From the NCBI RefSeq assembly GCF_002843425.1, contig NZ_NKXO01000027.1, positions 1-52,151 of the forward strand: DNA of 52,151 nt, in the 5' to 3' direction. Every line of letters begins with the position of its first letter. Positions within the stretch are counted from its first letter, which is position 1. Position numbers and translations under genes: made by a program. The notes below the pieces were generated by a model. The model worked only from the letters and a program-made list of their open reading frames with translations, did not search any database and had not been told where the DNA came from. This DNA is from Raineya orbicola. Lineage in GTDB: Bacteria > Bacteroidota > Bacteroidia > Cytophagales > Thermonemataceae. Below, piece after piece: positions 1-52,151 of the stretch.

Positions 1-2
1 TC

Positions 3-119
3 AATTTGTGGTCTGGAATTATTGCCTACAAATTCCTAGATAAAAAGCCCACTATTAGAGATTTTCAAGAAAAAAATCTACTTACAAATTTTGAACTTTT
101 TCAAGATATTGCCGCTTAA
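3..119 (+). CDS. C-terminal end of an unrecognised protein (5' partial)
   Basis: An open frame enters from the left edge and runs 38 codons to a TAA stop, ending in residues FELFQDIAA. The visible part is hydrophobic then charged, with the run KPTIRDFQEKNLL. I do not recognise the family. It lies just upstream of two small overlapping ORFs and a terminator on the same strand, so it may be the first gene of a short operon. The nearby recombinase remnant suggests accessory DNA. Only the tail is visible, so no function is assigned. Confidence 0.5.
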   Translation, partial: NLWSGIIAYKFLDKKPTIRDFQEKNLLTNFELFQDIAA

Positions 120-148
120 CTCACGTAGTTTTAGGTTTTTGTAAAAGA

Positions 149-259
149 ATGCAAGCAATAGGTTTTGGTTTATATGTAAATGAAAAAAATAAATTTGTAG
201 TTTTTGATTTAGAAACTCCTCTGGAAGAACTATTTAAAATTTTTTACTGCAATGGATAA
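149..259 (+). CDS. Small hypothetical ORF (36 aa)
   Basis: An ATG-initiated 36-codon frame beginning MQAIGFGLYVNEKNKFVVFD. It starts 29 nt after the preceding stop, and its end overlaps the next ORF's ATG by 8 nt (ATGGATAA), the sort of overlap seen in translationally coupled genes. It could equally be a decayed gene fragment, since it is very short and stands beside a truncated recombinase. I do not recognise a family. Confidence 0.3.
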   Translation: MQAIGFGLYVNEKNKFVVFDLETPLEELFKIFYCNG

Positions 260-422
260 CAACGAAAATAGACCCTCTTTAACGGAATTGCTAAAAAAGG
301 CACTTAATACCAAAAAAAGAACATCTTTGAAAGAGATATTACAACTAAGAAATGAAAAAATGAAGCAACAACAAGCAGAAAAGGAAGAAAAGAAAAGGAC
401 AAGGAAAAATAAAAAGGAATAA
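252..422 (+). CDS. Small lysine/glutamate-rich coiled-coil-like protein (56 aa)
   Basis: A 56-residue frame from ATG, overlapping the previous ORF by 8 nt. It begins MDNNENRPSLTELLKKAL and ends in a strongly basic Lys/Arg/Glu tail (KQQQAEKEEKKRTRKNKKE), likely a charged helix. A strong hairpin terminator follows 13 nt downstream, which supports a transcribed end here. No family is recognised; small basic proteins of this kind can bind nucleic acid, but that is only a guess. Confidence 0.4.
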   Translation: MDNNENRPSLTELLKKALNTKKRTSLKEILQLRNEKMKQQQAEKEEKKRTRKNKKE

Positions 423-435
423 AGCACGACAAGTA

Positions 436-458
436 AAAGCCCTTAAAAAGGGCTTTTT
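436..458 (+). terminator. Rho-independent terminator
   Basis: The inverted repeat AAAGCCC/GGGCTTT with a short A-rich loop is followed by a T run. It closes the small + strand operon at 3-422 and also sits just past the end of the minus-strand recombinase remnant, so it may act in both directions. Confidence 0.7.
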
Positions 459-460
459 AC

Positions 461-763
461 TTATATTTCAGGGGCGTTTTTGATGATTTCTTCATTTTCA
501 AAAAGACCTAAATCTTTCAAATAGCGGTTGGTTTCGTCTAAACTGCTGTGCCTGCACTGCGTTTGAATAAACTTAATCCCCGCCCCCGCCTTGTAATATG
601 CTACCACCCCTGTGTGTTTCCAATAATTGTTTCTAGTTTTTGGGCTCAATAGCCAAAGGCGTTCCGATGTCAATTTTTTTTCCTTCAATGGAAATAGTGC
701 AAATAATTTGTGCTGTGCCTTTACGGGTAATGTAGTTCTTACGAACCCAAAACAAGATATCAT
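461..763 (-). pseudogene. C-terminal remnant of a tyrosine recombinase (phage-integrase family)
   Basis: The 100-codon frame carries the end of the tyrosine recombinase catalytic domain: WKHTGVVAYYKAGAGIKFIQ (second-half His motif), then RHSSLDETNRYLKDLG, where the Tyr of RYL fits the nucleophile position. The N-terminal DNA-binding domain and the first catalytic Arg are absent. In-frame stops lie a few codons upstream of the ATG. Complete enzymes of this family are roughly 300-400 residues, so this is a 5'-truncated fragment and probably inactive. It lies about 160 bp from a tRNA-Ser gene, a classic integration target, so it may be what is left of an integrated element. Confidence 0.65.
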
Positions 764-783
764 TTTTTTAGCATAGATTTTAA

Positions 784-803
784 GGGTTTAGGTTACTAAA
801 CCC
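784..803. repeat. Perfect 8-bp inverted repeat
   Basis: GGGTTTAG and CTAAACCC separated by a GTTA loop. It lies between the recombinase remnant and tRNA-Ser, with no following T run, so it does not look like a terminator. It could be a relic of a recombination site. Confidence 0.4.
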
Positions 804-819
804 AAGTGTAAGAAAATTT

Positions 820-841
820 GCAAGCGAATTGCAAGCGAATT
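820..841. repeat. Two perfect tandem copies of an 11-bp unit
   Basis: GCAAGCGAATT occurs twice head to tail in the spacer between the recombinase remnant and tRNA-Ser. Its origin is unknown; it may be a by-product of element insertion or decay. Confidence 0.5.
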
Positions 842-878
842 TTGAGAAAGTGGGACGGGTTTTTTGAGTAGAAAAGCC

Positions 879-911
879 AAAAAAAAACTCTAAAACCCGC
901 AAGTTTTAGAG
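879..911 (-). terminator. Terminator of tRNA-Ser
   Basis: Read on the minus strand, GAG/CTC-capped arms (GTTTTAGAG complement pairs at 888-896 and 903-911) form a 9-bp stem directly after the tRNA 3' end. A run of Ts on that strand (879-887) follows. This is a typical intrinsic terminator for the tRNA transcript. Confidence 0.65.
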
Positions 912-926
912 CCAAAACAATTTTTG

Positions 927-1013
<87 letters not shown>

Positions 1014-1040
1014 TGAGAAGGAGATGAAATTTTTGGACAG

Positions 1041-1075
1041 CAAAAATAGATAAAAATACTTTACTTGCCAACAAA
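1041..1075 (-). promoter_or_regulatory. Predicted promoter of tRNA-Ser
   Basis: On the minus strand a TATTTTTG box (1041-1048) matches the Bacteroidota -7 form TAnnTTTG. TTG/TTTG elements lie about 19-23 nt upstream (1068-1075). The box is about 28 nt before the tRNA 5' end. Confidence 0.5.
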
Positions 1076-1077
1076 TT

Positions 1078-1503
1078 TTACTTTTCTTTTCTAAAACGCT
1101 CCCACTTGATAAGCATAAATTTATCACCAATTTCCGTAATTATCATTCCTGCCCCTTTCAAATTCGTGGGATTTTGCATAAATTCTGTTAGTTCCTGATG
1201 ATTAAAAATCCGATAAGTGGGGTGATATTCGTAATTTTCTGGGACTTTAATTTTATACTTACGAACCCAATTCATCACTGAAACGTGGCTTATGCCTAAA
1301 ATTCGCTCTATTTCACGATAGCTTATGCCTTCTAAATGTAATTGCAAAGCTTTTACTACATAGTAGTTATCAATTTGCTTGCCTTGCTTTTGAACCGTAA
1401 AGAAATAGTTGCAGTTCTTACAATGAAATCGTTGTCTTCGGGCAACGATACCACTTTTTATCACATTGAGCGAATTGCAGCGGGGGCACTGTTTGTTGGG
1501 CAT
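1078..1503 (-). CDS. Zinc-ribbon plus helix-turn-helix protein, InsA/IS1-type N-terminal domain
   Basis: This 141-residue protein starts with a four-cysteine zinc ribbon (CPRC at 6-9 and CKNC at 28-31), followed by an HTH region (LEGISYREIERILGISHVSV) typical of the InsA half of IS1-type transposases. The rest (about 95-141) is unlike a DDE catalytic domain. No InsB-like catalytic ORF or terminal inverted repeats are visible nearby, so it looks like a stand-alone DNA-binding protein rather than an intact insertion sequence. It lies 32 nt downstream of the glycosyltransferase on the same strand and may be co-transcribed. DNA binding is inferred from the domains; the biological role is unknown. 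Confidence 0.7.
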   Translation of the reverse strand: MPNKQCPRCNSLNVIKSGIVARRQRFHCKNCNYFFTVQKQGKQIDNYYVVKALQLHLEGISYREIERILGISHVSVMNWVRKYKIKVPENYEYHPTYRIFNHQELTEFMQNPTNLKGAGMIITEIGDKFMLIKWERFRKEK

Positions 1504-1535
1504 TTTGCGTAAAAATATTTTGGAATGACAAAAAA

Positions 1536-2654
1536 CTAATTTTTAGCTTTCAAAATTTCTTGAATGGCTAAGATATATTTTTCAAAAACGATTTTTTCGT
1601 CAAAATGAGTTTCAACGAGTTTTCTGCTGTTTGCTCCCATTTCTTGGCGTTCTTTTTCGGAAAGCAGAAGCATTCGTATCATTGCTTGTGCCAAACTTTC
1701 TGCACTGCGAACTTTACACAAAAATCCATTTTCATTGTTTTTCACCACTTCTTTGCACCCCGCCACATTCGTAGCGATGAGTGGCTTTGCCATTGCGGCG
1801 GCTTCCAGAAGCGAACGAGGTGTGCCTTCCCGATACGAAGGTAGTACTACTACATCTGCCTCTGCTATGTAAGGGCGAACATCTGCCTTTTTCCCTAAAT
1901 ATTCTACTTCGTTTTGCCATATTTCAACTTCTTGGGGAGTGATGTTCAAAGGATTTTCAGGATTATCTTCAAAATCGCCTAACAAGCGGAAAATGGCTTT
2001 GGGGTATTGTTTTTTCACAATTTTACAAGCCTCTACAAACTCTCTTACGCCTTTGTCGTAAATGAGGCGGGCTATCATCAAAAATACGAAATTTTCTTTT
2101 GCAGTACTTGGCATAGGAGCAAATTTTTCCAAATTTACCCCCGAGCCGGGTAGAAGGTCTGAAATTTCAGGTTTGACGAGTTTTTTCTGAATAAAAAGCG
2201 TTCTATCTTCTGCATTTTGAAAAAAAACTTTACTTGCAAAACGAAAAGCAAGTCTATACAAGAAATGAGCTATCCGAGAAGCAAAATTTTTATGCAAAAA
2301 AGTAGTACCAAGACCTGAAACATTGTTGATGCAAGGAATTTTCAGTCTATAGCAAGCAAGCGTGCCGTAGATATTGGGTTTTATCGTAAAATGTAAAACT
2401 ACATCAGGTTGAATTTGGCGATAAATTCGGAGCAGTTGTCTGTGAAATGCCAAATCTTTCAGAGGATTAGTACCTTTATTTTCTAAAATAATTTCTCTGT
2501 ATTCAACATTCCAAGCCTGTATTTTTTCAGTATAAGCGTCTTTGGGGGCTAAAATGTAGATTTTATAGCCTTGTGATAGCAAAAAATTCACTAAACCCGC
2601 CCGAAAATTGTAGATATTCCAAGAAGTATTGGCAACCAAAATTATTTTTAGCAT
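1536..2654 (-). CDS. Glycosyltransferase family 4 protein
   Basis: This 372-residue protein has the two-Rossmann (GT-B) layout of GT4 enzymes. The N-terminal half starts MLKIILVANTSWNIYNFRAG. The C-terminal half has FLMIARLIYDKGVREF (donor-domain strand and RxxxxKG) and the retaining-enzyme signature PSYREGTPRSLLEAAAMAKP with the Glu pair that contacts the nucleotide sugar. It probably transfers a sugar from a nucleotide donor during capsule, O-antigen or exopolysaccharide assembly at the cytoplasmic face of the inner membrane; the exact sugar cannot be told. No other polysaccharide genes are adjacent, so it appears to be an orphan. The zinc-ribbon/HTH gene follows 32 nt downstream. Confidence 0.88.
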   Translation of the reverse strand: MLKIILVANTSWNIYNFRAGLVNFLLSQGYKIYILAPKDAYTEKIQAWNVEYREIILENKGTNPLKDLAFHRQLLRIYRQIQPDVVLHFTIKPNIYGTLACYRLKIPCINNVSGLGTTFLHKNFASRIAHFLYRLAFRFASKVFFQNAEDRTLFIQKKLVKPEISDLLPGSGVNLEKFAPMPSTAKENFVFLMIARLIYDKGVREFVEACKIVKKQYPKAIFRLLGDFEDNPENPLNITPQEVEIWQNEVEYLGKKADVRPYIAEADVVVLPSYREGTPRSLLEAAAMAKPLIATNVAGCKEVVKNNENGFLCKVRSAESLAQAMIRMLLLSEKERQEMGANSRKLVETHFDEKIVFEKYILAIQEILKAKN

Positions 2655-2766
2655 AAAACTTTGAAAAGTACAAAAAAATAACTTGATAAATGCAAAAAAA
2701 ATAAATTTTCACGAAAAAATGTAAATTTTTTTTATCTTTTTTACCAATAGTATGCTATCAGCCTAT

Positions 2767-2774
2767 TAACTTTG
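2767..2774 (+). promoter_or_regulatory. Predicted -7 promoter box of the phasin-like gene
   Basis: TAACTTTG matches TAnnTTTG and lies about 43 nt before the ATG at 2817. This supports that ATG over the upstream TTG at 2772, which would lie inside the promoter box. Confidence 0.5.
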
Positions 2775-2816
2775 CAACAAGAAAATGAAAGTTTCACCCC
2801 AAAACCATACACAATT

Positions 2817-3143
2817 ATGCAAGATTTATTTAAAAAATTCATCTACACAGGCATTGGTTTCATTTCTATCACTGCCGAGACCTTGAAAAACACCGTTGAA
2901 AAACTAGTAGAAGAAAGCAAACTCTCTAGTGACGAAGGTAAAAAAATTCTTGATGAATTTACCAAAAACACCGAAGCAAAAAAGAAGGAGTTTGAAGAGC
3001 AACTCTCTAAAATTGTTGAAAAAGTAACAGCTCGTTTCAAATTTGTAACTGAAAGCGATTTACAAGAGGTGATAAAAAGAATAGAAGTTTTAGAAGGCAA
3101 AGAACCTGCCGAAAAAACCACTAAGAAAACTGTGAAGGCTTAA
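2817..3143 (+). CDS. Phasin-like small helical protein
   Basis: A 108-residue protein starting MQDLFKKFIYTGIGFISITA. A short hydrophobic N-terminal segment is followed by charged amphipathic helices (LVEESKLSSDEGKKILDEF) and a Lys/Thr-rich tail ending KTTKKTVKA. This is the pattern of the phasin-related family annotated as polyhydroxyalkanoate synthesis regulators. Such proteins associate with granule surfaces or with other proteins through coiled coils, but no PHA synthase is in this window, so a PHA role is not shown. An upstream TTG at 2772 would lengthen the protein, but the ATG at 2817 sits a normal distance after the promoter box. Two terminators follow. Confidence 0.75.
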   Translation: MQDLFKKFIYTGIGFISITAETLKNTVEKLVEESKLSSDEGKKILDEFTKNTEAKKKEFEEQLSKIVEKVTARFKFVTESDLQEVIKRIEVLEGKEPAEKTTKKTVKA

Positions 3144-3153
3144 AACAAAACAG

Positions 3154-3184
3154 CACCAACCTTGAAAATGGTTGGTGTTTTTAT
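3154..3184 (+). terminator. Terminator after the phasin-like gene
   Basis: CACCAACC (3154-3161) pairs with GGTTGGTG (3170-3177), followed by a T-rich run. Confidence 0.75.
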
Positions 3185-3191
3185 TTGATGA

Positions 3192-3223
3192 ATGCTACCT
3201 AAAAAAAGGTGGCATTTTTTTTG
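3192..3223 (+). terminator. Second, tandem terminator
   Basis: ATGCTACC (3192-3199) pairs with GGTGGCAT (3209-3216) with one G-T pair and an A-rich loop, followed by a run of Ts. It lies just after the first terminator and insulates the TetR gene from upstream transcription. Confidence 0.6.
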
Positions 3224-3297
3224 CTAAAAATTTTTGAGCAAAAATGTCATAAAAATTAAATTTGCACGTTTTTGAAAATATGCTTATGTTTTGACTT

Positions 3298-3930
3298 ATG
3301 AAAAAAAGAGAACAAAACAAACTGGCTCGGAAAGCCCGAATTATTGATGTAGCAGAAAAACTCTTTTTTGAAAAAGGGTTAAGAAACGTAACAATGGACG
3401 AAATAGCAGGGCGTTTGCGTTATAGTAAAGCTACGGTGTATAGCTACTTTTCGAGCAAAGACGAACTATTTTTTGAGATTTGCCAGCGAGGAAATACTAT
3501 TTTACAGAGACAACTTCAAGAGGCTGTAGCCCAGCACCCCCTTGGTGTAGATAAGGTGAGAGCTATTGGTAGAAGTTTTTTTCAGTTTGCTCTCAATTAC
3601 CCGCAATACTACAAATTTATCTCTTATTTTGTTTCGGGAAGTGATTTTGCAATAGACGAGGCTTTGGAAGTAAAAATGTTGCATCTGGATAAGGTTTTGG
3701 TAGATGCTATTCAAAAAGGCATTGAAGATGGTAGTATCAGAGAAGTAAATCCTCAACTGGTTTCCAAGTGTTTGTGGGCTATGGGAACAGGTATTTTGGA
3801 TATGATTTTCCAGAAAGGTGATATGATGGAAAAACACCTAAATATTGAAAAAATAAGCCTTTTTGAGACTTTTTTCCAACTATTAGAGCAAAGCCTCGCC
3901 CGAAATCTTGCCGCCAATCGGGAAGTTTAA
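3298..3930 (+). CDS. TetR/AcrR family transcriptional regulator
   Basis: A 210-residue protein with an N-terminal TetR HTH: RIIDVAEKLFFEKGLRNVTM, then DEIAGRLRYSKATVYSYFSSK, the canonical recognition helix ending in YxYFxSKDEL. The C-terminal part (about 70-205) is the helical ligand/dimer domain, whose inducer cannot be predicted. TetR proteins usually repress nearby genes when unliganded. Candidates here are the convergent SRPBCC gene (4-nt overlap at the stop codons) and the acyl carrier protein beyond it. The start ATG follows tandem terminators, so it has its own promoter. Confidence 0.92.
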   Translation: MKKREQNKLARKARIIDVAEKLFFEKGLRNVTMDEIAGRLRYSKATVYSYFSSKDELFFEICQRGNTILQRQLQEAVAQHPLGVDKVRAIGRSFFQFALNYPQYYKFISYFVSGSDFAIDEALEVKMLHLDKVLVDAIQKGIEDGSIREVNPQLVSKCLWAMGTGILDMIFQKGDMMEKHLNIEKISLFETFFQLLEQSLARNLAANREV

Positions 3931-4379
3931 TTCGTTTTTTCTTTGCCAAATACTTTTTGATAGATTGGCTTACGATAGGCAAATTGAAAATACAAAATAG
4001 GATAGAGCAGAATATCTAAGGGCTTGAAAGGTGTTTCAAATTCAATTTCATCAATAATTTCTGCTTGCTTGCTATCTTTCTGGATAATGCGATGCTTGTG
4101 TTTCCATTTTTTTAGAAAAAAAGGTAGCTTGATGCCCTCATCAATGAAATAAATTTCTTCTTTGCTTTCTTTTTTTTCTACTATCACGCTCTCCCATTCT
4201 TGTTTGAATAGCAAAAAATCTAGTTCTACCGCTACGTGGTCTTGGGTATTAGAGCCATCGAAACGCAAGAGCTTTAGACGCGGAAAAGGAGGCGAAAGTT
4301 TGATGAATAGTTCTTTGGTAAAAAGTCTAAATACTTGCCTGAAAGGTGTGCTAACCGTGGTTGTAATCTTAAAGTTCAT
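3927..4379 (-). CDS. SRPBCC-type (START-like) lipid/ligand-binding protein
   Basis: A 150-residue protein starting MNFKITTTVSTPFRQVFRLF, the entry strand and helix of the SRPBCC fold. It continues with alternating strands and ends in a hydrophobic helix region (PLDILLYPILYFQFAYRKP). Bacteroidota proteins of this type are annotated as SRPBCC-family and have no proven function. It converges on the TetR gene with a 4-nt overlap and is divergent from the ACP gene; a hydrophobic ligand is plausible from the fold only. A TAAATTTG promoter box lies 13 nt upstream. Confidence 0.65.
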   Translation of the reverse strand: MNFKITTTVSTPFRQVFRLFTKELFIKLSPPFPRLKLLRFDGSNTQDHVAVELDFLLFKQEWESVIVEKKESKEEIYFIDEGIKLPFFLKKWKHKHRIIQKDSKQAEIIDEIEFETPFKPLDILLYPILYFQFAYRKPIYQKVFGKEKTN

Positions 4380-4392
4380 CGCGTTTTTTTAT

Positions 4393-4400
4393 CAAATTTA
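4393..4400 (-). promoter_or_regulatory. Predicted -7 box of the SRPBCC gene
   Basis: On the minus strand the sequence reads TAAATTTG, a match to TAnnTTTG, 13 nt before the start codon. No clear -33 TTG is seen. Confidence 0.35.
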
Positions 4401-4515
4401 GAAAGATTTCATTGAATATTTTTAGTTTTTTTTATTTTTTTATTCAAAAAAAAGCGTTTAGGAACGATAATTGTAGTATTTGCAAGAAAGCAAGAATAAA
4501 TATTTTGCAAGAAAC

Positions 4516-4546
4516 TTTGTAAAGCTAAAAAGTTTCCTTACTTTTG
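4516..4546 (+). promoter_or_regulatory. Predicted promoter of the acyl carrier protein gene
   Basis: TTTG (4516-4519) and TACTTTTG (4539-4546) match the Bacteroidota -33/-7 pair with a 19-nt spacer. The ATG follows 35 nt after the -7 box. Confidence 0.6.
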
Positions 4547-4581
4547 TTCGGTATTCATACTAATTTAACCCCGTTCTGCCT

Positions 4582-4848
4582 ATGAAAAATGTTAAACAAA
4601 CTGTACTTGATATTCTCAAAGAAAAATTAGAATTACCCGAATCGGTACTAACGATGGAGGCTAATTTTATCAAAGATTTGGGAGTAGATTCTCTGGATTA
4701 CATTGAAGTAGTAATGGCATTTGAGCAGGCTTTTGGTATCAATATTCCTGACACTGATACCGAGAGAATGCGTACCGTAGGAGCCGCCATTGACTACATC
4801 GAAGAGCGTTTAGCCTCTGCACAAAACGAGGAGGAAAAAGTCGCTTAA
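4582..4848 (+). CDS. Acyl carrier protein
   Basis: An 88-residue acidic helical protein with the phosphopantetheine attachment motif GVDSLDYIEVVMAFE; Ser37 would carry the 4'-phosphopantetheine arm. The four-helix pattern and length match ACP. It carries acyl chains between enzymes of fatty acid, lipid or secondary metabolite synthesis in the cytoplasm. No fab genes flank it, so it may be a second, specialised ACP rather than the housekeeping AcpP. The motif spelling (DSLDYIE rather than the usual DSLDTVE) also leans that way. A well-spaced promoter precedes it. Confidence 0.9.
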   Translation: MKNVKQTVLDILKEKLELPESVLTMEANFIKDLGVDSLDYIEVVMAFEQAFGINIPDTDTERMRTVGAAIDYIEERLASAQNEEEKVA

Positions 4849-4889
4849 AATTCTGCTTTACGCCTTGCTCTAAAACTTTTTGAAAGAAA

Positions 4890-4920
4890 TTGACCTCTTT
4901 CGGAAAGTTTTTTATTTTTG
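4890..4920 (+). promoter_or_regulatory. Predicted promoter of the TonB-dependent receptor
   Basis: TTG (4890-4892) and TATTTTTG (4913-4920) with a 20-nt spacer, 40 nt before the receptor ATG at 4961. Confidence 0.55.
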
Positions 4921-4960
4921 CCTAAATTTATACAAAAGCACCAAAACCATACAATTTATT

Positions 4961-7037
4961 ATGATGAATAGAAGTAAGTCTTTCTTGTTTGTAGCACTAT
5001 GTTTTTATTGTAATTTTTTGCTCAAAGCTCAAGATACTGATAGCTCTCGTATCAAACTTTTTAGAAGCTCTAAAGAGGATATTGAGCAACTTCTAAAAAA
5101 AGCAGAACCTACCGTGGAATTAGAGGTAGAAATTGCAAGTAAGCAAAAGCAAGCTATTGAGGAAGCTCCTTCAATTATTTCGGTAGTTACTCGCGAGGAT
5201 ATAGAAAATTATGGATTTCGTGATATTACAGATATTTTGCGTTTAGTACCCGGTTTTGAATATGCTATTGATGTGCAAAGCCTTTTTGGCATAGGTTTTA
5301 GAGGAATGTGGGGACACGAAGGAAAGGTACTGGTTATGATAGATAACCACCCTATCAATTGTTTTGGCTATGGTAACACGAATTTCTTTGGGCATCTTGC
5401 CTGCTTCTGTGATAGAGCGTATTGAGATTATCCGTGGTCCGGGTAGTGCTTTGTATGGTACATTTGCCGAAGTAGCGGTAATCAATATTATTACCAAAAC
5501 AGGAAAAGGCTTGCAGGGAGTAGAAATCTCCTCGCAAGGCGGGGCAGTAGGGAATAATGCTATTTTTGGCTCTCGGGCTAGTGTAGGCTATAACGACCTT
5601 TCTCGTGAGTTGGATATATCAGCAAATATTGCCTTTGCGTATCACCCTATTTCTAATCGGATTTATGAAGATTTTTGGGGTAATACCATACAGCTTGGTA
5701 GTCAGAATTCTTGGAGGCATTTTCAAAATATTTCAGGGAAAATTTCCTACAAAAACTTTTACTTTGGCTTCAATCGTATGAACCAAAGATGGATTAGCCC
5801 CGATGATTTTACAACTATTTTCCCTGCTAATAACCAAGGAATGATTGTGAATAAACTTAATCATTTTATGGAGGGTTATCAGGTGGGTAATAGATTTAAA
5901 CTATCGGATAATTTTTATTTTATTCCACGCTTTGAGTATGCTCGGGGCAATCCTGTTACTTCCAAAGAAATTCCTGCTTCCAATTTAGATGAAAATTATA
6001 GCACTATTTGCCAGAGATTTACTCCCGAAGTGAGTTTGCAATATGCTGGCACGAAAAACCAACTGGATTTTGGGGCTGGTTTTATCGCGAATACCGTAAC
6101 AAGTTTTGCCCGTAATGCTTCTCCTGCAATGATAGTAGCCGCAGGTGATAGTACGAGTTTTGTGCGTCGTGATGCTTACTATGTTTTCGGGCAGTACATT
6201 CGCAAGTTTGCCCCTTTTGTATTGAGTGTGGGGGGGAGATACGAGAATACTTTTTGGGGGAATGCTTTTGCCCCACGTGCCGCTCTCAACTATGTTGCTC
6301 CTAATCAGAAGTTTTATGCAAAGCTCTTATATGGAGAGGCTTTCCGCGTGCCTTTGATTTGGCAAGTCTATTCTGCTCAATATTTTACTACTAATGCTAA
6401 TCTTACACCTGAATTAAGTCGTACTTTTGAGTTTGAAATTGGCTACAAACAAAAAGGAAACTTTCGTATTTCAACCAACTTTTTTCTCATCAACATCAAT
6501 ACGCCTATTGTCTATTTAGGGACAGTAGATACTTATGTAAATTTTGGTAATATTCGCTCTTTGGGGGCAGAACTAAATACAGAATATAAAGTAGAAAAAT
6601 GGGGGGTATTTGGTAATATTTCCTATACTCAGCCGCTTTCTGAATATACTACTACGGATTTTTTGGCAAGCGACCGTAGTCATTTTTTAGCTTTGCCTGC
6701 TCTTAAAATCAATGGAGGAGCTTATCTTGATTTACCTCGTTTTACTATTTCTACTTATGCTACTTTTATTGGAGAACGCTATGCTCAAACCCAAAACTTT
6801 GTACTTAATAACGATGAAAATAATCCTTTTTTGGAAACAGAAGCCTATCCTTCGGTGCTTTTGCAAAATGTTCAAATTAAAGGGAAAAATATTTTCACTA
6901 ACAATTTGCAAATAGGGCTTCAAATACATAACATTTGGAATGCCAATTATGTGCTTTTACAACCTTACTATGGCGGACACGCTCCTTTTCCATTGCAAGA
7001 TAGGCAGTGGTTTTTAGAACTTAAATACAAGTTTTGA
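4961..7037 (+). pseudogene. TonB-dependent outer membrane receptor, broken by one frameshift
   Basis: Two frames together encode a receptor of about 690 residues. The first (4961 to about 5393) has a signal peptide (FLFVALCFYCNFLLKAQ) and the plug (SIISVVTREDIENYGFRDIT). The second (to 7037) resumes with LPASVIERIEIIRGPGSALY and runs through a 22-strand-type barrel ending in aromatic ELKYKF. The switch falls near 5388-5396, where one extra base in CATCTTGCCTGC moves the frame by +1; no homopolymer is present. Receptors of this family bind a siderophore, vitamin or oligomer and import it using TonB energy. Both halves look otherwise intact, so the change is either recent or a sequencing error. 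An upstream TTG at 4880 was not chosen because it precedes the promoter box. Confidence 0.8.
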
Positions 7038-7038
7038 T

Positions 7039-7566
7039 ATGGCTCTTATCGTACCTGTGCGTGGTTTTACTCCTAAAATTGGCAAGAACTGCTTTCTTGC
7101 TCCGAACGCTACTATCATTGGAGATGTAGAAATGGGTGAAGAATGCACTATTTGGTTTAATGCGGTAGTACGCGGAGATGTAAATAGTATCCGAATGGGT
7201 AATCGTTGCAATGTGCAAGATGGAGCGGTTATTCATTGTACTTATCAGAAATCAAAGGTGGTGATGGGTAATAACGTTTCTGTGGCTCATAATGCCATTA
7301 TTCACGGCTGTACGATTGAAGATAACGTACTTGTAGGAATGGGAGCAATTATTATGGATAATGCTTATATTGGCACAGGCTCCATTATTGCGGCAGGAGC
7401 GGTAGTTCTTGCAGGCACACGAGTAGAACCGCATAGCATATGGGCGGGTAATCCTGCTAAATTTCTAAAATCTGTGGGTGAAAAAGCCTCTGAAATTGAG
7501 CGTATCGCAGGAAATTACCCTATGTATGCAAGTTGGTTTGAACAGAATAGCGAGGCTTCAAGCTAA
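7039..7566 (+). CDS. Gamma-carbonic-anhydrase-like hexapeptide-repeat protein
   Basis: A 175-residue left-handed beta-helix protein with repeated hexapeptides (for example FNAVVRGDVNSIRMGNRCNV and AIIHGCTIEDNVLVGMGAII). The His residues in VIHCTY, VAHNAIIH match the metal-binding positions of the YrdA/PaaY/gamma-CA family. Many members have weak or undemonstrated carbonic anhydrase activity, so the reaction is inferred only. It starts 1 nt after the receptor stop and may be co-transcribed with it. Its last 47 nt overlap the convergent symporter gene. Confidence 0.9.
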   Translation: MALIVPVRGFTPKIGKNCFLAPNATIIGDVEMGEECTIWFNAVVRGDVNSIRMGNRCNVQDGAVIHCTYQKSKVVMGNNVSVAHNAIIHGCTIEDNVLVGMGAIIMDNAYIGTGSIIAAGAVVLAGTRVEPHSIWAGNPAKFLKSVGEKASEIERIAGNYPMYASWFEQNSEASS

Positions 7567-9025
7567 TCAGCCACAAACCTGCGTAGTTGAGCAAACCATT
7601 GAGTAAAATAAGCTCATCTCCGAAAACATAACCCAACCATTCTTTTGAGTTTTGAGCAATAATAAAAGCAACAACGGGGCATAACACACAAACCAAAGGC
7701 ACAAGTTTATCTCGTAAATTTCTTTTGGTAGTAATGCCAAAAGCAAAAAGACCAAGTAACGCTCCATAAGTATAACCCGCCGCCTGAAACAATGCCCCAA
7801 TGATATTCATTTGTGGGTATGCATTTCGTAATTTTTCAAAAAGCACTACAATCAGAAGCAAGAGCAACGAAAAACCTAAATGTACCCAACGAACCGTTTT
7901 TTGGGCTTTATGCTCTGCAATTGCTTTTTTGGTAAGTCCGAGAAAATCTATGCAAAAAGAAGTAGTAAGCGAGGCAAGTGCCGAGTCGCTACTGGCATAA
8001 GTTGCGGCGGTAATACCCAACAGAAACGCAATCCCTGCTACAACGCCTAAATGTTCAAATGCCAACACAGGATAAACTTGGTCGGTAATAATTTTGCCAT
8101 TTTGCGAAGGTAAAGCTATGCCTTTGTTTTCGGCATAGAGGTAAAGCAAAGCCCCCATTACCAAGAAAACAAAATTAACAGCCACTAAAATAGCCACAAA
8201 AGAAAACATATTTTTTTGAGCATCTTTGAGGTTTTTGCAGGTGAGGTTTTTTTGCATAAGGTCTTGGTCAAGTCCTGTCATTGCAATAGCAATAAACATT
8301 CCTGCCAAAAACTGCTTGATAAAGTGATTTTTGCTTTCGGCAAAGTTTTCCCAAAAAAATATTTTAGAAAAAGGGCTTTCGCTTATGGCAGTAGCCAAAT
8401 GTTCTAAACTCCAACCTAAATCCTGCTTGATAGCTCCAATGGCTGAAAAAAGAGCAAGTAAGAGAAAAGCAGTTTGAAAAGTATCTGTCCAAACAATGGT
8501 TTTAATGCCTCCTCGGAACGTATAAAGCCAAATCAGGGCAATACTAATTGCTGTGGTAAGCCAAAAAGGTAAATCCCATTTGCCGAAAAGTCCAATTTGT
8601 AGAGCTTCCACAGCTAAAAATAAACGAAAAGCAGTGCCTATGGTGCGTGAAAGTAAGAAAAATGAAGCTCCCGTTTTGTACGTGTATTTACCAAAACGAC
8701 TTTCTAAGTAAGTGTAAATAGAAATTAAGTTCAGGCGGTAGTAGAGTGGCATTAGCACAAGGGCTATTACCAAATAACCTGCTACATAACCTAAAACTAT
8801 CTGAAAATAGCCAAAAGAACGCGAAAGCACTGCACCGGGAATAGAAATAAATGTAACGCCCGAAAGCGAAGCCCCAATCATTCCGAAAGCTACCAAATAC
8901 CAAGGCGATTGTTTGTTGGCATTGAAAAAAGTGGTACTTTCAGCATTTTTTGAAGTAAAATATGCTATTGTAAGTAAAGAAAGAAAATAGGCTGAAAGAA
9001 TACTAACTACCCAAACAGAAGACAT
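7520..9025 (-). CDS. Sodium:solute symporter family protein
   Basis: A 501-residue integral membrane protein with about 12-13 hydrophobic segments. It begins MSSVWVVSILSAYFLSLLTI and carries SSF-family features such as GASLSGVTFISIPGAVLSRS near the N terminus and AATYASSDSALASLTTSF near the middle, which matches the sodium-site region of the family. It would use the sodium gradient to import a small solute such as a sugar, amino acid or organic acid; the substrate is not readable. Its 3' end overlaps the convergent gamma-CA-like gene by 47 nt, and its 5' end is divergent from the PP2C-like gene. Confidence 0.9.
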   Translation of the reverse strand: MSSVWVVSILSAYFLSLLTIAYFTSKNAESTTFFNANKQSPWYLVAFGMIGASLSGVTFISIPGAVLSRSFGYFQIVLGYVAGYLVIALVLMPLYYRLNLISIYTYLESRFGKYTYKTGASFFLLSRTIGTAFRLFLAVEALQIGLFGKWDLPFWLTTAISIALIWLYTFRGGIKTIVWTDTFQTAFLLLALFSAIGAIKQDLGWSLEHLATAISESPFSKIFFWENFAESKNHFIKQFLAGMFIAIAMTGLDQDLMQKNLTCKNLKDAQKNMFSFVAILVAVNFVFLVMGALLYLYAENKGIALPSQNGKIITDQVYPVLAFEHLGVVAGIAFLLGITAATYASSDSALASLTTSFCIDFLGLTKKAIAEHKAQKTVRWVHLGFSLLLLLIVVLFEKLRNAYPQMNIIGALFQAAGYTYGALLGLFAFGITTKRNLRDKLVPLVCVLCPVVAFIIAQNSKEWLGYVFGDELILLNGLLNYAGLWLISLKPRYSVQTNLHT

Positions 9026-9145
9026 ACTATCGCTATTTTATGGCTTACTAAATACAAATTTTGCAAACTTACGAAAATATTTATACGCAAACTTTCACAC
9101 AAAAATTTATTTTTTCAAATTTGCCATCAGTAAATTGCTTGTTGT

Positions 9146-10318
9146 ATGATACTTTGTGAAAGTAGTTTGAAAAGTGAAAAAGGTTTGCAAAAACCGCTCA
9201 ATCAGGACTATGTATTAGAATTTTCGTGTTCGCAGGGGCATTTGTGGCTCGTAGCCGATGGTGAAGGCGAAAATCTACGTGGTGTGCAAGCCGCCCGTCT
9301 TTTGGCAGATACCATTCGTACATTTATAGAAGATAATAAAATAGCCAATGTGCAAGATTTGCTTCGCAAGGCAATTATCAGGGCAAACGAAATTTTACAA
9401 AAAAAAATGCTTTTTGCCGAAGGAGCAATGGCTTTTCAGCAGGGAAATCAGTTTTTTATAGCTACTTTTGGCAAAAATAAGGCTCTGCTTTGGAGTAAAA
9501 CAAACTTGCAAGAAATTCAGAATACTAATCCCGTTTTGGGGCAACAGGCAATTATTCAGCCTAATATCACTGCTTTGCAAGTTCAAAAAAATACTCAAAT
9601 CTTACTGATGAGTAAAGGGGCTTTTTTAGGTTTATCTTTTGACCTCATCAAAAATACTTTACAAAGCAAACAAAGTATTCAGGAAAAAGTAGAAAGTTTG
9701 ATAAAGGCTTCTTTGCAGTCGCAAAATAATGAAAATAGTAGCATAGCTCTTATTTACTTTCCGCAAGAAAGTTTTTTACAAGCTCTCCAAAGAATTTGGA
9801 AGCCTATTCAGCCTTTTGTAGTGCCTGTTTTGTTTTTAGCGACTATTGCCACTTTTGTGATTGTAACCCAAAAAAGCCACAGGCAAGAAGTAGAGCAAGT
9901 AGAAAATGACCAAATTCAGTTCCAAAAGGCGAGGGAAAAGAAACGACGTTTGGAAGATAGTCTTGCCCAAGTAGATAAAGCCAAAGATGTAATTATCAAG
10001 CATAAAGTACAAAAAGGCGAAACCATTGGTACAATTGCTCGTAAATATAACTCTACCGTAGAAGCTCTGATTTCTCTGAATATGTTAGACGATAAAGCAA
10101 ATGTAGCCGTAGGGCAAGAAGTAAAAGTAAATGTAAAAATGATTTACACACTTCCAAAGGCTCAAACGTTGGAAAGTTTGTATAATGAGCGGTTTAAGCG
10201 TTGGGAAAAAATGGGGGTAACCATAGAAGCTATTCAGAAGGCAAACAAACCCAAAGAACTCAAAGGGCTTTTGCCAAAGGGTACGCAAATTATTATTCCT
10301 GCTTTGAATAAAAAATAG
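9146..10318 (+). CDS. PP2C-like / transmembrane / LysM fusion protein
   Basis: A 390-residue protein in three parts. Residues 1-205 resemble a PP2C phosphatase: NQD at 19-21, VADGEGE at 36-42 in place of DGMGG, and ENSSIALIYF near 196-205 in place of the final DN motif. The usual SDG motif reads MSKG (155-158), so metal binding is probably impaired. Residues 222-241 form one transmembrane helix, 250-280 a charged coiled coil, and 284-386 one clear LysM (HKVQKGETIGTIARKYNSTV) and a second weaker one. The layout puts the phosphatase-like part in the cytoplasm and LysM in the periplasm, where it would contact peptidoglycan. PorP/SprF follows 8 nt later. It may be a cell-wall sensor or a structural protein; this is inference. 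Confidence 0.75.
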   Translation: MILCESSLKSEKGLQKPLNQDYVLEFSCSQGHLWLVADGEGENLRGVQAARLLADTIRTFIEDNKIANVQDLLRKAIIRANEILQKKMLFAEGAMAFQQGNQFFIATFGKNKALLWSKTNLQEIQNTNPVLGQQAIIQPNITALQVQKNTQILLMSKGAFLGLSFDLIKNTLQSKQSIQEKVESLIKASLQSQNNENSSIALIYFPQESFLQALQRIWKPIQPFVVPVLFLATIATFVIVTQKSHRQEVEQVENDQIQFQKAREKKRRLEDSLAQVDKAKDVIIKHKVQKGETIGTIARKYNSTVEALISLNMLDDKANVAVGQEVKVNVKMIYTLPKAQTLESLYNERFKRWEKMGVTIEAIQKANKPKELKGLLPKGTQIIIPALNKK

Positions 10319-10326
10319 TGTGAAAA

Positions 10327-11283
10327 ATGTTTGGGAAATACATTTGTAGTGTTATCATTTTTTTCTTGATAGTTGCCTGTTTAGAAAAAGGTAACTCGCA
10401 AGATTTTCGCTACAATTTTTATCAGTACAATGCTGTTGGGGTGAATCCTGCGTGGGCGGGTATGCAAGAACAGGCAAGCCTTTCGTATCATAGCCGAAGG
10501 CAGAATTTGGCTGTGGGATATCATAGAACTTTGATGCTTTCAGCAATGTACCCTGTGGTGCAAGGGGAAAGGCATTTTGGAACATTAGGATTAAGTCTTT
10601 TTCAAGATAAACAAGGTTTTTTAGGGGAAGTAAATGCTTTTGAGCTACTTGCCGCTTGTAATATTTCTTTGCATAAAGCACAAAAAATTTCAGTAGCATT
10701 TGGTTTGCAGGGAGGTTCAAGGCAAATTTATGATGAACTGAAAGGAACAGACTACTTTCCTGCTTGGTCGGGAGGACTGATATTTTATCAGCGTAAAAAT
10801 TCCTATCAAAATCGTTGGTTTGCAGGCTTTTCACAATCTAATTGGCTCGGCAATGAACGATATTTAGAAAATTATCAGTTTTTTGGCAGTTTGCGTACAA
10901 TTGTAGTGGCAGGTTTTGAAGTAGCCCAAATTGGAAGTTTGGCAATTATTCCAAATGTGAGAAGCATTTTGCAGAGAAATGTAAATTTCACGAATTGGGG
11001 TGTAAGTTTGCGAAAGACTTTTTCTGAAAATTCAGGGGCTTGGTTTCGATATGGTTCTTGGGGTATTTCGGGGTGGTATGCTCCACAGCAGGGTTTTGTA
11101 GGTGCCATAGATATTGACACACCCGCCATTACTATGGGGCTATCTTTGGGTTTTTCTAAAAAAGAACACTTTTTAAGCTACGGGAATAGTCGTGAGTTTA
11201 TTTTATCTTTGAAAAGAACAATTGGCAAAAGGCAGGTAGAGGATAAACCCAAAATCAATGAAGCTGAACCTACTATAAACTAA
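10327..11283 (+). CDS. PorP/SprF family type IX secretion membrane protein
   Basis: A 318-residue outer membrane protein with an N-terminal signal segment (IFFLIVACLEKGNSQ) and then the family hallmark YNFYQYNAVGVNPAWAGMQE. The rest is amphipathic strands typical of the PorP/SprF beta-barrel. In Bacteroidota, SprF/PorP-type proteins work with the T9SS, often helping export or surface attachment of particular adhesins; each is usually paired with a big adhesin. It starts 8 nt after the PP2C/LysM gene, so the two are probably one operon, which ties the LysM protein to envelope or T9SS work. A strong bidirectional terminator follows. Confidence 0.88.
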   Translation: MFGKYICSVIIFFLIVACLEKGNSQDFRYNFYQYNAVGVNPAWAGMQEQASLSYHSRRQNLAVGYHRTLMLSAMYPVVQGERHFGTLGLSLFQDKQGFLGEVNAFELLAACNISLHKAQKISVAFGLQGGSRQIYDELKGTDYFPAWSGGLIFYQRKNSYQNRWFAGFSQSNWLGNERYLENYQFFGSLRTIVVAGFEVAQIGSLAIIPNVRSILQRNVNFTNWGVSLRKTFSENSGAWFRYGSWGISGWYAPQQGFVGAIDIDTPAITMGLSLGFSKKEHFLSYGNSREFILSLKRTIGKRQVEDKPKINEAEPTIN

Positions 11284-11284
11284 A

Positions 11285-11311
11285 AAAGCCATCATTGAAA
11301 ATGATGGCTTT
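11285..11311. terminator. Bidirectional terminator
   Basis: AAAGCCATCATT and AATGATGGCTTT form a near-perfect 12-bp stem with a 3-nt loop, flanked by A and T runs. It lies between the convergent porP/sprF-type gene and the acidic repeat gene and can serve both. Confidence 0.8.
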
Positions 11312-11327
11312 GCCTTATTTATGAATG

Positions 11328-11657
11328 TTAGAATTCGTCTTCTTCCTCTTCATCAAAGTCTTCATCAAAATCTTCTTCATCGTCCCACTCTTCTTCATCA
11401 TAAGCATCGTCGTCGTAGTCATCATCAAAATTATCGTAGTCTTCGTCGTGCAAATCCTCTAAGTCTTCATCATCATAATCATCTTCGTAATCGTCCTCGT
11501 AGTCATCTTCGTAATCATCTTCAAAGTCTTCGTCATCGTAATCATCATCGTAGTCGTCCTCAAAATCGTCTTCATTGCTCAAAACAAATTTAGAAGCAGT
11601 GTATTGAGGATATAAACCGAATAATAATTCAAACGGAGTTTGTTGTGGTAGTAACAT
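11328..11657 (-). CDS. Extremely acidic Asp/Glu/Tyr repeat protein
   Basis: A 109-residue protein with two parts. Residues 1-27 (MLLPQQTPFELLFGLYPQYT...) are ordinary and hydrophobic/polar. Residues 28-109 are almost entirely Asp and Glu with regularly spaced Tyr (repeats such as EDDYEDDYEDDY), ending in EEEEDEF. A promoter box lies upstream and a terminator downstream, so it is expressed as a gene, not just a low-complexity stretch. Function unknown; such polyacidic tails can bind calcium or basic proteins, or mimic nucleic acid. The repetitive DNA (15-nt units) can change length. The antisense frame (His/Arg/Leu-rich) is a by-product. Confidence 0.65.
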   Translation of the reverse strand: MLLPQQTPFELLFGLYPQYTASKFVLSNEDDFEDDYDDDYDDEDFEDDYEDDYEDDYEDDYDDEDLEDLHDEDYDNFDDDYDDDAYDEEEWDDEEDFDEDFDEEEEDEF

Positions 11658-11677
11658 AACGTATTAGTTTTTCTGCT

Positions 11678-11710
11678 CAAATATAGCAAAAAGATTAAAT
11701 TCCAAACAAA
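11678..11710 (-). promoter_or_regulatory. Predicted promoter of the acidic repeat gene
   Basis: On the minus strand TATATTTG (11678-11685) matches the -7 consensus, with TTTG elements at 11703-11710 (17-21 nt upstream). The box is about 21 nt before the start codon. Confidence 0.55.
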
Positions 11711-11784
11711 ATTGCAATTTTTTTTTCAAAAAACTTTTTCGGAAAGATTTGCTCAAAGATTTTTAGAAAAACGCATTTTTCTCG

Positions 11785-11792
11785 TAACTTTG
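11785..11792 (+). promoter_or_regulatory. Predicted -7 box of yidC
   Basis: TAACTTTG matches TAnnTTTG and lies 35 nt before the yidC ATG. No clear -33 TTG is visible at the expected distance. Confidence 0.4.
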
Positions 11793-11826
11793 CGAGCCAA
11801 TTTTAAGTTTATCAAAAAAAATTGTT

Positions 11827-13617
11827 ATGGATAGAAACCAAGCTATTGGAATGATACTAATTTCGGTGATGGTATTTGTGTATTTTTTCTTTATTGCCTC
11901 GCCGCCCACTGAAAATCCCAGAAAAAACCAACAAGAAACTAAAAAGGATACTTTGCAGAGTAGATTTTTTCAGAAAACATCTCAAAATTCTGTTATTTTG
12001 GATAGCACTTTTTTGCGGGGTAAAGCTGAAAATGTAATTTTAGAAAATAAAGTACTGAAAATTACTTTTAGCTCACAAGGGGGCAAAATTCAGCAGGTTT
12101 TGCTCAAAAATTTCAAAACCTACGACCAAAAACCTCTCTATCTGCTTGATGAAACTTTTTCGCAAATGAGTTATCTTGTACCTACGCAAGCAGGTAAAGT
12201 AGATTTGTACCGAATTTTTTACGAAGTAGAACAGAAAGAAAAATCCATTATTTTTAGAGCAAAAGCAGGTGAAAAAACAATTGAACAAACCTATAAGCTA
12301 ACAGGAGAGGAAAGCTATCAGGTAGATTACAGCGTAAAAATCAATGGAGTGGCTTTGGGTAAAGAAAACGCTCAAATAGAATGGTCGGCAAATATGCCCC
12401 TTACTGAAAAAGATGCTACGCCAAGTCGTATTAAATCTACTATCAGTTACTACGGCTTAAATGATGGTTACGATTATCTTTCTGAAAGTAACAATCTGCA
12501 AGACAAGAATATAGATGAACCTTTGCGTTGGGTAGCTTTCAAGCAACAATTCTTTATTGCTTCGCTTTGGGCAACGCAGGAAAATCAGTTTGGCAAAGCC
12601 CGCTTGGTGAGCTATGCAGATGAAAATAATCCAAAAATTGTAAAAAGCTATAAAGCTGTTTTGGATATTCCTACTGAAAAATTGCAAAATGGTAAAGCCA
12701 CTTTTCAATTTTATTTGGGTCCTAATCAGTATAGCATTCTGAAAAATTTAGATTATGACTTCAGTCGGAATGTGGGTTTGGGTTGGGGTATTTTTGGTTG
12801 GGTGAATAAATTTCTTATCATTCCTATTATCAACTTTTTAGAAAGTTTTATCGGTAGCTATGGCTTGCTGATAATAGTGTTGGGCATTATTGTTCGTCTT
12901 ATTCTCTTTCCACTTAACTACAAGTCTTATATTGGAATGGCGAAAATGAGAGTTCTCAAACCTGAATTAGACGAAATCAAGGCTCGCAATGAAGGGGATA
13001 TGCAGAAAATTCAGGTGGAACAAATGGAACTCTACAAGCAAGTGGGTATCAATCCGTTGGCAGGTTGTATCCCTATGCTTTTGCAAATGCCCATTGTAAT
13101 AGCGGTATTTACTTACTTCCCAAATGCCATTGAACTCCGTCAGGAGGCTTTCCTGTGGGCAGAAGACCTTTCCACTTATGATTCTATTCTTACTTTGCCT
13201 TTTCATATTCCTTTTTATGGAAATCACGTAAGTCTTTTTACTATTCTGATGACGGCTTCCACCATTCTTTATACTTATTACGCCAACCAAACCTCGTCGG
13301 TAGAAGGACCAATGAAAATAGCGGGCTACATAATGCCACTGGTGTTTATGTTTATGCTTAATTCTTACCCTGCGGGTTTGAGCTATTACTATTTGGTAAC
13401 GAACCTGCTTTCTGTTTTGCAACAAATCGGTATCAAAAAGTTGGTAAATGAAGATAAAATCAAGGCTATTTTAGAAGCAAATAGACTTAAAAATAAAGAC
13501 AAAAGAAAAAGCGGTTTCCAACAAGCATTAGAAAACGCCCTTAAAGTTCAGCAAGAGCGTATGGAAGCTAAAAAGAAAAGTATTGAGCAGAAAAGGAACG
13601 ACAGGAGAAAAAAGTAA
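11827..13617 (+). CDS. yidC: Membrane protein insertase YidC
   Basis: A 596-residue protein with an N-terminal transmembrane helix (IGMILISVMVFVYFFFIAS), a large periplasmic beta-rich domain (about 60-340), and the conserved Oxa1/YidC core from about 355. The core has the insertase region GLLIIVLGIIVRLILFPLNY, the cytoplasmic loop with MAKMRVLKPELDEI, and NPLAGCIPMLLQMPIVIAVF. It ends with a very basic Lys/Arg tail that can contact the ribosome. It inserts proteins into the inner membrane alone or with SecYEG. Length is normal for Bacteroidota. It reads as a single gene with its own promoter; the M42 peptidase follows 48 nt later. Confidence 0.97.
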   Translation: MDRNQAIGMILISVMVFVYFFFIASPPTENPRKNQQETKKDTLQSRFFQKTSQNSVILDSTFLRGKAENVILENKVLKITFSSQGGKIQQVLLKNFKTYDQKPLYLLDETFSQMSYLVPTQAGKVDLYRIFYEVEQKEKSIIFRAKAGEKTIEQTYKLTGEESYQVDYSVKINGVALGKENAQIEWSANMPLTEKDATPSRIKSTISYYGLNDGYDYLSESNNLQDKNIDEPLRWVAFKQQFFIASLWATQENQFGKARLVSYADENNPKIVKSYKAVLDIPTEKLQNGKATFQFYLGPNQYSILKNLDYDFSRNVGLGWGIFGWVNKFLIIPIINFLESFIGSYGLLIIVLGIIVRLILFPLNYKSYIGMAKMRVLKPELDEIKARNEGDMQKIQVEQMELYKQVGINPLAGCIPMLLQMPIVIAVFTYFPNAIELRQEAFLWAEDLSTYDSILTLPFHIPFYGNHVSLFTILMTASTILYTYYANQTSSVEGPMKIAGYIMPLVFMFMLNSYPAGLSYYYLVTNLLSVLQQIGIKKLVNEDKIKAILEANRLKNKDKRKSGFQQALENALKVQQERMEAKKKSIEQKRNDRRKK

Positions 13618-13665
13618 TTTGAAGGTAGAAATTTTGAAAAATTAGAATATAAAATCATTTGAATT

Positions 13666-14763
13666 ATGGCAAAGAAAAAGACAAATTCATCGCAACTATC
13701 ACCCAAAGAATTTTTATACAAATACTTGAATAATGCTTCGCCCACAGGTTTTGAAGTAAGCGGTCAGCAGATTTGGCTGGAATACATCAAGCCTTTTATT
13801 GATGACTATTACATAGATGCTTATGGCAGTGTAGTAGGTATCATCAACCCCAAAGCAGAATACAAAGTTGTGATAGAAGCTCATTCTGATGAAATTTCTT
13901 GGTTTGTAAATTACATCACGGATAGCGGTTATATTTACGTAAGACGCAACGGCGGTTCAGACCCTGTGATAGCTCCTTCTATGCGTGTGAATATTCACGG
14001 CGATAAAGGCATCGTGAAAGGTATTTTTGGCTGGCCCGCTATTCACGTTCGCCACGAGAAAGACCGCGACCCTATGCCTGATATGAAAAATATTTACATT
14101 GACATTGGTTGTTCTACCAAACAAGAAGTTTTGGATAAAGGTGTAAATGTGGGTTCAGTAATTACTTTTGCTGATGAAATGTTTGAACTCAACGACCGTT
14201 ATTATGTAGGCAGGGGCATAGATAACCGCATAGGAGGTTATATGATTGCCCAAGTGGCTCGCCTGCTTTCTGAAAATAAAAAGAAGTTGCCTTTTGGATT
14301 GTACATTGCGAATTGTGTGCAGGAAGAGATTGGTTTGCGTGGTGCTGAAATGGTTGCTCACGCTATCAAGCCTGATGTAGCAATTATTACAGATGTTTGC
14401 CACGATACACAAGCTCCGCTTTACAATAAAATTATTGACGGCGATTTCACAGCAGGGAAAGGACCTGTACTGACGTTTGGTCCTGCGGTGCAGGTCAATG
14501 TACTAAAAATGCTTTTTGAAGTGGCTCAAAAAAATAACATTCCTTATCAGAGAGCGGCGGTTTCACGTTCTACGGGTACGGATACCGATTCTTTTGCTTA
14601 TTCTAATAGTGGTGTGCCTTCGGCTCTGATTTCATTGCCACTCAAATATATGCATACCACCGTAGAAACCGTGCATAAAGATGATGTAGAAAATATCATC
14701 AAACTTATGTATGAGTTTCTTTTGCAACTGCCCAACAAACACGATTTTAGGTATTTTAGCTAA
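13666..14763 (+). CDS. M42-family metallopeptidase (glutamyl aminopeptidase/endoglucanase-like)
   Basis: A 365-residue cytosolic enzyme of the M42 group. Metal ligands and catalytic residues can be placed: His in EAHSDEISW, Asp in GRGIDNRIGGY, the Glu pair in VQEEIGLRGAEM, Asp in ITDVCHDT, and His in YMHTTVETVHKDDV near the C terminus. M42 peptidases form tetrahedral dodecamers that trim N-terminal residues from peptides. The family was first annotated as cellulase because of CelM, so 'endoglucanase' names should be ignored. It follows yidC on the same strand. Confidence 0.93.
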   Translation: MAKKKTNSSQLSPKEFLYKYLNNASPTGFEVSGQQIWLEYIKPFIDDYYIDAYGSVVGIINPKAEYKVVIEAHSDEISWFVNYITDSGYIYVRRNGGSDPVIAPSMRVNIHGDKGIVKGIFGWPAIHVRHEKDRDPMPDMKNIYIDIGCSTKQEVLDKGVNVGSVITFADEMFELNDRYYVGRGIDNRIGGYMIAQVARLLSENKKKLPFGLYIANCVQEEIGLRGAEMVAHAIKPDVAIITDVCHDTQAPLYNKIIDGDFTAGKGPVLTFGPAVQVNVLKMLFEVAQKNNIPYQRAAVSRSTGTDTDSFAYSNSGVPSALISLPLKYMHTTVETVHKDDVENIIKLMYEFLLQLPNKHDFRYFS

Positions 14764-14786
14764 TGCTAAATTTTTGGAAAAAAACC

Positions 14787-14792
14787 GCTAGC
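14787..14792. promoter_or_regulatory. CTAG-containing palindrome (GCTAGC) just upstream of the MTase start
   Basis: The sequence GCTAGC lies 4 nt before the TTG start. MjaI-family enzymes recognise CTAG, so if this pair does too, its own methylation or binding site sits at the translation start of the MTase gene. This is an inference; CTAG sites occur elsewhere in the window. Confidence 0.3.
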
Positions 14793-14796
14793 TACC

Positions 14797-16092
14797 TTGA
14801 AAACACAACATCTCATAGTTAATGGCGATAGTAGAAAAATGACTGAATTGGCAGATAATTCGGTACATTTGATTATTACTTCGCCGCCCTATTGGCAACT
14901 CAAAGACTATGGAGTAGAAAATCAAATTGGTTTTCACGATAGCTACGAAAAATACATCAATCATTTGAATTTGGTATGGAAAGAGTGCTATAGGGTACTA
15001 CATAAGGGTTGCCGTTTATGTATCAATATAGGAGATCAATTCGCAAGGTCGGTGTATTATGGGCGTTACAAGGTCATTCCTATTCGTGAAGAGATTATTA
15101 AGTTCTGTGAAACTATTGGGTTTGACTATATGGGAGCTGTTATATGGCAAAAAGTAACTACCTCTCATACCACAGGCGGGGGAGTGCAGATGGGGTCTTA
15201 TCCTTATCCAAGAAATGGTATCTTAAAGTTAGATTATGAGTTCATACTCATTTTCAAAAAGTTAGGTGAAGCCCCAAAACCCAGTAAAGAGCAAAAAGAA
15301 TTTTCTAAAATGACAGCTGATGAATGGAACACCTTTTTCGCAGGGCATTGGTGTTTTCAAGGGGTAAAGCAAAAAGGGCATATTGCTATGTTTCCCGAAG
15401 AGTTACCATACAGACTGATAAAAATGTTTTCTTTTGTAGGGGAAACAATTTTAGACCCTTTTGCAGGCAGTGGTACCACTGCATTAGTAGCCAAAAAGCT
15501 AAACAGAAACTCAGTTTCTTATGAGATAAATCCCGATTTTATTTCCATTATCAAAGAAAGACTGCGGGTTTATCAGAAAGATATTGATGAAACTTCTTAT
15601 GAATTTGTAATTCAAGAGCCTTTGAAAATTGATTTTGAGCAAGAAATTCAAAATTTGCCTTATATTTTCAAAGATCCCCATTTGTTTGATAAGAAAGTAG
15701 ATGTTAAACAATTACTATTCGGGTCAAAAATTGATAAACACTCTTTCTCCGCAAGACAAGAGCTGTTTTCTGTTAAGGAAATCATCAGTCCTGAAAAAAT
15801 GATTTTAAGTAACAAATTGAAAATTAGACTTTTAGGAGTAAAACAAGATGAGAACTTGAATGGAAAAGCCGTCAAATTTTTGATAGATAAAGTAAAAGGT
15901 AAAAAAGTTTTTTGCAGATACGACGAACCTAAATTTGATGAGGAAAATAACTTGTTGGTTTACCTTTATCTTGAAAACAAAACTTTTATCAACGCTCATT
16001 TGATAAAAAATAAACTAGTCAGTGTAGATACAAGTCGGGAATATCGGTATAAGGAAAAATTTATAAAGCTTTTTAATCAAGAAAATGCCTAA
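14797..16092 (+). CDS. Beta-class DNA methyltransferase with a C-terminal SNase-like domain
   Basis: A 431-residue enzyme. Motif IV (TSPPYW, 28-33) comes before the AdoMet motif I (DPFAGSGTT, 220-228), the order of beta-class MTases; SPPYW favours N4-cytosine methylation. After about residue 320 a different domain follows: RLLGVKQDE (344-352), DENLNGKAVKFLIDKVKGKK, then YLYLENKTFINAHLIKNKLV. It resembles staphylococcal nuclease. Compared with SNase, Arg35 and Glu43 have matches (R344, E352) but Asp40 reads Lys349 and Arg87 reads Asn385, so catalysis is doubtful. The start is TTG at 14797, the only start that keeps the N-terminal region after the in-frame stop at 14767. An MjaI-type endonuclease gene overlaps its end by 8 nt. 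Confidence 0.88.
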   Translation: MKTQHLIVNGDSRKMTELADNSVHLIITSPPYWQLKDYGVENQIGFHDSYEKYINHLNLVWKECYRVLHKGCRLCINIGDQFARSVYYGRYKVIPIREEIIKFCETIGFDYMGAVIWQKVTTSHTTGGGVQMGSYPYPRNGILKLDYEFILIFKKLGEAPKPSKEQKEFSKMTADEWNTFFAGHWCFQGVKQKGHIAMFPEELPYRLIKMFSFVGETILDPFAGSGTTALVAKKLNRNSVSYEINPDFISIIKERLRVYQKDIDETSYEFVIQEPLKIDFEQEIQNLPYIFKDPHLFDKKVDVKQLLFGSKIDKHSFSARQELFSVKEIISPEKMILSNKLKIRLLGVKQDENLNGKAVKFLIDKVKGKKVFCRYDEPKFDEENNLLVYLYLENKTFINAHLIKNKLVSVDTSREYRYKEKFIKLFNQENA

Positions 16093-16720
16093 AGAGTGGA
16101 TTTTAAATTCAGCTGTTAATCGTTTTCAACTTAATTTCAAGAAAAATGTTGGAGCGGTTTCTGAAGCTATACGAAAATGTTCTCCTAAAAACATAGAAGA
16201 GTGGCGTAATTATTATTTTCAAAATGTTAGGTCAAAAGAACATATTGAAGAATTGGGTAAAAGGTTATATGTAAAAGTTACGGAGGTGATTCAAGCAGAA
16301 GTGAGTGAAATTACGTTGGAAGACTGCATAAATTATATGCTGCAACTAGTGATAGATAGAACTTATGATGGATATGTAACTGAAATTCAGACTATTTATG
16401 GTCAATTACAAGCAGAGTTGGGAATAAAAATAGAACCTGCCCCCGATGAGTGGGATAGGTTATTTAATGTAGATTTTTACATAAAAATTGCTGAAAAATA
16501 TATTGGTTTGCAAATAAAGCCTATTAACAAAGGGATACAATTGCCTGAAATGTTCAAAGAATACGCTTTACAAGAAAAATCACACCAAGAATTTACAAAA
16601 AAATTTGGAGGGAAAGTTTTTTATTTGTTTTCAACAAGTGTTGAAGGTAAAAAAGAAATTCAAAATAAGGAAGTAATTGAGGAAATCAGAGCAGAAATTG
16701 AAAGATTGAAACAACTATAA
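16085..16720 (+). CDS. MjaI-family type II restriction endonuclease
   Basis: A 211-residue protein that begins MPKEWILNSAVNRFQLNFKK and contains EIQTIYGQLQ, PAPDEWDRLFNVDFYIKI and YIGLQIKPI. These are features I recall for the MjaI endonuclease family. The D...QxK pattern (NVDF then LQIKP) fits a PD-(D/E)xK-type active site with Gln replacing the usual acid. MjaI, from Methanocaldococcus jannaschii, cuts at CTAG; the same site here is likely but not proven. The gene overlaps the MTase by 8 nt, so the two are translationally coupled, protection gene first. Together they form a complete type II restriction-modification unit. Confidence 0.85.
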   Translation: MPKEWILNSAVNRFQLNFKKNVGAVSEAIRKCSPKNIEEWRNYYFQNVRSKEHIEELGKRLYVKVTEVIQAEVSEITLEDCINYMLQLVIDRTYDGYVTEIQTIYGQLQAELGIKIEPAPDEWDRLFNVDFYIKIAEKYIGLQIKPINKGIQLPEMFKEYALQEKSHQEFTKKFGGKVFYLFSTSVEGKKEIQNKEVIEEIRAEIERLKQL

Positions 16721-16762
16721 TTTTTTTTCGTTTTATATTTTTAGTATTTATCAAACTTTTCA

Positions 16763-17740
16763 ATGCCTATTCGTATAGAAGAGATACAAGCTCCTATTCA
16801 GAACGAAATGATGCTTTTTGAGCAGAAATTTCGTTCATTTATGCAAAGCAAAGTTTTTCTATTAGATACTATTACACACTACATTGTTAAGCGGAAAGGC
16901 AAGCAAATTCGCCCGATGTTTGTGTTTCTAATTGCGGGAGCTTGTGGGGGCATTACTGAAAAAACTTATCGTGGGGCTTCACTGATAGAACTGCTTCACA
17001 CGGCTACTTTGGTACACGATGACGTAGTAGATGACTCTATGTACCGAAGAGGTTTTTTTTCTATCAATGCTCTTTGGAAAAATAAAATTGCTGTACTGGT
17101 AGGAGATTATTTGCTTTCAAGGGGTTTGTTGCTTTCAGTAGATAATCAAGATTTTGACTTACTGCAAATTGTTTCTACCGCAGTACGCGAAATGAGCGAA
17201 GGGGAACTTCTGCAAATTGCCAAAGCCCGCAAGTTGGATATTACCGAAGAGGTATATTTTGAGGTTATACGGCAGAAAACGGCTTCATTGATAGCTTCTT
17301 GTTGTGCTGTGGGAGCTTGTTCGGCGGGGGTAAGCCCTGAAATTCAAGAAAAAGCTAAACTTTTTGGTGAAAAAGTTGGCATTGCTTTTCAAATCAAAGA
17401 TGATTTATTTGATTATGGCGATGCCGAAATCGGAAAGCCCGTAGGGATTGATATTAAAGAAAAGAAAATGACTTTACCGCTCATTTATGCTCTTTCAAAA
17501 GCTTCTTGGCTTGAAAAGCGAGAAATTATTTTTCTCATCAAAAACCAAAGTCATAAGAATAGCACGGTGAAAAGAGTTGTGGAATTTGTGAAAAACAAAG
17601 GAGGCATTGAATATGCCCAAGAAAAAATGCAAAAATACTATCAGGAAGCTATTACACTGCTGAATAGTTTTTTGCCCCAAAATGAGTACAGCATATCCCT
17701 GCAAAAACTTTTACAATTTACTATTGAGCGTAATCACTAA
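16763..17740 (+). CDS. Polyprenyl diphosphate synthase
   Basis: A 325-residue all-helical trans-prenyltransferase with both Asp-rich motifs: LVHDDVVDDS (first) and QIKDDLFDYG (second), plus the GKQIRPMFVFL region that contacts the diphosphate. It elongates farnesyl diphosphate with isopentenyl diphosphate to a long chain, probably for the menaquinone side chain (a menC gene is further along the window) or another quinone. Chain length cannot be deduced. It follows the R-M pair by 42 nt on the same strand. Confidence 0.92.
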   Translation: MPIRIEEIQAPIQNEMMLFEQKFRSFMQSKVFLLDTITHYIVKRKGKQIRPMFVFLIAGACGGITEKTYRGASLIELLHTATLVHDDVVDDSMYRRGFFSINALWKNKIAVLVGDYLLSRGLLLSVDNQDFDLLQIVSTAVREMSEGELLQIAKARKLDITEEVYFEVIRQKTASLIASCCAVGACSAGVSPEIQEKAKLFGEKVGIAFQIKDDLFDYGDAEIGKPVGIDIKEKKMTLPLIYALSKASWLEKREIIFLIKNQSHKNSTVKRVVEFVKNKGGIEYAQEKMQKYYQEAITLLNSFLPQNEYSISLQKLLQFTIERNH

Positions 17741-17746
17741 CTTTCA

Positions 17747-17803
17747 GCCACGAATAACACGAATTATACAAGAATACAGAAAAAACATTCGTGCATTCGT
17801 GGC
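17747..17803. repeat. Dispersed hairpin repeat, copy 1
   Basis: GCCACGAAT (17747-17755) and ATTCGTGGC (17795-17803) are perfect inverted arms, with nested inner arms CACGAAT (17758-17764) and ATTCGTG (17787-17793). A second, closely similar copy lies at 36320-36372. It sits between the convergent ends of the polyprenyl synthase and PorE-like genes. Confidence 0.8.
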
Positions 17804-17835
17804 AGTTTTGTTGGGTTTTAATTTTTGAGGGATAG

Positions 17836-19824
17836 CTAATTTACGCTTATAATCTCACATTCAGTACGGCGGTTGAGTTGTCTGCCTTCATCGGTATCAT
17901 TGGGAGCGATAGGACGCAATTCGCCATAGCCTTTGGCAACCAAGCGTTTAGGGTCAATACCTTTTTCTACCAGATAACGCACCACAGATTGAGCCCTTCG
18001 TTCTGAAAGCCCTTGATTTTTAGCTTCTGTGCCAATGGCATCGGTATGTCCCGAAATTTCTACTTTTACTTTGGGGTATCTTTGAAGGAAAGCTACTAAT
18101 TTTTCTAATTCTACAACAGACTCTTGGCGTAAGAAATCTTTATCAAAGTCATAAAATACTTTGAGTTTGATTTTCGCACCTTTTTCAATTTTCACAAGGT
18201 CAATATCTACGATAATTTCTTGGTTTTTGTCTTTGGGCTGGGGTGGTACGGTAAATTCCTCTGAATGAAACATATAGCCTTCCTTATCTACGCTAATAAG
18301 GAAATGTTTGTCAGCAGGAACAATGGTTTCGTATTTACCTGTTTTTTCTTCGGAAGTCATTTCCTCCTCTAAGTGATTGTCTCGCAAATCGTAGAGCGTG
18401 ATAGCGGCGGAAAGACGTTCTTTAGTTTTGGCATCACGAATAGTGCCTTTTAGAATAGTAATAAATTTTTTCTCCTCTTGGGTAGGAGTTTGAGGTGTTG
18501 GGATATTAATAGCTACTTGTTTATCTGGGATTTGTGTGTTTTTATCCACTTTTACATACTCTAAATTTCTTTCAGGCAAATAAGTAACATACAAATCCTT
18601 ATCGCCCAAGCCACCTGCCCTACCTGATGAAAAATATCCTCTTTTATTATCCGCTGAAACCACAAAATAAATATCATCATCGGCGGTATTGATAGGAAAG
18701 CCCATATTCAGTGGGGTAGTCCATTTGCCGTCTTTCAGTTCGCTTACAAAAATATCGTAGCCGCCCATAGAGCTATGCCCTTGCGAACTGAAATAGAGAG
18801 TAGTTTCATTATGAATGAAGGGAGCATCTTCATCGTAAGGGGTGTTGATAGTAGAACCTAAATTGATAGGTTCGCCCCATTCGCCTTTTTCGTTTTTGGT
18901 GGATTTGTAAATATCTAGCCCGCCGAAGCCGCCCGGTCTGTCGCTAGAAAAATACACAGTGTTGCCATCGTGAGTGATAGAAATAGAAGGTTCGCGGTAT
19001 TTGGTATTGATTTTATTACCCATAGATTTAGGTTCAGTCCAGCCCTCAGATTGTTTTTCGGAAATATAAATATCTCCCATTTTCTCTTTGCCCGAGCCTG
19101 TTTTATAGACAAAAAGTTTTGTACCATCAGGCGAAAGAGCGATACAAGCATCGTGAGAATTACCATTGATAGGGCGAGGCAGATTTTTAGGTTCTGTCCA
19201 TTTACCATTGATATGTTCTGAAATGTAAATATCTTCAAAATATTCTTGGTCATAGTCTTTGCCACCGCCTGTGGTATTGGGGCGGCGAGCCGTAAAAAGC
19301 ATAATCTTTTCATCTTCTGATATAACAGGTACGTACTCGGGATAGGGTGAATTGAGAATATCTCCCAAATTTTCAATAACTACACGTGAAGGGTCTTTGG
19401 TGTACTCTCTGCCGTATTTGCATTCTTGCAAGTGTTTAGGAATATCTTTGGCAAATTCGCTTTCGCTCATTGCTATTTGATAAAATTTTTCAGCTTTATC
19501 CCAATTGTGCAAAAAATGATAGGTTTGAGCAAGGTAGTAAGTTAGATTTTTATGATGCTTGGGAGCATACTCATACACAAATTCTAAATGAGGTAGTGCT
19601 TTCCCTTTGTGGGCAGTTTGCAAATAGCAAATGCCTAATTTATAGCTGGCATCAACGATTTTTTCTAATTTAGGCTCTTCATTGATGTACGCTTCATAAA
19701 ATGGAATAGCAAGGCTATACTCCTGATAGCTATAATGATATTCTGCTTGTCTTAAAGATTTTTTTTGAGCAAAAACAAAATTTGCAAGAACACAAAACCA
19801 CAGAAAGAAGTATAATTTTTTCAT
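17836..19824 (-). CDS. PorE-like OmpA-family lipoprotein-type T9SS component (TPR, PD40 propeller, CRD, OmpA)
   Basis: A 662-residue secreted protein. After a signal segment (FLWFCVLANFVFAQ) come TPR-like helices (about 20-130), then repeated PD40/WD40-like blades (for example ALSPDGTKLFVYKTG, DGNTVYFSSDRPGG), then a carboxypeptidase-regulatory-like fold (about 450-525, KGTIRDAKTKERLSAAITLY), then an OmpA peptidoglycan-binding domain (SGHTDAIGTEAKNQGLSERR). This order matches PorE of the T9SS in Porphyromonas, which anchors the machinery to peptidoglycan. ATG at 19824 is preferred; a TTG three codons earlier also opens the frame. Many Bacteroidota genomes have paralogues, so the exact role is uncertain. 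Confidence 0.88.
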   Translation of the reverse strand: MKKLYFFLWFCVLANFVFAQKKSLRQAEYHYSYQEYSLAIPFYEAYINEEPKLEKIVDASYKLGICYLQTAHKGKALPHLEFVYEYAPKHHKNLTYYLAQTYHFLHNWDKAEKFYQIAMSESEFAKDIPKHLQECKYGREYTKDPSRVVIENLGDILNSPYPEYVPVISEDEKIMLFTARRPNTTGGGKDYDQEYFEDIYISEHINGKWTEPKNLPRPINGNSHDACIALSPDGTKLFVYKTGSGKEKMGDIYISEKQSEGWTEPKSMGNKINTKYREPSISITHDGNTVYFSSDRPGGFGGLDIYKSTKNEKGEWGEPINLGSTINTPYDEDAPFIHNETTLYFSSQGHSSMGGYDIFVSELKDGKWTTPLNMGFPINTADDDIYFVVSADNKRGYFSSGRAGGLGDKDLYVTYLPERNLEYVKVDKNTQIPDKQVAINIPTPQTPTQEEKKFITILKGTIRDAKTKERLSAAITLYDLRDNHLEEEMTSEEKTGKYETIVPADKHFLISVDKEGYMFHSEEFTVPPQPKDKNQEIIVDIDLVKIEKGAKIKLKVFYDFDKDFLRQESVVELEKLVAFLQRYPKVKVEISGHTDAIGTEAKNQGLSERRAQSVVRYLVEKGIDPKRLVAKGYGELRPIAPNDTDEGRQLNRRTECEIISVN

Positions 19825-19911
19825 ACAGCTCAATTTTTATGGCAATAAAGTTAAAAATTTTGGGCGAAAAAGAAAAGATAAATAAGGCTATTTGTTCTTA
19901 AAATGCTTTGA

Positions 19912-20682
19912 TTAGATACGTAAGTTACCTTTTTCACTCAGCCCAAACAAAGCAAAATCATATTTTACGGGGTCTTGGGGGCAAAATTTGCGTAAGTTTT
20001 CTGTTAGTTCCAAAGCGGCGAGCCAATCGGTTGATTTGCGGGTAATTAGTCCTAATGCTCGGGCGGTGCGTTCGGTATGTACATCGCAAGGGCAGACGAG
20101 TTGGGAGGGTTTAATTTTTTGCCAAATACCAAAATCTACGCCGTTTTTATCTTTTCTCACCATCCAACGCAAAAACATACACAGCCTTTTGCAGGTAGAT
20201 TTTCTTGTAGGGGTAGGTATATGTTTGCGTGTGCGTGCAAGAGCAAAGGGAAGTGAAAAAAAAGTTTTTTCAAAATGGATAAGAGCTTTTTCTATGTTTT
20301 TTTCTTGCAAGGAAAACTCTTGAACAAAAGCCTCCTCTAAACTTTCGTGTTTTTTGTACCAAAACTGCAAAAAGTGCAAAAAATAAAGGTTATCATCAGC
20401 ATTAAAAGTACGTTGTTTGAATTGCAGAAAAGGTTTCAAATCTGTTTCTTGAAAATTTTTTACAAAATGATAGGGGGCATTATCCATCATTTGTAGGAGT
20501 TCGCGACATTTGCGAATAATCACTTTTCGCTGTCCCCAAGCGAGAGTTGCGGCAAAAAAACCTGCGATTTCCCTATCTTGCTTGCCTGTAAAGCTGTGAG
20601 GAATGCAGATAGGGTCATTTTCAATGAAGGCAGGTTGGTTGAAGTGTTTATAGGCTTCTTCTAAAATTTTATAAACTTGCAT
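19912..20682 (-). CDS. TIGR02757 family protein (DUF2400)
   Basis: A 256-residue protein with features of the TIGR02757/DUF2400 family: DREIAGFFAATLAWGQRKVI, CRRLCMFLRWMVRKD-like basic helix, and the terminal VCPCDVHTERTARALGLITRK. The helical pattern with a conserved DxH is reminiscent of HhH-type DNA glycosylase folds, but no activity is established for the family. It is preceded by a T/C-rich repeat stretch and by the UbiB-like kinase gene on the same strand, possibly one operon. Confidence 0.85.
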   Translation of the reverse strand: MQVYKILEEAYKHFNQPAFIENDPICIPHSFTGKQDREIAGFFAATLAWGQRKVIIRKCRELLQMMDNAPYHFVKNFQETDLKPFLQFKQRTFNADDNLYFLHFLQFWYKKHESLEEAFVQEFSLQEKNIEKALIHFEKTFFSLPFALARTRKHIPTPTRKSTCKRLCMFLRWMVRKDKNGVDFGIWQKIKPSQLVCPCDVHTERTARALGLITRKSTDWLAALELTENLRKFCPQDPVKYDFALFGLSEKGNLRI

Positions 20683-20685
20683 TTT

Positions 20686-20731
20686 TCTTTTTTCCTGTTT
20701 CTTATCTCTCGTTTCCTGTTTCCTGTTTCTT
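20686..20731. repeat. TTTCCTGTTTC-type tandem/degenerate repeats
   Basis: The spacer between the UbiB-like gene and the TIGR02757 gene holds three copies of TTTCCTGTTT separated by CTTATCTCTC. On the minus strand this reads as GAAACAGGA repeats just before the ATG. AGGA within it may act as a ribosome binding site; the rest is low-complexity. Confidence 0.55.
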
Positions 20732-20735
20732 ACGT

Positions 20736-22055
20736 CTATTGAATTGGCTTGCTCAAAAATTCAGGTTTAGTGGTGCGAATGTTGGCTTTGAGTTGGTTTA
20801 GGATAGAATACAGCCCAAAATAAGTGCGATTGATATACAAGCCGTGTCTTGAACCGCGAGCTTGATTGGCTTTGCGAAGTTCTTCCATACGAGCCAAATT
20901 TTCGGCGTAATGATAAATTTCTTGAAAATAGCTATCATCGCCGAAGTCAAATGTTTCTTGGTGGAAAGGTCTGCCAAGTAGTTCTATCATTCCTTTGAAA
21001 AGATTGGCAAAGAGGGCTTGTTGTTCGGGGGTATCTTGGGGCAAGATGAAACCTAAATTTTTAAAGGTTTGCAGGAGTGTAGCTTCGTCTTTAAGCAAAT
21101 ACGGATTGATAACTATAAAATAATTGTCGTAGTATTCTTGCGGAATTTCTTTGATACAGCCAAAATCAATTACACCGACTTTACCTTCGGGGGTGAGCAA
21201 AAAATTTCCAGGGTGGGGGTCTGCGTGAACGGCTTTGAGCGTGTGAATTTGATAATCGTAAAAATCCCAAAGGGCTTGACCTATGCGATTACGAACTTCT
21301 TGCGAAGGATTAGTTTTCAAAAATTCGGGTAAATGTTTGCCTTCCAGCCAATCCATAGTTAGGATTTTTTTGCAGGAATATTCAGGATAGTATTGAGCAA
21401 AAAATAAATCAGGAAAATGCGAACAAGCCTTTGAAATTTCTATGGAGCGTTTCAGTTCTAAATCATAATCAGCCTCTTCTAAAAGTTTACTTTCTACCTC
21501 CTGCATATACAGGTCAATATCTTTTTCATTCATATTCAAAATGCGAACAGCAAATGGTTTTACCATTCGCAAATCGGATTTGATGCTTTCGGATACTCCC
21601 GGATATTGAATTTTTACAGCGAATTTTTTACCCTTCAAAGTCGCCTGATGTACTTGCCCAATAGAGGCGGCATTGATAGCATCTTTACTAAAAGTATCAA
21701 AGATTTCCGTAGGGGCTTTGCCCAAGTATTGCTTAAAGGTTTTTACCACGAGCGGGTAGGAAAGAGGCGGAGCAGAATATTGAGCCATTGTAAATCTATC
21801 CACATAGGCTTTGGGCAAAACGTTTTTATCCATACTCATCATTTGGGCAACCTTCAAGGCACTGCCTTTGAGTTGGCTTAACGTTTTATAGATATCTTCG
21901 GCATTATTTTCGTGAAGTTCTTCTTTGCTGAGTTCAGGATTTACGAGCTTTTTGGCATAGTGTTTAAGATAATTTCCACCTACTTTTACACCTGTCTGAA
22001 TGAATTTTGTGGCACGAGCTACTTTGGAAGTGGGGATACTTTCTTGTTTTTTCAT
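20736..22055 (-). CDS. ABC1/AarF/UbiB-family atypical kinase
   Basis: A 439-residue protein with ABC1 family features: KGSALKVAQMMSMD (the KxGQ-type helix), ASIGQVHQATLKGKKFAVKIQYPGV (Ala-rich loop plus catalytic Lys), LEEADYDLELKR, VHADPHPGNFLLT (catalytic loop with HxDxxxxN) and VIDFGCIKEI (metal-binding Asp). UbiB-type proteins are ATPases needed for quinone biosynthesis or lipid trafficking; this organism would probably use menaquinone, so the role here is unclear. Likely co-transcribed with the downstream TIGR02757 gene. Confidence 0.92.
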   Translation of the reverse strand: MKKQESIPTSKVARATKFIQTGVKVGGNYLKHYAKKLVNPELSKEELHENNAEDIYKTLSQLKGSALKVAQMMSMDKNVLPKAYVDRFTMAQYSAPPLSYPLVVKTFKQYLGKAPTEIFDTFSKDAINAASIGQVHQATLKGKKFAVKIQYPGVSESIKSDLRMVKPFAVRILNMNEKDIDLYMQEVESKLLEEADYDLELKRSIEISKACSHFPDLFFAQYYPEYSCKKILTMDWLEGKHLPEFLKTNPSQEVRNRIGQALWDFYDYQIHTLKAVHADPHPGNFLLTPEGKVGVIDFGCIKEIPQEYYDNYFIVINPYLLKDEATLLQTFKNLGFILPQDTPEQQALFANLFKGMIELLGRPFHQETFDFGDDSYFQEIYHYAENLARMEELRKANQARGSRHGLYINRTYFGLYSILNQLKANIRTTKPEFLSKPIQ

Positions 22056-22176
22056 AGAAAAAAGCCTTTTTTTGCAAAACTAAATTTTGGGTAGCAAAGT
22101 TTCGTGAAAGGTAGATTAAATTTCTACAAATACTTTCAGATTTCAACCCTTTATCTAAACATCTAACATCTAACCA

Positions 22177-23052
22177 ATGAAATCTGGTTTTGTAAATATT
22201 ATCGGCAAGCCTAATGCGGGGAAATCTACGCTGATGAATGCCCTTGTAGGCGAAAAACTTGCGATTGTTACGCCCAAAGCTCAAACTACTCGCCACCGCA
22301 TTAAGGGCATTCTCACAACGGATAGTTATCAGATTGTTTTTTCCGATACACCGGGCATTATTGAGGCAAAATATGCCTTGCACAAGGTAATGATGAAATT
22401 TGTGGAGGAAAGTTTGGAAGATGCCGATTTGCTTTTGTGGGTGATAGACGTAAGCGATAACGAAGAAGATGAAAAATTGATAACTCTTTTATCGCAACAT
22501 CAAGACCGACTGATGATTATCTTGAATAAAATTGACTTGATTAACCAAAAAACTTTGGAAAGTAAAGTTTTAGAATGGCAACAACTTTTCCCTAATGTGC
22601 CGATACTTCCTATTTCGGCAATCAATCAGTTTCAGACGGATGTTCTTTTGCAAAAAATTGTAGAAAGACTTCCCGAACACCCCGCTTATTTTGATGAAGA
22701 TGCTCTCACGGACAAAACAGAGCGTTTTTTTGCGGCGGAAATTTTACGAGAAAAGGTTTTTTTACATTACCAAAAAGAAGTGCCATATAGCACAGATGTG
22801 CAAATAATTTCTTTCAAAGAAAAAGAAGGTATTCTTCATATTCAGGCGGAAATTATTGTAGAAAGAGAGAGCCAAAAAGGTATTTTGATAGGTAAAGGAG
22901 GCAAAGATTTGAAAAAAGTAGGTACAGAGGCTCGTAAAGAAATGGAGCAGTTTTTTGGCAAAAAAGTACATTTGGAGCAGTTTGTGAAAGTAGAAAAGGA
23001 TTGGCGAAAGCAGGAAAAGTGGCTCAAAAGATTGGGTTATCAAGTAGATTAG
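22177..23052 (+). CDS. era: GTPase Era
   Basis: A 291-residue ribosome-assembly GTPase. G1 is GKPNAGKST, G3 is SDTPGI, G4 is ILNKIDL, G5 is ISAIN. The C-terminal KH domain carries the GILIGKGGKDLKKVG motif that binds the 3' end of 16S rRNA. It helps 30S maturation. Length and architecture are normal. It stands alone and is followed by a strong terminator shared with the convergent subtilase gene. Confidence 0.97.
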   Translation: MKSGFVNIIGKPNAGKSTLMNALVGEKLAIVTPKAQTTRHRIKGILTTDSYQIVFSDTPGIIEAKYALHKVMMKFVEESLEDADLLLWVIDVSDNEEDEKLITLLSQHQDRLMIILNKIDLINQKTLESKVLEWQQLFPNVPILPISAINQFQTDVLLQKIVERLPEHPAYFDEDALTDKTERFFAAEILREKVFLHYQKEVPYSTDVQIISFKEKEGILHIQAEIIVERESQKGILIGKGGKDLKKVGTEARKEMEQFFGKKVHLEQFVKVEKDWRKQEKWLKRLGYQVD

Positions 23053-23055
23053 AAA

Positions 23056-23090
23056 AAAATCCCCTTTACAGCAAACTGAAAGGGGATTTT
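23056..23090. terminator. Bidirectional terminator
   Basis: ATCCCCTTT (23059-23067) pairs with AAAGGGGAT (23079-23087), with A and T runs either side, between convergent era and the subtilase gene. Confidence 0.8.
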
Positions 23091-23095
23091 AGCAT

Positions 23096-26000
23096 TTATT
23101 GCTTCGCTACTTTCCGAATAGCTCGGTGGGTAGCATTTTTGATTTCTAAAATATACAAACCTTTGGGCAATTTGCTTACATCAATATTCTGATTTTCTTG
23201 CAAAGAGCCTTCCAGTAGCTTTCTACCTTTTACATCTATGAGCGTAAATTGTGAGTTATTTTGCAAATTTTTGGGCAAAGTAATACTTATTTCACTTTCT
23301 GTGGGATTGGGGACAATAAGTAATTCATTGGAAACATCTTGCAAAGAAAGTACCGTAACAACCACTTCGTTAGACATTTTTTTACAATTGTTGGTGTAGG
23401 ATTGAGCTTCTACTTGGTATGTTCCGAGTGTGTTAGGAGACCATTCGTGATTTGCTCCTGTGGTTGCAAGAAACTGCCCATCTCTGAACCAACGATAATT
23501 CCGATGCCCTTGTGTGGCTCTTAAAACACCATTGTCATAAGCAAGGGTTAGGTTGATACTCACATTTTTAGCCGATACATTACGCTGGTTGTTGGAGGCA
23601 TTTTGGTCGCCTGTTACGTTTACGGTAGCAGAAATCTGATAAGTTTCATCTATAATGCCTAAATTAGCAGTGAAAGTAATTTCTTGTGTAGCATTTGCGG
23701 CAAGAGAGACAATATTGCTCGAGCCAGAAGTTACAAGGGTATTATCAGATTTTTTTACTTCATAATTGAGGGTTAAGTTATTAAGAGTGCTAGTGCCTAC
23801 GTTTTGTACGGTAATTTTCACTTCGCTATTTTCTGACATATTGCAAGAATTGCCCGAAGGAGAAATGTTTGCGATAGCGGCATCGGTAGCACAAACGTAA
23901 GAAGTGAGATTGAAGGAAATAGCATTGCATCTACGGCTTACCGCTCCACTTGGTCCCAAAGCTCTAACGGCATACCAATAGGTATCACCTGTGGGAACAT
24001 TGTCGGCAAAATTAGTAGCAGTAGTCGTCCCAACCGATTCCATATATTTTGTACCCAAACGGAATACTTCATAACTCGTAGCTCCTGTTACGGTACTCCA
24101 CGAAAGATTAACTCCCGAACAGCCCGCAGAAGCACTCAGCCCACTTGGAAAAGGCATAATAGAAAAATTAGCTATACTTTGCGATTGCAAAGCACCTTTG
24201 CTTACACGTACGCGTACCTGTCCGCTTTGTACATTAGGAACATTCCAATCATAAGAGCGGGTTGAACCTGCAAGTCCAGTGATAATGCTTGTCCAAGTAG
24301 TACCGCCGTTGGCAGAATATTCTAAATCAAAACTGCCAGAACTGCCCCAAGCGTCCCAACGAATTTTTTCAGTAGTGCCGGGTGTAAAACTTTCTCCACC
24401 AATGGGGAAAGTAAGCACTACATCATCTTGTACAAATTCGTAGCATACTACATATTGTTGAGGTCCTTGTGGTACGGCGAAGCCATTTACCGAAATGGTA
24501 TAAGTGCCAGCAGCGGGGTCATCAATAGTTACTTGTTCAGAGTTATTGATATTATCAACACCACGTACCGCAGGGTCGGAAGTGGCACTGGGGTTCAAAA
24601 TCCAAGGATTTACAGGAGAAGCAGAAGGCGGGGTAACAGTGAGATTTAAATTATTTACCAAAGGAACACTTGCACCTGCTGCACCTTCGTAGTCGTTCCA
24701 ATAGAGCATTACTTTGAGTTGCTTTGTACCTGCGGGAACGTTAATGGTTTGGGTTTGGGTAACGCCCTGTGTAATACTATTTACATAATAGCGATTTTGC
24801 TCCAAAGTAAGCACCGCTCTGCGAGCATTGATACGACCATAGCCAAAAGTAAAATCGGGTCCAGCATTGCCCAAATCATCAGCGGTGTTCATTACAATTC
24901 CTTTGATAATATCCGAAGTAGGCATTGCGTTACTATTCAAAGCTCGGTAGGCGTGATACAAAGCCGCCAGCGTACCCGATACAGCAGGACAAGCCATTGA
25001 AGTCCCTGATGAAGAGTAATAAGTATTATTTTCTCCCGTAGAATTTACACTCGAACCTACTGCCGAAACTTCGGGCTTTAGTCTGCCATCGGCGGCGGGT
25101 CCTCGGCTACTACTACTACTGATAGCGTCAGTTTTGGAAAGATTAGCCACGGCGATTACGTTTTTACCTGCTTTTCTGCCACCTGTAATGGTGTAAAATG
25201 CCGAACCGCTATTTCCCGCAGAAAATACGTGCATCAGGTCAGGCATTTGACGTATCTGCTGATCTACTTGTCTAGCTCCTGTATTATAGCCTGCATTTAA
25301 GCTTTCTCCCAAAGAGTGCGAAGTTATGCGAACATTTTTAGTATTGTAAGGGGTGGGCATTTGGTCAATGTCGTCGTGGTAAGAATATACTTCCAGATGA
25401 GCTCCGGGTGCTTGTCCTTTCATCAGAGGGTTAAGATTGCCAGCCCCCATAATAATACCCGAAACGTGGTCGCCGTGGTTACCACTATTAGAGGTGATGT
25501 TGTTGGTAATTCTTCCTTTTTTATCAATGTGTGTATCAGCAGTGCCATCATCTCCCATTGAAACCACAATGCCAGTGCCGTCATATTTTCTACCGCCTGC
25601 GTATTCAGAATTTACAAAATTGATGCGATGATTGCTGGTAGCTTCGCGGTTTTCAAGCTGAGCAGGTGGAAAAATAGGCTCTATAAAATATACAAAAGGA
25701 ATTTGAGCCAAATCCTGCATCTTCTGGATAGGTACTCGCAAAATGCTCACATCTGCCAAAAATTTTTCTTGCACTACCTTCACCCAACCCAAAGAAACCA
25801 AACGACCAAGAGCTTCCTGCAAAGGAATATTAGGGTAAATTTGAACAAGCAAATCTACATTACCACGCTCTTTGATAGCCCAATCAGGAATACCTTTATC
25901 AGTGATGAGTTTTGCGATTTTATCAGTAGGAGCGTAGGGATAAATGCTTTTTACACCTAAATTTTGCAGGTTACTACTTGAAACTTCATCAGGCAAATAA

Positions 26001-26278
26001 GCCCAAAAAGCAAAGTGAGGCAGATAGTCAAAAAGTTGTATGCCTGCTCTGCGAATTTCCTCTTTTTGACTATGCGTAGGAATTTGATGAAATTGTAAAA
26101 TAACGTAATTTCCATTCCCCATTCGGCTACCCAATAGACTTACTTTGCGTGAAGCGTATTGCTCTAAACCAATGGCATCAGGTTTGCTACCCGACTGCAA
26201 CATTAAGCGATAGTCTTGGGAAAAAGCACATAAACCCCAAACTAAAAGAAACAGCGAGAGTAAAAACTTCTTTTGCAT
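23096..26278 (-). CDS. Secreted S8 (subtilisin-like) protease with T9SS C-terminal sorting domain
   Basis: A protein of 1060 residues from the ATG at 26278, which begins with a signal peptide (QKKFLLSLFLLVWGLCAFSQ). The longer frame to 26347 lacks this. Catalytic triad: Asp in MGDDG (about 243), His in NHGDHVSG (268), Ser in SSGTSMACPAVSG (427). It is followed by beta domains including an FN3-like part (LSASAGCSGVNLSWSTV), CARDB-like and Ig-like regions. The last ~75 residues (PNPTESEISITLP, then KLPKGLYILEI) form a type-A T9SS sorting domain. It would cross the outer membrane through the T9SS and be cleaved and anchored or released. Confidence 0.94.
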   Translation of the reverse strand: MQKKFLLSLFLLVWGLCAFSQDYRLMLQSGSKPDAIGLEQYASRKVSLLGSRMGNGNYVILQFHQIPTHSQKEEIRRAGIQLFDYLPHFAFWAYLPDEVSSSNLQNLGVKSIYPYAPTDKIAKLITDKGIPDWAIKERGNVDLLVQIYPNIPLQEALGRLVSLGWVKVVQEKFLADVSILRVPIQKMQDLAQIPFVYFIEPIFPPAQLENREATSNHRINFVNSEYAGGRKYDGTGIVVSMGDDGTADTHIDKKGRITNNITSNSGNHGDHVSGIIMGAGNLNPLMKGQAPGAHLEVYSYHDDIDQMPTPYNTKNVRITSHSLGESLNAGYNTGARQVDQQIRQMPDLMHVFSAGNSGSAFYTITGGRKAGKNVIAVANLSKTDAISSSSSRGPAADGRLKPEVSAVGSSVNSTGENNTYYSSSGTSMACPAVSGTLAALYHAYRALNSNAMPTSDIIKGIVMNTADDLGNAGPDFTFGYGRINARRAVLTLEQNRYYVNSITQGVTQTQTINVPAGTKQLKVMLYWNDYEGAAGASVPLVNNLNLTVTPPSASPVNPWILNPSATSDPAVRGVDNINNSEQVTIDDPAAGTYTISVNGFAVPQGPQQYVVCYEFVQDDVVLTFPIGGESFTPGTTEKIRWDAWGSSGSFDLEYSANGGTTWTSIITGLAGSTRSYDWNVPNVQSGQVRVRVSKGALQSQSIANFSIMPFPSGLSASAGCSGVNLSWSTVTGATSYEVFRLGTKYMESVGTTTATNFADNVPTGDTYWYAVRALGPSGAVSRRCNAISFNLTSYVCATDAAIANISPSGNSCNMSENSEVKITVQNVGTSTLNNLTLNYEVKKSDNTLVTSGSSNIVSLAANATQEITFTANLGIIDETYQISATVNVTGDQNASNNQRNVSAKNVSINLTLAYDNGVLRATQGHRNYRWFRDGQFLATTGANHEWSPNTLGTYQVEAQSYTNNCKKMSNEVVVTVLSLQDVSNELLIVPNPTESEISITLPKNLQNNSQFTLIDVKGRKLLEGSLQENQNIDVSKLPKGLYILEIKNATHRAIRKVAKQ

Positions 26279-26444
26279 TGTTTTTGCGTTGATTTTTGAA
26301 GCGAAAAAAATATTTTTGCAATTTACTAATAAAATATGTATTGGCAAAACTTTTCTGAAATTACATTTAGAAATATTGTGAAATGTTCAATTGAACTTTT
26401 TGCTCCCAAAATCTATTATATTTAGGTACTAAATAAAAAAAGCA

Positions 26445-27404
26445 ATGCAAGTCAAAGAAAGAGTAAAAGTCTTAATTATTGGTTCAGGACCTGCAGGCTA
26501 TACTGCGGCGATTTACGCGGCTCGGGCGGGCTTAAACCCTGTGCTTTATACGGGTAGCCAACCCGGTGGGCAACTTACGATTACCAGCGATGTAGAAAAT
26601 TATCCGGGCTATCCTGATGGCATTATGGGACCGCAAATGATGATGGATTTCCAACGCCAAGCAGAGCGTTTTGGTACGCAAGTGCGTAATGGAATGATTA
26701 CAAAAGTTGAATTTCTATCGGGTGGTACGCATAAAGTAGTAGTAGATGATAGTTTTATCATTGAAGCCGAAGCAGTCATTATTGCTACGGGGGCATCTGC
26801 AAAATGGTTGGGTTTGGAAGCCGAACAACGCCTCAATGGGAAAGGGGTTTCAGCTTGTGCAGTTTGTGATGGTTTTTTCTTTCGTGGAAAAGATGTGGCA
26901 GTAGTTGGAGCAGGTGATACGGCTTGCGAAGAGGCAAGTTATCTTTCCAAATTGTGCAATAAGGTGTATATGATTGTCAGACGTGATGAAATGCGTGCCT
27001 CTAAAATTATGCAAAAACGCGTAATGTCTGCCCCTAACATTGAAATTATTTGGAATTCAGTTACCGAAGATATTTTAGGAAATGACCAAGTAGAAGGAAT
27101 TCGTATCAAAAATACACAAACAGGTGAGTTGAAAGATATTCCTGTACAAGGCTTTTTTGTAGCTATCGGACACAAGCCCAATACTGATATATTCAAAGGC
27201 ATTTTGGATATGGACGAAAATGGCTACCTCATTACTGAAAAAGGCTCTACACGTACCAATATTGCGGGCGTATTTGCTTGTGGAGATGCTCAAGACCATA
27301 TTTACAGGCAGGCAGTTACGGCGGCAGGTACAGGCTGTATGGCGGCTCTTGATGCCGAAAGATACCTTGCTCAAAAAGAAGTAGAAGTAGAGGCAACTGC
27401 TTAA
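26445..27404 (+). CDS. trxB: Thioredoxin-disulfide reductase
   Basis: A 319-residue flavoprotein with the FAD-binding GSGPAGYTAA (13-22), the redox-active CAVCDG (138-143), and an NADPH-binding GAGDTACEEASYL. The C-terminal FAD motif is GVFACGDAQDH. It reduces thioredoxin with NADPH in the cytoplasm. Length and motifs are standard. It has its own leader and ends at a strong bidirectional terminator. Confidence 0.97.
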   Translation: MQVKERVKVLIIGSGPAGYTAAIYAARAGLNPVLYTGSQPGGQLTITSDVENYPGYPDGIMGPQMMMDFQRQAERFGTQVRNGMITKVEFLSGGTHKVVVDDSFIIEAEAVIIATGASAKWLGLEAEQRLNGKGVSACAVCDGFFFRGKDVAVVGAGDTACEEASYLSKLCNKVYMIVRRDEMRASKIMQKRVMSAPNIEIIWNSVTEDILGNDQVEGIRIKNTQTGELKDIPVQGFFVAIGHKPNTDIFKGILDMDENGYLITEKGSTRTNIAGVFACGDAQDHIYRQAVTAAGTGCMAALDAERYLAQKEVEVEATA

Positions 27405-27414
27405 TTGAAAAAAT

Positions 27415-27446
27415 AAAACCTGTCAAGTAATTATTTGACAGGTTTT
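27415..27446. terminator. Bidirectional terminator
   Basis: AAAACCTGTCAA and TTGACAGGTTTT form a perfect 12-bp stem between convergent trxB and the YfiR-like gene. Confidence 0.85.
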
Positions 27447-27465
27447 GCATCATTGTTTATTAAAA

Positions 27466-27981
27466 TTATCTGACAGGAATAGCGATTCTGGAAAGCTGGG
27501 CGGAAACTTTCAAACCTGCCGCCTCTACGGTTGCATTATTTAATTCAATTTTCCACTTACCTTCTCGTAAGATAAAATTGATATGACTTTGAGGTCCTAA
27601 TCCCGGCTTTTCTGTAACAATGAGTGTGGATTTACCTTCTAATTTTTTCTTGATAGCTTCAAGGTTTTTACTTTGTTGGAGGCTGATGAATAAAATGTGT
27701 GGATTTTCAATAGCATTGAGGCTCAAGTATTGCTTGACTACTATTTTTTGATTTCCTACCCTTTTGTTGGAGGTTGCGGCACGAAGCTGAGCCGTAAGAG
27801 GAGAAAGACCATAAACGGCTATCACAAAATCACCGCTCTGATAGGTGGCAGGCCATTGAATATATTTGGTGAAGTTGTAAATATACACCGTATGCGATTT
27901 GTAATCTCCGATTTGGGCTTTTGCAAAAAATGCAAAAATAAAAAGTATAAGCGTTAGGGTAATTGTTTTTCTCATTGTCAT
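27466..27981 (-). CDS. YfiR-like (DUF4154) periplasmic protein
   Basis: A 171-residue exported protein with a signal peptide (TLTLILFIFAFFAKA) and features of the YfiR/DUF4154 family: VYIYNFTKYIQWPATY, then FVIAVYGLSPLTAQL, HILFISLQQS and INFILREGKWKIELN. In Pseudomonas YfiR is a periplasmic repressor of a diguanylate cyclase (YfiN). No cyclase gene is adjacent here, so that role should not be assumed. In Bacteroidota such proteins often stand alone. Two ATGs (27981 and 27975) are possible. Confidence 0.85.
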   Translation of the reverse strand: MTMRKTITLTLILFIFAFFAKAQIGDYKSHTVYIYNFTKYIQWPATYQSGDFVIAVYGLSPLTAQLRAATSNKRVGNQKIVVKQYLSLNAIENPHILFISLQQSKNLEAIKKKLEGKSTLIVTEKPGLGPQSHINFILREGKWKIELNNATVEAAGLKVSAQLSRIAIPVR

Positions 27982-28120
27982 TAGAGTTTTGGGGCAAATA
28001 TAAGTCTTTTTTCAAAACACACAAATATTTTTTGTTTTTGTATCTGTTTTTCTACCACTAATTACGAAATTTTTGTTAAAATATTGTATCTTTTTTAAGA
28101 ATTTACTTCCAAAAAATCTT

Positions 28121-28128
28121 TATTTTTG
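28121..28128 (+). promoter_or_regulatory. Predicted -7 box of the M61 peptidase gene
   Basis: TATTTTTG matches TAnnTTTG, 30 nt before the ATG at 28159; no clear -33 element. Confidence 0.35.
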
Positions 28129-28158
28129 AGCTTTAACTTCTTAACTACTACAAAGAAT

Positions 28159-29664
28159 ATGAAAAAAATAACATTGTTCGTACTGCTTTTAGTTTTTAAT
28201 ACGAGCTATTTGCTTGCTCAAAAGGTGTTGGAATATACCGTAAATTTGAATGATAGAGCCGATGACCTCTTTAAGGTAGAACTGAAAGTTAAAGGATTGA
28301 CGAAAGAAAACAAGATTTATCAGTTTGCTTCTACTGCTCCTGGTACCTACCAAGTGATGGATATGGGGCGTTTTGTACGGAAATTTGAAGCCCTTGACGC
28401 CAAAGGAAAACAAATTACTGCCAAACAAATTTCTACCAATCAGTGGGAAATAGCAAATCCTGAAAAAGTCGCAACTATTCGCTATCATATCGCCGAAACT
28501 TTTGATACTCCCGTAACCGAAAATAAAATTTATGAAATGTGTGGCAGTTCGCTTGAAAAAGACCACGCTCTCATCAATGGGCAAACCGTTTTTGGCTATC
28601 CACAAGGTATGCAGTCTGCTCCCTTGAAAATCAAATTTTTATATCCGCAAGAATGGATTTATGGAACGGCCCTAGAAATGAAAGATGGTTTTTTCTTAGC
28701 TAATAACTACGACCACATTGTAGATTCGCCCATTCTTTTTGGCAGTCTTTCCAAAGCCTCTACAAAAATTCGCAGTACCCAAGTAGAGCTTTACACTTAT
28801 TCTAAAACAGCAAAAATTACTTCTGAAAAATTACTTGCTTCAATGACTAATATGCTTGTTGCCGCCGATGCTTTTCTGAATGGCTTGCCTGTGCCTCGTT
28901 ATACGTTTTTGTTTTTCTTTGAAGATAGAAATGCGGGGGCTTGGGAACATTCATATAGCTCTGAATACATCATAAAGGAGCAAGATTGGAGTGAAGATTT
29001 TGGTAAAAAAATGACAGATATTGCCGCTCACGAGTTTTTTCATATTGTTACGCCGCTCAATATTCATAGCGAAATCATTGAAAAATTCAACTTTGTAACG
29101 CCTACTCCCTCCGAACATCTTTGGCTTTACGAAGGTACAACGGAGTGGGCTTCTCACAAGATGCAAATTTGCTACAGCATTAAAACCCTTGACGAATATT
29201 TCAAAGATTTACGACGCAAAGTAATTGTTGATGAACGTTTCTACGACAAAACTTATAGTTTAAGTAAAATCAGCTTGACTTCTTACACTCCCGAAGGTCA
29301 AAAACAATATGGCAACATTTACAATCGTGGGGCTTTGGTGGCAGGGCTTTTGGATATTCGTCTTTTGGAACTTTCGCAAGGAAAGCGTGGTTTGAGAGAT
29401 GTTATCAACGAATTTGCCAAAGAATACGGACCGAGCAAAAGTTTTCCTGAAAAAGAATGGTTTGATATTTTCGTAAAACGTACTTACCCTGAAATTGCAG
29501 ATTTTTTCAATCGTTATGTAAAAAATGCCGAACCTTTACCTTTGAAAGAATACTATGATAAAATAGGTATTATTTTTGACGAAAAAGAAAAAACTTTTTC
29601 ACTCAATCCGCAGGCTACCACAGAGCAAATACGCTTGCGTGAGCGTTGGTTAAGAAATAATTGA
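28159..29664 (+). CDS. M61-family metallopeptidase (glycyl aminopeptidase-like)
   Basis: A 501-residue exported protein from the ATG at 28159 with signal segment MKKITLFVLLLVFNTSYLLA. A TTG 11 codons earlier is less likely. It has an N-terminal beta domain, then the zinc site AAHEFFHIVTPLNIHSE (HExxH) with the third ligand in WLYEGTTEWASH. M61 enzymes (glycyl aminopeptidases) often carry a C-terminal PDZ domain after the catalytic part; here the protein ends about 100 residues short of that size, with no PDZ-like region visible. It probably cleaves peptides in the periplasm. Confidence 0.87.
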   Translation: MKKITLFVLLLVFNTSYLLAQKVLEYTVNLNDRADDLFKVELKVKGLTKENKIYQFASTAPGTYQVMDMGRFVRKFEALDAKGKQITAKQISTNQWEIANPEKVATIRYHIAETFDTPVTENKIYEMCGSSLEKDHALINGQTVFGYPQGMQSAPLKIKFLYPQEWIYGTALEMKDGFFLANNYDHIVDSPILFGSLSKASTKIRSTQVELYTYSKTAKITSEKLLASMTNMLVAADAFLNGLPVPRYTFLFFFEDRNAGAWEHSYSSEYIIKEQDWSEDFGKKMTDIAAHEFFHIVTPLNIHSEIIEKFNFVTPTPSEHLWLYEGTTEWASHKMQICYSIKTLDEYFKDLRRKVIVDERFYDKTYSLSKISLTSYTPEGQKQYGNIYNRGALVAGLLDIRLLELSQGKRGLRDVINEFAKEYGPSKSFPEKEWFDIFVKRTYPEIADFFNRYVKNAEPLPLKEYYDKIGIIFDEKEKTFSLNPQATTEQIRLRERWLRNN

Positions 29665-29668
29665 TTCA

Positions 29669-29700
29669 AAAAGCCTTGACTTTGTGTTAAGGCTTTTATT
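29669..29700 (+). terminator. Terminator of the M61 gene
   Basis: AAAGCCTTGAC and GTTAAGGCTTT pair around a 5-nt loop, followed by a T-rich stretch. Confidence 0.6.
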
Positions 29701-29716
29701 CTTGTGAAAGATTTTG

Positions 29717-29724
29717 TAAGTTTG
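29717..29724 (+). promoter_or_regulatory. Predicted -7 box of the Uma2 gene
   Basis: TAAGTTTG matches TAnnTTTG, 20 nt before the Uma2-family ATG. Confidence 0.4.
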
Positions 29725-29743
29725 TGTAAAAATAACTCTCACT

Positions 29744-30487
29744 ATGGATACTTTGGTAAAAAAAACGAAAGCACCCAAATATCTTGATAAAAAAGAAACC
29801 ATTGTTTATCCAGATTCAGACGGAATGCCTATGGCAGATAATACGAAGCAATTTAATTGGATTGTTTTAATAAAAGAGGGTTTAGAGGCGATGTATGCTC
29901 ACGACCCGAACGTTTTTGTAGCAGGCGATTTACTTTGGTATCCTGTGGAAGGAAATCCTAAAATTCGCAAAGCTCCCGATGTAATGGTAGTATTCGGCAG
30001 ACCGAAAGGAGATAGAGGTTCGTACAAGCAATGGGAAGAGGAGAATATCTCACCGCAAGTGGTTTTTGAAATCAATTCGCCGGGAAATACGCCTCTGGAA
30101 ATGTCAAGAAAATTGATATTTTATCAGAATTATGGGGTGCAGGAATATTATTTCTACGACCCTGATATCAATGAACTTTTAGTGTGGATACGAGAAGGAG
30201 ATCATTTTAAGGAAATAGAAGAAACTAATCATTGGCAGAGTCCGCTGATGGGTATTCGGTTTGTATTAGACTTTGAGGAAGATACTATGCACATCTACCG
30301 ACCCACAGGCGAAAGATTTGCAACCTATACAGAAATCTTAGAGATTTTAACAGAGTCTCAAAAGGAGTTGCGAAAAACTCAAGAGGATTTAAGCAAAACT
30401 CAAGAGGATTTAAGCAAAACAATTCAAGAGAAAGAAAAATTAGCTGAAAAGTTACGTGAGTTAGGTATAGACCCTGATAAAATATAA
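29744..30487 (+). CDS. Uma2-family PD-(D/E)xK nuclease-fold protein with C-terminal coiled coil
   Basis: A 247-residue protein. The Uma2 core (about 10-190) has APDVMVVFG and QVVFEINSPGNT, the conserved Asp and Glu of the restriction-endonuclease-like fold, then YGVQEYYFYDPDINELLVW. The C-terminal ~45 residues are a charged coiled coil with tandem repeats (KTQEDLS twice) encoded by two perfect 21-bp DNA repeats. Uma2 proteins are abundant in cyanobacteria and Bacteroidota; most have unknown function and no demonstrated target. Confidence 0.9.
   Translation: MDTLVKKTKAPKYLDKKETIVYPDSDGMPMADNTKQFNWIVLIKEGLEAMYAHDPNVFVAGDLLWYPVEGNPKIRKAPDVMVVFGRPKGDRGSYKQWEEENISPQVVFEINSPGNTPLEMSRKLIFYQNYGVQEYYFYDPDINELLVWIREGDHFKEIEETNHWQSPLMGIRFVLDFEEDTMHIYRPTGERFATYTEILEILTESQKELRKTQEDLSKTQEDLSKTIQEKEKLAEKLRELGIDPDKI
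30374..30415 (+). repeat. Two tandem 21-bp repeats in the Uma2 gene
   Basis: The 21-nt unit beginning AAAACTCAAGAGGATTTAAG occurs twice without mismatch, coding for the KTQEDLS repeats. Such repeats can gain or lose units by slippage. Confidence 0.7.
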
Positions 30488-30521
30488 AAAAAGCCTGCTT
30501 TTACAGAAGCAGGCTTTTTTT
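30486..30521. terminator. Bidirectional terminator
   Basis: AAAAAGCCTGCTT pairs with AAGCAGGCTTTTT, loop TTACAG, with flanking A and T runs, between convergent Uma2 and gyrA genes. Confidence 0.85.
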
Positions 30522-30524
30522 ATA

Positions 30525-33500
30525 TTAAGAAACTGATGTACTTTCGGCGGGAGTGGTTTCGCTCTCTTCGCCTTCCATTTTTTCAATTTTAGCTACTGAT
30601 GAAATTTCATCATCTTTATTGAGTGTGATAAGTTTTACACCTTGCGTAGCACGTCCTTGCAGGCGTAAATCGCTTACACGTATGCGTATGGTGATGCCTG
30701 ATTTGTTGATAATCATCAAATCGTCATTATCTGAAACTTCTTTGATAGCAACAAGTTTGCCTGTTTTTTCGGTGAGGTTCATAGCCTTTACGCCTTTGCC
30801 TCCACGAGCAGTAATGCGGTATTCTTCCACTTCCGAACGCTTGCCAAAACCTCTTTCCGAAACTACTAAAAGATGCTGATTTTGGCTTTGAACGCAAACC
30901 ATTCCAATCACAATATCGTCGGGGTTGGTTTCGTCAAGCCAGATACCTCTTACGCCTGTGGCGTTACGTCCCATAGGACGTACATTTTCTTCGTGGAAAT
31001 GAATAGCCCTGCCTGATTGAGTGGCTATAATAATATGGTCGTTGCCTGTTGTCATTCGGACTTCTATGAGCTTATCACCTTCATTGATATTGATAGCGTT
31101 GATACCTGTAGCTCTTGGGCGAGAATAGGCTTCCAAAGTGGTTTTCTTGATAATGCCTTTTTCGGTACACATTACCAAATAATGGTTATTGATGTAGTCT
31201 TCGTCTTCCAAAGTTTCTACATTGATAACGGCTCGCACCTTGTCGCCATTTTCAATTTGTATAAGGTTCTGAATGGCACGTCCTTGGGCGGTTTTGCTTC
31301 CTTCGGGAATTTCATAAACTTTTATCCAAAATACTTTTCCGCTTTCGGTAAAAATCAGCAAATAGTTATGATTAGTGGCTACAAAAAGATGTTCGGTAAA
31401 ATCATCTTCTTTGGTTGTTACGCCACGAGAACCTATACCACCACGCCCTTGCACGCGATATTCTGAAAGAGGGGTACGTTTGATGTAACCCTTATGCGAA
31501 ATTGTAATCACGACCTGCTCATCGGCAATCATATCTTCGTCCTGGAACTCTTCTGCCGAATATACAATTTCAGTTTTGCGTTTGTCGCCGTAGCGTTCTT
31601 TAATTTCTACAAGCTCTTGCTTGATAATTTCCATTCGGCGTTTTTCATCAGCCAAAATATTCTCTAAATCGGCAATGAGAGCCGTAATTTCTTTGTTTTC
31701 GGCGACAATTTTTTCTCTTTCCAACCCTGTAAGTCTTTGCAAACGCATATCCAAGATAGCTTTTGCTTGAATTTCGGTAAGAGAAAAGTTATTCATTAAA
31801 CCTGTTTTGGCTTCGTCGGGGTCTTGGGCATTACGAATAAGAGTAATTACGGCGTCTAAATTATCCAAGGCGATGAGCAAACCTGCTAAAATATGAGCCC
31901 TTTTTTGAGCCTCGTTCAAATCAAATTTAGTACGGCGGATCACTACCTCGTGGCGATGTTCTACGTAATATTTGATAAGTTCTTTGAGGTTTAGCGTAGC
32001 AGGTCTGCCTTTGACAAGGGCTACATTATTGACACTAAAAGCCGTTTGCAATTGGGTGTATTTGAACAAATTATTAAGCACTATGGCAGGAATTGCATCT
32101 TTTTTCAGTTCATAAACAATTCGTAAGCCATCTCGGTCAGATTCATCGCGTATATCAGAAATTCCTTCAATTTTCTTTTCATTGATGAGTTGAGCGGTTT
32201 TTTCAATCATTGCGGCTTTATTGACCATATACGGAATTTCTGTAACTACAATCAAATCTTTGCCTGATTTACTTTGCTCAAAATTAGCTTTGGCACGAAT
32301 AATAATTCTACCTCTACCTGTTTTGTAGGCATTTCGCACTCCTTCATAGCCGTAAATGATACCACCTGTGGGGAAGTCAGGGGCAAGAATGTACTTCATT
32401 AGCTCGCTGATACTAATTTCGGGGTTATCAATGTATGCCAAAATACCTTCAATTACTTCAGAAAGGTTATGCGGAGCCATATTAGTTGCCATACCTACGG
32501 CAATGCCCGAAGTACCATTGATAAGCAAATTAGGAATTTTGGCAGGCAGTACTGTGGGTTCTGTTAGCGAATCATCAAAATTTGGCTGAAAATTAACGGT
32601 ATCTTTGTTGATTTCTCCAATCAATTCCTCGGCAATACGTTGCAAGCGGGCTTCGGTATTATGATTGACAAAACCATTCGCTACAAAAGAATGACAATCG
32701 CTTTCAACTTTTACCGAATACACTATATCCTTTTCGGGAAGCAAATGGCAAGTTTTTACGGTAGCATAATAATAACGCTTGGCAACAAGTTCCTGAAATA
32801 GACTTTGTAAATACACATTGTTGAGAGTATTGAGAATTTGCTCGTAGTATTTGGCAATTCTTTCGTAGCGGTCAAAATTATTTTTTTCTAAAAACTTATG
32901 CGGAGCATATTGCCGAATATAATTTGCAATGTAAGGGATAAAATCTTTACTCAAAGCATATTTGATAGGCTTTTCTTGCTGTCTTTGGCGTTCTTGCTCT
33001 ACAATTTTAGCCAGTTTTGTGGCTTTTTGACTTGCAAAATTGATATTTTCGTAAAAAAGCTGAACGTTATGAAAACCACTAATGACGAGCTTGTATTCTT
33101 TGCGTTTTTGGGTAAAACTTATACGACTGATAATGCCAAATTCTAAAAGTAGAATTTGCAACTCTCTTGCCAAAGTAAGGCTTTGCGTACAATATTGCAG
33201 AGAAATAGTATTTTTTTTAAGCAAAGACACCGAAGCATCGCCTTCAAAAAGATATTGCAGGAATATTTTTTGGGCTTCTTTGGGGGCTTGTAAAATGCAA
33301 TGAGGGATATGCTTTTCGGCTGATTTCAGACCTGCAAGCTGTGTAAATAATTCGTTTTGGGCAAATTCAGAAATATTTTGAACATCAAATTCATAAATTT
33401 CTTTCCCCGAAGGTAGCTTTCGCTGATATACATAAAATTTTGAGCCAATAAGGTTCTGATAAGCATTGATAAAGTCATCAAAATACTTTTTGTCGGTATT

Positions 33501-34319
33501 GTTGAAAGTAACTCTTTTCGACGAAATTGAACCTTCGGCAATTAGACAAGCGGCAACAATGCTTTGGTAAATATCTTTTGAAGAAGCTTTTTGAGCATAA
33601 AGATTAGTTTGGCTTCGCTCAATTACAATTTTATCACCTGCTTTTACTTTGGAAAGCTCTTTCCAAACAAAGATAGGTTTGCCAGTTTCATCTTTACTTA
33701 AAATAAGAATAGGGTGATTAGATGAACCTTTTAGCTGATAGCCTTCTTGCGTAGTAAGCTCCCAAATAGGGTGATAGCCTGAATTGAAAAACTTAGTAGC
33801 TTTATGCACTTTTTGGTGCATAGAAAGCACTTGAAGGTCAATTTCCTGTTCGCTATCGGGCAGAGAATTTTTTACTAAATCTTTGAGTGCTACAAGACCA
33901 TAATTTGTTTTGATGAGCGTGTCGCCTGTAAGGCAATAACGCATTGCGGCGGGGCTATCGCCATCAATGGAGCCAAAATTGCCTTGTCCATCAACCAGTG
34001 GGTAACGTAAAGACCACTCCTGTGCCATACGCACCATTGTTTCGTATACCGAAGAATCGCCGTGAGGGTGATATTTGCCAAGAATTTCCCCTACAATACG
34101 AGCCGATTTTTTATAGGGTTTATTGTGCAAAACACCCAGTTCCATCATTCCATATAATACGCGTCTATGAACAGGCTTTAAGCCATCGCGTACATCGGGC
34201 AAGGCACGCGAAACAATCACCGACATAGAGTAATCTATGTAAGCGGTTCGCATTTCGTCTTCTATATTTACAGGAAAAATATTGGAGGGGCTTTCAAGAG
34301 TTTTGTTGTCGTCTAACAT
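30525..34319 (-). CDS. gyrA: DNA gyrase subunit A interrupted by an intein
   Basis: 1264 codons encode an 838-residue GyrA plus a 426-residue intein. The extein shows [29 protein letters not shown] and the catalytic tyrosine at 128 (AAMRY), followed immediately by the intein Cys; it resumes after Asn554 with [16 protein letters not shown]. The C-terminal pinwheel repeats (about 930-1230) are present, ending in an acidic tail. Gyrase A cuts and rejoins DNA to introduce negative supercoils with GyrB. Because the intein splits the active-site Tyr from its neighbour Thr, the enzyme cannot work until splicing occurs. Convergent with Uma2. Confidence 0.97.
32658..33935 (-). mobile_element. GyrA intein (426 aa) with LAGLIDADG-type homing endonuclease
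   Basis: Intein residue 1 is Cys (CLTGDTLI, block A). Block B is GSSNHPILI with the conserved His. Two dodecapeptide motifs, [10 protein letters not shown] (about 129-138) and [10 protein letters not shown] (about 226-235), mark a LAGLIDADG endonuclease with both acidic positions kept. Blocks F/G are [17 protein letters not shown], with the penultimate His and terminal Asn. The next extein residue is Thr. All splicing residues and the endonuclease motifs look intact. The location right after GyrA Tyr128 is the same site as mycobacterial GyrA inteins. It is a selfish element and likely came by transfer. Confidence 0.95.
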
Positions 34320-34452
34320 TTTTTAGATAAAATTTAATTTTAGCGGGCTAAATTACGAAAAAAATTGCTGAAACTCAAAAAAAGTGTTTATTTTCAGAAA
34401 ATACATTATAGAGAGAACTTTTTTGAAATGATTAGCGGATTTTTTGAATTTT

Positions 34453-35472
34453 TTACCGAAACCATAATTTTTCTCCTTCTAAATGCAGTTGGCTGGGGAG
34501 ATTGTTTTCATAGATTTGCCCTGTACCCAACCCCTGATGACCTGAAAAATTCAGTGTTGCTGTCCATTGAGCAATAGCGTTCAGACCAATATTACTCTCC
34601 AAAGCAGAAGTTACCCACCAGCCGATACCTAATTCTTGGGCTTGCTCTATCCAAGTTTCACATTCTTTGAAACCTCCTACAAGAGCGGGTTTTAAGATGA
34701 TAAATTGAGGTCTGATAGTTTCAAGTAAATATTTCTTTTGGGAATTTTTGCCAATAAGTTCTTCATCAAGGGCAATGGGAATAGGAGATTTTTCACAAAG
34801 TTGAGCCATTTCGGTTATTTGGTTAGGGGCAATAGGTTGCTCAATAGAATGAATGTGTAATTCTGAAAGCCTTTTCAGTTTCTCTAAGGCTGTTTTAGCG
34901 GAAAACGCTCCATTAGCATCAACGCGTAAAATCATTTCTTGGGGCGAAGAAAATTCTTTCCGAATGGCTCGTAAAATGTTTAATTCGGTTTCAAAATCCA
35001 AAGCACCGATTTTCATTTTCAGGCAGGTAAAACCTTTTTCAATTTTTTCACGAATTTGCGAGAGCATCCATTCTTTATTACCCATCCAAATCAAGCCGTT
35101 GATAGGAATGAACATTTTGCCTTCGGTAAAATTGCTTGGAAAAATAATCCGCTGACCGCCATTTTGCAGGTCTTTTTCAGCAGTTTCCAATGCAAACCGA
35201 ATAGCGGGAAAAGGCTCTAAATCTGTGTTTTGTAATGCTTGACTTTGATATTTTTGCAAAATTTCGGCTATTTTTTCCTCTAAATCTGTTCTATCGTCCA
35301 AACTTAAACCTTTCAGTACGTTTATTTCGCCAATGCCTTGTATTTGTGGCTTAGTTTTGTCCCAAATTTTAATGAAATAGTTTTTCTTTTCTCGTAAAAT
35401 TCCCCTGGAAGTTCCTGCTTCAAAACGAAAACGAAGCACATAAGGCTCAAAAGTTGCTTGCAGATTTTGCAT
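34453..35472 (-). CDS. menC: o-Succinylbenzoate synthase-like enolase-superfamily enzyme
   Basis: A 339-residue enolase-superfamily protein with KMKIGAL (catalytic Lys region), LRVDANGAF (metal-binding Asp), SIEQPIA (Glu), IALDEELI (Asp) and FIILKPALVGG (second Lys). The ligand set and length match MenC, which dehydrates SHCHC to o-succinylbenzoate in menaquinone synthesis; this suits a menaquinone-using Bacteroidota. Dipeptide epimerases share the fold, so activity is inferred. No other men genes are next to it. It is divergent from tpiA. Confidence 0.85.
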   Translation of the reverse strand: MQNLQATFEPYVLRFRFEAGTSRGILREKKNYFIKIWDKTKPQIQGIGEINVLKGLSLDDRTDLEEKIAEILQKYQSQALQNTDLEPFPAIRFALETAEKDLQNGGQRIIFPSNFTEGKMFIPINGLIWMGNKEWMLSQIREKIEKGFTCLKMKIGALDFETELNILRAIRKEFSSPQEMILRVDANGAFSAKTALEKLKRLSELHIHSIEQPIAPNQITEMAQLCEKSPIPIALDEELIGKNSQKKYLLETIRPQFIILKPALVGGFKECETWIEQAQELGIGWWVTSALESNIGLNAIAQWTATLNFSGHQGLGTGQIYENNLPSQLHLEGEKLWFR

Positions 35473-35498
35473 ATTCAGATTTTTTTGCGTTAAATTTG
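35466..35498 (+). promoter_or_regulatory. Predicted promoter of tpiA
   Basis: TTTG (35466-35469) and TAAATTTG (35491-35498) fit the Bacteroidota -33/-7 pair with a 21-nt spacer, 38 nt before the ATG. The -33 element overlaps the menC start region. Confidence 0.55.
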
Positions 35499-35536
35499 AG
35501 CAAATTTGTAGGTTTCACTTCAAAAATGAAAAAACA

Positions 35537-36298
35537 ATGGCTCAAAAAATTGTTGCCGCTAATTGGAAAATGAACTTGAACTTTCAGGAAGCAAATACTT
35601 TAATTTCAGAAGTAACTAATATTCTGAAAGATGAAAAACGCAATACTGCTGAAGTAATTTTTGCAGTACCTTTTGTGTATGTTTATCATTTGAGTAATTT
35701 TCTTAAAACTCAACCTTTTGCAGTTGCCGCTCAGAATTGCTCTGAACACGAAAAAGGAGCTTATACAGGCGAAATTTCGGCTCAAATGCTTGCTTCGGTA
35801 GGGGCAAAATGGGTGATTGTAGGGCATAGTGAAAGGCGTTTGTATTATCACGAAACTTATCGCATCATAGCTGAAAAAATTCAAAGAGCCTTGCAGGCAG
35901 GTTTGAAGGTGATTTTTTGTTGTGGCGAATCTTTGGAAATTCGCAATAAAAATGAACATATTGCATATGTGCAAAACCAGTTGGAAGGCAGTTTGGCAGA
36001 ACTTTCTGTTGAACAAATGAAAAATATCGTCATTGCTTACGAGCCTGTATGGGCAATTGGTACGGGCAAAAATGCTACTGCCGAGCAAGCCCAAGAAATG
36101 CACGCCGTTATTCGTGCTTACTTGAAAAAGAAATTCGGAAGCGAAATAGCCCAAAATACAAGCATTTTGTACGGAGGCAGTGTGAATGCTCAAAATGCAA
36201 AATCTTTGTTTTCTTGCCCTGATGTAGATGGTGGCTTGGTAGGTGGTGCTTCGCTGAAAGCAAGAGAATTTGCAGAAATTGTGAAAGTGTATAATTAG
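35537..36298 (+). CDS. tpiA: Triosephosphate isomerase
   Basis: A 253-residue (beta/alpha)8 enzyme with VAANWKMN (catalytic Lys), VIVGHSERR (catalytic His), AYEPVWAIGTGK (catalytic Glu) and the phosphate-binding ILYGGSVN and DGGLVGGASL. It interconverts DHAP and glyceraldehyde-3-phosphate in glycolysis. Length and motifs are normal. Confidence 0.97.
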   Translation: MAQKIVAANWKMNLNFQEANTLISEVTNILKDEKRNTAEVIFAVPFVYVYHLSNFLKTQPFAVAAQNCSEHEKGAYTGEISAQMLASVGAKWVIVGHSERRLYYHETYRIIAEKIQRALQAGLKVIFCCGESLEIRNKNEHIAYVQNQLEGSLAELSVEQMKNIVIAYEPVWAIGTGKNATAEQAQEMHAVIRAYLKKKFGSEIAQNTSILYGGSVNAQNAKSLFSCPDVDGGLVGGASLKAREFAEIVKVYN

Positions 36299-36319
36299 CC
36301 CTCTTTGAATAGTAAGTAA

Positions 36320-36372
36320 GCCACGAATGACGCAAATTATACAGAAACATAAATTATTCGTGCATTCGTGGC
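36320..36372. repeat. Dispersed hairpin repeat, copy 2
   Basis: GCCACGAAT (36320-36328) and ATTCGTGGC (36364-36372) match the arms of copy 1 at 17747-17803 exactly. The interiors are similar (copy 1 has AACACGAATTATAC; this copy has GACGCAAATTATAC). It lies between convergent tpiA and the NO VEIN-like giant gene and may work as a terminator. Confidence 0.8.
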
Positions 36373-36383
36373 ATATTTTGTCC

Positions 36384-39300
36384 TTAAACTATTGTTAAAA
36401 ACACTTTACCCCCTCGAATTACTTCTGTCGCGAGTAAATAAGGTACAATCCAACCTTGCTTAATCCATTCCCAAAGATTATCTATAAATAAACAACGTGG
36501 TGATGTTTCAACATCAAAAACTCTGTAAAGATGATAACTCTCTTTGTTACGAATGCAATTTATGAAGAACCTCCATTCACTACTTGTCAGGTAAAAAGTT
36601 TCTTTTCCATAAGGCGTTCCTTTACACTCTACATAGTGCAATATTTTTCCGTTTGGTTCTAAAACAGCAAAATCATATTCACAAAAACTTTCTTCAAAAG
36701 TATTGCTATCTTCGTTAAAGTTATTCCATCTTATAATTTTATCAGGGTATTTTTCCTTAAGTTTCTGATAAATGAATCTTTCGCTTTTTTCGGCTATTCG
36801 GGCCAAATAAAGTAAATCGTCTTTTTCTTCACTTACCGTAGGGTGATACGAAGCTGTTCCCGAATAATTGAGAAATTCATTTAACGTTTCTTTCAGTCTT
36901 CGGTTTTCTTCTTCTAATTGTTTGTACTTGTCCATCAAAGAGGCTACTCCACCAAATCCTTCGTGGCTTTGATAAAGCAACAATAAATCTTCAGCAGAAA
37001 AATCATTTTCTTCATCGGCGACTAAAACATTTAAGGCTTGTTTAATATCCGTTTGTTTATTTACGTAAATGTTGTTATTTTCATCAATTGCTATGTTTCC
37101 TTGATTGTAGGAATAAAAGACATAACCTTCTATTTCATCAAGAGTTACGTTGATAGGAAGTTCTTCTTCATACAAGTAAATAGTAAATTTGTGTTCTAAT
37201 TTTTCTTTCCAAGTCTGATAGCTTTCTGCTTCCCATTCCGTAGAGTTTTGCCTTAAAAGCTCAAAATCATACGTCTCTTGAATGATTAAATCATCAATGT
37301 TGTTATTGCTTCGTATGTTATTGATGATATCAACCATTGATTTGAAAACTTCATATTGTTCTGAATTAGATAGTGTAATTTTATTTTTTTTCAGCCAATT
37401 AAATGTATTGAAAAGCATCTCTTCATTATTGCATAGAATATTATCTTGATATAAACTATGCTTGCTGAAAGAAATTTGATTAGAGAAAAATTTACGTAAT
37501 TGCACAAGGGTAGAGCTTTCTGTCCAAACACCTAAATCAGCTAAAAAAGATAATTTCTCATCGCTATCTGACCATTTTTGCAAATAATCAGGTAATTGCT
37601 CCTCTTTTAATGCGTAATCATTGGGATAAACAGAATACCGAGGAATGAAATTTAATAAATCTTTTGTTGAGCATCCTTCTATTTCTGACCAGTCTATACT
37701 ATTGATAGCTTTTTTCTTATTTTTATTATTCCATTGGTTAAACAAAAACTCAATGAGACTAAGTTTTTGTGTGTTTGACATTTCAGTAAGGATATAGGGA
37801 CAAACGAACTTATTGTTCTCTTGGTCAAAATAAGGTTGTTTCAATAGAAGTAAATTTTCAGCATAATCTATGATTATGGGAAATTTTTTGAAATATTTAG
37901 ATATACCCGAATATTTTTCGTGAAGTACTTGCGAGCTACTTATAAATGCAAAAGGCTGTAAATATTTATCGTAGTATAAATTGACTTTTTCTTCGTCAAT
38001 ATTTAATGCATAAAATTTACTAAAATCTACATTTTCTATAAATTTTCCGTACAAAAAAAGAAATGCCAATTGCTCATAATTTTCTAAAATTTCAGTTTCT
38101 TTTGAAAATAATTCAAAAATATCAGTGATTTCTTTTTCTTGATTGATACCAAACAAAGAATGAAGTTTAGTTTCATTTATACCTAAACTGCTAAATTGCT
38201 CAATAATACTGCTCAAATAAGCACTATTTTCATAGGTATTTGGCAGAATTTGGGCAAGACTGAATTCGTGCTCTTCAATTTTGACTTTATCTGAAAAGGG
38301 CGGTATCTCTGATAGAGTTAATTCATATTCTTCTGTTTCAATGATAACTTTATCTCTGAAATCAGAAATACTTTCATCATCGTTAAGAATATCGCAAGCT
38401 AAATTTAAAACTTTATATTCGAAACTCTCTTTATCATATTTTTCATTAGAAAGCAAGCGGATTTCTGAAAGTTGTAAAAGGAACTTCCGTTTAGGTTCGC
38501 TGTAAGCTACAATATCTATCAGTTCTTCTTTGTGGCTATCTACGTCAATGTTTTCAACAAGTATATTGTATAGCTCTTCTCCTCGTATAATGCCTGTTTC
38601 GTTTTTATACTCATTAAGTTCATTAGGTAGCACTTTGAAAATATTTTTCAGATGTTTCTCAATAAATTCTGTAAGTTCCTTTTTAGAAGGGCTTACTTGA
38701 AAAGTATTTTTATTTTTATGAGAAACTTTGAAATACTCGTCTGCTTCTTTCTCAATGACAAAGTTTTCAAAAAAACTTTCTTTGTTAATCTTGCAAAACT
38801 CTAAAACAGCTTTTAGTTCGTCTATGTGTAGTAAGTTTTTAGTATGTTCTATAAAATCAGAGAGGTCTAAGTCTTTAAGCTCAAAAGGAGGAGTAGTAAG
38901 ATACGGAATAATGAGTTGGTAGGGAATTAGTTTGCCTGTAAGTTTTTCAATACCAGTTCTTAAACTTTCGTAATCTTTGATTTCAGAAAGGTTTTTATTA
39001 TAAAAAACTTGATTGGCTTCTTCAAAAGTATGGTAATACTGAACAAAAACAAACTTTTTTTTATCTGATAAATTTGGATTTTTATCGTTGAGTTGGTAGT
39101 ATTGTCGTACTTCATCATAAAAATGTCTTATATCACCTAATTTACCAGAGGCAAGAATATTATCCCAAAAAGGGAAAATAATTTCGCTGTAAATATCTTT
39201 TTCAGCAAGTAGGTATTTTTTTAGTTCATTAAAGTTTTCAGTTTTTTTGATTTGATAAGGCTTGAGCCATTGAGGTAGCGAAAGATCGCCTGCTATCAGG

Positions 39301-41429
39301 TTTTTAAGCGGTGTAATTAAGTTTTGTTCATTTTCAAATAAGAGTAACTTTTTCAAACTTTCTTCTCCTACGTTTTGTAGATTTTTTAGTGCTTTAAACA
39401 AGACGATTTTTTCTTGTGGAGTGAGTTTTTGAGCATTGGAGGCTGTTTGGGTTTGGATAAGTTCAAAGAATTTTTTCTCATCTTTCAGATAGCCTACGTT
39501 TTCGCAAATTATTTTTTGGATAGGCGAAGCCTCTCTATCTACATATTGCAAAGAAACAATGAAGCCAAGTTTTTCTAAAATTTTGTGTATTTCTCGGTGT
39601 TTTTCTTGCAAAATAAGAATATTATTCTGCAAGCAGTAATTTAATGAGGTAAGATAGATTTTGCCTTGGTACTCATAGTGAAAAAAGTTAAGTTGAGCAA
39701 ATTTAGAGTATAAAAAGTAGTTTTTTTCTTTCCATTTACTTTGGCTAATTTCATTAAGTTGTTGAATGATTTTTCTCTGAAACTCCGAATTAAGCAAATA
39801 ATTTTGAAGCAAAAATTGATTAGTAATTTTTACGTGGCAATTTTGTAACACATCGGCAAAATCCCAAGTTTCTAATTGTAGTTTTTCATTATTTCGGGCT
39901 TCTCTGATAATTTCGTAATCGTTCTTACTTTCCCATTCAAACCAATGGAACTCTTGCAAACCAAAATTTGCAAGATGTAAATCAAAATCAATTTTTTCAG
40001 ATTTAATTTTTACCTTTTCTGGCTCTAAGCAGAATAGATTATTTTTTACAGGAATATTTGAACGCAAATATTTAAGAAGAACATCGTAGAAAATAGGCTT
40101 TAACCATTCGTTATTTTGCTTGTTAGGTACATCTGATAAAAGCAAAGATACATACAATTTTAGAAATTGCTTTCTATTAGTTCTTTTATACTCATCAAGT
40201 CTTGAAGTGATGCAATTAGCAATGATAGGTAGTAAATTTTTGTTTGTGCTATCTTTTTGTAGTTTTCTACGATTAGCTTCGTTGCTGAACGCATCGCAAT
40301 GGAGCATAAAAGAAAACCCATTTGTTTCATCACCCATAGGGAAATATTTATAGAAATTTGGGGCTTCTTTTATTTGGTTACTTTTTTTGTAATCGGGATA
40401 GTATCCGAAGCTAATTTTGATGTTGCAATCTTTATATTCAGGGTTTATTCGGGCAAATTCTTGCGAATTTTTATCAATTTCAAACTCTTCTAATTCTAAC
40501 GCTTGTTTCTCAATGACTTCCCCATTGATAATGACTTTTTGTAATTTTTTGAGCATATTCATAGAATATGCCACGCCTGTTTTCAAATCTTGATAATCAC
40601 GGTCTAAGAGTTCTTTTTTTCCTTCGCCGAGTTTAAGAAAAAACATAGTTCCGTGATTGAGCGTACTATATTTGATTTCGGGATATTTTTGCAGGCAATT
40701 TCTTAGAAAGTCAGCAAATTCGTTCAATTCCTCCTGAGGAAATAAGATTTGTTCTTGATATTGTAGGTTTCTAACTTTTTCATTAGGTTCAGTAGGGAAA
40801 TTAGTTAGGACAATTTTGAATAAATAAGGTGCATTTAAGAAGTTTTGATGAGTTGTTGATGTTTTGTCTGCCGAAGGGAAGACGGATTGTACGGAGAGCT
40901 TATTGGAAATAAGCTGACCGACTTGTTCTAACTGATACCAACTAAACAAAATAGGACCCTTGTAGAGATGAACAATTTCATTTGTTCCTTCATTTTTACC
41001 TACTAATCTATGCACAAGTTTGAAGCCTATACCAAATCTACCAATTTTATCGCAACTTTTTTTAGTGGTTTGAGCAATATTGAGAATAGCTTTTACGCCA
41101 TTGAGGTCAAAAGGCTCGCCATTATTGATAGCTAAAAAATAAGTATCATCGTAAAATAGATAAAAATGCGAGGAATTACAATCTACGGCATTTTGGAGAA
41201 ACTCATAAATAGCTTGTCCATCTTCGGCAATTTTGAGAATAGAGGGTAAATAGGTCTCAATATCAGGCTTGTCGCCGTGATACATTTCAAAAAAACCTTT
41301 GATTTTTTTATTATTTTGAAAGGTATAAGTACCTATGAAATTCTCATCATATTCATTTCGTTCAGGACTTATGCTTTTTTCTTTGGTTTTGTACCAATAA
41401 CGAAAAGCTTTTATACTTTTAATATGCAT
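36384..41429 (-). CDS. Giant NO VEIN/sacsin-like HATPase with C-terminal NO VEIN (DUF3883) nuclease-fold domain
   Basis: 1681 residues from the ATG at 41429 (a TTG 7 codons earlier also opens the frame). The N-terminal ATPase has EFLQNAVDC (76-84, the GHKL N box), INNGEPF (101-107) and GRFGIGFK (130-137), the pattern of sacsin and plant NO VEIN. The middle (about 250-1500) is mostly helical with no domain I recognise, apart from a coiled coil near 1500. The tail (about 1544-1681) matches DUF3883: EYDF (D1586) and VECKGT (E1601, K1603) fit a PD-(D/E)xK active site, then SEWRFF and YHLYRVF. No partner gene touches it, so it may be a one-gene system. It is AT-rich: 15 G/C in the 60 bases from 37321, versus 30 in those from 31441 in gyrA. 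Antiviral or DNA-processing roles are inferred. Confidence 0.88.
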   Translation of the reverse strand: MHIKSIKAFRYWYKTKEKSISPERNEYDENFIGTYTFQNNKKIKGFFEMYHGDKPDIETYLPSILKIAEDGQAIYEFLQNAVDCNSSHFYLFYDDTYFLAINNGEPFDLNGVKAILNIAQTTKKSCDKIGRFGIGFKLVHRLVGKNEGTNEIVHLYKGPILFSWYQLEQVGQLISNKLSVQSVFPSADKTSTTHQNFLNAPYLFKIVLTNFPTEPNEKVRNLQYQEQILFPQEELNEFADFLRNCLQKYPEIKYSTLNHGTMFFLKLGEGKKELLDRDYQDLKTGVAYSMNMLKKLQKVIINGEVIEKQALELEEFEIDKNSQEFARINPEYKDCNIKISFGYYPDYKKSNQIKEAPNFYKYFPMGDETNGFSFMLHCDAFSNEANRRKLQKDSTNKNLLPIIANCITSRLDEYKRTNRKQFLKLYVSLLLSDVPNKQNNEWLKPIFYDVLLKYLRSNIPVKNNLFCLEPEKVKIKSEKIDFDLHLANFGLQEFHWFEWESKNDYEIIREARNNEKLQLETWDFADVLQNCHVKITNQFLLQNYLLNSEFQRKIIQQLNEISQSKWKEKNYFLYSKFAQLNFFHYEYQGKIYLTSLNYCLQNNILILQEKHREIHKILEKLGFIVSLQYVDREASPIQKIICENVGYLKDEKKFFELIQTQTASNAQKLTPQEKIVLFKALKNLQNVGEESLKKLLLFENEQNLITPLKNLIAGDLSLPQWLKPYQIKKTENFNELKKYLLAEKDIYSEIIFPFWDNILASGKLGDIRHFYDEVRQYYQLNDKNPNLSDKKKFVFVQYYHTFEEANQVFYNKNLSEIKDYESLRTGIEKLTGKLIPYQLIIPYLTTPPFELKDLDLSDFIEHTKNLLHIDELKAVLEFCKINKESFFENFVIEKEADEYFKVSHKNKNTFQVSPSKKELTEFIEKHLKNIFKVLPNELNEYKNETGIIRGEELYNILVENIDVDSHKEELIDIVAYSEPKRKFLLQLSEIRLLSNEKYDKESFEYKVLNLACDILNDDESISDFRDKVIIETEEYELTLSEIPPFSDKVKIEEHEFSLAQILPNTYENSAYLSSIIEQFSSLGINETKLHSLFGINQEKEITDIFELFSKETEILENYEQLAFLFLYGKFIENVDFSKFYALNIDEEKVNLYYDKYLQPFAFISSSQVLHEKYSGISKYFKKFPIIIDYAENLLLLKQPYFDQENNKFVCPYILTEMSNTQKLSLIEFLFNQWNNKNKKKAINSIDWSEIEGCSTKDLLNFIPRYSVYPNDYALKEEQLPDYLQKWSDSDEKLSFLADLGVWTESSTLVQLRKFFSNQISFSKHSLYQDNILCNNEEMLFNTFNWLKKNKITLSNSEQYEVFKSMVDIINNIRSNNNIDDLIIQETYDFELLRQNSTEWEAESYQTWKEKLEHKFTIYLYEEELPINVTLDEIEGYVFYSYNQGNIAIDENNNIYVNKQTDIKQALNVLVADEENDFSAEDLLLLYQSHEGFGGVASLMDKYKQLEEENRRLKETLNEFLNYSGTASYHPTVSEEKDDLLYLARIAEKSERFIYQKLKEKYPDKIIRWNNFNEDSNTFEESFCEYDFAVLEPNGKILHYVECKGTPYGKETFYLTSSEWRFFINCIRNKESYHLYRVFDVETSPRCLFIDNLWEWIKQGWIVPYLLATEVIRGGKVFLTIV

Positions 41430-41578
41430 AGTCAATTCGTTTGAAGGCAAAATATAGAAAATTTTGGTTAATTTTTTACTTCTTACGTAAAAATTTTATT
41501 TTTGGCAACTTCTAATTCTATCTAACCAAAAACCTTAAAGTTTTCGCAACTTAAAATTTTTCTCACAATATTTTTTAG

Positions 41579-41586
41579 TACCTTTG
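41579..41586 (+). promoter_or_regulatory. Predicted -7 box of the yqeY-cvpA-prs operon
   Basis: TACCTTTG matches TAnnTTTG and lies 62 nt before the yqeY-like ATG. No clear -33 is seen. Confidence 0.4.
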
Positions 41587-41648
41587 CGAAGGTTGTCAGA
41601 AATAGAATTTTTAACGAAATTTTTAGGGAAACACAAAACAAAATTTTT

Positions 41649-42098
41649 ATGACACTCAAAGAGCGTATCAATGAAGATATCAAAGAGGCAATGAAAGCCA
41701 AAAATCAGGCGGCACTGACAGCTTTGCGTGAGCTAAAATCAATGATACTTTTGGAGGAAACCAAAGAAGGAGGTACAGGCACGCTTACAGAAGCTGATGA
41801 AGTCGCAATTATCAATAAAGCCCTCAAACAGCGTAAAGAATCTTACGAAATGTTTGCTTCGCAAGGCAGAACCGAACAAGCGGCAGAACAGCAAGCAGTA
41901 ATCGCTATTATGGAAAAATATCTGCCCCAACAACTTTCAGCGGAGGAAGCAGAGGCAGAAATCAAAAAAATAATTGCAGAGCTTGGAGCAGGTTCTCTCA
42001 AAGATATGGGCAAAGTAATGGGACAAGCCACAAAAACGCTTGCAGGAAAGGTAGATAATAAAACCCTTGCCGAACTTGTCAAGAAATTACTAAGCTAA
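41649..42098 (+). CDS. GatB/YqeY domain protein
   Basis: A 149-residue helical protein that starts MTLKERINEDIKEAMKAKNQ, with KQRKESYEMFASQGRTEQAA, EKYLPQQLSAEEAEAEI and GQATKTLAGKVDNKTLAELVKKLL. These are YqeY-family hallmarks; YqeY resembles the tail domain of GatB, the tRNA-dependent amidotransferase subunit. Function is unclear; it probably binds tRNA. The CvpA gene starts 5 nt later. Confidence 0.93.
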   Translation: MTLKERINEDIKEAMKAKNQAALTALRELKSMILLEETKEGGTGTLTEADEVAIINKALKQRKESYEMFASQGRTEQAAEQQAVIAIMEKYLPQQLSAEEAEAEIKKIIAELGAGSLKDMGKVMGQATKTLAGKVDNKTLAELVKKLLS

Positions 42099-42103
42099 AA
42101 TCT

Positions 42104-42673
42104 ATGAACAGCCTTGACCTTTTCATTCTTGTTCCTATTTTGTGGGGGGCTCATCGTGGCTATCAGTCGGGCTTGTTGATGAATGTGCTATCACTTCTTT
42201 CTTTCATTGTAGCAATTATTTTGGGTTTTAAGTTTTGGGTAGCGGCTCTTAAAATCTTAAAGCCCTTAATGGGCGATATGTCGGAGAGTATTATGCCTTA
42301 TGTGGCTTTTGTGGCTACTTTTGCCTTATTTTTCTTTCTGGCTAATCGTTTTGCTCGCTACCTGAAAAAGAGCATAGATGCTACTCTTTTGGGCAGTTTT
42401 GATAATCTGCTTGGGGCGGTTTTAGGCGGTTTGAAATTCGCTTTTATTGTAAGTCTTTTTTTGATGATTTTTCATAAAATTGCTAACGAAACCACATCAA
42501 ACAAAGAACTTTTGCAAGGCAGTTTGCTTTATCCTGTCGTAGAACCCCTTGCTCCATATGCGGTGAAAAATATTTCATCAGTAGTTGCTTTTGGCGAAGA
42601 TATTATCAAGGAAGCCAAGGAAATTATCAACGAAAAGCCCGAAAGAGCAAGTAAAAACCAGCAATTTCAATAA
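42104..42673 (+). CDS. CvpA-family membrane protein
   Basis: A 189-residue protein with four hydrophobic segments. It starts MNSLDLFILVPILWGAHRGY and has GLLMNVLSLLSFIVAIILGF, FVATFALFFFLANRFARYL and LLGAVLGGLKFAFIVSLFL, the CvpA pattern. CvpA is needed for colicin V production and biofilm or envelope-stress traits in E. coli; mechanism is unknown. It lies 5 nt after the yqeY gene and 1 nt before the PRPP synthetase, so they form an operon. Confidence 0.9.
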   Translation: MNSLDLFILVPILWGAHRGYQSGLLMNVLSLLSFIVAIILGFKFWVAALKILKPLMGDMSESIMPYVAFVATFALFFFLANRFARYLKKSIDATLLGSFDNLLGAVLGGLKFAFIVSLFLMIFHKIANETTSNKELLQGSLLYPVVEPLAPYAVKNISSVVAFGEDIIKEAKEIINEKPERASKNQQFQ

Positions 42674-42674
42674 A

Positions 42675-43592
42675 ATGAACGAACCTTTACTTTTTTCAAT
42701 TCAATCTTATCAATATTTGCAAGAAAGACTTTTGGCACTTGGGGGCTTTCGTAGAGCGGAGGTAGAAGTGAAGATTTTCCCTGATGGAGAGCGTTATCAG
42801 CGAATACTTACGGAGGTAGAAGGCGAAAACGTTGTTCTTTTAGGCGGAACACCCACCGATACCGATACTTTGGAACTTTATGATTTGGCTTCTGCGATTG
42901 GTAAATATGGAGCTAAAAATCTGACGATTGTTATCCCTTATTTTGGTTATTCTACAATGGAAAGAGCAGTAAAAAAAGGCGAAGTAGTTACTGCTAAAAC
43001 TCGTGCCCGATTGCTTTCCTCCATTCCTAAAACAGGCAGTAGAATAACTTTTGTACTAATGGATTTGCACACCGAAGGTTTGCCACATTATTTTGAAGGC
43101 GATGTGCAGTCGGTGCATTTGTATTGCAAGGAAGTAATTATGCAGGCTTGCGAAGAGATAGCAGGCAAAAATTTTATTTTAGCTTGCACTGATGCAGGCA
43201 GAGCCAAATGGGTAGAGTCGCTTGCAAATGATATGGGCGTAAATGCGGCATTTGTGTTCAAAAGGCGAGTGAGTGGCGAGGAAACTTTGGTTACAGGTAT
43301 TAGTGCCGATGTAGCTGGTAAAGTGGTAATCATTTACGATGATATGATACGCACAGGTGGTTCGCTCATCAATGCGGCGAGGTCTTACAAAGAGGCAGGG
43401 GCAAGTAAAATTTATGCAATTACCACGCACGGCTTGTTCAATAACAATGCTTTGCAAAGATTAAAAACAAGCAATCTTTTTGAAAAAATCTATTGCACCG
43501 ATACGCACCCTAACAGCCAAAAAGAAGTTCAAAATCCTTTTTTGATTGTGAAAAGTGTGGCAGGGATTATCAAGAAAAGAGTTTTAGGGTAA
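42675..43592 (+). CDS. Ribose-phosphate pyrophosphokinase
   Basis: A 305-residue enzyme that begins MNEPLLFSIQSYQYLQERLL, with IYDDMIRTGGSLINAARSYKEAG (PRPP-binding motif), VLMDLHTEG and FPDGERYQRI. It makes PRPP from ribose-5-phosphate and ATP for nucleotide, His and Trp synthesis. The ATP-site spelling (ERAVKKGEVVTAKTRAR) is unlike the usual class I RQDRK sequence, closer to what I recall for plant-type divergent PRS, so it may be a second, non-classical synthetase. A TTG upstream at 42585 lies inside cvpA and was not chosen. Confidence 0.88.
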   Translation: MNEPLLFSIQSYQYLQERLLALGGFRRAEVEVKIFPDGERYQRILTEVEGENVVLLGGTPTDTDTLELYDLASAIGKYGAKNLTIVIPYFGYSTMERAVKKGEVVTAKTRARLLSSIPKTGSRITFVLMDLHTEGLPHYFEGDVQSVHLYCKEVIMQACEEIAGKNFILACTDAGRAKWVESLANDMGVNAAFVFKRRVSGEETLVTGISADVAGKVVIIYDDMIRTGGSLINAARSYKEAGASKIYAITTHGLFNNNALQRLKTSNLFEKIYCTDTHPNSQKEVQNPFLIVKSVAGIIKKRVLG

Positions 43593-45077
43593 TTTTTTTA
43601 GAGCTAATTGCCACTTTTGTTTTTGTAAATTTTCGCTTATTTCAAAAGCCTTTCGGAAGTGAGTACGATTGTATTCAACAAGTTCCAAACTCAAAAATGG
43701 ATTACAAAGGCTTTTTTCCTCAAAGTAATAGTCATATTTGAGTTTTTTAAGGCTTATCAAAGAATGATGTAAAGAAATTTCCCCATAGCTATCATAGAGC
43801 AAGAATTTTTTTCCTTTATATTTATTAAATTTCGTTGTATCGGAGGCTTCTCGCAAGATTTCTAACTTGATATTTTTATCCAAAAACGGGTAAATGCCCA
43901 TTCCTAATGTGCTAAATACTACTTCGGCTTGTTCTTTTTTCAGAATAGAAGCTATTTGTGGGTAGCTTGTTTGGCTGTAAGGATAAACTTTTTCCCAAAT
44001 AATTTTTATTTGCCAAAAAATCAGAACGATTGCCGCTATCAGATAGAAACTTGGCTTTTTCCATTTTTCAAGTAAAAAAAATTGAAGTTGCTTTATGCCA
44101 AGCAAATACAAAAGTGGAAAGACAAAAATAAGACCACGAGGAGCTTTGGGCAATAGAAGCATTACCAAATAAGTAAGCAGGGCAGTCCAAGCTATCAGAC
44201 GCCAAAGAATAGTGTAATTAGACGGAAACCTTAAAATATTTCTCATTTGCCAAATACTCAAAAGCATCAGTGCTATATTTTCAAATTCTGCTAAATATTG
44301 AAAGTAAAAACGACCATTGAAAGGGTGAGCAGTAGTTTCTTGGGCGTTTGCCACTATACCTACAATAGTAGCAGGATACTTATACCAAGGCAAACCCGCG
44401 ATTATTCCCACAAGCATAAATAAGGCAATTATGCCACAAAAGCTTATCAATATTTTCTTGAAAAATTCCCAACTAAAAGAGATTGCGTAACCTTTTCTAT
44501 TGAAGGTAATAAGCAGTGCCATAAAAGTAAGTGGCACAATGGCTTTGTAGTTGGTAAGGAGCAATAAACTTGCTACTACGCCTATCAGCCAAGCAGAAGC
44601 CCAAAAAGTTTTTCTTTGGTCTAAAAAACTTTGTATTTGCCCCCAAAGCAAAGCTGAAAAAAATAATCCAAGTGTTTCAATGCTTAAAGTTCGGCTGTAC
44701 GATACTGCAAAAAAGGCAGTGCCTAATAAAAGATATGTAATGGCATTGTAAGGCTTTTTTATAGCGTCTTTCAGCAATAATCTAACCCAAAGTAGGGAGG
44801 CAAAAACGCCTAATAAGGCATTGATAGAAAGCAGAAACCAAAAATTGGGGTAAATGAGGTAAAAAGGCAAAAAAAATACGTATAACACAGGTGAGGCGTG
44901 GTGGAAAAAGTTGTGAAAATTGCCACGTGCAAGTTCTTGAATGGTTTGATAGTTTTTTACAGCATCGTAGTCGAAAGGGGCAGAAGAGATGAGTTGGTAA
45001 TTATAGATAAAAATTAAAAATACAGCGGAGTTAAGCCCAATAAGAATAGGAGCAAGGTTTTTATTGTTCCGACACAT
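43584..45077 (-). CDS. Polytopic glycosyltransferase-like membrane protein (GT39/ArnT-type)
   Basis: From the ATG at 45077 this is 497 residues with about 9-11 hydrophobic segments and the loop YQLISSAPFDYDAVKNYQTI after the first TM, which holds the acidic motif typical of GT-C mannosyl- and aminoarabinose-type transferases. Other TMs include FHHASPVLYVFFLPFYLIYP. It ends with a soluble tail. It probably transfers a sugar from a polyprenyl-phosphate donor to a lipid or protein on the periplasmic side; the substrate is unknown. The frame opens earlier at a TTG (45131), which is not preferred. Its end overlaps the PRPP synthetase by 9 nt. Confidence 0.78.
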   Translation of the reverse strand: MCRNNKNLAPILIGLNSAVFLIFIYNYQLISSAPFDYDAVKNYQTIQELARGNFHNFFHHASPVLYVFFLPFYLIYPNFWFLLSINALLGVFASLLWVRLLLKDAIKKPYNAITYLLLGTAFFAVSYSRTLSIETLGLFFSALLWGQIQSFLDQRKTFWASAWLIGVVASLLLLTNYKAIVPLTFMALLITFNRKGYAISFSWEFFKKILISFCGIIALFMLVGIIAGLPWYKYPATIVGIVANAQETTAHPFNGRFYFQYLAEFENIALMLLSIWQMRNILRFPSNYTILWRLIAWTALLTYLVMLLLPKAPRGLIFVFPLLYLLGIKQLQFFLLEKWKKPSFYLIAAIVLIFWQIKIIWEKVYPYSQTSYPQIASILKKEQAEVVFSTLGMGIYPFLDKNIKLEILREASDTTKFNKYKGKKFLLYDSYGEISLHHSLISLKKLKYDYYFEEKSLCNPFLSLELVEYNRTHFRKAFEISENLQKQKWQLALKKLP

Positions 45078-45149
45078 AATTTTGCAAAAATTTCTTGGAT
45101 TTTGTGTGATTTTTTTGTTAAATTTAGCCAAAATTACACCACAAAACTA

Positions 45150-48100
45150 ATGAAAAAACTTTTACTCAAATTGCTTAATATTGAAAAAAGCGAATTTACG
45201 CAAGTAATTTTGCTTTTACTTTTAGGCTTTTTGATAGGAGTTTTTATTGCTACTTACGATGTAGCCTCAATGACACTTTTCTTGCAGAATTGGGACGAAG
45301 ATACTTATTTGCCTATTGTAATTATTGCTACGGGTATTATCGGTATAATAATCACTTATACATTTTCCTTTTTGCAAAATCGGATAGCTTATCCTTCGCT
45401 TTCTATTGCTACTTTGTTTATTTTGCTTGCTATTATAGCCCTTATACGTTTGAGCTTTGGTGTAGTGGAAGAAACTGATTTGAAACGAAAAATTATTTTT
45501 GCTTCATTGGTGCTTATGGGTCCTATTGATGCCCTGCTTGCACTTGTGTTTTGGGGAACTTTGGCACGTATTTTTACGCTCAAACAGCAAAAAAGAATAG
45601 TAGGAGGGGTAGATATTGGGAAAGGGCTTGCGGCTTTGGTTACATTCTTTGCTATTCCTCTGTTTTCGGCTCTTGTTCCTGCTACCGAAGATTTGATTGA
45701 TATAACGTTTATAGCAGGTATTTTAATCATCATTGCTTATTTTTCTCTCATATTAGCCTCTCCTACAATTAGTTTTGGAAAACTCAAACGCATTGAAGGG
45801 CAAACAGGGCGTTTTGGTATCAGAAAAATGTTCCGCCATCGTTATATTGTGCTTATGGCGGGCTTTGTAGTGATAGCCACGATTGCTCATCAGTTTGTAG
45901 ATTATTCCTTTCTGAATGTGGTGGGTAAGCAGTACCCTGCCGAACGCGATTTGCAAAATTTTATTGCTGTTTTTGAAGGAGTTGTTATTTTCTTTGCCCT
46001 TGCGATACAAATTTTTGCAGTAGATAAAATCATAGAGCTTTACGGCACACGAGTAGCACTTCTTATCAATCCTTTATTGCTTTTAGGGCTGACTGCTATC
46101 GCAATTTTTATTGGCATTTTTTCAGGATTTGAAACCACTGCCGATGGTACAGGTAGTTTTGTACTATTTTTCTTGGCGATTTCTTTGAGCAAGCTGTTTT
46201 CTGCTTCTTTGAAAGAATCAATGGACGATGCGGCTTTCAAGATGTATTATTTCCCGATTGATTCTCGGGTGCGTTTAGATGTGATTAGCCGAATGGACGG
46301 GATTGTGAAAGTAGGAGCAGGACTTATTGCGGGGGTACTATTGTTTGTTATTCAGTATTTCCACTTTTCTAATCTATTGCTATTTTCTATTTTGCTCTTG
46401 CCTATTGCCGCCTTGTGGGCTTACGACACCAACAAAATGTACGTAGGCTACAAAGATACACTTCGCCAGACACTGGTAAGCTCTAAAAGCAAAATTTCGG
46501 AAACGGCTCTTAGCGAGCAATCTTTGGATAAAATGTTGCAAAAAGAATTGGAAGCTCCCCAACCCGAAAGGCAACTTTTTGCTCTAAAACTTTTGGAAAG
46601 ATTAGAACCCACGTTGTTTGAAGAGGCTTTGGTACAATTTGCTAAATCGGAAAGAGATACTATTGTAAAAAAGTTTGCTTTGAGCAAAATAGAGGATTTG
46701 ACAATCACCCCCGATGGGCTTGTATCCAAAGAGAAAACATCTTTTAATATTAAAGAACTGCATCAAAAAGCAAAATCCAAGCAGGTGCAAGAGCGTTTGT
46801 GGGTTGCCAAGAAATTGCCCGAGTTAGTTAGCTCTGAAACAGAGTATTTGCTTTTAGAACTCTTACGCGATTCGGATATGCGAGTGCGTATGTATGCGGT
46901 GCTGGCTTGCCGTAAAATACAAAAGCCCGAAACTTGGAGTATTTTAATAGACCTGCTTGCTTCGCCTATATATGCCAATGCCGCCGCCGCCGCACTTATT
47001 ACCGCAGGAGATAAAGCTATTCCTACTATGGAAGCCGCTTTTCATAAGTCGGGGCAAGATTTGGAAATTATGCGTAGAATTGTAGAAATATACGGCAGAA
47101 TAGGCTCGGATAAGGCTATGGAAATGCTTTGGGCTAAAATCAACTTCCCCGATGCCGAAATTGTAGAGCAAATACTTTTTGCTTTCAGCTATAACCAAAT
47201 CCGTGTGCCAATCGAAAAAACAGCCTTTATCAATCATATCATTGAAATTGAAATTAGTGATGCGGCTTGGGATATTGCCGCTCTGCTGGAAATAAAGAAA
47301 AATAAACATACATACTACCTGCGTAAATCTTTGCAAGATGAAATTCAGTATAATTTTGAAGGAATTTTTACTCTTCTCTCGCTTATTTATGAGCCTCAGT
47401 CGGTACAGCTTGTCAAGCAAAACCTTGAAAGTGATTCGGCTGATGCTCACGTGTTTGCTATTGAGCTAATGAATGTTTTTTTAGCAGACGAGCTGAAGCC
47501 CAAACTTTTCCCACTTTTTGAAGATTTATCTGACGAGGAAAAAATAGAACGCCTACAAGAATTTTTTCCAAGAGAGCGTTTTGGTTCTGTGGAGGTGTTA
47601 CGGCATCTTATCAGCAGAGATTACTCCTATACCAACCGCTGGACACGCTCTTGTGCTATGTACGCTTTGGGTTTTGAAGAAGATTTGAACGACTTTGAGG
47701 AACTGATTGCCAATCTTTTCCACCCCGACCCGCTACTACACGAAACTGCCGCTTGGGCTATCTGCAAGCACAATCCCAAAATTTATGAAAAAGTAAAACA
47801 TAGATTACCTCCTGAAAATATAGCCAATATTGACAAAGTTTTGGAAAAAGTTTTCAGCAAAGAAAAAAACTATCTGATGCCTTTAAGATTGCAAAAAACA
47901 ATGTTTTTGAAGGATATTGATTTTATGCAAAATGTTCCTTCGGATATTGTTTCTGAAATTGTAGAGCTTATCCAAGAAAAACATTTCAAAGTAGATACTA
48001 TTTGGATTGAAAATGGAATGCTATTGAATACAATTCCAATTGCAGTGGTAGCAGAAGGTAGAATAGAACACTATCAAAATGGGGTACTTATCAACTCTTA

Positions 48101-48305
48101 CAATACTCGTGAATTCTTTGGGTATTTATTTTTAGGTGAAAACGAGTATTTTGAAGGGGAGTGTAGAGTGATGGCAGGAAGTGTTTTATACGAGATAGAT
48201 AAAGACCTGTTTTATACAATGATACAAAAAAACCACGAGTTTGCAAGAGCGTTCATTGATGCTGTGGCACAAGAGCTAATGCCTACTGCTATCAGGAAAA
48301 AATAA
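45150..48305 (+). CDS. ADP/ATP-translocase-like membrane protein fused to HEAT repeats and a cyclic-nucleotide-binding-like domain
   Basis: A 1051-residue fusion. Residues 1-430 hold about 12 hydrophobic helices; the pattern resembles ADP/ATP translocases (NTT family, TLC) or related MFS proteins. Residues 450-890 are HEAT-type repeats (for example LELLRDSDMRVRMYAVLACR, LASPIYANAAAAALITAGD). About 905-1040 look like a cNMP-binding beta barrel (NGMLLNTIPIAVVAEGRIEHY then EFFGYLFLGENEYF), but no clear phosphate-binding Arg is visible, so ligand binding is uncertain. Fusions of NTT-like transporters with HEAT repeats are known in Bacteroidota and chlamydia-like bacteria; their substrates are largely undefined. 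Divergent from the glycosyltransferase gene. Confidence 0.83.
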   Translation: MKKLLLKLLNIEKSEFTQVILLLLLGFLIGVFIATYDVASMTLFLQNWDEDTYLPIVIIATGIIGIIITYTFSFLQNRIAYPSLSIATLFILLAIIALIRLSFGVVEETDLKRKIIFASLVLMGPIDALLALVFWGTLARIFTLKQQKRIVGGVDIGKGLAALVTFFAIPLFSALVPATEDLIDITFIAGILIIIAYFSLILASPTISFGKLKRIEGQTGRFGIRKMFRHRYIVLMAGFVVIATIAHQFVDYSFLNVVGKQYPAERDLQNFIAVFEGVVIFFALAIQIFAVDKIIELYGTRVALLINPLLLLGLTAIAIFIGIFSGFETTADGTGSFVLFFLAISLSKLFSASLKESMDDAAFKMYYFPIDSRVRLDVISRMDGIVKVGAGLIAGVLLFVIQYFHFSNLLLFSILLLPIAALWAYDTNKMYVGYKDTLRQTLVSSKSKISETALSEQSLDKMLQKELEAPQPERQLFALKLLERLEPTLFEEALVQFAKSERDTIVKKFALSKIEDLTITPDGLVSKEKTSFNIKELHQKAKSKQVQERLWVAKKLPELVSSETEYLLLELLRDSDMRVRMYAVLACRKIQKPETWSILIDLLASPIYANAAAAALITAGDKAIPTMEAAFHKSGQDLEIMRRIVEIYGRIGSDKAMEMLWAKINFPDAEIVEQILFAFSYNQIRVPIEKTAFINHIIEIEISDAAWDIAALLEIKKNKHTYYLRKSLQDEIQYNFEGIFTLLSLIYEPQSVQLVKQNLESDSADAHVFAIELMNVFLADELKPKLFPLFEDLSDEEKIERLQEFFPRERFGSVEVLRHLISRDYSYTNRWTRSCAMYALGFEEDLNDFEELIANLFHPDPLLHETAAWAICKHNPKIYEKVKHRLPPENIANIDKVLEKVFSKEKNYLMPLRLQKTMFLKDIDFMQNVPSDIVSEIVELIQEKHFKVDTIWIENGMLLNTIPIAVVAEGRIEHYQNGVLINSYNTREFFGYLFLGENEYFEGECRVMAGSVLYEIDKDLFYTMIQKNHEFARAFIDAVAQELMPTAIRKK

Positions 48306-48474
48306 GATAATGTGAGTTACAAGATTAAAATTTTGATTTACAGTTTTTTAATATTAAGGGCTTTAGCTACAAGGAAACAAGATTTAGAATATTGGATATT
48401 TAGGATAAGTAAAACTTTTGAATCGTTGTATTTTAGAACGTAATAGCCATTTTTTCTACGTTAATAAACTATTT

Positions 48475-49926
48475 ATGAGTAACTATGCCTACGATATTTA
48501 CCTAAACTATTCGCCCAAAGATAATACCGATGGTTGGGTAGAAAGATTTTTGAAGGTTTTGGAGCAAAGTTTGCTACAACTTTCGGGAACTATACGCATT
48601 TTACGTTATGCCAATGGAGAAAGTCCTACGGCTCATACGCTTTCGCAAGTAGCTATAATGCTATGTGTAGTTTCGCCCAACTTTAATAATGATAAAAATT
48701 GTATAGAAGACCTTGATAATTTCTTGCAAAGTGCTTCACTAAAAAAAGAAAGGCGTTTATTAAAAATATTCAAACTACCTACCCCAATACACCTTCAACA
48801 TTCGGCTTTGCAAAATTTATCTGCTCACCATTTCTACAAAGAACAAGAAGGAGAGTTTGTACCTATTCAAGATTTCTTTGGAAAGGAAACAGAAAAAATC
48901 TTTTGGGTGCAAATTTTAGATTTAGCACAAGAGATATACATAGGCTTACAAAAATTGCAGCAGCGAAAAGATTTTATCCAAAAAACAACTCTCCAGACTT
49001 CCAAAGTTGTGTTTTTGGCTCATACTACCGAAGATTTACAAATAGAAAGAAATTTGCTTAAAAGAGAGTTGCAGAAATGGGGTTGTTTGGTTTTGCCCCA
49101 AGAAAACTTACCTCAAAATCTATTAGAGCTTGAAAATCTCTTGAAAGCAGATTTGGAGAGAAGTGAGTTAGCTATTCATTTGATTGGCTCTAAATACGGA
49201 GAACCTTTGCGGGAAGAAGGAGTATCTTTGGCTGAATTGCAAAATAATCTTTCCGCTGAGTATAATGCAATGCTTTTGGCTACAAAAAACTCTATCTACG
49301 ACTCTCGGAAAAATTTTATGCGAGTTCTTTGGATGCCCCTTCATTTGAAATTTGATAGCGAAAAACAAAGAGTTTTTGTAGATAATCTTACACAAGGAAC
49401 AGAAGCGGCGGAAGCTACCGAAATTTTGCAAGTACCTTTAGAAGATTTGAAAAAAATGCTCAAAAAAATTTTGATTGAAAGCGAGCAAGAAGATCCACTG
49501 AATGTATTGAAGCACACTACCGATTTGGTAAAAAGTGAAGCCATTTATTTGATTTACGATTTAATTGATAAGGAAGATGCTCAAAAAATAGCTGATTTTT
49601 TGAAAAATCAGGGTATTGAAGTGTTAGAACCATCTTTTAGCGATACTCTCGTAGATAGCAGAAAAACGCATATTCAAAACCTTATTGTTTGTAAAGCCGC
49701 TTACATTTATTATGGTAAAATTAGTAGGCAATGGGTAGCAACTAAAATTTTAGACCTTCTGAAAGCCCCTGGATTTGGACGTGAAAAGCCCCTGCAACAT
49801 AAGTTTGTGATAAGTAAATACGAATTCCAGCCTGATGAATTTATGCAGAGAAACCAGATTAAATCTATTATCCTAAAAGATAATCTATGGACAGGACTGC
49901 TTGAAACCTTGCGAAGTATTCAATGA
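48475..49926 (+). CDS. TIR-like plus DUF4062-like multi-domain protein
   Basis: A 483-residue protein from the ATG at 48475 (frame opens at TTG 48418). Residues 3-100 read like a TIR domain: AYDIYLNYSPKDNTDGW, IMLCVVSPNF, and CIEDL with Glu78 at a likely catalytic position. Residues 175-250 match DUF4062: SKVVFLAHTTEDLQIERNLL and ELAIHLIGSKYGEPL. Residues 355-460 are a third alpha/beta domain (AIYLIYDLIDKEDAQKIADF) with no cysteine site. Many TIR proteins are NAD+-degrading antiphage effectors, often next to STAND NTPases. No NTPase is adjacent here. NADase activity is not shown. Confidence 0.75.
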   Translation: MSNYAYDIYLNYSPKDNTDGWVERFLKVLEQSLLQLSGTIRILRYANGESPTAHTLSQVAIMLCVVSPNFNNDKNCIEDLDNFLQSASLKKERRLLKIFKLPTPIHLQHSALQNLSAHHFYKEQEGEFVPIQDFFGKETEKIFWVQILDLAQEIYIGLQKLQQRKDFIQKTTLQTSKVVFLAHTTEDLQIERNLLKRELQKWGCLVLPQENLPQNLLELENLLKADLERSELAIHLIGSKYGEPLREEGVSLAELQNNLSAEYNAMLLATKNSIYDSRKNFMRVLWMPLHLKFDSEKQRVFVDNLTQGTEAAEATEILQVPLEDLKKMLKKILIESEQEDPLNVLKHTTDLVKSEAIYLIYDLIDKEDAQKIADFLKNQGIEVLEPSFSDTLVDSRKTHIQNLIVCKAAYIYYGKISRQWVATKILDLLKAPGFGREKPLQHKFVISKYEFQPDEFMQRNQIKSIILKDNLWTGLLETLRSIQ

Positions 49927-49970
49927 GCAAGGGGAAAAGATTTTTTTCATAATACTGCATAGTCATCATT

Positions 49971-49978
49971 TACCTTTG
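49971..49978 (+). promoter_or_regulatory. Predicted -7 box of the Ig-like repeat gene
   Basis: TACCTTTG matches TAnnTTTG, 54 nt before the ATG at 50033. No obvious -33. Confidence 0.4.
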
Positions 49979-50032
49979 GGCAAGTAAGTGTATTAAGAAA
50001 AAATAAGTTTTCGCTTAAAATACCTAATAAGT

Positions 50033-52081
50033 ATGAAAAAACATAACTTTTTTTTGCGGTTAGTAATCATCTTGGCTGTCTTTGTGTTTTGGGCGGCTCA
50101 AAGATGGATTTTTGATGTTACGCTTTCTACTCCCTCTTTGCCTAATTTGTGTGTAGGAGGTACTTATCAGACTTTGGGTAATATTGTTATTACAGAATCT
50201 AATTTAGATGATTTTACCCAAGCAGGTACGGGGCATTTTTTACGTTTGCAAGTAGCAGGCAATTTCCAATTAGAGCCGGGCGTTGGTACGGTAAGCGTAA
50301 ATGGAACAGGAGACCTAACCAATGTAAGCATTACTGTATCTCCTACCCAAATTATTGTGTTTTATGATGCCAATAATGCAGGAACAGCCCCCGATATTCT
50401 GACCATTTCGGGTATTAGAGTAAGGGCTATTACTTCGGCGGGTAGCGGCTCACTTCAAATGAATGCAGGGACACCTATTGCAGGTATTACAATGGGGGCT
50501 ACTAATTTAGCCACTTTTTCAAGCATTATGCCACCTGCTCTTACTTTTGATAATGGCAACGACCTCGATAAAATCATCTGTGAAGGACAGAGTGTAACTT
50601 TCACCGCCACAGGAGCTGCTTCCTATACTTTTTACATAAATGGTACTCACGTTGAAACTAACACCACGGGAACTTACACAACTACTACCTTAGCCAATAA
50701 CGATGTGGTGAGCGTAACAGGCACATCAGGGGCTTGTAGCACTACGCTTGTAGGTTCAGCCTATACCGTAAGAACCAACCCTTATGTAAGTTTGATAAGC
50801 AATGATAGCGATAATATAATATGTGAAGGGCAAAGTATTACTTTTACGGCTGTAAGTGATGGAACAAGCTTCGCATTTTATAGAGGTTTTACTTTGCTTC
50901 AATCAGGACCAAGCAATACCTACACCATAACCTCACCAGCTCTTGCTGATGCAGGTTTGTATAGTGTAGTAGCTCTTAAAAATGGCTGTTCTACTACCTC
51001 AAATGTTATCAATCTTACGGTAAATGCCTTGCCTAATGTAGGTTACCAGACAACAGGAATGACATTGGAGTATCCCAACAATGAAACTAATCCGCAACCT
51101 TTGCGAGATGGCGTAAATTTTGGCGGTACTTTAGATGGCAATCTCACGCCAAGTGGAGTAGGCACTTATTCAGGAGCAGGCGTGTTAGGTACAAGTTTTT
51201 ACCCAAATGTGGCGGGTGTTGGTAGCCATTTGATAACTTATTCCTATACTGCTTCCAATGGTTGTACTTCCAGTGCTAGTATTACTATTCAAGTTTATAA
51301 TGCCTCCAATCCAATTACGAATTTAACCAATCTTTATTGTGAGACAGATGGAGTTCAGCCACCTGCCCCGCTTACACTTTCTCCTAACTTGTCTGTTTTT
51401 ACTTCTACAATGACTTTGGTTACTTATTTTCAGATAGGCTATTTTTACATTCCTGTAACTGCTACTTTTACACGATCAACTCCTTTGAAATATACTTTTG
51501 TGGGAACAGCCTCAACTGCTATTTCTCCTACGCCGCCTCCTACGCCAATGGTAGAGCCAATGGGTGGATACTCTATCAATACTTCTCTGCTTCCGCTAAA
51601 TATAAGTGTTGGTATTGGGGCAAGAGTAGAATATATTTGTACAGGTGGTGATTGTGGGGCATTTGGGACTACTTTGGGTGGGGTGTATAATATTACTCGT
51701 TCTACTTCTACAAGACGTAAATCTAACCCTAATTTAGCTTTTACAGGAATAGCTCCCAACCAGCGTTTTTGTGCTACACCTGCTTCTATTTCTCTTGCCG
51801 CAACCAATACATTGCCTAATAGTACTGTGGAAAATATCCCTGCTAATGAAGGCACTTATTTAATCAGCCGCACACTCAATCCTCTTGATTTTGGAGTAGC
51901 CCCAAGTGCTGTGATTAACCCTACTACAAAAATATTTAATCCGGCCGCATTGCAAGGGGCAACCATCTCAGGCACTCCTGTGCCTAATCCTATCAATAGC
52001 TCTCAAACTTTTTATATTAAATTTAACGTGAATTATAAGTCTAACTTATTGTTTTCAAGGGATTTAAATAAAAAAACTTAG
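50033..52081 (+). CDS. Secreted Ig-like repeat protein, probably truncated at its 3' end
   Basis: A 682-residue protein with an N-terminal signal segment (FFLRLVIILAVFVFWAAQRW) and Ig-like beta repeats. Two repeats carry the phrase IICEGQSVTFTA / IICEGQSITFTA, with paired Cys (ICEG... GACS, ICEG... GCST). Such proteins are usually long gliding or adhesin-type T9SS cargo, with hundreds to thousands of residues and a C-terminal sorting domain. None is seen here; the last residues (NVNYKSNLLFSRDLNKKT) depart from the repeat style. A new gene with its own promoter begins 53 nt later, consistent with insertion of a mobile element that cut the gene. Confidence 0.75.
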   Translation: MKKHNFFLRLVIILAVFVFWAAQRWIFDVTLSTPSLPNLCVGGTYQTLGNIVITESNLDDFTQAGTGHFLRLQVAGNFQLEPGVGTVSVNGTGDLTNVSITVSPTQIIVFYDANNAGTAPDILTISGIRVRAITSAGSGSLQMNAGTPIAGITMGATNLATFSSIMPPALTFDNGNDLDKIICEGQSVTFTATGAASYTFYINGTHVETNTTGTYTTTTLANNDVVSVTGTSGACSTTLVGSAYTVRTNPYVSLISNDSDNIICEGQSITFTAVSDGTSFAFYRGFTLLQSGPSNTYTITSPALADAGLYSVVALKNGCSTTSNVINLTVNALPNVGYQTTGMTLEYPNNETNPQPLRDGVNFGGTLDGNLTPSGVGTYSGAGVLGTSFYPNVAGVGSHLITYSYTASNGCTSSASITIQVYNASNPITNLTNLYCETDGVQPPAPLTLSPNLSVFTSTMTLVTYFQIGYFYIPVTATFTRSTPLKYTFVGTASTAISPTPPPTPMVEPMGGYSINTSLLPLNISVGIGARVEYICTGGDCGAFGTTLGGVYNITRSTSTRRKSNPNLAFTGIAPNQRFCATPASISLAATNTLPNSTVENIPANEGTYLISRTLNPLDFGVAPSAVINPTTKIFNPAALQGATISGTPVPNPINSSQTFYIKFNVNYKSNLLFSRDLNKKT

Positions 52082-52099
52082 GGTAATTGAAAAAATGAT

Positions 52100-52107
52100 T
52101 AACTTTG
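52100..52107 (+). promoter_or_regulatory. Predicted -7 box for the gene starting at 52135
   Basis: TAACTTTG matches TAnnTTTG, 27 nt before the ATG of the partial frame at the right edge. Confidence 0.4.
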
Positions 52108-52134
52108 AGTTGTACTTTTTAAATATTTAATCAT

Positions 52135-52151
52135 ATGAGTCAATTACCTCT
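52135..52151 (+). CDS. Start of an unknown gene (3' partial)
   Basis: ATG AGT CAA TTA CCT (MSQLP) opens a frame that leaves the window. A promoter box lies upstream. Its position right after the abrupt end of the Ig-like repeat gene makes a transposase of an inserted element plausible, but too little is visible to say. Confidence 0.3.

Follow-up and report, generated by a model that had tools for sequence, protein, structure and literature searches.

The closest described systems to the gene pair analysed here are the CTAG restriction-modification systems MthZI, MjaI and BfaI, in which, as in our pair, an endonuclease of the MjaI family occurs beside a methyltransferase; on pFZ1, the gene of M.MthZI adjoins a 'MjaI family restriction endonuclease'. 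M.MthZI, whose action on CTAG is known from experiment, is reported to be an m4C enzyme for this site, and an SPPY motif is reported for CTAG m4C enzymes (excerpts of PMC5867850). Whereas the MthZI, MjaI and BfaI methyltransferases are reported to have 303-364 amino acids (same excerpts), the enzyme of our pair has 431 and carries a domain related to staphylococcal nuclease (SNase). Its full-length architecture is shared by one entry of the defence-system collection PADLOC, the MTase_II model PDLC03259 (423 positions), which spans residues 3-425 with an E-value of 9.8e-178. This coverage means that the full-length family is already among the collected type II methyltransferases, but the model is described only as a type II methyltransferase and the SNase domain goes unmentioned.

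A second point of reference is CcrM, which like our enzyme belongs to the beta class and has a short linker that leads to an extra domain at the C terminus. The CcrM domain binds DNA, namely the non-target strand, and its removal is reported to abolish activity; it differs from our tail in being SAND-like rather than SNase-like, and CcrM methylates adenine in GANTC (excerpts of PMC6787082). Our enzyme is a type II methyltransferase of the collected family and, by analogy, may work most like CcrM, with a different domain. The tail shares its fold with staphylococcal nuclease and has, like eTudor domains (excerpts of PMC7641849), lost catalytic residues, but it differs from both by its fusion to a DNA methyltransferase, a shortened active-site loop and the replacement of Asp40 mostly by Lys or Arg. 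No description of SNase-methyltransferase fusions, or of the identity or degeneracy of such a tail, was recognised in the literature searched, which included few subscription journals and not REBASE.

The window, i.e., the whole stretch of DNA analysed, comprises positions 1-52,151 of contig NZ_NKXO01000027.1 of Raineya orbicola, and the pair occupies positions 14797-16720. The two reading frames lie on the same strand and overlap by 8 nt (Table 1). A reading made from the sequence alone had proposed a beta-class methyltransferase, with TSPPYW ahead of DPFAGSG, and a MjaI-like partner. Both identifications held: the Pfam match and the order of motifs IV and I place the methyltransferase in the beta class, and the endonuclease belongs to the PF09568 (RE_MjaI) family, matching profile positions 1-164 of 164 with 167.2 bits (cut-off 22.7). 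In NCBIfam, all methyltransferase matches of the former were below threshold, and the CcrM model reached 53.8 bits against a cut-off of 830, so that the enzyme falls outside CcrM, its tail matching SNase instead. The NCBIfam thermonuclease model NucI matched residues 325-424 weakly (19.6 bits, cut-off 250).

Table 1. Features of the methyltransferase-endonuclease pair, with positions in the window. Relative L028 was excluded from alignment A2 and is present in A3 and A4 only with its readable C-terminal part.
Feature	Position	Strand	Evidence
Beta-class DNA methyltransferase gene with C-terminal SNase-like domain, 431 aa, TTG start	14797..16092	+	PF01555, E 1.1e-42; PF00565, 22.6 bits
Methyltransferase core, residues 1-262	14797..15582	+	PF01555, residues 23-254; Foldseek TTHA0409 2zie, E 2.0e-19
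Motif IV TSPPYW, residues 28-33	14878..14895	+	Invariant in 20/20 rows of alignment A2
Motif I DPFAGSG, residues 220-226	15454..15474	+	Invariant in 20/20 rows of alignment A2 except position 223
Conserved linker, residues 286-322, LPYxFxDPHxxDKKxDPKKLxFGSKID	15652..15762	+	Consensus of alignment A4; mostly low-confidence in models
SNase-fold domain, residues 324-427	15766..16077	+	Pfam, AF2, Foldseek, VIA
Lys349 at SNase Asp40 position	15841..15843	+	HMM alignment to PDB thermonucleases; K 48, R 5 of 70 tails
Asn385 at SNase Arg87 position	15949..15951	+	HMM alignment; N 33, R 9 of 70 tails
MjaI-type restriction endonuclease, 211 aa, start within the end of the methyltransferase gene	16085..16720	+	PF09568, E 3.5e-49, residues 4-178

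An SNase-like tail had been proposed for residues 310-431. The Pfam SNase profile PF00565 matched residues 355-420 above its cut-off of 21 bits, and the tail alone scored 25.6 bits. Searching the PDB with the single tail sequence gave no match; profile searches with the tail returned 1snd (E 0.025) and, using a 70-row profile, 3sr1 (E 2e-4). An AF2 model of the whole methyltransferase, built from 20 full-length sequences, had a mean pLDDT of 74, with 73-92 per ten-residue block in the tail, whose strands and helices follow one another in SNase order. In a Foldseek search of the PDB, methyltransferases ranked first (TTHA0409; CcrM 6pbd, E 1.7e-11), followed by staphylococcal nuclease 3t13 (E 1.1e-6, TMt 0.71, rmsd 2.5), so that structure prediction, named earlier as the check for this fold, returned the match. 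A model of the tail alone, from 70 sequences, was better defined (mean pLDDT 84, and 90-96 within the domain), gave a Foldseek E-value of 9.1e-8 with staphylococcal nuclease, and superposed on it in VIA-align with Z 16.4 and rmsd 1.7 Å over 109 aligned residues of 19% identity. Strands and helices of the tail succeed one another as bbb-a-bb-a-a, the arrangement typical of SNase.

The Pfam cut-off, the two AF2 models and the profile search rule out a chance match or weak-motif artefact, and in fold and descent the tail qualifies as a staphylococcal nuclease homologue by Pfam, Foldseek and VIA. While the fold proposed for the tail thus stood, its borders did not: the domain spans approximately residues 324-427, and residues 286-322 form a separate conserved linker. 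In the whole-protein model (pTM 0.63), residues 296-323 are below pLDDT 50 and the placement of the tail relative to the core is of low confidence. Descent of the tail from a staphylococcal-nuclease domain, as judged from predicted structures and profiles, is well supported, as is the architecture.

The active site was examined by aligning the tail to PDB thermonucleases with HMMs. Of five alignments, two extend to Asp40, and in both a lysine is opposite this residue; asparagine faces Arg87, which bears out the substitutions called in the sequence-only reading and sets the window tail apart from active staphylococcal nucleases. Among 70 tails, which include close relatives so that the counts are not 70 independent cases, the Asp40 position is Lys or Arg in 53 and Asp in one (Table 1). 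That single row, L028, is without Arg87, and no tail combines Asp40 with Arg87. The Arg35 position is basic in 67 of the 70 (R 41, K 26); in the window enzyme the residues at the Arg35 and Asp40 positions are Arg344 and Lys349. The loop that bears Glu43 is shortened, and 69 of the 70 tails are net positively charged, with a median of +9.

As a control, we examined four free-standing SNase-like reading frames from the same phylum, which had matched the tail profile less strongly. All four (L226-L229) keep DGDT, Arg35, Asp40, Glu43 and Arg87, and their loop is 9-10 residues longer than in the methyltransferase tails. The intact site in these proteins indicates that the residues were mapped correctly and that the site is gone from the methyltransferase tails. 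On sequence grounds, the loss of metal and catalytic residues is well supported, and the former active-site pocket is predicted to have turned basic.

To what extent the tail is a property of a methyltransferase lineage was addressed in a scan of genome contigs, from which the best 80 of 499 relatives (L046-L125) were kept, so that the counts describe nearer relatives. At 46 of these 80 loci, the tail match spanned half of the profile or more. Relatives (the best 80 of 499 and those in the tree) carry the phylum labels Bacteroidota, Chlorobiota, Ignavibacteriota, Spirochaetota, Planctomycetota, Nitrospirota, Bacillota, Aquificota and archaea, nearly all as metagenome bins, whose labels can be wrong. 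In 395 genomes of the phylum of the window, PF09568 was found in 63 at E 1e-3 (61 above cut-off), and the tail profile matched in 90 at E 1e-3, the weak end including free-standing SNases. Among the 30 strongest tail matches, 28 were in one reading frame with a methyltransferase core and two ran off a contig end; none was a strong tail outside a methyltransferase.

We built a quick tree from 100 cores, leaving out nine own-genome or duplicate loci (L002-L008, L033 and L057, the last on the same contig as L029) and incomplete cores; it put the window enzyme in a clade of 71 rows with an SH-aLRT value of 96. The tree has long branches and open forks and is used here for this clade rather than for detailed gains and losses. 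Within the clade, 64 rows are tailed, two are cut by contig ends and five have no tail in the same reading frame: L085 and L013 keep the core only, L095 and L099 have other C-termini, and L096 (666-1914) has core and tail in two overlapping reading frames followed by an endonuclease remnant. M.MthZI (L184) and other tail-less methyltransferases beside MjaI-type endonucleases are outside the clade, so the window enzyme, which is 32% identical to M.MthZI over residues 1-256, is not of the M.MthZI type. The eight M.MthZI-type rows, M.MthZI and seven relatives, form a clade of their own and have 80-114 residues after the core, compared with about 165 in the window enzyme, and the five that were scanned had no Pfam match to SNase. 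The other 21 rows outside the clade have 4-24 residues after the core in 20 cases and 78 in one. The tail belongs, as judged from these sequences, to one methyltransferase clade spread over many phylum labels.

The relation between tail and endonuclease was less strict. A nearby match to the endonuclease profile was present at 31 of the 46 tailed loci (best 80 of 499 relatives) and absent from 15, of which two (L050 and L097) are cut by a contig end and some may hide a distant member, since true PF09568 proteins score only 23-43 bits with this profile. One genome, G045, has a tailed methyltransferase gene and no PF09568 gene. Conversely, MjaI-type endonucleases pair also with tail-less methyltransferases. 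Pfam scans of the neighbours at five of the 15 loci, together with PADLOC, revealed various partners. In L069 (2064-5341), the Septu genes PtuA and PtuB (E 2.4e-151 and 1.7e-63 in PADLOC) lie upstream, with a gap of about a dozen bases to the reading frame of the tailed methyltransferase; the neighbour is a DUF2326/PDC-M68B protein in L066 and a TIR/NB-ARC/TPR protein in L098. In L053 (3100-3765), a 222-aa reading frame overlaps the end of the tailed methyltransferase gene, at the usual place of the endonuclease; it had no match in Pfam, NCBIfam or PADLOC and is possibly an unrelated endonuclease. Ordinary genes, read by eye, also occur as neighbours in this group.

Judging from the 15 loci without an endonuclease match, the tail probably acts for the methyltransferase and not for the pair as a whole. 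This bears on the possibility that the tail is a protein-protein module which, instead of contacting DNA, binds the endonuclease, the second subunit of a dimer or some other host protein. Dead SNase domains have become interaction modules elsewhere, as in the eTudor domain (excerpts of PMC7641849), and N394, N399, Y389 and G347 are among the most conserved tail positions, each kept in 69 or 70 of 70 tails, which would fit such a role if they lie at the surface. However, the tail is kept where no MjaI-type endonuclease was found, also beside PtuA and PtuB, and MjaI-family endonucleases occur with tail-less partners; for these reasons DNA binding is favoured over docking of the endonuclease, while dimerisation through the tail may yet occur. 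We give a protein-docking tail a minor, though not negligible, chance of being correct.

A tail that merely stabilises the fold, or that is a passive leftover of the fusion, would explain why L085 and L013 keep the core without it, a finding that indicates that the tail is not indispensable in every case. It would also agree with the faster evolution of the tail, which is 65% identical to that of genome G010 compared with 84% for the core, the core being the more constrained part in dN/dS as well. Against this, the tail is present in 64 of 71 clade rows over many phylum labels, and the charge pattern at the former active site is kept. For the SNase part, eight pairs of relatives were tried, and five gave dN/dS values of 0.079, 0.112, 0.104, 0.064 and 0.084, ratios that are rough because three of them rest on dS values of 1.9 to 3.7. 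A sixth pair (L041/L039) gave 0.48 at a dS of 0.016, with too few changes to weigh, and the ratio was undefined in two. Purifying selection on the tail is thus supported by rough ratios, and the low values in five of six pairs make a tail in decay unlikely; we consider a stabilising or leftover tail improbable. An active nuclease, acting for instance on foreign or nicked DNA, is very hard to defend, since the fold, the basic Arg35 position and the Arg found at the Arg87 position in 9 of 70 tails are offset by the absence of any tail with both Asp40 and Arg87, by the shortened Glu43 loop and by the four free-standing relatives, which keep all the residues that the tails do not.

The specificity of the pair was approached through avoidance of CTAG. 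Trinucleotide composition predicts 548 CTAG sites in 240 kb of the pair's own genome, but 40 were found. In other genomes, CTAG was counted on 20-kb stretches (one of 10 kb), with the caveat that these genomes are not independent samples and that the groups compared are taxonomically dissimilar. In 21 genomes with a tailed enzyme and PF09568, 136 sites were found for 497 expected (pooled ratio 0.27, median 0.20), compared with 416 for 711 in 17 genomes with neither gene (pooled ratio 0.59, median 0.57; two-sided p = 0.0045). Six genomes in which PF09568 has a tail-less partner had 10 sites for 121 expected (p = 0.0029 against the same 17). The 21 genomes include G097, G133, G064, G071 and G191, whose tailed genes were recognised by the tail profile, and G009, whose endonuclease was confirmed by PF09568; kept apart from the groups were G398 (gene cut, 0 sites for 15 expected) and G045. 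In the 17 genomes, PF09568 was not found and the tail profile matched no more strongly than E 1e-13, the level of free-standing SNases; the weak matches, in G060, G011 and G043, had E-values from 1e-13 to 2e-8, and that of G060 is a free-standing SNase.

A similar difference was seen within genus g7, with 0 of 26 expected sites in G010, which has the endonuclease, and 45 of 71 in G045, which has not. On the other hand, G007 has neither gene and 0 sites for 27 expected, and G097 has both genes and a ratio of 0.71. CTAG was the scarcest palindrome in 12 of the 21 genomes with both genes and in 7 of the 17 with neither. Because the window enzyme stands apart from M.MthZI, its CTAG assignment rests on the family of its partner and on CTAG avoidance; CTAG is the likely recognition site of the pair. 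The TSPPYW motif points to m4C, and suggests that the window enzyme may produce this modification.

Three of the 15 CTAG sites of the window (14788, 16015 and 16346) fall within the 1.9-kb pair or immediately upstream of it, as might be expected if the pair arrived recently. Autoregulation through the site at 14788, located in a GCTAGC just before the start codon, was considered and rejected: only the window and L009, two of 20 rows, have a CTAG within 10 bases upstream, and a GCTAGC also occurs shortly behind this upstream gene in the genus mate G003, where the pair is missing. Other four-base palindromes are also scarce in the window, with observed over expected counts of 0/111 for CATG, 0/79 for GCGC, 5/118 for GGCC, 8/124 for GATC, 13/121 for TCGA and 15/70 for CCGG, next to 15/130 for CTAG. 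The 240 kb elsewhere in the genome (L126-L137) gave 2/563 for CATG, 3/401 for GCGC and 7/606 for GGCC. The genome contains 18 matches to the window methyltransferase, of which some are parts of the same gene; together with the extreme palindrome avoidance, this suggests many coexisting restriction-modification systems.

The surroundings of the pair were compared with those in related genomes. In the genus mate G001 (L236), the M42 peptidase and polyprenyl synthetase genes that flank the pair here are direct neighbours, the stop codon of one being 23 bases from the start of the next, and in G003 (L235) a different DNA methyltransferase (TSPPYN...DPFMGSGTT, read by eye) is found between them. 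G002 and four family members had no polyprenyl gene within the fetched flank and are uninformative in this respect. The empty site in one genus mate and the other methyltransferase in the second indicate that the pair was most likely gained by insertion at this place (window 14763-16763), a spot that has taken up another methyltransferase as well, and the gap between the two genes is possibly a small insertion hot spot.

In genus g96 (L215-L225 and L230-L233), many broken copies of the tailed methyltransferase gene are scattered, mostly 91-98% alike. The copies have recurrent internal deletion borders, e.g., at query positions 291/559 and at 511/994, where the joined ends have bases in common. 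Those that were compared have 3' flanks in common, and the copies are set between unrelated genes. A 230-base 5' piece of the tailed gene gave 40 matches in 12 genomes, at most nine per genome and intact genes included. These copies look like a repeat family derived from the tailed methyltransferase gene.

With these results, we propose a mobile type II restriction-modification pair in which the endonuclease very likely cuts CTAG and the methyltransferase very likely protects this site by N4-cytosine methylation, as the partner family and CTAG avoidance suggest for the site and the TSPPYW motif for m4C. The tail would be a basic module that holds nucleic acid and so assists the methyltransferase in gripping or opening its site, in a manner resembling the unrelated C-terminal domain of CcrM. 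DNA holding is preferred since the job of the tail seems to be that of the methyltransferase, and since fold and basic pocket agree with it; from fold, charge and persistence without the endonuclease we infer such a role. The suggestion in the sequence-only reading that the tail may serve for DNA binding or interaction and not as a nuclease remains the best reading, with the active site lost and the pocket basic. Overall, the explanation we favour, with reasonable rather than high confidence, is a type II system for m4C at CTAG in which the methyltransferase has taken up a dead SNase domain to hold DNA.

A more specific proposal is put forward tentatively and has distinctly lower odds. The dead SNase domain may hold the non-target strand throughout this large cross-phylum clade of CTAG methyltransferases, with the former Ca2+ site, where Lys or Arg at the Asp40 position lies beside the kept Arg35, gripping a backbone phosphate and helping to open or kink the DNA. 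It would then be an independent solution to the job of the SAND-like domain of CcrM, one that the M.MthZI clade perhaps also accomplishes with its own dissimilar extension.

If the tail does hold DNA, the enzyme would be a clear example in bacteria of a methyltransferase that grips DNA with a converted nuclease fold. Two methyltransferase clades share the MjaI endonuclease family and have C-terminal extensions between which no similarity was detected. The tailed enzymes would offer a natural test of whether small beta-class methyltransferases with a four-base site need a C-terminal DNA clamp.
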